A DNA stretch of 40,295 nucleotides, from the NCBI GenBank assembly GCA_947587485.1, contig CANPXZ010000005.1, positions 1 through 40,295 of the forward strand, written 5' to 3'. This DNA is from an uncultured Oscillospiraceae bacterium (GTDB lineage Bacteria > Bacillota > Clostridia > Oscillospirales > Oscillospiraceae). Position numbers and translations under genes: made by a program. The notes below the pieces were generated by a model. The model did no database searches, was not told the DNA's origin, and saw only the letters and a list, made by a program, of their open reading frames with translations. How positions within the stretch are numbered: the first letter of the stretch is position 1; each line of letters starts with the position of its first letter. Shown here in pieces: positions 1-40,295 of this stretch.

Positions 1-5
1 GCGGC

Positions 6-353
6 GTGCTGGACATGCTGGCCGACAAGTTCGAATACGACATGACCCCAGCCATGACCGACAACGACACTTGGGACAACGTCCTAAACAAATACCTTCA
101 GCCCGTCCTGGCCAAGGCGTACCGGGACGCCCTGGTCAAAACCTGCTCCGGCATGGACGAGGACCGCGCCGCGAAATTCCGTTCCAAGGTCGGGGAATAC
201 CGGAACGCCATGCTCTATAAAGAAGACACGGCCCGCATCCTGCGCGCCGCGGCCGGCAAGCCGGAAACCGACTTCGCCATGGCCCTGGACACGATCATCC
301 CGCTCAGCTGGAAGATCCTGCGCGGATTTTATAACGCAATGAAAGAAGGCTGA
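6..353 (+). CDS. Hypothetical protein, possibly 5'-truncated
   Basis: I do not recognise this 115-residue acidic, mainly helical protein. The first usable start is a GTG at position 6, but the frame is open to the window edge and no Shine-Dalgarno site can be seen, so the true start may lie upstream. It has no Cys cluster, signal peptide or membrane segment. The next gene starts 5 bases after its stop, and that gene's AAGAAGG ribosome site sits inside this gene's last codons, which points to one polycistronic unit. Confidence 0.7.
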   Translation: MLDMLADKFEYDMTPAMTDNDTWDNVLNKYLQPVLAKAYRDALVKTCSGMDEDRAAKFRSKVGEYRNAMLYKEDTARILRAAAGKPETDFAMALDTIIPLSWKILRGFYNAMKEG

Positions 354-358
354 CCTTT

Positions 359-733
359 ATGCCGAAATACAGGTACATCAAAAACCCGTCAGTCCGGGCC
401 CGCGATCCCATTGCCGATTTCAGGCTCTACACCCACAACAGCCTCTCGGACCGCCTGGAGGCCATCCGGGTCGAGGTGTCCGGCCTGAAAATGCACCGGA
501 ACCCGAACGAAAACTTTGACCGCACGCTGGACGACCGCCCTGTCTCAGATTTTCATCCGACCCTGGTCGCCCGCGTCAACGGCGTCATGTCCCCGCACCC
601 GGAGCTTTCGGAGCCTGATTGGGAGCCGCTCATTCCGTCGTACCACTACGTCCGTACAAAAGGCCTGACGCCGCTGCGCCGTGGCGGCGTCTACAGCTAC
701 GTTCCCATTGAAAAAGGAGACGATGAACCGTGA
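359..733 (+). CDS. Hypothetical protein
   Basis: Unrecognised 124-residue protein starting at ATG 359 behind an AAGAAGG site. It is rich in Pro, Arg and Asp and has no membrane segment, signal peptide or metal-binding cluster. The C-terminal half carries several aromatic residues (a YHYVR stretch and a YSYVP stretch), suggesting a small beta-rich fold. The stop codon overlaps the GTG start of the next small gene (GTGA), so the two are probably translationally coupled. No function can be assigned. Confidence 0.75.
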   Translation: MPKYRYIKNPSVRARDPIADFRLYTHNSLSDRLEAIRVEVSGLKMHRNPNENFDRTLDDRPVSDFHPTLVARVNGVMSPHPELSEPDWEPLIPSYHYVRTKGLTPLRRGGVYSYVPIEKGDDEP

Positions 734-870
734 AAAACGATAAAAACGGGAGCCTTAGGGTCAACACCCTAAAGAAACCCTACTACATGCCGCCCAAGCC
801 GGCGCCCAGCGCCGAGGTGAAATCAAAGAAACCCACACATCCCAGGCCCCGTTACCAGGGCAAGCGCTGA
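730..870 (+). CDS. Small basic hypothetical protein (46 aa)
   Basis: Short gene starting at GTG 730, overlapping the previous stop as GTGA, with AAGGAGA about 10 bases upstream. The product is very basic and Pro-rich, with many Lys and Arg residues and a Pro-Lys-Pro stretch in the middle. It has no hydrophobic segment and could be a nucleic-acid-associated or partner-binding peptide. The in-frame ATG at position 724 belongs to another frame and stops at once, so GTG is the only sensible start. The AGGAGG of the next gene follows directly after its stop. Confidence 0.55.
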   Translation: MKNDKNGSLRVNTLKKPYYMPPKPAPSAEVKSKKPTHPRPRYQGKR

Positions 871-882
871 AGGAGGCCCGGC

Positions 883-1266
883 ATGATCCTCACGCCCAGG
901 GCTCACGCCCTGCAGCTCGAATCCATCGGCTGCCTAAACGCAGACATGGCATGCGGCGTCCTTTTTGCCGCCTCGCACAATTACGACACCGTCTCCCGCC
1001 GCACCTCATGGGCCGCCGGTTGGGAAACCGTTGACCAGGCAGTGGAACTTGACGCCATGGCCTACACCCATATCCATACGGCCAACCTGGCCAAGGACCA
1101 ACGCCCCTGGATCGACTACGACGACTTCGCCAATACGGCCATCGACGCCTATTTGAGCCGGGGCCTCCATCCGAACTATTTCTTCGTAAGGGAAATCGCG
1201 GAGGTCTGCAAGGCCTACGCCGCGGCCATTCCGGAACCAGGGGGCGAGAACCATGCAGACATGTGA
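883..1266 (+). CDS. Hypothetical protein
   Basis: Unrecognised 127-residue protein. The start at ATG 883 is well supported by AAGGAGG about 7 bases upstream. It is mostly helical by eye, with Ala-rich amphipathic stretches and a Trp/Tyr-rich middle, and no metal-binding motif or membrane segment. Its 3' end overlaps the next gene by 14 bases, which suggests translational coupling within the first gene run. Confidence 0.75.
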   Translation: MILTPRAHALQLESIGCLNADMACGVLFAASHNYDTVSRRTSWAAGWETVDQAVELDAMAYTHIHTANLAKDQRPWIDYDDFANTAIDAYLSRGLHPNYFFVREIAEVCKAYAAAIPEPGGENHADM

Positions 1267-1798
1267 CCCGGTCAAAAACCTGCGCCTGATCCGCATCACT
1301 CTGAGCTTCGAAGGCAGCGACCAGCACGTGGGCCTGTTCCAGGGCCTGCACGACGCCCTTGGTGAAAAAGCAGCTGAAAACCTGTTCCAGCCCTTCGACG
1401 AACGCTTGGCGTCGCCGCCCATTTCTGAAGACGACCTGCCGGTGACCTTCTGGTTCACGAACGACGGCCTGGACGAGTTCATGCCGGAGTTGAATTTTAT
1501 CTTAAAACAGCTGCACAAGCACGCCTGGGGATTTATTGTCAAGACCATAGACTTCAGCGGCCAGCCCTATTATATTGACAAATTCCAGGCCGCGCTTGGG
1601 CACAGCGGTGTCATCACACCAATCGCCCACGACTTCGCGGACACGCCGTACCAGTTTACCAACATCATTGCAAAGCATAGAAAAATGGAGAGGACATATG
1701 GAGCAACAACTGACAGACGCCCGGGCCCGCGTCAAAGAGTGGCTCACGCTGCAAGGGCTCGACATGGCAAAGATCCCGGGCATAAAGTCATGGGATAA
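1253..1798 (+). CDS. Hypothetical protein with an unusually long 3' overlap
   Basis: Unrecognised protein of 181 residues as read, starting at ATG 1253 inside the end of the previous gene. Residues 1 to about 145 have normal composition. The last roughly 35 residues turn Arg-rich and lie over the first 101 bases of the next gene, which has its own ribosome site. Such a tail looks like translation of another gene's frame. An alternative reading frame has a TAG at 1678-1680, so the natural C-terminus may be near there if a one-base frameshift (real or a sequencing error) lies just upstream. Function unknown. Confidence 0.65.
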   Translation: MQTCDPVKNLRLIRITLSFEGSDQHVGLFQGLHDALGEKAAENLFQPFDERLASPPISEDDLPVTFWFTNDGLDEFMPELNFILKQLHKHAWGFIVKTIDFSGQPYYIDKFQAALGHSGVITPIAHDFADTPYQFTNIIAKHRKMERTYGATTDRRPGPRQRVAHAARARHGKDPGHKVMG

Positions 1799-2135
1799 CA
1801 TCTTTGCCGAACTCCAGGCCCACGTGGACCAGACGATCCGCATCAACAGCCACGACTTCGACCAGGCTTGGGGCAGGGCCCTGGACGGGCCTTTCCAGAG
1901 CCGTCTACGGAACGTCTATCTCGATGCCATCTGCCAGGCGGAGCTGGACAGGCAGGCCCTTTCAAAGCTCGCCAAAACCGTGACACGAAACGGCATCCGG
2001 CCCGGGCCGATCTGGGTGATCGGCGTCATGGGCCTGCCGTGTGCCGGGGAGCGCCGGGCCGCGCTCGCCAGCCAGTACGACAGGCCGGCTGACTGGTACC
2101 GTCTCCGGGCCTTGTGGGCCGCCATCGACGAATAA
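1698..2135 (+). CDS. Hypothetical protein
   Basis: Unrecognised 145-residue protein. I chose ATG 1698 because a GGAGAGGA site lies just upstream. The frame is open further back to 1575, but that part is Ser/Thr/Arg-rich out-of-frame sequence. The N-terminal half is helical with charged residues; a short hydrophobic Gly/Val/Ile stretch near residues 105-115 is too short for a clear membrane span. It overlaps the previous reading frame by 101 bases. It is the last gene before a strong hairpin at 2165-2198, so it may end a transcription unit. Confidence 0.75.
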   Translation: MEQQLTDARARVKEWLTLQGLDMAKIPGIKSWDNIFAELQAHVDQTIRINSHDFDQAWGRALDGPFQSRLRNVYLDAICQAELDRQALSKLAKTVTRNGIRPGPIWVIGVMGLPCAGERRAALASQYDRPADWYRLRALWAAIDE

Positions 2136-2164
2136 GCCTGTCTGGAACACGCCCTCCGGGCATA

Positions 2165-2198
2165 GGGCAGTTCCGGTGCTGACGCACCGGAACTGCCC
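2165..2198 (+). terminator. Perfect 15-bp hairpin after the first gene cluster
   Basis: Arms GGGCAGTTCCGGTGC (2165-2179) and GCACCGGAACTGCCC (2184-2198) pair perfectly around the loop TGAC. It lies between the stop at 2135 and the start at 2249. The usual T-tract is missing; TGTCAAAAGG follows. It could be a weak terminator, a processing site or an mRNA-stabilising hairpin. The structure is certain, the role is inference. Confidence 0.6.
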
Positions 2199-2248
2199 TG
2201 TCAAAAGGTGCAATCCAGATCGACAAGGAAAGGGGCGTCAGACAGAAC

Positions 2249-2719
2249 ATGACCATTGAGGAACGTTTGCAGGAAAAATACGGGACGACAGCCATCCCGG
2301 AATTCGCATCCTGGTTATTAAACGACGGGACCCTGATCAACGGGACCCGCGACGGCTGGCAGCGCGATATCGACCACCATGAGATCGGCGAATTCTTCAA
2401 ACGCTCGAAATTCGAGGACCTGGGCAGCTCCTACATCTACATCAAAAAGTTCATGCGCCGCGGGAATATCCGCATGTGCTGCGGAACAACGGATTATTGT
2501 TGTGAGATCTGGGGCACCCCGACCATGGAACAGTTCAAAACCCTCAAACGCGTCTTCGCCTCGGCACGGCAGCGCATGTGCCGCACTTACGTCGACTGGC
2601 ACTCGAAATCAGGGAACCGGTATTCCGGATCCTGGGCCGAATACCTGAGATGGCTGTACCGGTATTCGAACCTGATCGACACCTACGAATACGAATCCCT
2701 TCTCTATCAGTACGAATAG
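2249..2719 (+). CDS. Hypothetical protein
   Basis: Unrecognised 156-residue protein starting at ATG 2249; the purine-rich GGAAAGGGG upstream is a rather distant ribosome site. The middle carries a C-C-G-T-T-D-Y-C-C group (near residues 77-85) that could bind a metal or form disulfides. The C-terminal third is rich in Trp, Tyr and Arg and looks helical. It is the first gene after the hairpin at 2165-2198 and so may start a new segment of the operon, though I see no convincing promoter in front of it. Confidence 0.75.
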   Translation: MTIEERLQEKYGTTAIPEFASWLLNDGTLINGTRDGWQRDIDHHEIGEFFKRSKFEDLGSSYIYIKKFMRRGNIRMCCGTTDYCCEIWGTPTMEQFKTLKRVFASARQRMCRTYVDWHSKSGNRYSGSWAEYLRWLYRYSNLIDTYEYESLLYQYE

Positions 2720-2728
2720 GAGGCAAAC

Positions 2729-3265
2729 ATGAACAGAAAGCCTTACAACGTATGTATGGACCCGGCCTACGTCCGGGACGCCCAGATGATCGACACTTCC
2801 GGCCTGACGGACGACGAGCTTGAAAACCTGGACTTCTCCTCCGAAGAAACCGAGGACCTCTGCCACGACATCGAACCGTACTCGTTCATCGGGACATTCA
2901 TCGCCGGCACGGAAGAAGAGGCCGTACGCATAGCAGCAAAAGAAAAGCGCTACGACCCCCGCGTGCTCTTCGCCGAGGAAGTAAAAGCGGCCTGCCCCTT
3001 CCGGGCAAACGTCGTCCTGGAGACAAAACCCATCTCGGGCAAAGGCCACTCAGCGAGGCACACGTTCACCGGCATCGTCATGGCTCGGGATGAAGCCGAC
3101 GCAAAACGGCGCGCCTGGGTGGAATTCCCGGAGATCCTGGCAAAGAACCCGCCCAACATCATCCGTTCCGCGGCCTATATGACCGTCGTGGACGTCGTCG
3201 TCGCAAGCCCTGACATCGGCTGGTTCCACAACCTGACCGGACATGAGATGTTTTTGATTTTGTAA
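2729..3265 (+). CDS. Hypothetical acidic protein
   Basis: Unrecognised 178-residue protein, ATG 2729 behind AGGAGG. The N-terminal 60 residues are strongly acidic (Asp/Glu-rich), followed by an alpha/beta-looking region with valine-rich strands near residues 150-160. A repeated pattern of 'G-T/A-E/R-D/E-E-A' helices after beta strands (near residues 57-65 and 120-130) hints at two similar beta-alpha units. No catalytic motif, signal or membrane segment. It sits 11 bases before the next gene in the same run. Confidence 0.75.
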   Translation: MNRKPYNVCMDPAYVRDAQMIDTSGLTDDELENLDFSSEETEDLCHDIEPYSFIGTFIAGTEEEAVRIAAKEKRYDPRVLFAEEVKAACPFRANVVLETKPISGKGHSARHTFTGIVMARDEADAKRRAWVEFPEILAKNPPNIIRSAAYMTVVDVVVASPDIGWFHNLTGHEMFLIL

Positions 3266-3276
3266 AGGAGAAAGAC

Positions 3277-4308
3277 ATGTCAAACGACGAACTGAAAACC
3301 GCCATCGATTACATGTCCACCGACGAACACCTGCACGTCGTAGACAGTGACGGTACGATCTACCGGATCGAGAAAAAGTCCGATCCCGATCCCGACGACC
3401 CCTCAAAATGGGAGTCCAACCTCGGCACCATGGCCTGCTGGCATACCCGATACACCCTGGGCAACGAAAACCCAAAGGACGACCCGCAAAACTGGCTGGC
3501 CATGAAGTTCAAAGATTTCATGGCGAAGGACAGGAACGCCCGCTCCATGTATGAATACCTGCGCGCCAACCAGCACGGCACCCATGTCTCCATGCGGGAC
3601 AACGCAAACGGCGGCCAGACCTGGACGCTTTTCTACGGGTCCATGATCGACGACCCCAACGACGTCTTCACGGTTACTGTGGCAGACCCGGCCGACATCG
3701 CGTCCATCCCGCAGGAATTCTTTGACGCTTGCTGCGAAGAGATGTCAACAAAGGAGCGCATTGCCGTCCTGAACCGCTCCGGCTGGCTCTTCCTGCCCCT
3801 GTTCCTGATGGACCACTCCGGCCTGTCCATGTCAACAGAAGACTTCAACGACCGTTGGGACTCCGGCCAGGTCGGCTGGATCTATACGGAGAAATCCAGG
3901 GCGGAAAAACTCTGGTGCGCAGATTGGGACATCGACCGGGCACGCCAGGAGCTCAAGGACCAAGTCATGGAGTATGACAAGTTCCTGCGCGGCGAATACT
4001 ACGGGATCATCGTATCCCGCTTCGAGCCTTGGGACCACGATGACCCGGAAAAGGCCGACGAGGCCGAGTTTGTGGAGGAAGATTCCTGCTGGGGCCTCAG
4101 CGACGCCGGATCCATGGCCGACTTCATCCTGGAGACCACCGGACCCTGTGAGGAATATTCCTACAAGGACCCGGAAGAAAGCCCGGAACCCGTCGTCCCA
4201 GACTGGCGCTGCGTCTTCTGCGGCAGCCAGGTCACCGGCCGTCTCGTGGGGCCGAAAAAGAAATTCTACGGAACCTGCGACAGCTGCGGAGCCGTCTACC
4301 ACCAGTAG
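3277..4308 (+). CDS. Phage/plasmid conserved protein with C-terminal zinc ribbon
   Basis: 343-residue protein, ATG 3277 with AAAGGAG upstream. The central part contains a 'L-x-D-H-S-G-L-S-M-S-T' followed by 'W-D-S-G-Q-V-G-W-I-Y' (about residues 184-212), a signature I know from uncharacterised proteins common in phages and plasmids. The last 35 residues form a probable zinc ribbon with CVFCGS and CDSCG knuckles about 25 residues apart. The acidic linker between them may be flexible. A zinc ribbon on such a domain suggests nucleic-acid or protein contact, but the function is not known. It is among the largest proteins of the first gene run. Confidence 0.8.
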   Translation: MSNDELKTAIDYMSTDEHLHVVDSDGTIYRIEKKSDPDPDDPSKWESNLGTMACWHTRYTLGNENPKDDPQNWLAMKFKDFMAKDRNARSMYEYLRANQHGTHVSMRDNANGGQTWTLFYGSMIDDPNDVFTVTVADPADIASIPQEFFDACCEEMSTKERIAVLNRSGWLFLPLFLMDHSGLSMSTEDFNDRWDSGQVGWIYTEKSRAEKLWCADWDIDRARQELKDQVMEYDKFLRGEYYGIIVSRFEPWDHDDPEKADEAEFVEEDSCWGLSDAGSMADFILETTGPCEEYSYKDPEESPEPVVPDWRCVFCGSQVTGRLVGPKKKFYGTCDSCGAVYHQ

Positions 4309-4324
4309 GCGGCCCGCCTTTTCA
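4307..4324 (+). other. Short GC hairpin overlapping a stop codon
   Basis: AGGCG (4307-4311) pairs with CGCCT (4315-4319) around GCC, followed by TTTTC. It overlaps the stop of the gene ending at 4308. It is short and may only attenuate transcription slightly or tune decoupling from the next gene at 4349. Confidence 0.3.
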
Positions 4325-4348
4325 AAACGCCGATAAAGGAGGAAAATC

Positions 4349-4987
4349 ATGTACTACCCCACACCGAAACTCCTGTACAAGGCCTGGGAAAACGGCAACC
4401 CGATCTGCGTCGAGCACGGCCGCCTCGGGCGCGATGAGATCAACATCTCCAGCATCCTGAACTACTTGATCCACAACGTCGGCCGCTTCTGTGAGAGCTA
4501 CGCCGGCGACATGCTCTACGAGCTCAAATACATCCACCAGCTCATCTCGGCGCACCCGGTGGAACCCGGCGAGGACTCCATCATCGTCTTCGGCATCCGC
4601 CGCAACGGCGTGGACGGTACCGGCTTCCTCATGTCCAGACTCAAGAACGACTGCTGGGACCACTATTCCCACTACCTGTACCCGGAACGGGATTACCGCA
4701 AGATCCTGGCCGTGCGCATCTCCACCGTCGCAGACCACAGCAACGGCTACCTGCTGCCCGAAAACGGCGACACGGAGGTCGAGCTCAGGGACCTGACCGA
4801 CGCCTTCCACTCCATGGAAAAAGAGGACGCTGACTGGAACTATGAGAACGACGGCGCCGACCGCGCCAAGTTCCTCAGGAAATACGTCCAGGAGAACCGC
4901 GAGCGCCTGTCCGCCGCCGTGTACGAGAAGCTCAACGACTTCGCGGACATGTACGACCGGGGCCGGATCCCCGGCATCGACGGGTGA
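4349..4987 (+). CDS. Hypothetical protein of a plasmid/phage type
   Basis: Unrecognised 212-residue acidic protein, ATG 4349 with AAGGAGG at good spacing. A conserved-looking core 'I-I-V-F-G-I-R-R-x-G-V-D-G' near residues 77-90 is followed by a Y-R-K-I-L-A-V-R-I strand (about 117-125), suggesting an alpha/beta domain, and then a helical C-terminus. No membrane segment. The stop overlaps the next gene's GTG as GTGA, so these two are likely translationally coupled. Confidence 0.75.
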   Translation: MYYPTPKLLYKAWENGNPICVEHGRLGRDEINISSILNYLIHNVGRFCESYAGDMLYELKYIHQLISAHPVEPGEDSIIVFGIRRNGVDGTGFLMSRLKNDCWDHYSHYLYPERDYRKILAVRISTVADHSNGYLLPENGDTEVELRDLTDAFHSMEKEDADWNYENDGADRAKFLRKYVQENRERLSAAVYEKLNDFADMYDRGRIPGIDG

Positions 4988-5220
4988 CGCCAATGGCAGG
5001 CACCACCCGCATCGTGCTGGACATCAGCAACTGCTCATTCTGCCCCAACGTCGAGATCCGCGGGCATGAAACGCAGCGCTGGATCTGTAAAGGGTACGCC
5101 AACGACCCGCGGTACAAAAAACTGAACGTAAATGGGCGGCAGATTGCCAGCGTCGAATACGCCTCCGACATCCCGCCCGTACCGGACTGGTGCCCCTGCT
5201 GGCCCGAAAATAAAAAGTAA
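4984..5220 (+). CDS. Small Cys-rich protein
   Basis: 78-residue protein with Cys residues arranged as C-x2-C near residue 17-20, a C-K-G near 35 and a C-P-C-W near the end, a pattern fitting a small zinc or iron-sulfur binding protein. The start is GTG 4984, overlapping the previous stop; an in-frame ATG at 4993 is an alternative. Neither has a strong ribosome site, so translation probably depends on coupling. The exact ligand set cannot be decided by eye. Confidence 0.7.
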   Translation: MTPMAGTTRIVLDISNCSFCPNVEIRGHETQRWICKGYANDPRYKKLNVNGRQIASVEYASDIPPVPDWCPCWPENKK

Positions 5221-5234
5221 AGGAGGAACGGCCC

Positions 5235-5825
5235 ATGAGCCAGCCTGACATCTCCAGGATCCTGACCATCTCCACCGGCCACGTGACCGAGAACACCAGG
5301 AACATGTTGGACCGCGAGCCGGAAGAGGACAACTTCGGCCTGGCGGTCTATAACAAGAACGATTTCGGGTACATCATCTACCTGCCCGACCCGTCCGACA
5401 ACAACGAGATCCGGACCATTTATACAGAGATACCGTCCGAGGGGCCCTATTTCGGCTACGCGGACAAGGTACCCAAGGACCTGCAGGACGTGCTGCGCTA
5501 CTGTCACGACATGGGCTGCGACATCCTGTGCCTCGACTCTGACGGCCCGGAAATCCCGTATCTCCGCTGGTATGACGAGGACGAGGTATACGAACACCCG
5601 GACGACCCGCGCCAGGTACCGATCTGCAAGACCGACCTGCCCATCTCCCTGGGCCGGCCCCTGGCCGGATATTACGGCGACTGGTGCCCCATCGGCCAAG
5701 CCCTGGCCGACAGCGATGAGGCGATCCATGAAAACACCGCCCTGGCCTACCGCCAGATCGCGAGCATCCGCCGGTACTACCGTGACAGCGTTGAAAAGGG
5801 GGCGGACGGAAATGGCGAACCCTAA
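5235..5825 (+). CDS. DUF5983-like protein
   Basis: 196-residue protein with AAAGGAGG before ATG 5235. The N-terminus has an 'I-S-T-G-H-V-T-x-x-T' segment followed by 'L-A-V-Y-x-K-x-x-F-G-Y-I-I-Y', which resembles the DUF5983 family found on Clostridia plasmids and phages, typically near anti-restriction or replication accessory genes. Function of that family is unknown to me. The remainder is acidic with many Asp-Pro and Tyr residues. Its 3' end overlaps the next gene by 14 bases. Family assignment is by memory of the motif and should be treated as tentative. Confidence 0.75.
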   Translation: MSQPDISRILTISTGHVTENTRNMLDREPEEDNFGLAVYNKNDFGYIIYLPDPSDNNEIRTIYTEIPSEGPYFGYADKVPKDLQDVLRYCHDMGCDILCLDSDGPEIPYLRWYDEDEVYEHPDDPRQVPICKTDLPISLGRPLAGYYGDWCPIGQALADSDEAIHENTALAYRQIASIRRYYRDSVEKGADGNGEP

Positions 5826-6537
5826 ACCAGGAACCATCGCGCGGCTGGACACCGGGCACCTCCGGGTCATCATGTCGGAACCCATCCCGACCCATAAGCC
5901 CTGCGGCTGCCTCACCGATTCCGACCGCTACATCGTCGACACGTCCCGCCTGAAACCGCTGGTCGTGCCGGAACGCGGGACGGCCGTCCTCGCCATGTCC
6001 ATGTATGACGACGAAGGAAGCCTGGAATCCGTGTACGAGGCCTTCGACCCGAACGCAAACCCCATTGCCGTCCTGTCCATCCATCCCTGCCACAGCTCAA
6101 ACGACTCGATCGTGACCCTGGGCTGGTTCGTCGGTTCCATGCCGCACCGGAAAGTACTCCGCTCCGACACGAAATGCGTCCCTCAGATCTTCAAAGACCT
6201 GACGCCAGACCTGCTGCCGGACAACGAGTGGGCCAGGGAGGGCTTCAGGCTCCTGCGGGAACACTACGCGGCGCCGGTGCACGAATACACACCGGACGAC
6301 CTGCAGCCCGGCCTGCCCGTGTGGTTCGTGGACAAGGCGGCACAATTTTGGACCAACAACCAGAACGGCCGCTGGCGCATCGTCCAGGAAATCGCGGACC
6401 AGGACCTGGGCGACAAGACGCGCCCCATTGTGATCTTCACCGACGGCGGCAAGCGCCTGCTGAAAGAGATGCCGTCCCACTGGACGTGCTTCGACGCTTA
6501 CCCGGAAACCCCGGGCTACCCGGAAGAAAGGAGATAA
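5812..6537 (+). CDS. Hypothetical protein
   Basis: Unrecognised 241-residue protein. I chose ATG 5812, just after a GGGGGCGG purine stretch, because upstream in-frame sequence is Thr/Arg/Ala-rich out-of-frame material. The protein has beta-rich N-terminal and C-terminal parts, with scattered Cys (a C-G-C near residue 32) but no clear zinc site. No membrane segment. It overlaps the previous gene by 14 bases and is followed 4 bases later by the small membrane protein gene. Confidence 0.75.
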   Translation: MANPKPGTIARLDTGHLRVIMSEPIPTHKPCGCLTDSDRYIVDTSRLKPLVVPERGTAVLAMSMYDDEGSLESVYEAFDPNANPIAVLSIHPCHSSNDSIVTLGWFVGSMPHRKVLRSDTKCVPQIFKDLTPDLLPDNEWAREGFRLLREHYAAPVHEYTPDDLQPGLPVWFVDKAAQFWTNNQNGRWRIVQEIADQDLGDKTRPIVIFTDGGKRLLKEMPSHWTCFDAYPETPGYPEERR

Positions 6538-6541
6538 TGCC

Positions 6542-6733
6542 ATGCTGATGCGCATTTTGGCCATCATCCAAGTCATCATGGTCCCCGCAGCGTTCACGGT
6601 TTTCACGCTCTGCGTGTCCAGCACCAACGAATGGGCGCACTACGAAAAGCACCCTGAGGAATACGACGACTTTTTCAAACCGATCTGGGAGGACGCGGAA
6701 TATGAGACCTGCGAAACCGAAAGCGAGTATTGA
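6542..6733 (+). CDS. Small single-pass membrane protein
   Basis: 63-residue protein, ATG 6542 behind AAAGGAG. Residues 4-25 are a continuous hydrophobic stretch (Ile/Val/Ala/Phe-rich), a likely membrane anchor, followed by a very acidic 38-residue tail with many Glu and Tyr. The lack of a cleavage or lipobox motif suggests it stays anchored. Its 3' end overlaps the radical SAM gene by 32 bases, so expression of the two is probably linked; a physical link is speculation. Confidence 0.7.
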   Translation: MLMRILAIIQVIMVPAAFTVFTLCVSSTNEWAHYEKHPEEYDDFFKPIWEDAEYETCETESEY

Positions 6734-7550
6734 CAACCTGGTCATCGAGATCACGCGCCGCTGCAACATGTGCTGTGACCACTGCCTACGCGGCGACGCC
6801 CAGGACATGAACATCCAGTTCGAGACCCTGCGCAGCCTGTTCTCCCGCGTCAAGCACGTCAACGAGATCACCTTCACCGGCGGCGAGCCATCGCTCAACC
6901 CCGGCGCCATGATGGACGCCCTGCGGCTCTGCCAGAAATACCACGTTGACGTCAACACCGTCTGGCTCGCGACAAACGGCAAGGACGTGACCGACCGGTT
7001 CATCAGGGCGTGCCAGGAATGGAACAGCTGGACGACCCGGCAATACTTCGCAAACACGTCGTTCTCCGGGTCAGCCGTCCTGAAACGCATCCTGAAGGAC
7101 CGCGCCGAAGCCGAATACATCGAACGGGAATATGGCTGCTACGTGGCCGTGAGCCTGGACATGTTCCACGACGACATCAGCCCGGAAAGCCTGGCCAGGC
7201 TCCTGACGCTGCCCAACCTCGTTCCGGACAAGGCCCACATCTACGACAAACCCGGCGACACCCGCTGGGTCATGGGCGAGGGTAGGGCCTACTGGAACGG
7301 CCTGGCGGAAGCCGTCGAAAACGACCCGGTCCGCCGGTCCGAATTTGACGAAACTTACGCCGGCATCGACATCGATGTCGAGCAAAACGGAGACTGCCGC
7401 ATCGAACAGCTCTACATATCCAGTGACGGATCGTTGATGCGGCTCTGTGATTATTCTTACGACGACATGCCACGTTTCACCCGCGGCACCATCACCGGCC
7501 CGGACTGGCTCGACAAACTGGTCGAGACCGAACTTGCCGGGGAAGAATAG
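6702..7550 (+). CDS. Radical SAM protein
   Basis: 282-residue radical SAM enzyme. The Fe4S4-binding CxxxCxxC motif is visible as C-N-M-C-C-D-H-C at about residues 21-28, preceded by the typical 'I-E-I-T-R-R' strand. The SAM-contacting F-T-G-G-E-P segment follows about 30 residues later. At this length it has the core barrel and little else; I see no SPASM-type Cys cluster at the C-terminus, only two isolated Cys. The substrate is unknown. ATG 6702 lies inside the small membrane protein gene with GGGAGG upstream. A short zinc-finger protein gene follows directly and could be a partner, which is inference. Confidence 0.9.
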   Translation: MRPAKPKASIDNLVIEITRRCNMCCDHCLRGDAQDMNIQFETLRSLFSRVKHVNEITFTGGEPSLNPGAMMDALRLCQKYHVDVNTVWLATNGKDVTDRFIRACQEWNSWTTRQYFANTSFSGSAVLKRILKDRAEAEYIEREYGCYVAVSLDMFHDDISPESLARLLTLPNLVPDKAHIYDKPGDTRWVMGEGRAYWNGLAEAVENDPVRRSEFDETYAGIDIDVEQNGDCRIEQLYISSDGSLMRLCDYSYDDMPRFTRGTITGPDWLDKLVETELAGEE

Positions 7551-7559
7551 GAGGAAAAC

Positions 7560-7775
7560 ATGCCTTACGCACATGAAGACAACTCATTTGAATACCGGAC
7601 CCTCGGCACCGGCGGCCTGGCCTGCGACGTTTGCGGCAAACCCATCGGGCCTGACGACCTTGTGGCCGTCTGCCCGGACTGCGGCGCCGTGGTCTGCAAA
7701 GAATGCTGCGAGGACGGCCGCTTCGACGAACACGAGTGCGATGATTGGGGTGACATGGATGAAAGCTCCGACTGA
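7560..7775 (+). CDS. Small double zinc-knuckle protein
   Basis: 71-residue acidic protein behind AGGAGG, ATG 7560. It carries C-D-V-C, C-P-D-C and C-K-E-C-C clusters and a terminal H-E-C, enough ligands for two zinc ions in a B-box or RING-like cross-brace. It has no basic patch, so a protein-binding role is more likely than DNA binding. It directly follows the radical SAM gene and overlaps the next gene by 17 bases. A function is not known. Confidence 0.75.
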   Translation: MPYAHEDNSFEYRTLGTGGLACDVCGKPIGPDDLVAVCPDCGAVVCKECCEDGRFDEHECDDWGDMDESSD

Positions 7776-8061
7776 ACACCGCTGCATCATGGCGGTCCTC
7801 CGCCCAGTCCTTGACCTGGCGGACAAATTCGCCATGGGCAGGATTCCCCAGCCAAAAGGCTCGCACATCTCCCAGGAGGCCTATTTCGAAGACGGCGTCT
7901 CCATCGAGATCACCGTCCGTGACAACAAGGCCTCAGCCGTCCTGTACGACGCCGACGGGAAGGTCCTGACCAACCTGATGGCCCAGGACCATTTCAGCGG
8001 CGACTGGAAGGTCAACTATGGGCTCAATACATACAAATTGAGCCTCGTCCAATTATCTTAA
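7759..8061 (+). CDS. Hypothetical protein
   Basis: Unrecognised 100-residue protein. ATG 7759 follows a GGGGTGACATG stretch and overlaps the previous gene. A second in-frame ATG ten codons later is a possible alternative. The second half shows alternating strands with a Y-D-A-D-G-K turn, suggesting a small beta sheet. No Cys cluster and no membrane segment. It lies 4 bases before the next gene. Confidence 0.65.
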   Translation: MKAPTEHRCIMAVLRPVLDLADKFAMGRIPQPKGSHISQEAYFEDGVSIEITVRDNKASAVLYDADGKVLTNLMAQDHFSGDWKVNYGLNTYKLSLVQLS

Positions 8062-8065
8062 AACA

Positions 8066-8341
8066 ATGATGGGGCGGAAAAGGCGTGATGATCTGGACAG
8101 GGTCATCACATACGCCTACACGGAAGACCTGGAGGATCACAGCACCCGCCGCCGGCTCCGGATCCTGTGGATGGAATACTGTTTCAAATACGGGATCCGG
8201 CCGGGCGACAAAGAATACGACCGGGACTTAGAAGACATCTGGTACTGGATCGAGGACGACTGTCCCGACACCGACGACTGGGACTCCTATCTCGGCTACG
8301 ACAGCTTTGAGGCCTACATGTCCGACATCTTTGCAACATAA
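8066..8341 (+). CDS. Hypothetical acidic protein
   Basis: Unrecognised 91-residue protein starting at one of two adjacent ATG codons (8066 or 8069); no good ribosome site is visible, so it may be coupled to the gene ending at 8061. The first half is basic and helical (Arg-rich), the second half very acidic with many Trp, Tyr and Asp, giving a bipolar charge pattern. No known motif. A short A-rich gap separates it from the YhaM-like gene. Confidence 0.65.
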   Translation: MMGRKRRDDLDRVITYAYTEDLEDHSTRRRLRILWMEYCFKYGIRPGDKEYDRDLEDIWYWIEDDCPDTDDWDSYLGYDSFEAYMSDIFAT

Positions 8342-8370
8342 CAAAAAAAATCAATACTGGAGGTACCCTC

Positions 8371-9330
8371 ATGGACTTTTATAAATACGTCAACGAATTC
8401 GCGGCTTCCGACCTGGTCCGCGGCGTTTACCTGCTGGACGCGGCCGCCGTCAAGACGGCCCGCAACGGAAAGCCTTACCTGGACCTGACGCTGGCCGACA
8501 GGACCGGAAAGATCCAGGGCAAGGCCTGGAACTACACCGGGAACCTAAACTCCGAGCACATCGGCACGCCCGTATACGTCGAAGGCGCTGTCTCCGAATT
8601 CCAGGGCTCCCTCCAGTTCACCTGCGACCAGATCCGCATCGCCGAAGGCTCCGACGGCATCGACAAGGCCCGCCTGGTCCCCGTCGCGCCCATCGACCCA
8701 GACGGCGCCTGGGACGACCTGATGCTGATCGTGAACTGCATGAAGGACTTCGATTACAAGAAAGTCGTCATGCAGGTCCTGAGTAAACATCACGAGGCGT
8801 TCAGAAACGCCCCGGCCGCCAAAGGCGTCCATCACGCGTTCCTACACGGCCTGCTCATGCACACCCGTGACATGGCCGAGATGGCCGTGGATGCCGCCTC
8901 CCGGTATTCTGACCTGGTCAATCCGGACCTGCTGGTCGCCGGCACGATCCTGCACGACATCGGCAAGCTCCAGGAATACGACCTGACCGACCTCGGCCTG
9001 GCCTCCGGCTTCACGGCCGCAGGGAACCTGGCCGGCCACCTGGTCCTGGGCGCCATGGAAGTCCGCGACGTCTGCCGCGAGATGGGCGTCCCGGAGGAAA
9101 AATCCCTGCTCCTGCAGCACATGCTGCTGGCCCATCACGGCCGCCCGGAATACGGCGCCGCCGTGGAGCCGGCCTGCCCGGAAGCCGAGATCCTGTCCAT
9201 GCTGGACATGATGGATGCCCGCATGGAAGTCTACCGCAACGCGTACAAGACCATGGAGCCGGGAACTAACAGCGCCCAGCGCATCTTCGCCCTGGGCCAC
9301 TACATCTATAAGGCGAAAGGAGAAAACTGA
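8371..9330 (+). CDS. YhaM-like OB-fold/HD-domain 3'-5' exonuclease
   Basis: 319 residues, the usual length for YhaM. The N-terminal 95 residues read as an OB fold (strands around 'P-Y-L-D-L-T-L-A-D' and 'I-Q-G-K-A-W'), then an HD domain. Its metal ligands can be seen as H-H-A-F-L-H-G-L-L-M-H-T (residues 154-165), H-D-I-G-K (195-199) and H-H-G (255-257). YhaM of Bacillus removes nucleotides from 3' ends of RNA and also DNA using Mn2+. Here it could act in element RNA turnover or replication. ATG 8371 has GGAGG upstream. It lies 1 base before the next gene. The family call is firm; the substrate is inference. Confidence 0.9.
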   Translation: MDFYKYVNEFAASDLVRGVYLLDAAAVKTARNGKPYLDLTLADRTGKIQGKAWNYTGNLNSEHIGTPVYVEGAVSEFQGSLQFTCDQIRIAEGSDGIDKARLVPVAPIDPDGAWDDLMLIVNCMKDFDYKKVVMQVLSKHHEAFRNAPAAKGVHHAFLHGLLMHTRDMAEMAVDAASRYSDLVNPDLLVAGTILHDIGKLQEYDLTDLGLASGFTAAGNLAGHLVLGAMEVRDVCREMGVPEEKSLLLQHMLLAHHGRPEYGAAVEPACPEAEILSMLDMMDARMEVYRNAYKTMEPGTNSAQRIFALGHYIYKAKGEN

Positions 9331-9331
9331 T

Positions 9332-9817
9332 ATGCCGAACATCCGAATCAGCCCCAAGCACGGGGTCAACCCGACCATTCCCATCTGTTTCTGGTGCGGC
9401 AAGGAGAAGAACGAGATCGCCCTTCTCGGCCGCATTTCCAGCAAAAAGGTCGTCAAGAATGCCTGGGACGGGACGTCGACCCAAATCACCGACAGTGACA
9501 TGGAGGCGCCCAAGAACATGATCCTGGACTATGAGCCTTGTGACGAGTGCCGGGCCAACATGTCCCAGGGCATCACCCTGCTGGCCTGCAGCAACCGGCC
9601 TTTCATCGAGGGCATGCCGCCGGTCCAGACGGATCCGGCCACCGGCATTGAGATCTATCCGCAGCCGTATTACGCCGTGGTAAAGCCGGAACTGATCCAG
9701 GAGCTCTTCGTGCCGGAGGCCGCGGAACACATCCTTGAGGCAGGCAAGGCCTTTATTGAGAAAGACGACCTGCTCCGCATCATGCCGAAAGAAAGCGTGG
9801 ACAACCGGGATGCCTGA
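9332..9817 (+). CDS. Phage/plasmid protein with C-x2-C pairs
   Basis: 161-residue protein, ATG 9332, with AAAGGAG upstream inside the end of the YhaM-like gene. It has a C-F-W-C-G-K-E-K-N-E-I-A-L-L-G segment near residues 19-33 and a D-Y-E-P-C-D-E-C segment near 66-73. The two CxxC pairs could form a zinc ribbon. I know this combination from uncharacterised proteins common in phages and plasmids of Gram-positive bacteria. The C-terminal half is helical. No enzymatic motif. The end overlaps the next small gene by 8 bases. Confidence 0.8.
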   Translation: MPNIRISPKHGVNPTIPICFWCGKEKNEIALLGRISSKKVVKNAWDGTSTQITDSDMEAPKNMILDYEPCDECRANMSQGITLLACSNRPFIEGMPPVQTDPATGIEIYPQPYYAVVKPELIQELFVPEAAEHILEAGKAFIEKDDLLRIMPKESVDNRDA

Positions 9818-10031
9818 CATTGACAACATCGCGATGACCATTGAGGAGCTGGCCCTTGACGGGGCCGTCTCCCTTGGCCGCTGTTCGCGCAGCACATTAT
9901 ACCGTTACAGAAAAGAGATCAACCGGCGCCTGGAGGCACAACACGCCAACTGGCGCGTCATCGCCGGCGTTGCGGACCGCTCGCTCCGCGTCGTCATCCC
10001 GCCGGAACTCCAGCAAATGGCCGGCAAATAA
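9810..10031 (+). CDS. Small basic protein, possible HTH
   Basis: 73-residue protein from ATG 9810, overlapping the previous gene by 8 bases; ATG 9834 is a possible later start. A region 'S-L-G-R-C-S-R-S-T-L-Y-R-Y-R-K-E' reads like the recognition part of a helix-turn-helix, followed by a basic helix. It is directly followed by an 18-bp palindrome at 10036-10053, which could be a binding site for this or another regulator. That link is inference; the DNA-binding call is weak. Confidence 0.55.
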   Translation: MPDIDNIAMTIEELALDGAVSLGRCSRSTLYRYRKEINRRLEAQHANWRVIAGVADRSLRVVIPPELQQMAGK

Positions 10032-10035
10032 GAAA

Positions 10036-10053
10036 CTGTAATGATCATTACAG
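10036..10053. promoter_or_regulatory. Perfect 18-bp palindrome
   Basis: CTGTAATGATCATTACAG is a perfect dyad in the 83-base gap between two genes. It has no T-tract after it and is AT-rich in the centre, so it looks more like a dimeric repressor site than a terminator. No convincing promoter surrounds it. Operator function is inference. Confidence 0.5.
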
Positions 10054-10114
10054 AAAAACAAAAATAAGCCAGAAAACCGTCTTGCCGATCAAGTAAAAAA
10101 AGGAGGCACGCTCC

Positions 10115-10339
10115 ATGCCAAACGCACATGCCTACACCATCCAGGCCTACGACAAGGACCGTGACGTTTGGGACACGCTCTGCAACCTTACGAACTTCCA
10201 GCTCTCGGAATACACCGCGAGGAGCGTCATGGCCTTCTTCGCGGCCCTCATCCATTCAGAAAACATCAAGACCGCGCAGGGCACCCCCTACGACTGGGTG
10301 GAGCTTTATGATGGCGATAACCGCATTGACTTTTCCTGA
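10115..10339 (+). CDS. Hypothetical protein
   Basis: Unrecognised 74-residue protein with AAAGGAGG before ATG 10115. It begins with a beta-like 'Y-T-I-Q-A-Y-D' strand and a charged helix, and ends acidic. It is the first gene after the palindrome at 10036-10053 and so the first gene that such an operator would control. No known motif or membrane segment. Confidence 0.7.
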   Translation: MPNAHAYTIQAYDKDRDVWDTLCNLTNFQLSEYTARSVMAFFAALIHSENIKTAQGTPYDWVELYDGDNRIDFS

Positions 10340-10358
10340 AAGAAAGGAGGCATATCCT

Positions 10359-10727
10359 ATGGGAGTGCCAATGACCGAAGACACCCTGACAGCTTTGGAC
10401 CTGAGGCTGTCAAAAGGCATCCTGCACCTGGAACCGCAAACCATCAACGGTTTCGAACAGATCCGCGTCCCCATGTCAAACCGGGGGACCTACCGGCTCA
10501 CCCTCGACACAAAGGACAAGAAGCGTAAAGATTGGCAATACGCCGTCGTGCTCTACCCGCACGAGACCGGCGCACAGATCGACGACCCGGCGATCCCCAG
10601 CTTCAACCGGTTCCTGTACAGCAGCAGGGAGCACCTGGAAACAGGCTTCACGACGCTGCTCAACAGCGACATCAGCCGGGGCATCATGCCCGTGGGTCTT
10701 GACGGGAAAGAGGGACGCGCAAAATGA
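10359..10727 (+). CDS. Hypothetical protein
   Basis: Unrecognised 122-residue protein. ATG 10359 is preceded by AAAGGAGG. It appears as an alpha/beta protein with a basic 'K-D-K-K-R-K-D-W' turn near residue 68. It overlaps the NYN-like nuclease gene by 4 bases (ATGA), the first of three successive 4-base overlaps that tie this gene, the nuclease, a small protein and the Nudix gene into one translationally coupled block. Confidence 0.7.
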   Translation: MGVPMTEDTLTALDLRLSKGILHLEPQTINGFEQIRVPMSNRGTYRLTLDTKDKKRKDWQYAVVLYPHETGAQIDDPAIPSFNRFLYSSREHLETGFTTLLNSDISRGIMPVGLDGKEGRAK

Positions 10728-11635
10728 CAAAGACGATATACCTGGTGGATACCGAGAACGTCCAATATACATACGAGCAGGTCATCCCGAACCTGAAACC
10801 CGGCGACGAGCTCATCCTGTTCTGCACGGAACACACCCTGTCCATGCAGGCCAGGTTCTCCATCCTGGAAAAGATCTCACGCATCGACGCGTCGCTCAAG
10901 GTCATCGCCTGTGAATCCGGGCACAACGCGCTGGACTTCCAACTGTCCAGCTACCTGGGCTGGCTGATCCGCGAAAATTACGCTGATTTGGCCGCCACAA
11001 AACTGGCGGCCGCAAAACCGGGTGTGGAACCAAACGAATACGTCATCGTCAGCGGCGACCGCGGGTACGACCCGCTCCGGGCATTCTGGGCCGATTATGG
11101 ATACAAGGTCACGGTCATCAGGCCGGTCGCCGACGACCAGGACGACATAGACGACATCGACGGCCTCTGCGACGAATTATACGGCCCAGAACAAAAAGCC
11201 GTCCCAGACCTCGTGCAGGACATCCCGCCATTCCAGGACCCGTCCGCCTGCACAGCCCAGGCACAGCCAAACCCGCAGATAACTGCCCACAACAACACGA
11301 AAAAAGATAAGCATCGCAAGAAGCCGGACGACGGCCCGGCACGCGGAATCAAGTCCTTCAACGACTGCTGCAGGGACTATGAGAAGAGCATCCGCGGCAT
11401 CACCGGCTATTACGGCAAATGGGCCGAGACGATCTCGTCCGCCATGGCGGTATGTGTCAAAATGCCTGCCAAGGCAAGGGCGCCCAAGTACCGCTCCATC
11501 CTCATCAAGAAGCTCGGAAAGGAAAACGGGCCGGCCGTCTACAAAAAGACCAAACCGCTCCTGGACGACTTCGTTGTGAACGGGCCATGGCCCTGGGCAC
11601 ACGAGATCCCGTCAAACATGGAGGTGTCATCATGA
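10724..11635 (+). CDS. NYN/PIN-like nuclease domain protein
   Basis: 303 residues. The N-terminal half fits a NYN/PIN-like metal-dependent nuclease: Y-L-V-D-T-E-N-V with Asp9, Glu11 and Asn12, a central A-L-D-F-Q-L with Asp71, and S-G-D-R-G-Y-D-P with Asp112 and Asp116. These acidic residues are the typical Mg2+ site. Then comes a Pro/Gln-rich, highly charged linker (about 150-205) and a basic C-terminal helical domain (about 210-295) that may bind nucleic acid. Such proteins usually cut RNA. It overlaps both neighbours by 4 bases (ATGA) and lies in one block with the Nudix gene. Target RNA and role (defence, toxin, or RNA processing) are unknown. Confidence 0.85.
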   Translation: MTKTIYLVDTENVQYTYEQVIPNLKPGDELILFCTEHTLSMQARFSILEKISRIDASLKVIACESGHNALDFQLSSYLGWLIRENYADLAATKLAAAKPGVEPNEYVIVSGDRGYDPLRAFWADYGYKVTVIRPVADDQDDIDDIDGLCDELYGPEQKAVPDLVQDIPPFQDPSACTAQAQPNPQITAHNNTKKDKHRKKPDDGPARGIKSFNDCCRDYEKSIRGITGYYGKWAETISSAMAVCVKMPAKARAPKYRSILIKKLGKENGPAVYKKTKPLLDDFVVNGPWPWAHEIPSNMEVSS

Positions 11636-11862
11636 GGTGGTCATACCTGATGAAGCGGCTCCGGAACACGAAAGTGAAGACGCTCCAAAACGAAAGCGTT
11701 TACGCCCTGCTTCCCGTCCCCGGCTCATACGACTGCAAACGCGTCTACCTGACGCTGCTCTACGACGCAGACGGCAATCCGTACTTCGTCCGGGACTTCA
11801 AGGCGCAGGGAGCCTACGAACGCCGCCGGTCAGCAAAATTCGGAAAAGGAGTACCACGATGA
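11632..11862 (+). CDS. Small basic hypothetical protein
   Basis: 76-residue, strongly basic protein starting at ATG 11632 that overlaps the nuclease stop as ATGA, with GGAGG a few bases upstream; its own stop overlaps the Nudix start in the same way. The N-terminus is rich in Arg and Lys; the middle reads as a beta hairpin (L-L-Y-D-A-D-G-N-P-Y). It could bind nucleic acid or either neighbour. No family recognised. Confidence 0.7.
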   Translation: MRWSYLMKRLRNTKVKTLQNESVYALLPVPGSYDCKRVYLTLLYDADGNPYFVRDFKAQGAYERRRSAKFGKGVPR

Positions 11863-12560
11863 AAAAACAATATACCGTATGCTTCCTGTTCGCCCCCGGC
11901 GGAGACCGTGTCCTGATGGTCAAAAAGACCCACACGGCCTACAAGGGCAGGCTCAACGGCGTCGGCGGCAAGATCGAAAGCGCCGAACCTGCCATCGACG
12001 GCGCCCTGCGCGAGATCCGGGAGGAAACCGGCGTCGAGCTGCGCTCCGAACGCCTCATGTTCCTGGGGTTCACCTCCCTGCCCGACGACTGCGGGGAGCA
12101 TCCGGCGGACAACGGCTGCGTCCTGTACTTCTACGCGGCCGAGCTCACATCGCTGGAGGCGAACCACATCCCGACGGCCAACGATGCTGGCGAACAGCTC
12201 TTGTGGGAAAGCACGGCTATGGTCCGTAACGCCCCGACCAACAGCGCCCGGTACGCCGGTGACGGCGACGTCCCCTGCTGGGTCAACATCGCCGCCTCGA
12301 AACTCGGCTTCCGCGAGATGCAGATCCCCAGCCTGCACGGCCGCATCCCGACATTGAGCTATTACCTGCTCCGCGATGCCCAGGGCATCCTGGACATGGT
12401 CTGTTCCGACCGCGAACCCGCCGAGTTCCGGAAAGTTCTGGACAGCGTCCGGGACGAATACCTGGCTGACTGCGACGAGGGGCACGAACGCCTCTACAGC
12501 CTGCTCCGCGAGAACGGCTGCAGCGCCGTCCCGATCCCCTGCACCGAAATGGAGGTGTGA
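11859..12560 (+). CDS. Nudix hydrolase with C-terminal extension
   Basis: 233 residues. A complete Nudix box G-x5-E-x7-R-E-I-x-E-E-x-G-V lies at residues 37-59, with the catalytic Glu pair at 55-56, so hydrolysis of a nucleoside diphosphate linked to another moiety is expected. The N-terminal 'V-L-M-V-K-K-T-H' strand resembles MutT-type enzymes. The fold is complete by about residue 130; the remaining 100 residues are an extension with a R-Y-A-G-D-G segment. The protein encoded at 24898 is a full-length paralog that has lost the catalytic residues. ATG 11859 overlaps the previous stop. Substrate (oxidised nucleotides, ADP-ribose, NAD) is not decidable by eye. Confidence 0.9.
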   Translation: MKKQYTVCFLFAPGGDRVLMVKKTHTAYKGRLNGVGGKIESAEPAIDGALREIREETGVELRSERLMFLGFTSLPDDCGEHPADNGCVLYFYAAELTSLEANHIPTANDAGEQLLWESTAMVRNAPTNSARYAGDGDVPCWVNIAASKLGFREMQIPSLHGRIPTLSYYLLRDAQGILDMVCSDREPAEFRKVLDSVRDEYLADCDEGHERLYSLLRENGCSAVPIPCTEMEV

Positions 12561-12562
12561 CC

Positions 12563-12793
12563 ATGCAGGACTATGCCGTCATCGTCCTGGAGGAACAAAA
12601 CCAGGACCACCTGGGGACCGTCCTGGTCCCCGCGCCAAAATTAAAAGAAGCCGCGCAGCACCTGCACGACTTCTGTATCACCGACCCCGACAGCGCCGTC
12701 CATGCGCTGAACGAAATCGGCATCTACGCGTATCACGCACCCAACATCTTCGTCGACGGGATCGGCGACCTCGGTGAGGACGACGAAGACTGA
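12563..12793 (+). CDS. Hypothetical acidic protein
   Basis: Unrecognised 76-residue protein. I chose ATG 12563, which has GGAGG at 7 bases; an in-frame GTG two codons earlier overlaps the site. Strand-helix pattern: 'Y-A-V-I-V-L-E-E' then a helix with Lys/Ala and a very acidic C-terminus. It may fold as a small alpha/beta protein. It follows the Nudix gene by 2 bases. Confidence 0.7.
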   Translation: MQDYAVIVLEEQNQDHLGTVLVPAPKLKEAAQHLHDFCITDPDSAVHALNEIGIYAYHAPNIFVDGIGDLGEDDED

Positions 12794-12824
12794 GCATCAA
12801 AAAACAAGAAAGGAGGTGGGACAA

Positions 12825-13289
12825 ATGAGCATGAACACCTACCCTATCCAGGAAAAAGCCGTGCTGCTCATCCACGGCAAACTGGCCGCGGCCATCAACG
12901 CCATCGACTGGATGATCAACGGCGACCCGGACCCGACCGTCATGGACGACGAGACGTTCATCAGGACCTACGGCGACGACAGCCTCGCCTATGACGCAAT
13001 GGAATACCGCGACGTGGAAAACCTCTGCCACTGCTCCGAGTTCGAAGGTGAGACGGAATCCATCAACGGCCAGGAAACCTGCAACTACACGTTCGATGAC
13101 GACTTCCTGTGCTATATCGCTGCCAGGAAGGAACCGTCCCTCTTCTCCGCCGCCTACGGCAAGTTCGAGGACATCAAGCACGAGTTCGAGGACATCCTTG
13201 ACGCCGCCGGCCTCATGAAGACCGTCAACGATTTCCATATCGACATCGGCGACTATATCTGCTCCCTCAACGGGACCTATTTTTGTTAA
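12825..13289 (+). CDS. Hypothetical acidic protein
   Basis: Unrecognised 154-residue protein, ATG 12825 with AAAGGAGGTGGG upstream. Mostly acidic and helical, with a few Cys (an L-C-H-C near residue 67 and single Cys after) that do not make a clear metal site. It is the last gene of the first plus-strand run. Its stop codon overlaps the stop of the convergent sortase gene, and I see no terminator between them. Confidence 0.75.
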   Translation: MSMNTYPIQEKAVLLIHGKLAAAINAIDWMINGDPDPTVMDDETFIRTYGDDSLAYDAMEYRDVENLCHCSEFEGETESINGQETCNYTFDDDFLCYIAARKEPSLFSAAYGKFEDIKHEFEDILDAAGLMKTVNDFHIDIGDYICSLNGTYFC

Positions 13290-14179
13290 GGCACCGGGAC
13301 GGCGTTCACCGTGAACCTTTTTGTCTCGCTGTTCGCGCAGGTGGACAAGGTCAGCGTCTGGACGCCGTCCCCAATTTTCACACCGGTGTCGTATAAAGCC
13401 CTTTCCGACATATCGGCAAGCAGGTCTTTGTACTCGACATCCGTAAAGGATGTCCCATAAACCGCGTCATTAGGGTCCGTCAAGTAACACGAAAAGATCT
13501 CATACCTGCGGACGGTGCCATCAGAAAAAGATACCAGGATCTCAGGATGATCCGCCCAGAAATCATGATCACCGTATTTTTTCAGCTCCCCGAACATCGA
13601 GCCATCCAACATATTGTGCCCGTACACGACAACGTGCCGGTCATCAAAGCCCGTATTCCCGGCAGCCAAAAAAATCGACCCGCATTTGTTGTACGTCCCG
13701 GAAAACGTATGGCTCAAATAATAAACATCGTCGGACCCATGCGCCACTGGGTAATCGACCTTCGTACCGGGGATCTCGATCCAGCAAACATAGCTGGCGT
13801 TGACATCGGTGATCCCGCCATCTGTGCCGCCCACACCCGGTGCCGTCTCGTCATTTGGGACGACGGACTGGTCCTCGACCTTGGCCTCACCCGTGTCAGG
13901 GCCTGTCACAATATCCAGGCCGGAACCGGATTCCACGAACACAGGCTCCTGCCCGGAATCAGCGCCGCCAAAAATGGCATCCGTATCATTTTTCGGGACG
14001 GGCTTGTACGCCTGCAGCGACGCGTACTCATCGCCGGCCACCGTATACTCATGCCTGAACTCATAATATCTCCAGCCGCCGAAACACGCGCCAACAAGCA
14101 GCACGCACGCGGCAGCGATCCGCCATTTCGAAAACCCGCGCTTCTGCATGGGCTTCCCATCATCGATCACAAAAGCCAT
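13286..14179 (-). CDS. Class B-like sortase
   Basis: 297-residue sortase. A cytoplasmic N-terminus is followed by a membrane anchor (about residues 20-40), an acidic Gly/Asp/Thr-rich linker to about residue 130 and a sortase domain. Catalytic residues are visible: His in V-Y-G-H-N-M, Cys in T-L-S-T-C, and Arg in K-R-F-T-V-N-A-V near the C-terminus, as in class B enzymes. Sortases link proteins bearing an LPxTG-like signal to the cell wall or to pili on the outer face. I see no substrate gene with such a signal in the window. ATG 14179 has GGAGG about 8 bases upstream (an earlier in-frame GTG at 14188 overlaps that site). It has its own promoter at 14200-14228. Confidence 0.9.
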   Translation of the reverse strand: MAFVIDDGKPMQKRGFSKWRIAAACVLLVGACFGGWRYYEFRHEYTVAGDEYASLQAYKPVPKNDTDAIFGGADSGQEPVFVESGSGLDIVTGPDTGEAKVEDQSVVPNDETAPGVGGTDGGITDVNASYVCWIEIPGTKVDYPVAHGSDDVYYLSHTFSGTYNKCGSIFLAAGNTGFDDRHVVVYGHNMLDGSMFGELKKYGDHDFWADHPEILVSFSDGTVRRYEIFSCYLTDPNDAVYGTSFTDVEYKDLLADMSERALYDTGVKIGDGVQTLTLSTCANSETKRFTVNAVPVP

Positions 14180-14199
14180 CCAAAACACCTCCGGCCATC

Positions 14200-14228
14200 A
14201 TTATAGCACGTCCTGGACGTGTTTGCAA
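14200..14228 (-). promoter_or_regulatory. Sortase promoter with palindromic spacer
   Basis: On the minus strand, TTGCAA (14228-14223), a 17-base spacer and TATAAT (14205-14200) form a near-consensus sigma-A promoter just upstream of the sortase gene. The spacer contains the perfect dyad CACGTCC-A-GGACGTG at 14207-14221, a likely operator. See the related arrangement at 20857-20885. Confidence 0.7.
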
Positions 14229-14326
14229 CAACATGATGTTCCATACGCTCCATTTTTGTACCAACAAACCAAACCATGTATTTTTGAGCACTTTGCACAA
14301 AATAAATCCGAAATCAAAATCCACAA

Positions 14327-14356
14327 TTGACAAAATCACGATGCCGATGTTATGAT
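14327..14356 (+). promoter_or_regulatory. Sigma-A promoter for the gene at 14419
   Basis: TTGACA (14327-14332), an 18-base spacer and TATGAT (14351-14356) precede the gene at 14419 by about 60 bases. The surrounding DNA between the divergent sortase and this gene (14180-14418) is AT-rich. Apart from this promoter and the sortase promoter I see no other gene or element in it. Confidence 0.65.
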
Positions 14357-14418
14357 ATAGGCAGGAACAGGAAACACCTGGACCATCCAATTTCATAATA
14401 AAGGATAGCGACGTAAAG

Positions 14419-14664
14419 ATGAAAGCAAAGAAAGAAAGAAAGCCCCGCGTACCCAAGCATCCCTACGACATCGGTACCCATTTCCAGTCCCCGCTGGATT
14501 ACGAGTCTCCCCGGGGTGAGATCAAGACCGGCGCCGAGATCGTCGTCCTCCAGGCCGACCACGTCAACGCCATTTACACCATCATGGACTGCCTGACGGG
14601 CCTGGTGATCCGCAACGTGAAGCTCCCGGCCATCCCCGTACTGGAACCGGTATACGCGACATAA
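14419..14664 (+). CDS. Small basic hypothetical protein
   Basis: Unrecognised 81-residue protein, ATG 14419, with a weak AAAGGATAG ribosome site. The N-terminus is Lys/Arg/Pro-rich, then 'T-G-A-E-I-V-V-L-Q-A-D' and 'I-R-N-V-K-L-P' strands suggest a small beta barrel. It has its own promoter (14327-14356) and a terminator right behind (14683-14712), so it is a monocistronic gene, unlike most in this window. That arrangement often marks a regulator or a highly expressed small protein; the role is unknown. Confidence 0.7.
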   Translation: MKAKKERKPRVPKHPYDIGTHFQSPLDYESPRGEIKTGAEIVVLQADHVNAIYTIMDCLTGLVIRNVKLPAIPVLEPVYAT

Positions 14665-14682
14665 TCAAAAACAGGCACATAC

Positions 14683-14711
14683 GGCCGCCGGAAACGATCC
14701 GGCGGCCTTTT
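14683..14711 (+). terminator. Rho-independent terminator
   Basis: GGCCGCCGGA (14683-14692) pairs perfectly with TCCGGCGGCC (14698-14707) around AACGA and is followed by TTTTC. It ends the single gene at 14419. The 180 bases that follow, up to 14894, are AT-rich and contain no clear gene apart from a possible 17-codon leader frame. Confidence 0.8.
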
Positions 14712-14820
14712 CATGTATGTTTCAACCCATGCGACACATAAATAGTACGCTTCAAAATTCTCTACGCCCACATTAGCACATAAATTAAACAATGTCAAAC
14801 ATAAAAAAGAGGTGCAAGAC

Positions 14821-14874
14821 ATGCTGTTCAAAGACAAAAACAACCACGTCCATAACGCGAATTTTCATGTATAA
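14821..14874 (+). other. Possible 17-codon leader peptide
   Basis: An ATG at 14821 with AGAGGTG upstream opens a 17-codon frame rich in Asn, His and Lys that stops 20 bases before the next gene's start, just ahead of that gene's AAAGGAGGG site. It could be a leader peptide, or chance in AT-rich DNA. Confidence 0.25.
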
Positions 14875-14894
14875 AAGATAAAGGAGGGACCGCC

Positions 14895-15554
14895 ATGGCC
14901 ATTTTCCAGAAAACAAGGCCGCACGCCGACACCGTCAAAAAACACAGCATCACCCACGAAGACCTGAAATTCCTGATCGAACTCCAGGCCGAACTCAACA
15001 CCCAGGACAACATGGGCAACGCCGACCCGCTCTTCTGGGCCATTAAAGAGACCGAGGAGACTCTCGGCAGCGAGGACCGTTGGGACGAAAAACTGCTCCT
15101 GCGCGAAGAGACGCTCATGCGGTCCCTGAAGGACGTGGCAGATTATATCAACGACACTTATGATGGGGACTTTTCCGCCGAACTCTACGACGTGGCCCTG
15201 ACTGTCTACTATGACGATGATGACGGCAACGGTCGATATTCCGTTGGCACATGGGACGACTTCGACAGCCTCCTGGACCACATCGAAGACCAGGACGAGG
15301 ATGGCATCTGGGGCGGATTCAGGGTCGTCTACGCCCTGCACCGAGAACGCATCGTGCCCGACACGCTGTTCCTGACCCACAAGGACTGCGAGGACCACCT
15401 CCGCTCCTATGGATACAATTACAGCCAGGACGCCCACGCCTTCGCCATGACAGCCATCCGTAGCCCTCGCTATGAGAAGCTCATCTCGCTCCTGCAGTCT
15501 GTGGATTTCACAGGAATGCTGGAAGACCTGAATGAAACGGGAATGCCGGTATGA
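14895..15554 (+). CDS. Hypothetical acidic protein
   Basis: Unrecognised 219-residue protein, ATG 14895 with AAAGGAGGG. It is strongly acidic, with an N-terminal helical part and a central 'Y-Y-D-D-D-D-G-N' turn between strands. No membrane segment or metal cluster. The stop overlaps the start of the YkgJ-like gene as ATGA, so the two are coupled. It begins a run of co-directional genes that continues to 19768. I find no strong promoter in the 180 bases upstream. Confidence 0.75.
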   Translation: MAIFQKTRPHADTVKKHSITHEDLKFLIELQAELNTQDNMGNADPLFWAIKETEETLGSEDRWDEKLLLREETLMRSLKDVADYINDTYDGDFSAELYDVALTVYYDDDDGNGRYSVGTWDDFDSLLDHIEDQDEDGIWGGFRVVYALHRERIVPDTLFLTHKDCEDHLRSYGYNYSQDAHAFAMTAIRSPRYEKLISLLQSVDFTGMLEDLNETGMPV

Positions 15555-16147
15555 AAAAATCCATCGACCTGACGAAAAACGGACAATGCTCCCGCTGCGG
15601 AGGCTGTTGCGCGTCCATAATACCGGCCACAAACCAGGAAATCGCCGCAGCCCATGACTATGCCGTCACACACGGCTATAAGCCGGCATTGCCGAAAGAC
15701 GCGAACCTGGTCTACCTGCAGTGCCCGTACCTGAAAAAGCACAAGGGCGGAACGACATCCTGCGCCGTATACCCGGCCAGGCCGTCCATCTGCAGGGTGT
15801 TCCTGTGCAGCCTGACGCCCACCGCCGGTATCCAGGCCTTCCTATCCCAAAAGGGCGACCCAAATGCCACGCCCGTAAACCTGTGGGAATCCTGGGGACA
15901 GACCGGCATCCGCCTGAACGGACACACCGTAACAACTCAAAACGCGGCCCAGGCCCATCTGGAACTGGACGACGGGCGCATCCTGGACTTGCGGCAGGGA
16001 CAGGCCGTCCGGCCCATCCCGCACGCCGACGATCCCATGGAGGCTGGCATGATCCTCGGGTTCACGCCGAACGGGATCTATTTCACCAACGGCCCCTCCG
16101 GCATCATTGAGCTTAAATACGATGACCTGGACGACATCCGGACATAA
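15551..16147 (+). CDS. YkgJ-type cysteine-cluster protein
   Basis: 198 residues. The N-terminal C-S-R-C-G-G-C-C, a C-P-Y-L near residue 58, a C-A-V-Y near 71 and an R-P-x-x-C-R-x-F-x-C around 77-86 match the YkgJ/CxxCxxCC family, thought to bind zinc or iron. The C-terminal 90 residues are a beta-rich extension of unknown role. The family is often annotated as a putative zinc or iron chelatase, but no reaction is established for most members. ATG 15551 overlaps the previous stop (ATGA). Confidence 0.85.
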   Translation: MKKSIDLTKNGQCSRCGGCCASIIPATNQEIAAAHDYAVTHGYKPALPKDANLVYLQCPYLKKHKGGTTSCAVYPARPSICRVFLCSLTPTAGIQAFLSQKGDPNATPVNLWESWGQTGIRLNGHTVTTQNAAQAHLELDDGRILDLRQGQAVRPIPHADDPMEAGMILGFTPNGIYFTNGPSGIIELKYDDLDDIRT

Positions 16148-16163
16148 AAAAGGAGAATATGAC

Positions 16164-16937
16164 ATGTTTCTGGAAGACGAGAACAACCCGATCATGAACG
16201 CCAACCTGGACGGGCCGGTCAGCCTCGACCCTCTTATCAAGGCCAATGTCAACGCCTGCATCGGCCGGACCATCGACCAACTCTGTTTCCTCGGAAAACT
16301 GAACCGGGAAGACCAGCTGACCAGGTCTTCCGTCAAAACCCACCTGTCGCTGCTGAAATCAGCCTTCAACGACCTGTCCAAAGACCTGGACGCAGACATG
16401 ACCCTATCTGCCGAGCTGGACAATGCCCTGAAGCTGCTCCGGGAGGCGAACGGCCACATCCGGGATTTGGAACAGCAGATGGGCCAGACCCTCACCGGTG
16501 ACGCCCTGGCCGCCGGCATGCGCTATTACGACGGTCTGTTCCGCGCCTGGTACGAACGCGCCGGGTTCCATTACGCAAGCACCTCGTTCACGCCCTGGTG
16601 CCTACAGGCCGATTTCGACGACGAGCTGGAAAAACCCGGCGCCCCCGATGCCCACTGCGCGCCAAAGGACCTGTTCGACCGCATGTCCGGCATCTGCTAC
16701 CAGATCACGTCCTTGGACAAATACAACGACCAGTTCCATGACATCCTGCTGGCTACAGACAATAACCGTGACAGCCTTGCCGGCATATTCAAGCAATTCT
16801 TCCCCGGCAGCCGCATCTCGAAATTTGAATACCGCAAGGACCGGGAACTTTGGACCATGCGCTTCGTAGCCCTGGTCCCGTTCCAGGATATCCATGCCAT
16901 GGCTGAAAAATGCCTGGAGAAAGAGAAAACGACATGA
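16164..16937 (+). CDS. Hypothetical helical protein
   Basis: Unrecognised 257-residue protein. I chose ATG 16164 because AAAAAGGAG lies upstream at good distance; the open frame before it is out-of-frame sequence of the previous gene. Residues about 50-115 are heptad-like and probably form a coiled coil; the rest is mixed with several aromatic residues and a R-I-S-K-F-E-Y-R-K-D-R-E-L-W strand pair near the end. No catalytic motif. The stop overlaps the next start (ATGA). Confidence 0.75.
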   Translation: MFLEDENNPIMNANLDGPVSLDPLIKANVNACIGRTIDQLCFLGKLNREDQLTRSSVKTHLSLLKSAFNDLSKDLDADMTLSAELDNALKLLREANGHIRDLEQQMGQTLTGDALAAGMRYYDGLFRAWYERAGFHYASTSFTPWCLQADFDDELEKPGAPDAHCAPKDLFDRMSGICYQITSLDKYNDQFHDILLATDNNRDSLAGIFKQFFPGSRISKFEYRKDRELWTMRFVALVPFQDIHAMAEKCLEKEKTT

Positions 16938-17410
16938 GGATCCTATACGAACTCGACCCGACGATCGACCACATGACAGAGACCACGCCTTACCTGCTGC
17001 TGATGGACATGCCTGAACTGACATGCAGCTTCATCCTGAACGTGGACGTACAGGAAAACGACGTAGACGGGGCCGAAAAAGCGGTCTGTAAATTCCTGGA
17101 TGCCATGCCGGCCGGAACACGCATCCATGGCGTCGAAAACGAAGCCCTGGAGGAACGCCGCAAACGCTTCGTAAAAGCGGCCAAGAAATACGGCCTCGGC
17201 CCGGAATGCTGGCTCCGCCGCGTGGCTTTGGACGGAAAACGGCACAGACTGGACGGCGTATTCCACGGCCGCATTAAACAGATCGAGACACGCCCGCACA
17301 AATACAGGGTCATGGTGTCCAACACGGACACAAACCGCTGCTGCATGTGCTCGGTCGAAGAGATCGTGGAAGCCATCAAAAACGAACAGATAGGAGTGAC
17401 AACCGAATGA
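16934..17410 (+). CDS. Hypothetical protein, tandem paralog 1
   Basis: 158-residue protein starting at ATG 16934 (ATGA overlap with the previous gene). Its second half has the pattern 'F-V-K-A-A-K-K-Y-G-L', then W, an 'L-D-G-K-x-x-R-L-x-G' strand and 'H-K-Y-R-V-M-V', ending in a short helix. The same order occurs in the next gene's product, so the two are tandem duplicates. Similar segments ('...G-x-x-Y-x-I-x-G-I-x-P-R-x-x-K-Y-P-I') appear in small uncharacterised phage/plasmid proteins. The Cys pair C-C-M-C near the end is unique to this copy. Function unknown. Confidence 0.75.
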   Translation: MRILYELDPTIDHMTETTPYLLLMDMPELTCSFILNVDVQENDVDGAEKAVCKFLDAMPAGTRIHGVENEALEERRKRFVKAAKKYGLGPECWLRRVALDGKRHRLDGVFHGRIKQIETRPHKYRVMVSNTDTNRCCMCSVEEIVEAIKNEQIGVTTE

Positions 17411-17796
17411 TCATCTGTTATACTGTGAACGGGCAGCGGCTTTGGGACGAACTTCCCGGCAACGGCGACGAGACCCTGGCCGAATTCATCGCCTTTGCGC
17501 AGCCGGGCACACAAGTCAACGCCGTCTTCTCCATGGACGACGACCGCTGCGGAAACGAGGTCGGAAAATACAAGACGGCCTTCGACGCCTCCGCAAACCG
17601 TTACGGCCTGCGGACCGACGACTGGAACCGGGAGATCATGCTTGGCGGCCGGGCCGCCAGGATCCGCGGCATCGTCCCGGGACGCCGTAAATACGTGATC
17701 CGCATCTTCTTCCCCGCCGACAACGAGTACCGCCTCTACACGGCAGCTTCCGTCCGCCACGCCATCGAGGCCGCTGACATGAAAGGGGGCGCATGA
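17407..17796 (+). CDS. Hypothetical protein, tandem paralog 2
   Basis: 129-residue protein from ATG 17407, overlapping the previous stop (ATGA). It repeats the domain of the preceding gene: 'F-D-A-S-A-N-R-Y-G-L', a Trp, an 'L-G-G-R-A-A-R-I-R-G-I-V-P-G-R-R-K-Y' segment and a final helix 'S-V-R-H-A-I-E-A'. The N-terminal parts of the two paralogs are much less alike. They may form a heterodimer, but that is inference. Confidence 0.75.
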   Translation: MIICYTVNGQRLWDELPGNGDETLAEFIAFAQPGTQVNAVFSMDDDRCGNEVGKYKTAFDASANRYGLRTDDWNREIMLGGRAARIRGIVPGRRKYVIRIFFPADNEYRLYTAASVRHAIEAADMKGGA

Positions 17797-17797
17797 T

Positions 17798-18121
17798 GTG
17801 CCGAAAGGGAAGAAATTCGACGCCGCGGAAAAACACTTCCACGAAAAAGAGATCCGGCTGAACCGGCAGATCAGGGCTGCCGAGGACGCCCGCCACGCCG
17901 CCGAAAAGCACGACGCCGAGACAACGGCCGAAAACCGGAAGTTGGAAGCCGAAAACGAGAAGCTCCGCGCTGAGAATGTAAAGCTGTCGGAGCTCATGGA
18001 ACTGACCCCGCAGCAACGGAACGACCTGTTTGAACGCATCAGCGCCGAGAAGAAACTGGCCGACACCATGTCAGCCATGGAGCACATGGGCCGCACGTTC
18101 CTCGGCCCATACGGGCTTTAA
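17798..18121 (+). CDS. Coiled-coil protein
   Basis: 107-residue protein starting at GTG 17798, with AAAGGGGGC upstream. Residues 8-70 are almost all helical, Ala/Glu/Lys-rich, with heptads around 'L-E-A-E-N-E-K-L-R-A-E-N', a clear coiled coil. The C-terminal 35 residues are less charged. It has no signal or membrane segment and may be an oligomerising partner or scaffold. It follows the previous gene by 1 base. Confidence 0.75.
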   Translation: MPKGKKFDAAEKHFHEKEIRLNRQIRAAEDARHAAEKHDAETTAENRKLEAENEKLRAENVKLSELMELTPQQRNDLFERISAEKKLADTMSAMEHMGRTFLGPYGL

Positions 18122-18136
18122 GAAAGGATGGCACGA

Positions 18137-18430
18137 ATGGAAAAAATGTATGAAATTTCACTGGACCGTAAAAAGGCGAACATCAGGCTGGCGCCCGGCA
18201 CGTCGTCCATTTATCTTTATGTCCAGGAATGCGACGGTGGATGGGATTTTACGATCTACGACGGCCAGCACCTGACCGAGATCGACGGCGGGCAGCTGGA
18301 AGACCCCGAAGGCGAGTTCGAGAACGACGAGTCCCTGGCCCGCGAGATCCTGGACTTCATGGACGTCGGAGGCGTCCAGGACATCCTGGAGGAAGACGAC
18401 GAGGAGTTCATCGAGTCGTTCAGATCCTGA
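18137..18430 (+). CDS. Small acidic protein, LPD16-like
   Basis: 97 residues. I prefer ATG 18137 over ATG 18128 because the AGAAAGG site directly abuts the earlier codon. A 'G-G-W-D-F-T-I-Y-D-G' followed by 'E-I-D-G-G-Q-L-E-D-P' resembles the LPD16 type of domain known from large polyvalent phage/plasmid proteins, where its function is unknown. The C-terminus is extremely acidic (Asp/Glu run). The family call is from memory of the motif and tentative. Confidence 0.7.
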   Translation: MEKMYEISLDRKKANIRLAPGTSSIYLYVQECDGGWDFTIYDGQHLTEIDGGQLEDPEGEFENDESLAREILDFMDVGGVQDILEEDDEEFIESFRS

Positions 18431-18464
18431 CTTTTTATCGTAAGAGACAAGGAGGACAACACAG

Positions 18465-18956
18465 ATGACTGAAAAGAAACAGCCCGCAAACATCACGATC
18501 ACGGTCCGCACGCACGATCACATGGAACACCGCATCAGCCTGGACACGCTCCTGGATATCATGAAAATCAGCAAGGACGACACCGACTGCGTCATCCTGA
18601 AGATCTCCCAGGACGGGAACGACCTGGCCGCCTCGGCACCGGTCCACGAGGCCGAATACCCCGGCGTCGCCCTGGACGCCCACGACGCCCACGGCCGGAC
18701 CATCTACCTGGCCAACGCCGAGCTGCCCAACGACGACTACCCCGGCACGTCGGTCGCCCGCCTGTACGCCGGCTATGCCGAGATCGAGACGGACGCGCCC
18801 ATCGCGGCCGTGTTCACGCCCATGCGTGGGACCGTCCTGCCGGAATACAGGCCCGCGCCCACCAAGCTGGTCTACGTGGACACCGAGCTGGCGCAGTACC
18901 GCCCCTGGGACCACAGGGCACACCCGGAACACCTGGAGGAGGAAAAGCGCGCATGA
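18465..18956 (+). CDS. Hypothetical acidic protein
   Basis: Unrecognised 163-residue protein, ATG 18465 with AAGGAGG upstream. Residues 8-100 look like an alpha/beta domain; a conserved-looking 'Y-P-G-V-A-L-D-A-H' and 'A-E-L-P-N-D-D-Y-P-G' part near residues 65-95 is followed by 'A-R-L-Y-A-G-Y'. I know similar segments only from uncharacterised plasmid proteins. No enzyme motif. The stop overlaps the P-loop protein start (ATGA). Confidence 0.75.
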   Translation: MTEKKQPANITITVRTHDHMEHRISLDTLLDIMKISKDDTDCVILKISQDGNDLAASAPVHEAEYPGVALDAHDAHGRTIYLANAELPNDDYPGTSVARLYAGYAEIETDAPIAAVFTPMRGTVLPEYRPAPTKLVYVDTELAQYRPWDHRAHPEHLEEEKRA

Positions 18957-19768
18957 TGTACGTGATAATGGGCCGGACCTGTTCCGGCAAGGACACCTTC
19001 GCCTCGGAGCTTGAGAAGCTGGGCATGAAGCGGGCCATGACCTGGACCACCCGCCCCCAGCGCGGCCCGGGGGACGACAAATACATGTTCATCTCGAAGG
19101 AAAAGGCCGCCTCGATCCCCGAGGACCACAAATTCCTGAAGACCACCCTGGACAACGGTTACGAATACTTCTGCGACCCGTCCACCCTGGACCAGGCGGA
19201 CTTCATCATCCTGGAACCGGACGGCCTGAAGGAGCTCTGCAGGGGACTCCCTGACCTCTGCGTCACCCCCGTCTACATCATGTCCGGCGACGGGGCCAGG
19301 ACGGAACGCGGCAAAACGCGCCCCGGCGGCCTGGATACCTTCAATGCCCGGAACGCGGCAGAGGCGGCCCGCTTCACCGATTTCGAGTCCCACCTGTCCG
19401 ATGAACGCCCGGGCTACATCTCCGGCGGAGCCAGGAACTGCTGCTCCCCCTACATCCTGTACAACGACGGCCCCCAGGGGCTGGAGGACCTGAAAACGTC
19501 CGCCATCGAATTCAGCAACCTGATGCGGGCGCATAACCGGGTCATCGGGATCATCGAGCGCAGCATCCGCATGCACATCGTGAACCTGTTCCCCGACGGG
19601 CACATCCAGGTCTGGCTCAACACGCCCGACGACCCCCAGCCCCGTCCTGAGCCGGTGTCCAAGGACGTTTTCGCCGGTTACACCCTCAGCTCCAACGAGG
19701 GGCTGTCGACGCTGGTCACGTCCTGGCTTGCCAGGGACGCGGACCCCGGATCCGCGTTCAAAAATTAA
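18953..19768 (+). CDS. Guanylate-kinase-like P-loop protein with C-terminal extension
   Basis: 271 residues. It starts with a Walker A motif G-R-T-C-S-G-K-D-T (about residues 7-15) and a 'T-W-T-T-R-P-Q-R-G' stretch that corresponds to the GMP-binding R-x-x-R region of guanylate kinases. Phosphorylation of a (deoxy)nucleoside monophosphate is therefore plausible. About 100 residues at the C-terminus ('I-E-R-S-I-R-M-H-I-V-N-L-F-P-D-G' on) do not belong to guanylate kinase and are unrecognised. The central region diverges from housekeeping Gmk, so the substrate could be a modified nucleotide. ATG 18953 overlaps the previous stop; GAGGAGG lies upstream. Confidence 0.8.
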   Translation: MMYVIMGRTCSGKDTFASELEKLGMKRAMTWTTRPQRGPGDDKYMFISKEKAASIPEDHKFLKTTLDNGYEYFCDPSTLDQADFIILEPDGLKELCRGLPDLCVTPVYIMSGDGARTERGKTRPGGLDTFNARNAAEAARFTDFESHLSDERPGYISGGARNCCSPYILYNDGPQGLEDLKTSAIEFSNLMRAHNRVIGIIERSIRMHIVNLFPDGHIQVWLNTPDDPQPRPEPVSKDVFAGYTLSSNEGLSTLVTSWLARDADPGSAFKN

Positions 19769-19781
19769 GCAACGGCCGCCC

Positions 19782-19807
19782 CGGCGGGATTGAAAAACAT
19801 CCCGCCG
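19782..19807 (+). other. Hairpin overlapping the promoter -35 region
   Basis: CGGCGGGAT (19782-19790) pairs with ATCCCGCCG (19799-19807) around an 8-base A-rich loop. It follows the P-loop gene stop by 13 bases and could act as a terminator although no T-tract follows. The -35 box of the next promoter lies in its loop. Confidence 0.5.
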
Positions 19808-19818
19808 TGTGGTATAAT
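19790..19818 (+). promoter_or_regulatory. Sigma-A promoter for the zinc-ribbon gene
   Basis: TTGAAA (19790-19795), 17 bases, then a perfect TATAAT (19813-19818). It lies about 37 bases upstream of ATG 19855 and starts a new monocistronic unit that ends at the terminator 20127-20161. Confidence 0.75.
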
Positions 19819-19854
19819 GGCAACTGTAAATCCAAGCGAAAAGGAGTGTGCGAC

Positions 19855-20067
19855 ATGCCCAAAACGAACCTCACGTCGGAGATCGACGCCCGCAAGCACC
19901 AGGACGACGCCGTGCGGGAGCGCCGGAACTGCAAGGATTGCGGAACCTGCTTCATCATCACCATCGGGGAAGCCAACTGGTACGAATCCCGCGGCCTCAA
20001 AATCCCCGCCCGCTGCCCCGCCTGCCGGAAAAAGCGCCGCGCCATGGCCCGGAACGAGAAGAGCTGA
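19855..20067 (+). CDS. zf-trcl-like zinc-ribbon protein
   Basis: 70-residue basic protein. C-K-D-C-G, then a beta hairpin with 'F-I-I-T-I-G-E-A-N-W-Y', then 'P-A-R-C-P-A-C-R-K-K-R-R' match the small probable zinc-ribbon family (zf-trcl type, PF13451) found in many bacteria. Such proteins probably bind nucleic acid or act as assembly factors; the exact role is unknown. ATG 19855 has AAAAGGAG. It has its own promoter and terminator. Confidence 0.85.
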   Translation: MPKTNLTSEIDARKHQDDAVRERRNCKDCGTCFIITIGEANWYESRGLKIPARCPACRKKRRAMARNEKS

Positions 20068-20126
20068 CAAAAACGGCCGATCGAGTTCCCTGCCCATGAA
20101 AGGCGTTTTTCCAGCGACCGGGGCAA

Positions 20127-20161
20127 CCCCTGCACGCGCTGACGCGCATGCAGGGGTTTTT
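20127..20161 (+). terminator. Rho-independent terminator
   Basis: CCCCTGCA...GCGC pairs with GCGC...TGCAGGGG (20127-20156, one mismatch) around a short loop, followed by TTTTT. It ends the zinc-ribbon gene. Between it and ATG 20243 I see no clear promoter, only a 7-base direct repeat (CCGTAGG twice near 20213-20227). Confidence 0.8.
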
Positions 20162-20242
20162 GATTTTGACGCGGAAAGACGCGGGCAAAACCAAAAGCCA
20201 GGCACGCCCTTTCCGTAGGACCGTAGGAAAGAAGGAAACAAT

Positions 20243-20722
20243 ATGGGTTTGAAAAAGGAGAAGCTGCAAAACTATGTGATACCGAGGGGATCCCTGACAC
20301 CAATTTATGAATTCCAGGGCACCGAAAGGTTCCTGTCTAACTTCTATCCCTGTAAGATCATCTATCACGGGGAAGAGTATACCAACGTAGAAGCCGCGTT
20401 CCAGGCTGCCAAGACGCTGGACGCCTATGCACGGGTGCCGTTCCAGAAAAACGGGATCTGCGCCGACCCGTCAAAAGCCAAGCGCCAGGGACGCAAACTG
20501 GACCTCCGCCCGGACTGGGAAGACGTGAAGGAAGACATCATGCTGGACCTGCTCAGGATCAAATTCAGAAACCCGGAACTGGCCGGCATGCTCCTCGCCA
20601 CGGGAACACGCCCGCTAATCGAGGGCAACGACTGGAACGATACCTACTGGGGCATATGCCGGGACTGGGGCTATAACCGACTCGGCGTGCTGCTCATGAA
20701 AGTCAGATCTGAACTCGCATAA
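20243..20722 (+). CDS. NADAR family protein (YbiA-like)
   Basis: 159 residues, the full length of a NADAR domain. 'F-L-S-N-F-Y-P-C' (31-38), 'Y-x-N-V-E-A-A-F-Q-A-A-K-T' (46-58) and 'L-I-E-G-N-D-W-N-D-T-Y-W-G' (124-136), with a final 'N-R-L-G-V-L-L-M-K-V-R', are the family signatures. NADAR proteins are N-glycosidases; members have been shown to remove ADP-ribose from guanine in DNA, reversing DarT1-type toxins. No DarT gene is adjacent, so this could be an anti-toxin carried against a host defence (inference). The start is ATG 20243 with AGAAGGAA upstream, and a strong terminator follows. Confidence 0.93.
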   Translation: MGLKKEKLQNYVIPRGSLTPIYEFQGTERFLSNFYPCKIIYHGEEYTNVEAAFQAAKTLDAYARVPFQKNGICADPSKAKRQGRKLDLRPDWEDVKEDIMLDLLRIKFRNPELAGMLLATGTRPLIEGNDWNDTYWGICRDWGYNRLGVLLMKVRSELA

Positions 20723-20757
20723 ACCGTCCTTTCATAATATGGGCCGGACGCCGGTCC

Positions 20758-20798
20758 AGGACTGCCGTATCAAGCGCTGGTACGGCAGTCCTTTTTTT
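20758..20798 (+). terminator. Strong rho-independent terminator
   Basis: AGGACTGCCGTA (20758-20769) pairs perfectly with TACGGCAGTCCT (20781-20792) around 11 bases, followed by six more T. It ends the NADAR gene. Confidence 0.9.
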
Positions 20799-20856
20799 CC
20801 AGAAACACGTTTTTATATTATTGTTATTTTTTATATGGAAAATAACAAAGCATCTA

Positions 20857-20885
20857 TTGAATACGTCTACAACGTATGCTATAAT
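20857..20885 (+). promoter_or_regulatory. Sigma-A promoter with inverted repeat in spacer
   Basis: TTGAAT (20857-20862), 17 bases, TATAAT (20880-20885), preceded by an AT-rich stretch like an UP element. ATACGT and ACGTAT (20861-20866 and 20872-20877) form an inverted repeat in the spacer, giving ACGT-N5-ACGT as in the sortase promoter. It drives the DUF2493 gene. Confidence 0.7.
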
Positions 20886-20899
20886 AAAGGAGGCAGAAA

Positions 20900-21304
20900 A
20901 TGTCCAATACCGTAAAACAGCCGTTCCGTGTTATCGTTGCCGGCGGCCGTGACTTCAACAATTACAACCTGTTAAAAGAAAAGCTGGACAAGATCCTCTC
21001 CAACGTCCTAAAAGATAAAGACGTCACGATCATCTCCGGCCACGCCCATGGTGCCGACATCCTCGGCGAGAAGTACGCCAAAGAGATCGGCATCAAGAGC
21101 GAACTGCACCCGGCCGACTGGAAGAACCTCGGCAGGAAAGCAGGCTACATCCGCAACGCCGAGATGGCGGATTGTGCAGACGCTCTGGTGGCATTTTGGG
21201 ACAGCGAATCCCACGGCACGGCCGACATGATCCGCGTCGCACAGCGCAAGGGCCTGCAGGTCCGCATCATCCGTTACACGATGAAGCCAAAAACAACTGA
21301 ATAA
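20900..21304 (+). CDS. DUF2493 / SLOG-domain protein
   Basis: 134-residue protein with a Rossmann-like SLOG fold: 'V-I-V-A-G-G-R-D-F-N' (11-20), 'I-S-G-H-A-H-G-A-D-I-L-G' (45-56) and 'P-A-D-W-K-N-L-G-R-K-A-G-Y-I-R-N-A-E-M' (72-90), the hallmarks of DUF2493. SLOG proteins bind nucleotides or NAD-derived ligands such as cyclic ADP-ribose in some defence systems; DUF2493 members are common in phages and plasmids but not well understood. It has its own promoter (20857-20885), and ATG 20900 follows AAAGGAGG. Confidence 0.9.
   Translation: MSNTVKQPFRVIVAGGRDFNNYNLLKEKLDKILSNVLKDKDVTIISGHAHGADILGEKYAKEIGIKSELHPADWKNLGRKAGYIRNAEMADCADALVAFWDSESHGTADMIRVAQRKGLQVRIIRYTMKPKTTE
21293..21303 (+). repeat. 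11-base repeat ACAACTGAATA, copy 1
   Basis: This 11-mer overlaps the end of the DUF2493 gene, 37 bases before the HNH gene start. The same 11 bases recur at 23025-23035 and 24512-24522, each time shortly upstream of a start codon. Its role is unknown. Confidence 0.5.
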
Positions 21305-21340
21305 ACCATGCCGTAAAAGTAGGCAAAAGGAGGTGACGCC

Positions 21341-22435
21341 ATGGCAAGGACCCGGTCAGAAAACCGAGAACCCATAGACTGGTACACGAAAAATGAGATC
21401 TACAAGCGGTGCGGCAGGATCTGCGCCCATTGCGGAAAAAAGCTCGACTTCAAGGAAGCGACCATCGAGCATGTGATCCCCCTGTCCAAGGGCGGGACCA
21501 ACAAAAAAGAAAACTTCGTGATCCTGTGCGAGACCTGCAACAAGGCAAAATCTGACGACATCATCCCGCCGGCACAGTATTACACGTATCTGGACAAGGA
21601 CCACCAGGCCGACCTGGAAAAGCTCTTCAACGATTACGTCGCCGCGGACGACTTCCTGGACATGGACAACCTGTTCGTCGTCGACTGGTTCGACCTGCGT
21701 GTCAACCGCCCGGTCATGATGAACAGCGGCAAGATCGCCTTCCTGCCGATGACCGTGAACATCAAGAAACTCCGTCCCGAGGCGACGTTTGAAAACCTCC
21801 TGATGTTCGGGGGAAGGCTGAGCTACGAGGATAAAAGCCTCATGGTAGCGACACCCGACAGGCTGTCCGGCTCCTGGTATGAGATGACCTACAACGGCAA
21901 GCTGATCATGACCTTCAACCCATACCTGCGGGAAGGATACGGTGACCAGGCCGCCATGCTTGGGCCGTGGCCCTACATCCTGGTCGTAGACTACTACTTC
22001 AACCCGGACCTGAACCTGAAAGGCAATCTGCTGGAACCAACGCTGTTCACGTTCCTGGACGCCGTCATCGGCAAGCTGGTCCAATCCATCATGGCCGGCG
22101 ACCGCGGCTCCGCCATCATGGTCCGCCTGCGCTCCCCGGCATCCGGAAAGTTCGTCAACGCCGTCAGTTCGGCCTATGCCACGATCCAGGGCGCCGGCAC
22201 AGACATCTTTGACATCGAATTCCATGACGACGCGCTACCCGGAAACAAGGTCCGGCACATCCAGTACATACAGTTCGGCGGCAGCTCAAAGGACCTGTCC
22301 GAATTCATGAGGCGGCGCACCGGGGACCAGAAAAAGGGCATCACGAAAACCGAAAGCAAAGAAGAGCTTCAAAAACAGCTGATCGAGCGGCTGAAAGACA
22401 CGCCACGCGTGAACCGTTTCAACCGCAGCCACTGA
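21341..22435 (+). CDS. HNH endonuclease-like protein with large unknown C-terminal domain
   Basis: 364 residues. The N-terminal 70 residues are a clear HNH domain: C-A-H-C-G (28-32), 'I-E-H-V-I-P-L-S-K-G-G' (42-52), 'N-F-V-I-L-C-E-T-C-N-K-A-K' (58-70), with both zinc knuckles and the catalytic His present. It should nick or cut nucleic acid. The remaining about 290 residues are unrecognised, with alpha/beta character and no transmembrane segments, and may target or regulate the nuclease. Start ATG 21341 with AAAAGGAGGTG. Candidates are homing or McrA-like restriction nucleases, but no restriction partner is adjacent. Confidence 0.85.
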   Translation: MARTRSENREPIDWYTKNEIYKRCGRICAHCGKKLDFKEATIEHVIPLSKGGTNKKENFVILCETCNKAKSDDIIPPAQYYTYLDKDHQADLEKLFNDYVAADDFLDMDNLFVVDWFDLRVNRPVMMNSGKIAFLPMTVNIKKLRPEATFENLLMFGGRLSYEDKSLMVATPDRLSGSWYEMTYNGKLIMTFNPYLREGYGDQAAMLGPWPYILVVDYYFNPDLNLKGNLLEPTLFTFLDAVIGKLVQSIMAGDRGSAIMVRLRSPASGKFVNAVSSAYATIQGAGTDIFDIEFHDDALPGNKVRHIQYIQFGGSSKDLSEFMRRRTGDQKKGITKTESKEELQKQLIERLKDTPRVNRFNRSH

Positions 22436-22450
22436 CATAATGGAGGTAAT

Positions 22451-22837
22451 ATGAGGTTTACGAAAAAACACAGCATCGACGAAGCGGCACACGGCATCGA
22501 GGTCCAGCCGTTCAAAGCCGGCCCCATGGCATTCCAGGGCACGGACTACGCACCGGATTACAGCACATGGGACGACATCGTAGCCAGGACCACCAACGAA
22601 TCCTGCAGGCTCTGCATGGAGACATACGGCGGCATGCGCGCCCGCGGCCCGGTAGCCCGCATCGTGGCCATCCGCCATGATCATTACATCTACCTGTACC
22701 AGGTCCGGGCCGACAGACGGCCGCACCCGGTCGCATACACCACAAGCGCCATTGACGACGGCATCGCCGCCGGTTATATGAAGCCTTACGACGAGGCTTA
22801 CAAGCTCCTCGTCACGGACCCGGAACTCGATCACTGA
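22451..22837 (+). CDS. Hypothetical protein
   Basis: Unrecognised 128-residue protein, ATG 22451 behind TGGAGG. Strand-helix character with a 'R-I-V-A-I-R-H-D-H-Y-I-Y-L-Y-Q-V' hairpin near residues 75-90 and one C-R-L-C pair near 52-55. A helical, acidic C-terminus follows. It lies between the HNH gene and a tiny membrane protein gene in one co-directional group. Confidence 0.7.
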   Translation: MRFTKKHSIDEAAHGIEVQPFKAGPMAFQGTDYAPDYSTWDDIVARTTNESCRLCMETYGGMRARGPVARIVAIRHDHYIYLYQVRADRRPHPVAYTTSAIDDGIAAGYMKPYDEAYKLLVTDPELDH

Positions 22838-22864
22838 AGCCAAAATTCTTCGGAGGTACAGAAA

Positions 22865-22987
22865 ATGTCAGAAATTCTGAAACGGAACCAGATCCACTTT
22901 GCCAACTGGAGCCGCCCGGCGGCACTGAAAGCCATCATTACAGGCGCGGGAGTCCTCCTCGGGCTCCTCATGCCGCTGGTTTTCTGA
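22865..22987 (+). CDS. Small membrane protein (40 aa)
   Basis: Short gene with CGGAGG at 9 bases before ATG 22865. The product has a basic N-terminus (K-R-N, then R-P and K) and a C-terminal hydrophobic helix from about residue 22 to the end (Ile/Gly/Val/Leu-rich, ending V-F). It looks like a single-span or surface-lying peptide with the N-terminus inside. It may be a type I toxin-like peptide or an accessory subunit; no antitoxin RNA is evident. It is supported by the good ribosome site and composition rather than length. Confidence 0.55.
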   Translation: MSEILKRNQIHFANWSRPAALKAIITGAGVLLGLLMPLVF

Positions 22988-23024
22988 CACACAAAAGCGA
23001 CACCGGCAAACGCCGTGTCAGATA

Positions 23025-23035
23025 ACAACTGAATA
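23025..23035 (+). repeat. 11-base repeat ACAACTGAATA, copy 2
   Basis: Second copy of the 11-mer, 30 bases before the ATG at 23066. An imperfect hairpin (GACAC...GTGTC, about 22999-23019) lies just before it in the 78-base gap. Confidence 0.5.
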
Positions 23036-23065
23036 CATCACACACGAAAGGAGAAAACGAATCCA

Positions 23066-23923
23066 ATGGTAAACCTTGAGAAACAGCAGCCCAAAAACCT
23101 GACCGTCCAGGTCTTCATGGGGGCAAAAGGCGAAATGCTCGGCCGCTGCACGCTGCTCATCGTCCAGGAAGGCGCCATCGTCCCGGTCCCCGCGGACGTA
23201 CTGGCGGCAAAAGCCTACCCTGACGACGTGTCCGTCGTAAAGCTGTCCGAAAACATGGCCAGCAAAGCCGCCATCATCATCGCCCAGAAGATCCTGTCCA
23301 CCCCGACGGTACAGAGCCCGGTATTCATCGCCTGCCCCGACAAGTCCGTCCTGGACGCCCTCTGCAGCGTGGAATACCCCGCGCCGGACACCGGCAAGAC
23401 GGTCCGGCTGGTCGCCGCCGGCACCAAGCCCGCCGCGCCTGTCAAGAAAGCCCCGGCCAGGAAGCCTGCCGCACCGAAACCGGCAAAGGCGGCCAAACCC
23501 GAACCGGCAAAATCCGAACAGGCAAAAGACGAGGTCGCTGAGATGCTCGGCGAAGACCTGCCCGCCAAAACACCGGACGTATCCGACATCTCGGAACCGG
23601 AGTTCATGGAGGAGGCCCTGGTCAAGCCCAACGGAGAGGCAAACCTGGATCCCGTCCCCGAAACGAAAGACCCGGAACCGCCCAAGTCAGACAACGCGGC
23701 CTCCAGGATCATCCACATCATGCGGACCAAGGTCCCTGCCGGGTGCATCGCGCCCTGCCTGGACGCCATCCGCGAGGCGGACGACCCTGAGATCACACTG
23801 CCGCTCCAGGTGAAGCTCAAGCTGGCCCGCTCCGGCTTTGACGCCAACCCCGACGAAATCACCGCGAAGCTGGCACCCGTGTTCGCCGAAATCAAAACCC
23901 TCATGGCCGAAGCAGCCCAGTAA
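23066..23923 (+). CDS. Two-domain protein with Ala/Pro/Lys-rich linker
   Basis: 285 residues, ATG 23066, with AAAGGAG about 16 bases upstream, which is a long spacing. The N-terminal about 115 residues are beta-rich with a 'K-A-A-I-I-I-A-Q-K-I-L' helix. Residues about 120-155 are a low-complexity Lys/Ala/Pro linker (A-P-K-P-A-K repeats), then an acidic stretch to about 205 and a helical C-terminal domain (210-285). This layout is typical of modular scaffolding, phage structural or DNA-associated proteins, but no family is recognised. It directly precedes another unknown gene by 14 bases. Confidence 0.75.
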   Translation: MVNLEKQQPKNLTVQVFMGAKGEMLGRCTLLIVQEGAIVPVPADVLAAKAYPDDVSVVKLSENMASKAAIIIAQKILSTPTVQSPVFIACPDKSVLDALCSVEYPAPDTGKTVRLVAAGTKPAAPVKKAPARKPAAPKPAKAAKPEPAKSEQAKDEVAEMLGEDLPAKTPDVSDISEPEFMEEALVKPNGEANLDPVPETKDPEPPKSDNAASRIIHIMRTKVPAGCIAPCLDAIREADDPEITLPLQVKLKLARSGFDANPDEITAKLAPVFAEIKTLMAEAAQ

Positions 23924-23937
23924 GAAAGGAGCCACCC

Positions 23938-24456
23938 ATGTCCGAAGAGAAAAAGAAGTCCGTCATGATCGATTCCTGGAACTACGATGAGACGGACAAG
24001 GAGCGCCCCGTGCACCTGAAGTACCAGGACGGGACCGAGCTCCTGGTACAGAAATCCGTGTTCGACCGCGCCTTCGGAGTCATCGTGACGGTAGACAAGG
24101 ACACCTGCATCGCGGAGTTCGCCATCCCCGACGCCCAGGCAGCCATGCTGCTCCTACTCCCCCAGCAGGGCGTTACGGTCAAAGACCTCACAGTCCTCGC
24201 CCAGAAGATCGGCCAGGACGGCGTCTATGAGACGATCGAAGCAGTGTCCCAGACCGGCAAGTACCACGCCATGGGCCTGGTCCGCAGCGATGTCATCACG
24301 CATGCCGATAAGGCGTCCCTGGAACGGGCAATCGCCGCCTCCCTGGACAGGCTCAGCCTGCAAAAGAACGACGGCGCCCACGTACATGCCTACACCGACC
24401 AGTCGGCCAGTATGACCGTCAAGGTCTGGCTCGGCACCGACGTCGACATGCGCTGA
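23938..24456 (+). CDS. Hypothetical protein
   Basis: Unrecognised 172-residue protein, ATG 23938 with AAAGGAG. Two beta-rich parts flank a Leu-rich 'A-M-L-L-L-L-P-Q-Q-G' helix near residues 69-78. The C-terminus has an A-H-V-H-A-Y strand and ends in a V-K-V-W-L-G-T strand. It closes the transcription unit, since a strong terminator follows 14 bases after the stop. Confidence 0.75.
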   Translation: MSEEKKKSVMIDSWNYDETDKERPVHLKYQDGTELLVQKSVFDRAFGVIVTVDKDTCIAEFAIPDAQAAMLLLLPQQGVTVKDLTVLAQKIGQDGVYETIEAVSQTGKYHAMGLVRSDVITHADKASLERAIAASLDRLSLQKNDGAHVHAYTDQSASMTVKVWLGTDVDMR

Positions 24457-24469
24457 TACGTGCTTTTCA

Positions 24470-24510
24470 AAAGGCCCCTGCCCGAAAATCAGGGCGGGGG
24501 CCTTTCCCTT
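24470..24510 (+). terminator. Rho-independent terminator
   Basis: AAAGGCCCCTGCCC (24470-24483) pairs with GGGCGGGGGCCTTT (24492-24505) with one mismatch around an 8-base loop, then CCCTT. It ends the unit of the gene at 23938. Confidence 0.8.
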
Positions 24511-24511
24511 G

Positions 24512-24522
24512 ACAACTGAATA
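24512..24522 (+). repeat. 11-base repeat ACAACTGAATA, copy 3
   Basis: Third copy, 19 bases before ATG 24542 and fused to a TTGACA hexamer (24509-24514). A promoter using that hexamer would need a -10 box inside the ribosome site, so a promoter call is not made. Confidence 0.5.
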
Positions 24523-24541
24523 GAAATATAGGAGAATTTTT

Positions 24542-24865
24542 ATGGACCAAAAATACAGAAAGTTATCCAACGGATACTACCAGGGAACAGACGGATATTT
24601 GTACGATTACGCGTGGCAGGCCGCTTCCGGCGATACGGGCTACGCCCTGGACACCAACATCAAGCGCATCCCTTACGGGCTTGGCACAGTCTGGAAGGCC
24701 AGCAACGGCCGATATTACGATACCAAGTGGGAGGCCATGCACCACACCCGTATCAACACCTGTTCCGAAGCGGAACAAATGCGCAGCGTCGGGAAGGTGC
24801 TGTCGGACCGCGAGGTCATAGAGATGGCCGTGGCCGGTACCCTTCATTCTTACAAACTGGCATAA
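24542..24865 (+). CDS. Small Tyr-rich protein
   Basis: 107-residue protein, ATG 24542 with TAGGAG upstream. The N-terminal half has repeated 'G-Y-Y-Q-G-T-D-G-Y-L-Y-D' and 'S-N-G-R-Y-Y-D-T-K-W-E-A' segments, about 50 residues apart, that look like two related beta-hairpin motifs (aromatic residues after Gly). The C-terminal half is helical. No signal peptide. Function unknown. Confidence 0.7.
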   Translation: MDQKYRKLSNGYYQGTDGYLYDYAWQAASGDTGYALDTNIKRIPYGLGTVWKASNGRYYDTKWEAMHHTRINTCSEAEQMRSVGKVLSDREVIEMAVAGTLHSYKLA

Positions 24866-24897
24866 AATATGCGCGACACAGAAAGGACAGTTCACAT

Positions 24898-25539
24898 ATG
24901 CAGGACTACAGCACCGTGTACCTCTTCAGCCATGACATGAAGACCGTGCTTTTTGAGAAGACCCATGCCGGCCCGGAAACCGCGTCGCTGCGTGGCTTTA
25001 CGGCCCTCGTTACGGACTACAGCGCGGAACCGGAAAAAGCCGTGAAGGAAGCCTTCGTGAAAGACATCTGTGTCAGCATCGACCAGACCCGGCTCATGCA
25101 TATGGGCACGGTCAGCAACACCCTGGAAGGCCCCGGGTCCGTCATGCACTTCTTTTATGGCATCTTAGATCCGCAGGCCACCGATCAGGTCGACAGGGCC
25201 ATCATCCGGCAAAAGCTGGACCGGTCGCCACGCACGCTGCTCTGGATCAAAGCGGACGATGTCCGGCACGCCGCCATCGCGGACGAACGTTACGCCGGCC
25301 AGGGCATCCACCAGTACTTCGTGAACCAAGCCTGTACCGACCTGTGCATCAGGGATTCCGAGACGCTGGCCTACGATCTTTACGAGACGCACGCCAATGA
25401 AACGTCATCCCGTCCCTACATCAAAAACATGACCGAGCGCTGCGCCCGCTATGTGTCACACCTTCTTAACAAGGCAGTCACAGACAGCGAAACGGCCTAT
25501 AAGGCTGTCCCGACCGGCGGCACGGTGGATTTCAATTAA
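24898..25539 (+). CDS. Degenerate Nudix-fold protein
   Basis: 213 residues, ATG 24898 with AAAGGACAG upstream. It is a full-length paralog of the Nudix hydrolase at 11859: both start with a 'Y-x-V-x-F/L-F' strand and 'K-T-H', share the 'A-E-P' before the box helix and a distinctive 'R-Y-A-G-x-G-x-x-x-x-x-V-N-x-A' far downstream. The Nudix helix here reads K-E-A-F-V-K-D-I-C-V where R-E-I-R-E-E-T-G-V is required, so the catalytic Glu pair is gone. It probably binds but does not cleave its nucleotide ligand, perhaps as a sensor, sponge or partner of the active copy (inference). Confidence 0.75.
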   Translation: MQDYSTVYLFSHDMKTVLFEKTHAGPETASLRGFTALVTDYSAEPEKAVKEAFVKDICVSIDQTRLMHMGTVSNTLEGPGSVMHFFYGILDPQATDQVDRAIIRQKLDRSPRTLLWIKADDVRHAAIADERYAGQGIHQYFVNQACTDLCIRDSETLAYDLYETHANETSSRPYIKNMTERCARYVSHLLNKAVTDSETAYKAVPTGGTVDFN

Positions 25540-25557
25540 GAGAGGGGGTGCCGTCCC

Positions 25558-26523
25558 ATGCGCGACATCTGGAACCCGTGGCACGGGTGTATCAAGTATT
25601 CCGAAGGCTGCCAGAACTGCTACATGTATGCCCTGGACAATCGCCGTGGCGTGGAGCGGCCCTCCAGCGATATTTACAGGACGAACAATTTCAACTACCC
25701 GCTCAAAAAGGACCGGAACGGCAATTACAAGCTCCGTCCAGGCGAGCGGATCCGGGCAAACATGACCTCTGATACATTCCTGGAACAGGCCGACGAATGG
25801 CGGGACGAATTTTGGAACATCATCAAGACCCGTTCAGACCTGGAATTCTGGCTGCTGACCAAGCGCATCCCCAGGATCGAACAGTGCCTGCCGGACGACT
25901 GGGGTAGCGGGTATCCCAACGTGTTCTTAAATATCACCTGCGAAAACCAGCGGGCCTTCGACGAACGCTGGCCGATCTTTGAAAAAATCCCCGCCGCAGC
26001 CAAAGGCATCTGCTGCGCACCGTTGTTATCCATGATCGACCTGACGCCGGCCCTGAAATCCGGGCAGATATGCGAAGTATCCGCCGGCGGCGAAAACTAC
26101 GACAATCCCCGTCCATGTGATTATGACTGGGTCTGGCTCTTGCACGAGCAATGTCGCGTGTACAAAACTACGTTCTACTGGTATGAGACCGGGACCTATC
26201 TCGTCCGGGACGGCAAGACAGCATACATCCCATACAAGCACGACCAGTCAACCATCGCCGGCGCCGCCAGGTTGAACCTGTTCTATCCGGGATCCCATGA
26301 CGGGATTATTCTCAAAGACCCCGTCACGCACGAAATCCTGGATAAAGCCAAGCTGCGCCAGCCCATGTATAATCCGCTGCACTGCCTCAACTGCGGCAAC
26401 CGCGGCATGTGCAACGGCTGCGACCCGGACTGCAAACAGCGGGACAAGTCCTTCAAAATGGCGACATCCGAAGAGATGGACGCCCTGGAGGCTGCCTGGA
26501 AAGAACAGTATAACGCAAAATAA
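25558..26523 (+). CDS. DUF5131 phage Gp37/Gp68-like protein
   Basis: 321 residues, full length for the family. The N-terminus 'I-W-N-P-W-H-G-C-I-K-Y-S-E-G-C-Q-N-C-Y-M-Y' is the hallmark of DUF5131 (phage Gp37/Gp68); the three Cys are arranged C-x6-C-x2-C and are thought to hold an iron-sulfur cluster as in radical SAM-like enzymes. A second cluster near residues 279-299 (C-L-N-C-G, M-C-N-G-C, D-C-K) adds more Cys, which may bind a further cluster or zinc. The biological reaction is not known. GTG/ATG choice is clear: ATG 25558 follows AGAGGGGGTG. It lies 18 bases after the degenerate Nudix gene. Confidence 0.88.
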   Translation: MRDIWNPWHGCIKYSEGCQNCYMYALDNRRGVERPSSDIYRTNNFNYPLKKDRNGNYKLRPGERIRANMTSDTFLEQADEWRDEFWNIIKTRSDLEFWLLTKRIPRIEQCLPDDWGSGYPNVFLNITCENQRAFDERWPIFEKIPAAAKGICCAPLLSMIDLTPALKSGQICEVSAGGENYDNPRPCDYDWVWLLHEQCRVYKTTFYWYETGTYLVRDGKTAYIPYKHDQSTIAGAARLNLFYPGSHDGIILKDPVTHEILDKAKLRQPMYNPLHCLNCGNRGMCNGCDPDCKQRDKSFKMATSEEMDALEAAWKEQYNAK

Positions 26524-26535
26524 CGAGGTGACACC

Positions 26536-26991
26536 ATGCTGTACTATGTGACCGGCGACATGTTCGCCATTGATTACCAGGCCTACGTCAACACGGTCAA
26601 CTGCGTAGGGGTCATGGGAAAGGGCGTCGCCCTCCAGTTCAAGAACCGCTGGCCGGAAAACTACTGGCTCTACAGGGATGCCTGCTTCCGCGACGACGAG
26701 TTCAAGCTGACCCCCGGCGGCATCTTCGTGACCAAGTGTGACAACGCACCTGTCATCGTCAATATGGCGACCAAGAACCACTGGCGCGACCCGTCCCGCC
26801 TGCGCTGGGTGGAAACCGGCATCATGGAGCTCAGCTCCTGGCTGATCCTGAACCCGGATATCAAATCCCTGGCCATGCCCGCTCCTGGGTGCGGAAACGG
26901 AGGCCTCCGCCCCCGTGATGTCAAGCCCATCATCGACAAATACTTATCCGGCCAAAAGGCCAACATCTATGTCTACAACCTCCGGTTGTAA
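26536..26991 (+). CDS. DarG-like macrodomain protein
   Basis: 151 residues, almost only a macrodomain. 'V-N-T-V-N-C-V-G-V-M-G-K-G-V-A-L-Q-F-K' (18-36), 'A-T-K-N-H-W-R-D-P-S' (78-87) and 'P-A-P-G-C-G-N-G-G-L' (115-124) match the DarG/TARG1-type branch of macrodomains. DarG removes ADP-ribose that the toxin DarT2 puts on thymidine in DNA. The C-terminal DarT-binding domain of full DarG is absent and there is no neighbouring toxin, so the gene may be an orphan antidote carried by the element (inference). ATG 26536 has GAGGTG upstream. Confidence 0.92.
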   Translation: MLYYVTGDMFAIDYQAYVNTVNCVGVMGKGVALQFKNRWPENYWLYRDACFRDDEFKLTPGGIFVTKCDNAPVIVNMATKNHWRDPSRLRWVETGIMELSSWLILNPDIKSLAMPAPGCGNGGLRPRDVKPIIDKYLSGQKANIYVYNLRL

Positions 26992-27018
26992 AATAAATAT
27001 CCAGGAAAGGAGAAAACG

Positions 27019-27201
27019 GTGGCCCAGAAACGCATTAAAAACGTCTATGACGACGTGAACGAGAACAAGCTGAAACTTACTTATGACGACGGAACCCACG
27101 GCGAGATCGACCTGTCCAAAGCAAGATCCATGCCGGTCGTCAGCCTCGTCGGCCTAACGCTGAAACAGGCGAAAGCCGCGATCGGCATCAAGAACAAATA
27201 A
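27019..27201 (+). CDS. Small hypothetical protein (PASTA-like end)
   Basis: 60-residue protein from GTG 27019 with AAAGGAG upstream. The second half, 'P-V-V-S-L-V-G-L-T-L-K-Q-A-K-A-A-I-G', resembles the start of a PASTA repeat, but the rest of that fold and any membrane anchor are missing, so I give no functional call. It lies just before the first repeat protein gene. Confidence 0.6.
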   Translation: MAQKRIKNVYDDVNENKLKLTYDDGTHGEIDLSKARSMPVVSLVGLTLKQAKAAIGIKNK

Positions 27202-27219
27202 AAAAAGGAGGCGTCGCGC

Positions 27220-28299
27220 ATGGCCCAAACACAAGACCACACAGGCAGAGCCTGGCCCAGTGTCAAGGCCATGTGCGATGCCTTCAACATCCCGATGACG
27301 ACGTTCAACAACCGGCTCAAACGCGGCTGGACCCTGGAACAGGCCCTGACAACGCCCCGGGACACGACCCGGCCGAAACACAAATTTGTCAAGCCTGTAA
27401 AAGACTTCAAAGGCGTTGAATACCCGACCGTGGGTGCCATGTGTGCCGTCTACGGGATCTCTGAAAAAGTCTACTGGTCCCGCAAGCGCATCCTGAAATG
27501 GGACCTGGAAAAGATCCTGACCACGCCGCTCCAAACCATCGCAAAAAACGCGAAACAGGTCACAGACCACAACGGCAAGGTCTTTAACTCCATCAGCGAG
27601 CTGTGCCGCTATCACAAGATCGGCCTCTCGACGTTCCGGGAGCGCATCAAGCGCGGCTGGACCATCGAAGAAGCCCTGACGGGCCATGTTGAACGCAAAA
27701 AGATCGAATCGCGCCCAGTCCCTGGCCCAGACGGCAAAAACTACCCGTCCGTAAATGCCATGTGCCGGGCAAACCATATCAGCCGGACCATGTACCTGAG
27801 CCGCATCCGTGCCGGGTGGGACGAGCACGACGCCGCGACGCAGCCATTCGTCATCAACGCGAAGCCGTGTACCGACATGTTCGGAAAGTCCTTCCCGGCC
27901 ACATTTCTGATGGCCGAGTACCACCGGCTGCCAAAATACGCGGTCCAGGGAAAAGACCTGTCCAGATCACACCTCATAAGGCTTATCCGGCAAACCTGGT
28001 CCGGGACATCCTGCGGCAAATACAGAAACCTGCGGCCACTCACATGGCCCTGGTTCCTGGCATCCATCAAAAACAACGATGTCATCGTCCCATACCAAAT
28101 GCTGCTCAAAATCTATCACGATTCCCAGGACTTCATCCCAGTCCGTGAGACCGGTGCGAAAAACCAGAAGGTCAAAATACTCAAAAACTTAGGCTTCCCA
28201 TGGTTTTTGTGCGAGATGGACAGCACGCAATACGTTTTGGACTATGACACCATCATCCGGATCCACGTAGACTCGAACTTCGGGCTTACAAGAAAATAA
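27220..28299 (+). CDS. Tandem helix-turn-helix-like repeat protein 1
   Basis: 359 residues. Four clear and one degenerate copy of a unit of about 42 residues occur at about residues 6-46, 62-103, 115-155, 169-208 and 218-245. Each unit reads D-x-x-G-x-x-F/Y-x-S/T, then a helix 'A-M-C-x-x-Y-x-I', then 'T-x-x-x-R-x-x-x-G-W' and 'A-L'. It looks like a beta hairpin plus helix-turn-helix, related to the DNA-binding repeats seen beside phage HNH and homing endonucleases (NUMOD-like). The last about 90 residues form a unique C-terminal domain with a 'W-F-L-C...Y-V-L-D' strand pair shared with the protein at 29717. ATG 27220 follows AAAGGAGG. A DNA-reading role is likely but not shown. Confidence 0.85.
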   Translation: MAQTQDHTGRAWPSVKAMCDAFNIPMTTFNNRLKRGWTLEQALTTPRDTTRPKHKFVKPVKDFKGVEYPTVGAMCAVYGISEKVYWSRKRILKWDLEKILTTPLQTIAKNAKQVTDHNGKVFNSISELCRYHKIGLSTFRERIKRGWTIEEALTGHVERKKIESRPVPGPDGKNYPSVNAMCRANHISRTMYLSRIRAGWDEHDAATQPFVINAKPCTDMFGKSFPATFLMAEYHRLPKYAVQGKDLSRSHLIRLIRQTWSGTSCGKYRNLRPLTWPWFLASIKNNDVIVPYQMLLKIYHDSQDFIPVRETGAKNQKVKILKNLGFPWFLCEMDSTQYVLDYDTIIRIHVDSNFGLTRK

Positions 28300-28319
28300 T
28301 GAGATAAGGAGGGCCCTGC

Positions 28320-29720
28320 ATGAAAACTCGACAGTTCCCCGCTGATTACAGCACACTCAACGACGACCAGAAATACGCCTTCCAGGCGCTGGCCTACGGT
28401 TATGACTCCGGTAAGAACTTCTTCCTGACCGGTGACGCCGGCACCGGCAAATCCTACCTGATCGACGTCTTCACAAAATATTGCGACATGAACGGTATCA
28501 ACCTGCTCAAATGCGCCCCCACCGGCGTCGCGGCAACAGCCATCGGCGGCGTCACCATGCACCGGCTCTTCAAGCTGCCGCTGACGGTCCTGACGGACCG
28601 CATCGAAGGATCACAATATGCCAACCTGTACAAGACGCTGGTCTACGCCGACATCATCTTCATCGACGAGGTCAGCATGGCCCGTGTAGACATTTTCGGC
28701 AACGCCATGGCCCAGGTCCGCTCGGCCAGCCAGTACCGTGCAAAGAATGGGAAGAACCCGATCCAGGTCATCCTGTGCGGCGATTTCGGCCAGCTCATGC
28801 CTGTCATCACCCAGAAGGACCGCGAGCTGTATTCCGAGGTCACAGGACGCGACATCGGCAACGGATGCTGCTACAACTCCCATTGGTGGACCGAGTTCGA
28901 CTTCCAACCGATCCTGCTGTCCCAGCCCATGCGCCAAACTGACATGGCCTTCTGCAAGGCCCTGGACAACCTCAAGATCGGCGTCAAGGCCGACATGGAC
29001 TACCTGAACCAGAACAGCGCGGACAAGCCCCAAGATGGCGGCATCTGGCTCTGCGGTTACAACAATACGGCCGCTGAAAAGAATGCCCTTGGTATCTGTA
29101 ACCTGCCCGGGGAACTGTACCAAAGCGACGCCGAGGTCACCGGCAAGGCCAATGTGAAGCAGACGAATTTTGCCGAGCGCCTGCCCTACAAGATCGGCGC
29201 CCGCGTCGTCATGTGCATGCAGGAGCCCCGTTCCCAAGGCCATTCCATGTCGTACCACAACGGCAGCCTGGGCACGATCACGGCCCGCGCCCGTTCCGGC
29301 GAGGCAGTCCAGATCAGGCTCGACACCGGCATCTCCGTCTGGGTCAGCAAGATCGACCTTCCGTTTTATGACTACACGGTCCACGACGGGCACATCCAGC
29401 CCGTGGAGATCGGCCACGTCCGCCAGTTCCCGTTCAAGATCGGCTACGCCGTGACCATCCATAAGGCCCAGGGCCAGACCTATGACAAGATGAACCTGGT
29501 CCCGGAGATCTTCATGGCCGGCCAGCTCTATGTAGCCATGTCCCGCTGCAAGACCCTGAGCAAGATCTATATCCAGCCTGACGCCTACGGCCTCAAGATC
29601 ACGCCTGACAAGATCCGTGCCAACATGGAGACCGTCAAGTTCCTGATCGACACGGACGCCAAATCGGCCAGCTTCAAAAACTGGTTCATGGGCGCCCTGT
29701 ACGACAGGAACGCGGGTTGA
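28320..29720 (+). CDS. Pif1/RecD-like SF1 helicase
   Basis: 466 residues. Walker A G-D-A-G-T-G-K-S (38-45), an 'A-P-T-G-V-A-A' motif Ia (66-72), D-E-V-S (116-119), C-G-D-F-G-Q-L-M-P motif III (153-161), Q-P-M-R-Q-T motif IV, 'I-H-K-A-Q-G-Q-T' motif V region and 'Y-V-A-M-S-R' motif VI are all in place. It should unwind DNA 5'-3' using ATP. Phage and plasmid Pif1 relatives (Dda-type) help replication restart or recombination. It has no extra nuclease domain. It lies between two modular repeat proteins; ATG 28320 follows AAGGAGGG and its end overlaps the next gene by 4 bases. Confidence 0.92.
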   Translation: MKTRQFPADYSTLNDDQKYAFQALAYGYDSGKNFFLTGDAGTGKSYLIDVFTKYCDMNGINLLKCAPTGVAATAIGGVTMHRLFKLPLTVLTDRIEGSQYANLYKTLVYADIIFIDEVSMARVDIFGNAMAQVRSASQYRAKNGKNPIQVILCGDFGQLMPVITQKDRELYSEVTGRDIGNGCCYNSHWWTEFDFQPILLSQPMRQTDMAFCKALDNLKIGVKADMDYLNQNSADKPQDGGIWLCGYNNTAAEKNALGICNLPGELYQSDAEVTGKANVKQTNFAERLPYKIGARVVMCMQEPRSQGHSMSYHNGSLGTITARARSGEAVQIRLDTGISVWVSKIDLPFYDYTVHDGHIQPVEIGHVRQFPFKIGYAVTIHKAQGQTYDKMNLVPEIFMAGQLYVAMSRCKTLSKIYIQPDAYGLKITPDKIRANMETVKFLIDTDAKSASFKNWFMGALYDRNAG

Positions 29721-30928
29721 CGGCCGTGGGCATCAAAAAGCCGGTGACGGACCATCTCGGCAACCAGTTCGAGTCATATGCTGAAATGTACCGCCACTGG
29801 GGGACGAACCAGACGATATATCATTATCGCACAGCTGTAAAAGGCTGGAGTATGAAAGACGCGCTGGAAACGCCCCCGATGGACACTGATATGGCCGGCG
29901 CGCACGAATGCGAGGACCATCTCGGAAACAAGTTCGAATCCATCCGGGCCATGTGCGACTACTGGCGCATCCCGCGGACCACGTTCTTCCAGCGCCGCTC
30001 CAAAGGCTGGAGCCTGGAAAAATGCCTCTCGCCGATCGAAAAGCGCCGCCGGACCACAGCCCGCCACGTAAGCGACGGACTCGGAAACGACTATGAATCG
30101 CTGGACGCCATGTGCGCCGCCTATGATATCACGAAACAGCAGTATATCACCAACATCCGGAACAACCTGTCCGTCCAAGACGCCCTCACATCAAAGACCG
30201 AAAAGCCGGAACGGCCAAAAGACCACAAAGGCGTGGAATACGACTCCATCAATGCCCTCTGCCGAGCCTACGGGATCACCAAGACGACATTGAGATCCCG
30301 CCTGGAACTCGGATGGACACTGGCCGAGATCCTGGAAAATCCGGAAAACCACAACCACTATATCAAGTCCAAGGACCATGAGAACAAAAAATTCAATTCC
30401 CAAAAGGCCATGCTGGAAGCCCACGGCGTCTCATACGCAACCTACACTCACCGCATCAAGAGCGGCTGCGACATTGAAACGGCGCTCACGGCGGACAGCC
30501 TGCACAAGATCCCGTCCAAGGACTTCGAAGGCAATGAATTCCCATGCCAGGCAGCCATGCTCGAATACTGGCTGATCAACAACGGGACCTACGCAAACCG
30601 GAAAGAGCGCAGCCTGTATTCTGAAACGGACACCCTGGCACGCCCGACCATCGGACGGACTTACCCGGGCGGCGTCAAACCGGTCAAAAGATTCGGCCTC
30701 TTCTGGCTCGTAGAATTCAAAGGTCAGCGTTACGTCGTCACAAAAAAGGGCTTCTGGCGGTTTGCCCGCCAAAAAGCCCTGCTGTCCATGATCCAGGACC
30801 AAACACTGCCGGACGGCGTGAACATCCGGCACATCTCGGAAAACTGGTTTTTGTACGACGGCCGATACGTACTGGACGGGGAGGCTGCATTTAAGAAGAT
30901 GCTGACCGAGCGGAAGTGGGCAAACTAA
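29717..30928 (+). CDS. Tandem helix-turn-helix-like repeat protein 2
   Basis: 403 residues. Six copies of the same unit as in the protein at 27220 lie at about residues 11-53, 66-106, 119-159, 168-209, 219-259 and 268-309. Key positions repeat: D-x-L/x-G-N-x-F/Y-E/x-S, A-M-C, Y-x-I, R and G-W, A-L. The C-terminal 90 residues match the other repeat protein in the 'W-F-L-Y-D-G-R-Y-V-L-D' strands. Start is TTG 29717 overlapping the helicase stop (TTGA), or GTG 29726; neither has a strong ribosome site, which fits coupling to the helicase. Modular DNA recognition in complex with the helicase is a reasonable inference. Confidence 0.82.
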   Translation: MTAVGIKKPVTDHLGNQFESYAEMYRHWGTNQTIYHYRTAVKGWSMKDALETPPMDTDMAGAHECEDHLGNKFESIRAMCDYWRIPRTTFFQRRSKGWSLEKCLSPIEKRRRTTARHVSDGLGNDYESLDAMCAAYDITKQQYITNIRNNLSVQDALTSKTEKPERPKDHKGVEYDSINALCRAYGITKTTLRSRLELGWTLAEILENPENHNHYIKSKDHENKKFNSQKAMLEAHGVSYATYTHRIKSGCDIETALTADSLHKIPSKDFEGNEFPCQAAMLEYWLINNGTYANRKERSLYSETDTLARPTIGRTYPGGVKPVKRFGLFWLVEFKGQRYVVTKKGFWRFARQKALLSMIQDQTLPDGVNIRHISENWFLYDGRYVLDGEAAFKKMLTERKWAN

Positions 30929-30929
30929 A

Positions 30930-30962
30930 ATAGGGCAGGCGTCACGCCTGCCCTATCTTTTT
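30930..30962. terminator. Bidirectional terminator between convergent genes
   Basis: ATAGGGCAGGCG and CGCCTGCCCTAT pair around TCA (30930-30956), followed by CTTTTT on the plus strand and AGTTTG-side A-rich sequence on the other. It can stop both the plus-strand helicase unit and the minus-strand HU/lipoprotein unit. Confidence 0.85.
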
Positions 30963-31130
30963 ATGACGTTTGATGATCCGGTAAATCCCGCCGCTGGCAA
31001 ACAGCGCTGTGAAGATCAACATCAAGGGCGTATGGCCGATAATGGCCAACACCGCGGTCCAGGCTGCCCCGGACCAAAGCGTCACGCCCCATGCGGGTTC
31101 AGCCTTCTTCTTTTTCACTGTCGGTTCCAT
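30942..31130 (-). CDS. Small membrane protein
   Basis: 62-residue protein. Residues about 14-52 are hydrophobic, enough for one or two membrane spans (W-S-G-A-A-W-T-A-V-L-A, then L-M-L-I-F-T-A-L-F-A), flanked by a Lys-rich N-terminus and a basic C-terminus (R-I-I-K-R-H-K-K). AAGGAGGTC lies about 11 bases before ATG 31130. The gene overlaps the end of the lipoprotein gene by 32 bases. The 3' end runs into the terminator at 30930-30962. Confidence 0.6.
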   Translation of the reverse strand: MEPTVKKKKAEPAWGVTLWSGAAWTAVLAIIGHTPLMLIFTALFASGGIYRIIKRHKKIGQA

Positions 31131-31944
31131 AGTCGCTGATGACCTCCTTCTTCTCGACCGGAACAGGGACCGCCTCCAGGTCATTCGACCCGTCCAGGTA
31201 GTCGATCCGGATCCCAGGCTGGACGTTGTAGTAATACCGGCAAAACCGGACAGCGCTCGTGCCGAACGATTCCGCCTCGACCAAAACGCCCTCACAGACA
31301 TCGTTCGTGCCGGAATAGACCGGAGTGACACGAAGGTAAATTCCTTCGTTTTCACCGGACAAGCCGGCCATGTACTCAGAGACCTCATCCCAGCACCGGT
31401 CCAGGTTGTGTTTTAAGTATTCCGTGCCGGTCGTGATGTTGTACAGGACCCATTCCCCGCCGAAAATATCAGGTATGACCTGAACCTTTTCGTAAAGCGA
31501 ACCCTGCGGCGTAACGCCGGGATAACTGCCCTGCTCAAACCCGGGAGGATCCAGGAGCCCGGCAGGCTGTACTTCAGGATCTTTAATGGAAACAACTGTC
31601 ACGGAGCCGTAACCGGCGCGCTTCAGAACCGTCTCCGCGTTGAAAACATCATTCGGGATCCCGTCAATGCCGCCAAACGGGACGTTGTTGTTCAGCTCGG
31701 CGTATGCCTCGCCCTTAAAAGCATCATGGTGCATGGTACGCCTGTACAGATAATACGCGTCATCCTCAGACATGAGTACCTGCCCGGGCCCGTACGTATC
31801 GTACAGGGAACCGAGGGAATCAGCGATCTCGCTCATACTCTCGGCAGAACACCCGGACAGGCACATCACGCTGATGATCACGGCCATGCACACGGCAGCG
31901 AGCTTACTCGCCCGCAACGGACGCACGGAACGCGCCGGCGGCAC
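31099..31944 (-). CDS. Predicted lipoprotein
   Basis: About 280 residues. A hydrophobic segment ending in 'M-C-L-S-G-C-S' is a lipobox, so the protein is expected to be lipid-anchored to the outer face of the membrane. The rest is a secreted-type, acidic domain with no known fold. The start is uncertain: GTG 31944, GTG 31926 and TTG 31917 all precede the hydrophobic stretch in frame, none with a good ribosome site. The start overlaps the HU gene end, so translation is probably coupled to HU. It ends in a Lys/Glu-rich tail and overlaps the small membrane protein gene. Confidence 0.82.
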   Translation of the reverse strand: MPPARSVRPLRASKLAAVCMAVIISVMCLSGCSAESMSEIADSLGSLYDTYGPGQVLMSEDDAYYLYRRTMHHDAFKGEAYAELNNNVPFGGIDGIPNDVFNAETVLKRAGYGSVTVVSIKDPEVQPAGLLDPPGFEQGSYPGVTPQGSLYEKVQVIPDIFGGEWVLYNITTGTEYLKHNLDRCWDEVSEYMAGLSGENEGIYLRVTPVYSGTNDVCEGVLVEAESFGTSAVRFCRYYYNVQPGIRIDYLDGSNDLEAVPVPVEKKEVISDYGTDSEKEEG

Positions 31945-32209
31945 GGAATTTGGGCTTGCGCTTGGCGGGGACGTTGATCTTCTGAGACGGGTCGTTGGGG
32001 TTCACGGCGGTGCGGGCGGCATGCTCGACACACTCGAACGTACCGAAACCGCTGATCCGCACGGAACCGCCCTCGGAGACGGTCTCGCTGATCTGGTCGA
32101 AGATGGCGTCGACGATGCGGCGCGCAGCAGCCTTGGAGACAACGTCCTTGGGCAGCTTGTCCTGCAGGCTGTCAGCCAGGTCGTTGGCAAAAAGGATCTT
32201 CTCGCTCAT
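31904..32209 (-). CDS. HU family DNA-binding protein
   Basis: 101 residues, HU length. The N-terminal dimer helices are followed by the signature 'G-S-V-R-I-S-G-F-G-T-F' and the arm region with 'R-T-A-V-N-P-N-D-P-S-Q-K-I-N-V-P-A' and a final 'K-F-R-A-A-G-A-F'. HU binds and bends DNA as a dimer and is used in nucleoid packing, replication and recombination. ATG 32209 has AAGGAGG and a strong promoter (32243-32271). A plasmid- or phage-borne copy suggests packing of the element's own DNA. Its transcript continues into a lipoprotein gene, which is unusual. Confidence 0.93.
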   Translation of the reverse strand: MSEKILFANDLADSLQDKLPKDVVSKAAARRIVDAIFDQISETVSEGGSVRISGFGTFECVEHAARTAVNPNDPSQKINVPAKRKPKFRAAGAFRASVAGE

Positions 32210-32242
32210 TCCGGATACACCTCCTTTCTCATACTAACACCG

Positions 32243-32271
32243 ATTATAACGGACCGGAATGAAAATGTCAA
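32243..32271 (-). promoter_or_regulatory. Sigma-A promoter for HU
   Basis: On the minus strand, TTGACA (32271-32266), 17 bases and TATAAT (32248-32243) lie about 35 bases upstream of the HU start. This is a near-consensus promoter. Confidence 0.85.
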
Positions 32272-32309
32272 CCCCCTCATAAAAAAGCAGCGTCTGAAAC
32301 GGATTAAAA

Positions 32310-32321
32310 CGACATATGTCG
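32310..32321. promoter_or_regulatory. 12-bp palindrome between divergent promoters
   Basis: CGACATATGTCG is a perfect dyad midway between the HU promoter and the divergent glycosyltransferase promoter, placed to control both. Operator role is inference. Confidence 0.4.
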
Positions 32322-32331
32322 ATTTGACCCG

Positions 32332-32360
32332 TTGACAACGTATCAAATTTATATTATGAT
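32332..32360 (+). promoter_or_regulatory. Sigma-A promoter for the glycosyltransferase operon
   Basis: TTGACA (32332-32337), 17 bases, TATGAT (32355-32360), about 40 bases before ATG 32400. The spacer is AT-rich and starts with ACGTAT. Confidence 0.8.
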
Positions 32361-32399
32361 ATACAGGAAACGATTTGAGAAACAGGAGGAAACGGTTTC

Positions 32400-33905
32400 A
32401 TGAAAGAAAAAACCTGGCGCCGCGTGATATTCCTGTTGGCCGCATGCCTGTTCACGCTTACCTGGCTTGGCGACACGCTGGACATCGACGCCTACTATAT
32501 GATCGCCCAGGGGCGTGAGATCCTGGACTCCGGGATCCCACATACAAACAACTGGACCTACGTACCCGGCTTAAACATCATACTGCAACAGGCGCCCTAT
32601 TGCATCCTGATGGCATTGGCGGCAAAAATACCGTACAACTTTGGGCTCTATTTCCTGATGATCGCACAGGCCATGCTGGTCTACGCCGCCTATGTCAGGA
32701 TCATCTCAAAATACGCCAAAACGGAGTTCCAAAAGACCATATCGATGCTCTCCGGGATCGTCCTGATGTACTTCATCGTGCGGGCATACCATATCAGCCT
32801 GCGGCCCGAAAACCTGACCATGCTCATGCTGCTGTTCCAATGCCATGCCCTGGAAAAATACAGGGACACAAAGAACAGGCTGTGGCTCATCACGATCCCC
32901 GTCCTGACATTCCTGGAAGCCAACGTCCACGCGTCCATGGTCATATTTCATTACTGTATCCTGGCTGCTTATTGTATCAAGTTGCCGGACCGCAGGGTCA
33001 AGTCGAACCGGATCGAATTCACGCCGTTCCTGGCCGCCATGATCGTCTTATCCGTAGGATCGGCAGCGCTCAACCCGTATGGGCTTAATGGGATCCTGTA
33101 CGCCAAAAACTCCATGGGGATCTTTGACCACATCATGATGCGGGAGCAGGACTTCGTCCGCATCACGAGCTTTCCCGGCATCATGCTGATATGCGTAACA
33201 TGCGCTATTGCATGGGTCTATGCCAAACGCCGTTTCGAGTCCTCGCAGTTGAACCTGTGCCTGGGCTTCACATTTTTGGCCTTCACCAGCTATCACGGAA
33301 ACATGATGCTGCCGCTGGTGGCCTGCCTGTGCCTACAGAAGATCATACCCGGAATTGACGGGGAAAAAATATCAGCATTTATAGCGAAGTACAGAAAAAA
33401 CTTCCGGCTCATCGGCATCCCGGCCCTGTGCTTCCTCGTATTCCTGACCGGCGTCATCGGCGCCAGGAAGCTGCCTTCCGCCGACATCTACCGGGACACA
33501 TGGGCAGTCAAACAATTCCTGGACCAGCGCCCGGCCGGAAACATCGTAAACTACATCGACACCGGCTCCTACCTCGAATATTGCGGCTACAAGGGCCTAT
33601 TTGCCGACACCCGCCCCGAGCTTTTATACTATAAAGTCAATGGCGGTTATCACGGAGAAGAAGTCGCGGACTGGCTTGGCGGCTGCACGCCGTCGGAATT
33701 CGTGGTCCGGGAGTACAATGCCGACCCGCAGGCCTATCTGGACAAATACGACATCCAATACGTGATCGACGACGAAAGCATGGGCTTCACGGGATACCTG
33801 GACGGCTGGCTGGACGGCTCCGGGAACTGGGATAAATTCGTCCTTTCAGATATAGATCCGGACTGCCCCTACACGGTCTGGGTCAGAAAGGAGGCAAAGC
33901 AGTGA
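32400..33905 (+). CDS. GT-C-like polytopic membrane glycosyltransferase
   Basis: 501 residues with roughly nine to ten hydrophobic spans over residues 8-355 and a soluble C-terminal domain of about 140 residues. The first external loop has D-x-x-D-x-D (residues 25, 28, 30) just after the first span, where GT-C enzymes (PMT/ArnT/STT3-like) carry their catalytic Asp. It is therefore likely to move sugar from a lipid carrier onto a surface acceptor outside the membrane. The family is not fixed more finely. ATG 32400 has CAGGAGG. It overlaps the next gene by 4 bases (GTGA), which encodes a protein of the same plan. Confidence 0.75.
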   Translation: MKEKTWRRVIFLLAACLFTLTWLGDTLDIDAYYMIAQGREILDSGIPHTNNWTYVPGLNIILQQAPYCILMALAAKIPYNFGLYFLMIAQAMLVYAAYVRIISKYAKTEFQKTISMLSGIVLMYFIVRAYHISLRPENLTMLMLLFQCHALEKYRDTKNRLWLITIPVLTFLEANVHASMVIFHYCILAAYCIKLPDRRVKSNRIEFTPFLAAMIVLSVGSAALNPYGLNGILYAKNSMGIFDHIMMREQDFVRITSFPGIMLICVTCAIAWVYAKRRFESSQLNLCLGFTFLAFTSYHGNMMLPLVACLCLQKIIPGIDGEKISAFIAKYRKNFRLIGIPALCFLVFLTGVIGARKLPSADIYRDTWAVKQFLDQRPAGNIVNYIDTGSYLEYCGYKGLFADTRPELLYYKVNGGYHGEEVADWLGGCTPSEFVVREYNADPQAYLDKYDIQYVIDDESMGFTGYLDGWLDGSGNWDKFVLSDIDPDCPYTVWVRKEAKQ

Positions 33906-35233
33906 AAAACTGGCTCAAAAAACCGCTCAAAAACACAAAGCACATGCCGCTCCTGGTCTGTACCGCCATCGGGTTCCTATGTCTGGCCATCGCCGCCGTC
34001 ATGAACGTCCATCCGGAATACCGGGAAACCGTCATGTATGGCCGGCACATGCTTGCAAACGGCACGCCGGACGACGCGGCCCTGGCCATGCAGACGTGGC
34101 TTTACGGCATTATCGCATCGCCGCTTGACGAACTGTCGCACCATACGCTATACTTGGTCCTGTCCCTGGTACAAATGCCTCTGGCCACCGCCTTCGCGGC
34201 CAGCCTTTTCTACGAGCCCGGGAACGGGCGCTTCTGGCCCGGCCTCGCCGCAGCCCTCGCCTGTTTTGCCTGCGGAAGCGTGGACCTGATCTACGCCGGA
34301 CCAAAAGCGGCTGCCTTCATCATATTGCTCATCGCGTGGAACGCCATCCGGAACGGCAACAGAAAAGAGATCCCAGCCCTATTCTTCTTCTCGCTGTTCC
34401 TGTCCAACATATGGACGCCGGCGGCCCTGTCACTGTTCTCGCTGGCCAACTACGGCGTCACGGACACGAAAGGCCGGATCCGGCGATGCGCCGCCATCGC
34501 GGTACCCATGATGCTCTCCCCGGGCGGCATATACGCGCTGCTCAACCCGGAACTGGTCACCGGGGCTGTGCTGGAGAACGGGTCCATACCGCTACTGTCG
34601 TTCTCATTCCTGATCATCGTCGTCACAACGGCCATCACGGTCTACGAGTCAATCAGGCACACGGGGACGCAGCGCGAGATCTCCATGGCAATTGCCATCA
34701 TCCTGGTCATCGTCTTCCCGGACGCAGCGTTCTTCATCGCTGCCCTCATGCTGCCGACGGTCATCACACTGTTCCAGGCCATCAAAGCGCCCAACATCAC
34801 AGGATCCATGAAAAACGACGTAAAAGCATTGGCAATCGGGTTGACGGTGGTATCGATCATTGCCGGCGTAAGTACGACCGTCTACATGGGCACGAATCAC
34901 AGCATTGGGACAACCATGTCGATCTCCGGTTACGAGGGAAACGCCAGCGTCGGCACCCTGCCGGCCGTCGAGGGCCTTGAAAACTATGTGGCCCGGTTCG
35001 TCGCCCCGGCGCTCGACCAGAACGACGCCTCATGGCTCGGGTACCACGGGATCGACGTCGTTCCGGTATCCGCTTCCGAAAACCCGGAAGAATTCCTGGA
35101 GCGCACAGGCGCCACGGCCGTAATTCTAAGATCCACCGTTGAAGCGCCGGCCCTGGCCGGATACCTGGACGGCTCTCCGTACTGGACAAGGCTCGAATAT
35201 CCGGACCGCATCGTCTGGAACCAAATAAAATAA
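33902..35233 (+). CDS. Polytopic membrane protein, paralog of the preceding GT-C-like protein
   Basis: 443 residues, about nine hydrophobic spans and a soluble C-terminal part that ends, as in the preceding protein, with 'G-Y-L-D-G...W' and a final V-W. The first loop reads H-P-E-Y-R-E where the paralog has D-x-x-D-x-D, so the catalytic Asp motif seems missing. It may be an inactive partner of the GT-C enzyme, or a divergent enzyme. Start is GTG 33902, overlapping the previous stop, with AAAGGAGG about 9 bases upstream. Confidence 0.78.
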   Translation: MKNWLKKPLKNTKHMPLLVCTAIGFLCLAIAAVMNVHPEYRETVMYGRHMLANGTPDDAALAMQTWLYGIIASPLDELSHHTLYLVLSLVQMPLATAFAASLFYEPGNGRFWPGLAAALACFACGSVDLIYAGPKAAAFIILLIAWNAIRNGNRKEIPALFFFSLFLSNIWTPAALSLFSLANYGVTDTKGRIRRCAAIAVPMMLSPGGIYALLNPELVTGAVLENGSIPLLSFSFLIIVVTTAITVYESIRHTGTQREISMAIAIILVIVFPDAAFFIAALMLPTVITLFQAIKAPNITGSMKNDVKALAIGLTVVSIIAGVSTTVYMGTNHSIGTTMSISGYEGNASVGTLPAVEGLENYVARFVAPALDQNDASWLGYHGIDVVPVSASENPEEFLERTGATAVILRSTVEAPALAGYLDGSPYWTRLEYPDRIVWNQIK

Positions 35234-35249
35234 AAAGGCGGTACATGCC

Positions 35250-35981
35250 ATGGAAACACGTCAACCGGACTGCGTGGCAGTCCTGATACCCTGCTTCAAC
35301 GAGGAGCAGACCATCGGAAGGGTCGTCCGGGACTTCCGCGACGCCCTTCCCGACGCAAAGATCATGGTCGGGGACAACAACTCGACGGACAGGACAAAAG
35401 AAAAAGCCCTGGAGGCCGGCGCGGACGCCGTCATCACATGCCCGATCCAGGGAAAAGGCGCCTGCGTGCGCCAGCTTATTTTATCAGAAAACGCCGAATG
35501 GTACATACTCGTGGACGGCGACGCCACATACCCGGCAGACGCGGTCCATGAGATGCTGCTGAAGGCGGGGACGCTCGGCGAGACGTCGATGGTCGTCGGC
35601 GTCCGGCACCTGACGGGGCAGAACCAGCCCCCGCTCCACAAATTCGGCAACCGGATGTTCGACATCCTGGCCAGCCTGAAATCCAGGACCCGCGTGAAGG
35701 ACTGCCTCAGCGGCTACCGGGTCCTGCACCGCGACGTCGCCTACGACTACGCGATCTGGGGCATGTACGACGGGTTCCAGGCGGAAATCGAGCTGACGGT
35801 CATGTCCGGGATCAAAAACTGGTACGTCGGATATGTGGACTGCAATTACTATCCGCGGCCGGCGGGCAGTGAAAGCAAGCTCAGCACGTTCCGGGACGGA
35901 TGGAAGATCCTGAAGGCCCTGCTGACGTACCGGCCGCCCGTACGGTACCGGGACAAGGACGGAAACTACCCGGACGAATAA
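35250..35981 (+). CDS. Family 2 glycosyltransferase
   Basis: 243 residues. 'V-L-I-P-C-F-N-E-E' (11-19), 'G-D-N-N-S-T-D' (41-47), the metal-binding V-D-G-D (88-91) and 'C-L-S-G-Y-R' around residue 151-156 are classical GT2 motifs of the dolichyl/undecaprenyl-phosphate sugar synthase type. There is no membrane anchor, so it should act on the inner face, making a lipid-linked sugar. The two preceding polytopic proteins could use that donor outside. ATG 35250 sits 16 bases after the previous stop behind AAAAAGGCGG. Confidence 0.92.
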   Translation: METRQPDCVAVLIPCFNEEQTIGRVVRDFRDALPDAKIMVGDNNSTDRTKEKALEAGADAVITCPIQGKGACVRQLILSENAEWYILVDGDATYPADAVHEMLLKAGTLGETSMVVGVRHLTGQNQPPLHKFGNRMFDILASLKSRTRVKDCLSGYRVLHRDVAYDYAIWGMYDGFQAEIELTVMSGIKNWYVGYVDCNYYPRPAGSESKLSTFRDGWKILKALLTYRPPVRYRDKDGNYPDE

Positions 35982-36015
35982 CTTTACACCCCAGTGAATA
36001 AAAAAGGAGACGAAC

Positions 36016-36480
36016 ATGGACGAAATCAAGAAACGGGTCTATATCTGTAGCCCGCTTTCCGGCAATATCAAGCACAACATGGCCATGGCGACAGAATACT
36101 GCCGCTTCGCCGCCGGAAAAGGCTATATCCCATACGCACCCCACGTCTATTTCCCGGCCTTCATGGATGACGATGATCCTGAACAGCGCGCCATCGGCTT
36201 GTCCGAAGGCCAGCTCTGGCTACGCATGTGCAGCGAACTCTGGATCTTCGGAAACGTGATCTCAGTTGGCATGAAGGGCGAGATCGAAACGGCGATCAAG
36301 CTCGGCATCCCGATCAAACTCTTCACAGAAAGCGTCGACCCCGAACTCATCCTCTCGACCCAGGTTGACTACGGGCCCCTGTCCCAGCGCCTGAACGGGC
36401 TTTTTGACGACTTCCTGTCCGACCTGGCAGAGACGGACAAAATTTTGAAAGAATTCTGGAACGGGACCACCGCGAAATAG
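36016..36480 (+). CDS. DUF4406-like protein (nucleoside deoxyribosyltransferase fold)
   Basis: 154 residues. 'V-Y-I-C-S-P-L-S-G' (8-16), 'A-x-E-Y-C-R-F-A' and 'Y-I-P-Y-A-P-H' (37-43), then 'L-W-I-F-G' and 'S-x-G-M-K-G-E-I-E-T-A' (81-93) match DUF4406, related to nucleoside 2-deoxyribosyltransferases. The conserved Glu in the M-K-G-E-I segment sits where the catalytic Glu is expected. It may hydrolyse or swap the base of (deoxy)nucleotides. ATG 36016 with AAAAAGGAG. Confidence 0.85.
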   Translation: MDEIKKRVYICSPLSGNIKHNMAMATEYCRFAAGKGYIPYAPHVYFPAFMDDDDPEQRAIGLSEGQLWLRMCSELWIFGNVISVGMKGEIETAIKLGIPIKLFTESVDPELILSTQVDYGPLSQRLNGLFDDFLSDLAETDKILKEFWNGTTAK

Positions 36481-36493
36481 GAGCGTGACGGGC

Positions 36494-37069
36494 ATGAAAA
36501 AGATTCACCTGTATCACATAAGCCGGACCGACCTGGGCCCGGAAGTGTTTTTGACCCCAGACGTCCCCGCCAATACAGGTTTTGGCGAGGACGAGCACAC
36601 GCCGCGCGTATGTGCCTGCCTGAACGTCCCCGGATGCCTGCAGTCCGGGGAGTTTTTCTTTGACGACGACATGATCCTGGGCGGCCGGCCCAAAACGCTC
36701 TACGTCTACGAGGCATGGGCCGACCCGGAGGACGTATGGCAGCCCAGCGTGGAGCAGGTCCCGGACGCCTGGTTCACAGGCGAGCTCTGGGTCACCCGCG
36801 CCATCCGATGGACCAAGGTAGACAAAGGAGTCCTGAGAAAACACCTGTCATACACCGTATCCTGCAAAGAGCCCAGGGCGGACGTCGTCTATTCCCGCTT
36901 CGCATTCACGTTCGACGGCTATGACGAAGTCGTGAACAGGGCCGGCGCATCACCGGTATACGGAGACGCCGACGCCTTCAGCGTTTTGGCATTCGATCCG
37001 GTGGAATCCGGAAAACTACGGAACAAACAGAACAAGGAGGATAAGAACCATGAGCAAGCAGAAATTTGA
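36494..37069 (+). CDS. Hypothetical protein, possible ADP-ribosyltransferase-like fold
   Basis: 191 residues. ATG 36494 is preferred over GTG 36485 since AGGAG lies 9 bases before it. The pattern 'L-Y-H-I-S', 'T-P-D-V-P-A-N', 'T-P-R-V-C-A-C-L-N-V-P-G-C-L' then 'L-Y-V-Y-E-A' recalls uncharacterised phage and plasmid proteins that begin Y-H-I/V-S and may have an ART-like fold. I cannot see a decisive catalytic triad, so this is a weak structural guess. The gene overlaps the next by 20 bases. Confidence 0.7.
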   Translation: MKKIHLYHISRTDLGPEVFLTPDVPANTGFGEDEHTPRVCACLNVPGCLQSGEFFFDDDMILGGRPKTLYVYEAWADPEDVWQPSVEQVPDAWFTGELWVTRAIRWTKVDKGVLRKHLSYTVSCKEPRADVVYSRFAFTFDGYDEVVNRAGASPVYGDADAFSVLAFDPVESGKLRNKQNKEDKNHEQAEI

Positions 37070-37760
37070 TACGATCTTCACGACCCCGCCCGAAGTCGAA
37101 TCCCACGGCTGCCACGTCGCGCTCCGCGCCGAGACCGAAAAGCCGGCCGACATCGCGTATCATGGCTTTGTCTTCGCCCGCACCTGGCCCGACGGCCACA
37201 CCGAGAGCTTCTTCAAGGACGACCAGGGCCTGGATTTCCAGTTCTCCATGGCGCACGCCATCCTGAACGACCCCAAGGTCAAGCTGGGCCGCCACGACGG
37301 CTGCGTGATGAAGGACAACGACTTCGTCAACGTCACGGACCACATCATCATGTGCAAAAACCCGGACTCCGTGATATTCAAACCCACTGTCAAGGCCACG
37401 ATCTCGAACGCCGTCAACGTAGACACGGACCTGGACGTCGAGGTCCTGTTCGTCTTCGACGACGGCTGGTTCTTCCCGTATGTGAAGCATATCAAGACCG
37501 CCGGCCCGTATTCGATGAGCTTTGCCGATATTGTAAAAGACATCATCGACGAGATCGAGGACGACCCCTTCGCCGCCCTGGAAGCCGACTGCCCCAACGT
37601 GACCAGAAACCCGGACGGCAGCTACAAGATCGTCGTCTGCTCTGAGACATCCCAGATGACCGAGCTGGACTTCGAAAATGACACGTTCGCGCAGGGCGAC
37701 CTGCTCCGCGCCATGGCGTCGTTCAGGATCATCGGCTTCAACGAGGTGATCCGGGCATGA
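37050..37760 (+). CDS. Hypothetical protein
   Basis: Unrecognised 236-residue protein, ATG 37050 with AAGGAGG inside the end of the previous gene. Mostly beta-rich, with a central 'V-D-T-D-L-D-V-E-V-L-F-V-F-D-D-G-W-F' strand pair near residues 129-146 and an acidic helix 'I-V-K-D-I-I-D-E-I-E-D-D'. No metal cluster or membrane segment. Stop overlaps the next small gene (ATGA). Confidence 0.75.
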   Translation: MSKQKFDTIFTTPPEVESHGCHVALRAETEKPADIAYHGFVFARTWPDGHTESFFKDDQGLDFQFSMAHAILNDPKVKLGRHDGCVMKDNDFVNVTDHIIMCKNPDSVIFKPTVKATISNAVNVDTDLDVEVLFVFDDGWFFPYVKHIKTAGPYSMSFADIVKDIIDEIEDDPFAALEADCPNVTRNPDGSYKIVVCSETSQMTELDFENDTFAQGDLLRAMASFRIIGFNEVIRA

Positions 37761-37915
37761 GATACCGGGACGCCAAAAAACTGCACAACGAGGACCAAGT
37801 CCGGGTAAAAAAGACCGGACAGGTCCTCTCCGTCGTCGAAACGGCCGTCACGCCGAAAACCGTGACGGTGCTTTGTGACAACGGAGAAAAATATCATCAT
37901 ACTGAGATCGAATAA
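37757..37915 (+). CDS. Small beta-barrel-like protein (52 aa)
   Basis: 52-residue protein starting at ATG 37757 (ATGA overlap). 'V-R-V-K-K-T-G-Q-V-L-S-V-V-E' and 'V-T-V-L-C-D-N-G-E-K-Y-H-H' read like a small SH3/KOW-type barrel. I know similar small proteins from Gram-positive phages. Coupled to the preceding gene. Function unknown. Confidence 0.65.
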   Translation: MRYRDAKKLHNEDQVRVKKTGQVLSVVETAVTPKTVTVLCDNGEKYHHTEIE

Positions 37916-37932
37916 ACGAGGTGAAAAAAACC

Positions 37933-38379
37933 ATGAGCCGCATTTCCAAGGACGCCTATTATCTCAACATAGCCCGGGAAGTCGCCGCTCGCAGCACCTG
38001 CCTGCGCCGGAACTACGGCGCCGTCATCGTCAAGAACGACGAGATCATCGCCACCGGCTATAACGGCTCCGCCCGCGGCGAAGCCAACTGCTGCGACATA
38101 CACCAAACATGCCCCCGCGCCCACATGGCGCACAACTCCGGGGACTATTCTGATTGTCCAGCCGTCCACGCCGAACAGAACGCAATCATCTCGGCGCCCC
38201 GCCGGGACATGATCGGCGCGACGCTGTACCTCGTGGGCATCAGCGCCGACAGCGGCAACATCCTGGACAACACCGAGCCCTGCCCCATCTGCCGGCGCAT
38301 GATCCTGAACAGCGGCATCGAGCGCATCGTGACCCGCACCGGGACGGCAATCCGGGTCAAAGAGCGGGACGAGATCTAA
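37933..38379 (+). CDS. Deoxycytidylate (dCMP) deaminase
   Basis: 148 residues, from ATG 37933 (GAGGTG upstream). The zinc site is visible: His79 and Glu81 in 'V-H-A-E-Q-N-A-I' and Cys117/Cys120 in 'P-C-P-I-C'. A preceding 'Y-G-A-V-I-V-K-N-D' strand and 'G-Y-N-G-S-A-R-G' loop match the dCMP deaminase/ComEB family, which turns dCMP into dUMP for dTTP synthesis. A Cys/His group near residues 53-64 (C-C, H, C, H) may hold the extra zinc. Phages often carry it to raise thymidylate; no thymidylate synthase is in this window. Confidence 0.93.
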   Translation: MSRISKDAYYLNIAREVAARSTCLRRNYGAVIVKNDEIIATGYNGSARGEANCCDIHQTCPRAHMAHNSGDYSDCPAVHAEQNAIISAPRRDMIGATLYLVGISADSGNILDNTEPCPICRRMILNSGIERIVTRTGTAIRVKERDEI

Positions 38380-38391
38380 ATTTCAATCCAT

Positions 38392-38409
38392 GCGCCTCAC
38401 ATAAGGCGC
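38392..38409 (+). other. Short hairpin after the dCMP deaminase gene
   Basis: GCGCCT (38392-38397) pairs with AGGCGC (38404-38409) around CACATA. No T-tract follows, so termination would be weak at best. Confidence 0.35.
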
Positions 38410-38461
38410 TTCCAAAATTACAAGATAATCATATATCGCAAGCAAGGAAAAGTCAATACAA

Positions 38462-38614
38462 ATGCACGTCGTCTGCAACACGGACTGCCCGGAAGGCGTC
38501 GATTTCGCCACGTTCCGAAAATGCCTGAACACCGTGTGCGAGGTCCTGTCCATATTCCCGTACGTGAAGCTGGACAGCCTGCCGGACGGAGTACCGGGAA
38601 AGGAGCAAACATGA
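38462..38614 (+). CDS. Small Cys-containing protein (50 aa)
   Basis: 50-residue protein from ATG 38462 with AAGGAAAAG upstream at a long spacing. It has Cys at residues 5, 9, 21 and 26, a possible zinc or disulfide set, and a helical middle. Its stop overlaps the next gene's start (ATGA), which supports it as a real coupled gene. Confidence 0.5.
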   Translation: MHVVCNTDCPEGVDFATFRKCLNTVCEVLSIFPYVKLDSLPDGVPGKEQT

Positions 38615-38937
38615 ACGGATTTTTCGCATCGCTGGTCGAAACAGACCTGCAGAGCGGCCTGTCCCGCCGCGAAATCGCCAAACTGGCGGATAAAACAGTC
38701 TCAACGGGCAACGACCTGCTCTTTATTACAATACCGAACACGAATACCGGGACCAAGGCCGTCGGGTTCATCAACAAGAGCCTGTGCGCGGCCCTGGGCT
38801 GGGACCTGGAGCCGTTCCAGTACGCGGTCCGGGAGATCATGGACAACGTGAACCGACGGAACCCGGACCGGGACTATAAGTTCACCCTGGGGGACGGCAT
38901 CACCCGTGTCGACTTCTGGTTCGGGAAGAACATCTGA
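38611..38937 (+). CDS. Hypothetical protein
   Basis: Unrecognised 108-residue protein, ATG 38611 with AAAGGAG. An N-terminal 'G-L-S-R-R-E-I-A-K-L-A-D-K-T' segment could be a helix-turn-helix-like element, followed by mixed sequence with a 'D-L-L-F-I-T-I-P' strand. It lies in the last plus-strand unit before the terminator. No membrane segment. Confidence 0.7.
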   Translation: MNGFFASLVETDLQSGLSRREIAKLADKTVSTGNDLLFITIPNTNTGTKAVGFINKSLCAALGWDLEPFQYAVREIMDNVNRRNPDRDYKFTLGDGITRVDFWFGKNI

Positions 38938-38953
38938 ACGGGAGGGAAAAGAC

Positions 38954-39172
38954 ATGACCGGAGAACATCTCGCAAAGATCGAATCCCAGGCCGCAGGCAA
39001 AACACGGATCGACGTGTCCCAGATGGCCGAAGGCCCGGACCAGGAATTTGACTGTGACACGGGAACCTGCGCGTTCAATCACTATGGCGTCTGCCGTTAT
39101 TATGCCGCCCACGGAGACCTCCCCGTGATGACCGAAGAAGACGGCTGCCTGTCCGGCGTCGTGGAAGATTAA
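38954..39172 (+). CDS. Small Cys-rich protein
   Basis: 72-residue protein, ATG 38954 with GGAGGG upstream. Four Cys (in D-C-D-T-G-T-C, V-C-R and G-C-L) with one His nearby suggest a metal site in the second half. The pattern recalls small anti-restriction or phage accessory proteins only loosely, so no function is claimed. It is the last gene of the plus-strand unit; a strong terminator follows after 4 bases. Confidence 0.7.
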   Translation: MTGEHLAKIESQAAGKTRIDVSQMAEGPDQEFDCDTGTCAFNHYGVCRYYAAHGDLPVMTEEDGCLSGVVED

Positions 39173-39176
39173 AAAC

Positions 39177-39227
39177 ATCCCCGCCCTGAAGTTGATTTTT
39201 ATCAACCTCGGGACGGGGATTTTTTTA
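39177..39227 (+). terminator. Rho-independent terminator
   Basis: A long stem of about 20 bp with a few mismatches (39177-39196 with 39201-39220) around TTTT, followed by T(7). It closes the plus-strand unit and marks the change to AT-rich DNA. Confidence 0.85.
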
Positions 39228-39251
39228 TTTTTATCCAGATTCTTTATTCCG

Positions 39252-39390
39252 TCAAATTTTTGCCACCCGCATATCATATTCAGGGACAAGTTCATCCGGC
39301 AAAAAATCACGAGTGTGGTTCTTAATAGCATCATTGATCAAAACATCACGATCTGTTCTTTAGTGAAATGATCATACAGATGCTCACCTG
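39252..39390 (-). pseudogene. Broken C-terminal gene remnant
   Basis: On the minus strand, 'L-Y-D-H-F-T-K-E-Q-I-V' runs into a stop, while a shifted frame continues 'L-I-N-D-A-I-K-N-H-T-R-D-F' and ends in 'P-E-Y-D-M-R-V-A-K-I' at TGA 39254-39252. The two pieces read together like the end of one real protein broken by a frameshift. No start or ribosome site is left. I do not recognise the family. Confidence 0.4.
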
Positions 39391-39396
39391 AAAAAT

Positions 39397-39972
39397 TCAG
39401 TAGTTTATCAATCTTCCGTTATCATTCCATTCGCCATACATCACACCGATTTTTGTATTGTCAATCAACTTTTGCAATCGGCTTTGGAATAGCTCTGTCT
39501 GCTTCTTTTTGATTTGAATTGTATCTATACGAACGCGCTGATATAGCAGGGGGAAACTTTGAAAATTGTGCCAAACCTCTGCATCATCTTGCAATGCCTT
39601 CAAAATATCACTGTCAATCACAAACCCCTTCTCCGTCATATCCGGCAGCACAGCGCGTCCTGCATCTGTCATTCGCCCCAACCGCTCCATTCTGCGACAG
39701 CGTTCTTTGTTCAGCTCTGACCATAAACTTCCTTTCCTTCGAGGAGCTAATCTTTGTGCTGTAACACCATTATCCATTTTCTTTGTGGTACTGTCAATCC
39801 AGCCAAAGCACATGGCTTCTTCCACCGCATCAATGTACCAAAATGTTTTATTATCAACAGGGCAACCACGCTTGACGACAACCCAGCATTCAGTTTCTTT
39901 ATCGTGATTTATTAGAAGCCATTCTCGCAACTCATCTCGGTTTTGAACTTTCAATAAATTTCTAAATTCCAT
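39397..39972 (-). CDS. YdeI/OmdA-like protein
   Basis: 191 residues. 'W-Y-I-D-A-V-E-E-A-M-C-F-G-W-I-D-S', 'R-K-G-S-L-W-S-E-L-N' and 'R-M-T-D-A-G-R' are typical of the YdeI/OmdA family (bacteriocin or antimicrobial peptide resistance-associated), full length. Start ATG 39972 has TTGGAG at 9 bases; the open frame before it lacks a ribosome site. The gene and its surroundings are visibly more AT-rich than the rest of the window and use A/T-ending codons, a sign of recent transfer. Mechanism of the family is not established. Confidence 0.85.
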   Translation of the reverse strand: MEFRNLLKVQNRDELREWLLINHDKETECWVVVKRGCPVDNKTFWYIDAVEEAMCFGWIDSTTKKMDNGVTAQRLAPRRKGSLWSELNKERCRRMERLGRMTDAGRAVLPDMTEKGFVIDSDILKALQDDAEVWHNFQSFPLLYQRVRIDTIQIKKKQTELFQSRLQKLIDNTKIGVMYGEWNDNGRLINY

Positions 39973-40018
39973 TCGTTTAATCTCCAAAAACACTTTATTT
40001 TGCCATATTAAACCCTTA

Positions 40019-40295
40019 TCAAGGTCCATCCAGGCACGGCCCGACATCATTATGATCATCGTCCATCAGCTCAACCAAATGCGACAGTTTCAGGATGGAA
40101 TCCGGCGGCACCGGCTTCATGGGGTCCGAAAAATATCCGAAAGTCTTATCCGGCCTCAAGTCAACATTCGACAAAGCCGGAAACCTGTTCTGCGGGTACC
40201 TGTTAACGAAAACCGAAGCGGCCATCTGGTCCTGCTTCATACCGTCACGGCAATTTGACAGACGTTTCGCACGCCGATCCGAACCATCTTTACAA
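40019..40295 (-). CDS. Partial hypothetical protein, 3' part only
   Basis: A minus-strand frame ends at 40019 and is open to the window edge, so only the C-terminal about 91 residues are seen. It has two Cys near the visible start and a basic stretch, then a mixed region ending L-D-G-P. GC content returns to the level of the main window here. The plus-strand frame over the same bases lacks a ribosome site. Could be part of the AT-rich gene's unit, since the spacing to YdeI is 46 bases. Not recognised. Confidence 0.45.
   Translation of the reverse strand, partial: CKDGSDRRAKRLSNCRDGMKQDQMAASVFVNRYPQNRFPALSNVDLRPDKTFGYFSDPMKPVPPDSILKLSHLVELMDDDHNDVGPCLDGP

Follow-up and report, generated by a model that had tools for sequence, protein, structure and literature searches.

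Introduction

Homing-type endonucleases carry strings of small DNA-binding modules (PMC1564403, PMC2988022), and both free-standing homing endonucleases and DNA-binding domains set out as beads on a string have been described (PMC2988022). One of them, I-TevI, is in addition an autorepressor, acting via its DNA-binding domain (PMC2988022). Modules of the same kind are found in the PVL_ORF50 and related PHROG families, which have no assigned function except that some members are called HNH endonuclease. The literature searched, which lay mostly outside subscription papers, yielded no account of a Pif1 helicase coupled to arrays of this kind, nor a description of such arrays together with any helicase.

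Here we describe two array proteins, A and B, that directly flank a Pif1/Dda-type helicase. The window (the whole stretch of DNA analysed, 40,295 bases) is a complete contig (C5) from the 2.54-Mb metagenome-assembled genome (MAG) of a gut bacterium.

Genomic context and gene order

The two ends of the contig do not match each other, and neither tRNA nor Rfam RNA was found in the window. The annotated genes (HNH, NADAR, macro, dCMP deaminase, HU, Pif1, sortase) are those usual for a plasmid or a large phage-like element; the window annotations include no recognisable structural phage gene. The window contains no iteron-like repeats and no short tandem direct repeats outside the coding units. 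An iteron-type replication initiator system was considered and rejected, the window being without short tandem direct repeats and A and B without a Rep domain (Pfam).

Array protein A (359 aa; 27220..28299, + strand) consists of four full units at approximately residues 2-46, 58-103, 112-156 and 165-209, a weak partial fifth (215-241) and a C-terminal region. The helicase gene (466 aa; 28320..29720, + strand) starts 20 bases after the end of A, and array protein B (403 aa; 29717..30928, + strand) starts with TTG and overlaps the helicase stop by 4 bases; it has five full units at approximately residues 8-53, 63-107, 116-160, 165-209 and 216-260, a degenerate sixth (265-310) and a C-terminal region. 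The initial annotation had placed open reading frames at these positions, with about five and six copies of one unit on either side of a directly flanked Pif1-like helicase and a 4-base overlap at B, and both the layout and the repeat counts were borne out. The three genes are tightly packed and probably form one operon. They are preceded by a DUF5131 protein (25558..26523, + strand) and a stand-alone, DarG-like macro-domain protein (26536..26991, + strand); the spacer between the preceding open reading frame and A is 18 bases only (27202-27219).

The single close relative of the window that was found, an Oscillospiraceae MAG contig from rabbit gut (L025), keeps both arrays and the order array-helicase-array, with a gap of 28 and an overlap of 4 bases; the DUF5131 gene stands there in the same order, and the macro-domain gene also precedes array A. 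Between the two elements A is 79% identical (dN/dS 0.148), the helicase 91% (dN/dS 0.092) and B 83% (units 92%, C-terminal region 67%; dN/dS 0.145); all three are under purifying selection.

The middle gene is a member of the Pif1/Dda helicases by domain (PF05970, E=5.7e-27, 95.2 bits against a cut-off of 25.9) and by its SF1 motifs (I, GDAGTGKS; II, IDEVS; III, GDFGQ; V, HKAQGQT; VI, VAMSR); its solved relatives include 5ftb_A (1e-45). Matches to it among host relatives were mostly partial, lay in frames of 700-900 aa and were read as RecD2-type, and no second copy of the window helicase gene was found among them. A search of IMG/VR with peptide patterns gave no close relatives of the helicase or of B.

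Array units and their predicted fold

A unit HMM, trained on nine hand-aligned window units with orthologues and shuffles outside the training set, gave 22 matches (E<=0.01) across the two proteins and their orthologues in L025, against none in 500 shuffled versions of A+B. The conserved unit spans about 38-45 residues, repeats with a pitch of 49-55 residues, and reads DHLGNxFxSxxxMCxxYGIxxxTxxxRxxxGWSLExAL as a consensus across elements. Both proteins are basic (pI 9.8 for A, 9.1 for B). The shared C-terminal domain that had been proposed for them was not upheld: the profile comparison of the two C-terminal regions scored 13.5, below column-shuffled controls (up to 18.8). WFL...YV motifs are present in both regions, and hand-trimmed copies of the motif match each other weakly (E=3e-4); C-terminal homology between element types was likewise not supported.

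Modelled alone with AlphaFold2 on an alignment of 77 units, unit 2 of B (29903..30046, + strand) gave a pLDDT of 89.0 and a beta-hairpin followed by two helices with a tight turn (14-20 and 25-33) and a short third helix (38-41). The model of whole B repeats this hairpin and helix-turn-helix (HTH) six times; the relative placement of the units is not fixed by it because of the flexible linkers (pLDDT 64, pTM 0.23). Each unit is thus predicted to have a helix-turn-helix fold. A fold search with the whole B model gave no match at E<=0.001, the rows of the look-up covering the C-terminal region only, with a weak likeness to small Tudor/SH3-like barrels (Z up to 4.3). The single-unit search gave no significant match, the hits in the PDB being weak and of HTH type (CueR, Z 2.3; Rap1, Z 2.9). 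A relative array from S. equinus lies above the Pfam cut-offs of several HTH families.

Signs of DNA reading

Seven candidate contact positions (20, 21, 22, 25, 26, 29 and 30, numbered from the conserved Asp) lie on or just before the second helix. Among the nine full window units diversity is 0.889 at these positions and 0.615 elsewhere (permutation p=0.00075, somewhat optimistic because the positions were picked after viewing the variable columns of a wider alignment, of which the window units are part, and of the rumen element L062). Between the window and its rabbit-gut relative the same positions are identical in 59/63 cases (94%), and positions elsewhere in 249/279; the units differ mutually while each retains its own residues, which is what reading of a conserved base pattern by each unit would produce. 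In the rumen elements L062/L064, which have 17 near-identical units, dN/dS is ~0.99 at the seven positions and 0.46 outside the recognition helix, a value near 1 that is relaxed or diversifying change and no proof of positive selection.

The module itself also points to DNA. Its best library matches are PVL_ORF50 (PF07768), PHROG 1065 (E=1.4e-30), PHROG 3377 (HNH endonuclease) and PHROG 201 (PVL ORF-50-like). A and B fall below the PF07768 gathering score of 27 (21.3 and 18.4 bits), and relative arrays in S. equinus and pCY360 lie above it (42.6). The match to PHROG 3377 covers no more than the portion made of units (profile positions 94-191 of 196). When IMG/VR was scanned with patterns, the unit appeared, in one to four copies, at the tail of GIY-YIG proteins (L078, L098, L137, L140 and others; the GIY-YIG domain of L078 was confirmed by TIGR01453) and also of HNH-type proteins (L143, L146 and others), which accounts for the PHROG links to HNH endonuclease. 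Searches of Pfam, PHROGs and NCBIfam revealed no nuclease domain in either protein. The modelled hairpin and HTH, the variation concentrated at the recognition helix and the use of the module as the tail of homing-type endonucleases speak for the modular DNA-reading arrays of the initial annotation, and A and B are very probably nuclease-free arrays of this kind.

Distribution of arrays

Among 394 genomes of the order one further genome had arrays, and among 397 others in the phylum none did; they are almost absent from the sampled chromosomes and are therefore not a host system. Their carriers are large plasmids and phage contigs: the Butyrivibrio plasmids pCY360 (in which array genes form a cluster) and pCY186; an S. 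equinus plasmid of 236 kb; plasmids from Lactobacillus, Alteromonas, Shewanella and Sporosarcina; phage contigs from the rumen; and VfO3K6, a filamentous phage of Vibrio. Array A itself had no match in phage records. In the stretches compared, the window and pCY360 have only the Pif1 helicase, HU and arrays in common.

Association with helicases

Relatives of the arrays adjoin helicases of unrelated kinds, and the opposite outcome, repeat proteins that never neighbour a helicase, was not what was found. In pCY360 an array gene stands directly before a ResIII-type SF2 helicase, overlapping it by 11 bases; L062/L064 have a 40%-identical ResIII-type helicase, with one array before it and two after. 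An array directly adjoins an SNF2-type helicase in phage L045 (overlap 4) and in the phage group L167/L169/L170/L171 (gaps 21-38), standing before it in L045 and in L167/L169/L170, and in L063 it lies 335 bases from an SNF2-type helicase, with DNA polymerase A on the other side; the SNF2-type pairing spans two or three phage groups. In L. crispatus p1 an array adjoins a DnaB-like helicase, facing it, and in pCY186 a Suv3-type helicase is one gene away.

Helicases made up 5/35 immediate array neighbours and 1/133 of the remaining genes at these loci (Fisher p=0.0016), or 4/35 neighbours without DnaB (p=0.007), in a small sample that was fixed before the last scan, with genes from a simple ORF picker and with the pCY186 helicase, which is in the scanned set, counted outside the neighbours. 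The background count was read from the best 25 matched families and covers whole modules, so that the location of arrays within replication modules may explain some of the excess.

The association is optional. Many arrays have no adjacent helicase, and other neighbours are YqaJ, RusA, DnaN, RdgC, DNA polymerase A and a methylase. In L149 a ResIII helicase orthologous to that of L062 (54% identical) lies between flanks 85-90% identical and has no arrays; besides the arrays, further genes around the helicase distinguish the two loci. In 608 phage records there is a relative of the SNF2 helicase; the collection that contains these records gave no match to the phage array, and neither of the two phage relatives inspected has an annotated array gene ahead of its helicase. 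The pairing put forward in the initial annotation therefore stands in part: relatives adjoin several unrelated helicases, but the partnership is not obligatory, and further genes of replication and recombination are found next to arrays as well. The recurrence with unrelated helicases in rumen plasmids and phages suggests that the arrays steer, or travel with, helicases.

Proposed function and alternatives

The explanation that we prefer, tentatively and at rather less than even confidence, is that the arrays place a coupled helicase on specific DNA. A and B would be nuclease-free arrays of the hairpin/HTH module used by GIY-YIG and HNH endonucleases; each array most likely stretches out on double-stranded DNA, every unit contributing one recognition helix, so that each protein would read one long specific site; the DNA-bound A and B would, by a presumed contact, place or load the adjacent Pif1-type helicase; and the helicase would unwind at or from the array-bound site, serving replication or recombination of the element. 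Array structure, predicted fold, variation by position, conservation in the orthologues, gene order and the recurrence of arrays beside unrelated helicases are seen in the data; we infer DNA binding, site specificity, the helicase contact and the site itself. Action through the helicase is favoured because the layout is conserved in two diverged elements under purifying selection and because arrays recur with unrelated helicases, including the two-sided arrangement of L062; it is held back because the pairing is optional and there is no common contact domain. The C-terminal regions would be the obvious contact surface, yet those of A and B, and those of the different element types, are not detectably related in sequence.

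The main rival, somewhat unlikely though of real weight, makes the arrays selfish or leftover genes, either kin of free-standing homing endonucleases that lack the nuclease or split partners of such enzymes, with the helicase as a neighbour only; arrays would then settle next to conserved genes of replication and recombination, these being the genes that carry their target sites. Beyond the module shared with the tails of homing-type endonucleases (GIY-YIG and HNH), the position ahead of YqaJ genes is taken in some phages (L140) by a GIY-YIG protein with units and in others (L065, L172) by nuclease-free arrays, which ties arrays to homing endonucleases by place besides sequence, and one helicase locus is seen with arrays (L062) and without them (L149). 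Against this, A and B, in which no nuclease domain was found, cannot home alone; their dN/dS is ~0.15, arrays are kept on both sides of the helicase in two diverged elements, and two-sided flanking recurs independently in L062. An improbable alternative, in which the arrays regulate transcription of the element or of the operon that encodes them, would fit HTH modules in basic proteins and would parallel the autorepressor role of I-TevI (PMC2988022), but regulation alone leaves the tight coupling to unrelated helicase families unexplained, and only 18 bases separate A from the preceding open reading frame. Very improbable is a defence or exclusion module in which arrays recognise competitor DNA, the helicase disrupts it and the varied units record an arms race. 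The dN/dS near 1 at the contact sites of L062, the variable island that L062 and L149 form between similar flanks and the pCY360 arrays adjoining cas12a agree with such a module; the contact residues are nevertheless conserved between the window and its relative, PADLOC gave no match for A or B (E<=0.01), and for the helicases its matches go no further than the generic helicase portions of defence proteins.

A general class, in which modular arrays in mobile elements with a recognition code of about seven positions per unit are repeatedly joined to unrelated helicases (SF1 Pif1, SF2 ResIII, SNF2, perhaps Suv3) and steer them to chosen sequences, is an unlikely extension of the helicase-placement explanation. 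If arrays do read DNA unit by unit and steer helicases, they would be a natural modular route for sending an unwinding enzyme to a chosen sequence, and the arrays of L062 and S. equinus, in which contact residues vary on almost identical scaffolds, would be well suited to finding the recognition rules. If instead the homing-endonuclease explanation is true, DNA-reading parts of selfish endonucleases persist nuclease-free beside replication genes. In both cases the arrays give a clue to proteins still without a name, among them the pandemic marker f237 ORF8 and the array cluster of pCY360.

Comparison with known systems

TALE repeats are 33-35 aa long. TALE and TALE-like proteins are a works-like comparison only, with tandem units and a few variable residues where DNA would be read; they are built from two-helix repeats with a variable di-residue, whereas the units of A and B are hairpin-HTH modules of ~45 aa with linkers. 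A TALE-like array was rejected on this ground, the unit being hairpin plus HTH at a pitch of 49-55 aa. ORF8 (Vpf497) of the Vibrio filamentous phage f237/VfO3K6 has five copies of the same kind of unit and a sub-threshold match to the I-TevI DNA-binding domain; unlike A and B, it is a single gene with no adjacent helicase. The DNA-binding tails of free-standing GIY-YIG and HNH homing-type endonucleases in phage genomes have the same unit by HMM, with several small modules in a row; these enzymes have a nuclease domain, whereas A and B, in which none was found, have longer arrays and flank a helicase.

Coupling of arrays to recombination genes

Coupling of the arrays (tandem beta-hairpin and helix-turn-helix units) extends beyond helicases, because array genes overlap YqaJ and RusA genes in two phages with nuclease-free arrays (L065, 4798-5124 and 9464-9859; L172, 434-907); the YqaJ overlaps are 11 and 16 bases, the RusA overlap 4 bases. 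Many IMG/VR contigs carry a YqaJ-type recombinase gene directly 3' of a gene for a GIY-YIG protein with three to four units (L140, 3724-5630; similar in L098, L134, and L136).

The helicase region itself is a variable island when a rumen contig with array-flanked ResIII-type helicase (L062, 7091-13089) is compared with a close relative with an orthologous helicase without arrays (L149, 4450-7776): flanks of the island are 85–90% identical, the helicases 54%, and the ORFs beside the helicase differ.

Other genes and regions of the window

One gene of the element (26536-26991) encodes a stand-alone macro domain that closely resembles DarG (PADLOC, E=2e-51), with no DarT noted next to this gene, and another encodes a NADAR-domain protein (20243-20722; PF08719). 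Proteins of these two kinds are linked to ADP-ribose removal, and perhaps serve in counter-defence. The macro gene is adjoined by that of a DUF5131 protein (25558-26523), matched by the PADLOC candidates PDC-M30B/M41B; this gene order is kept in the rabbit-gut relative L025. Positions 39200-40060 are AT-rich and differ from the remaining contig (GC 0.43 versus about 0.58), contain an OmdA/YdeI-type gene (39397-40059, minus strand), and may be a recent insert or a piece of chromosome.

Arrays on a plasmid and a filamentous phage

Seven consecutive array genes lie on Butyrivibrio plasmid pCY360 (325-336 kb; L033, 10257-20631), their run interrupted by an IS605-type element; the cluster is adjoined by cas12a and ends with a ResIII helicase. 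Several of the encoded proteins have a C-terminal CxxC...H...H motif, which looks like a zinc finger. In the record of Vibrio filamentous phage VfO3K6, the five-unit array Vpf497 (5528-7021; L075, 3422-4915) matches the DNA-binding domain of I-TevI, at a score below threshold. We take Vpf497 to be ORF8 of f237, the PCR marker for pandemic V. parahaemolyticus O3:K6.
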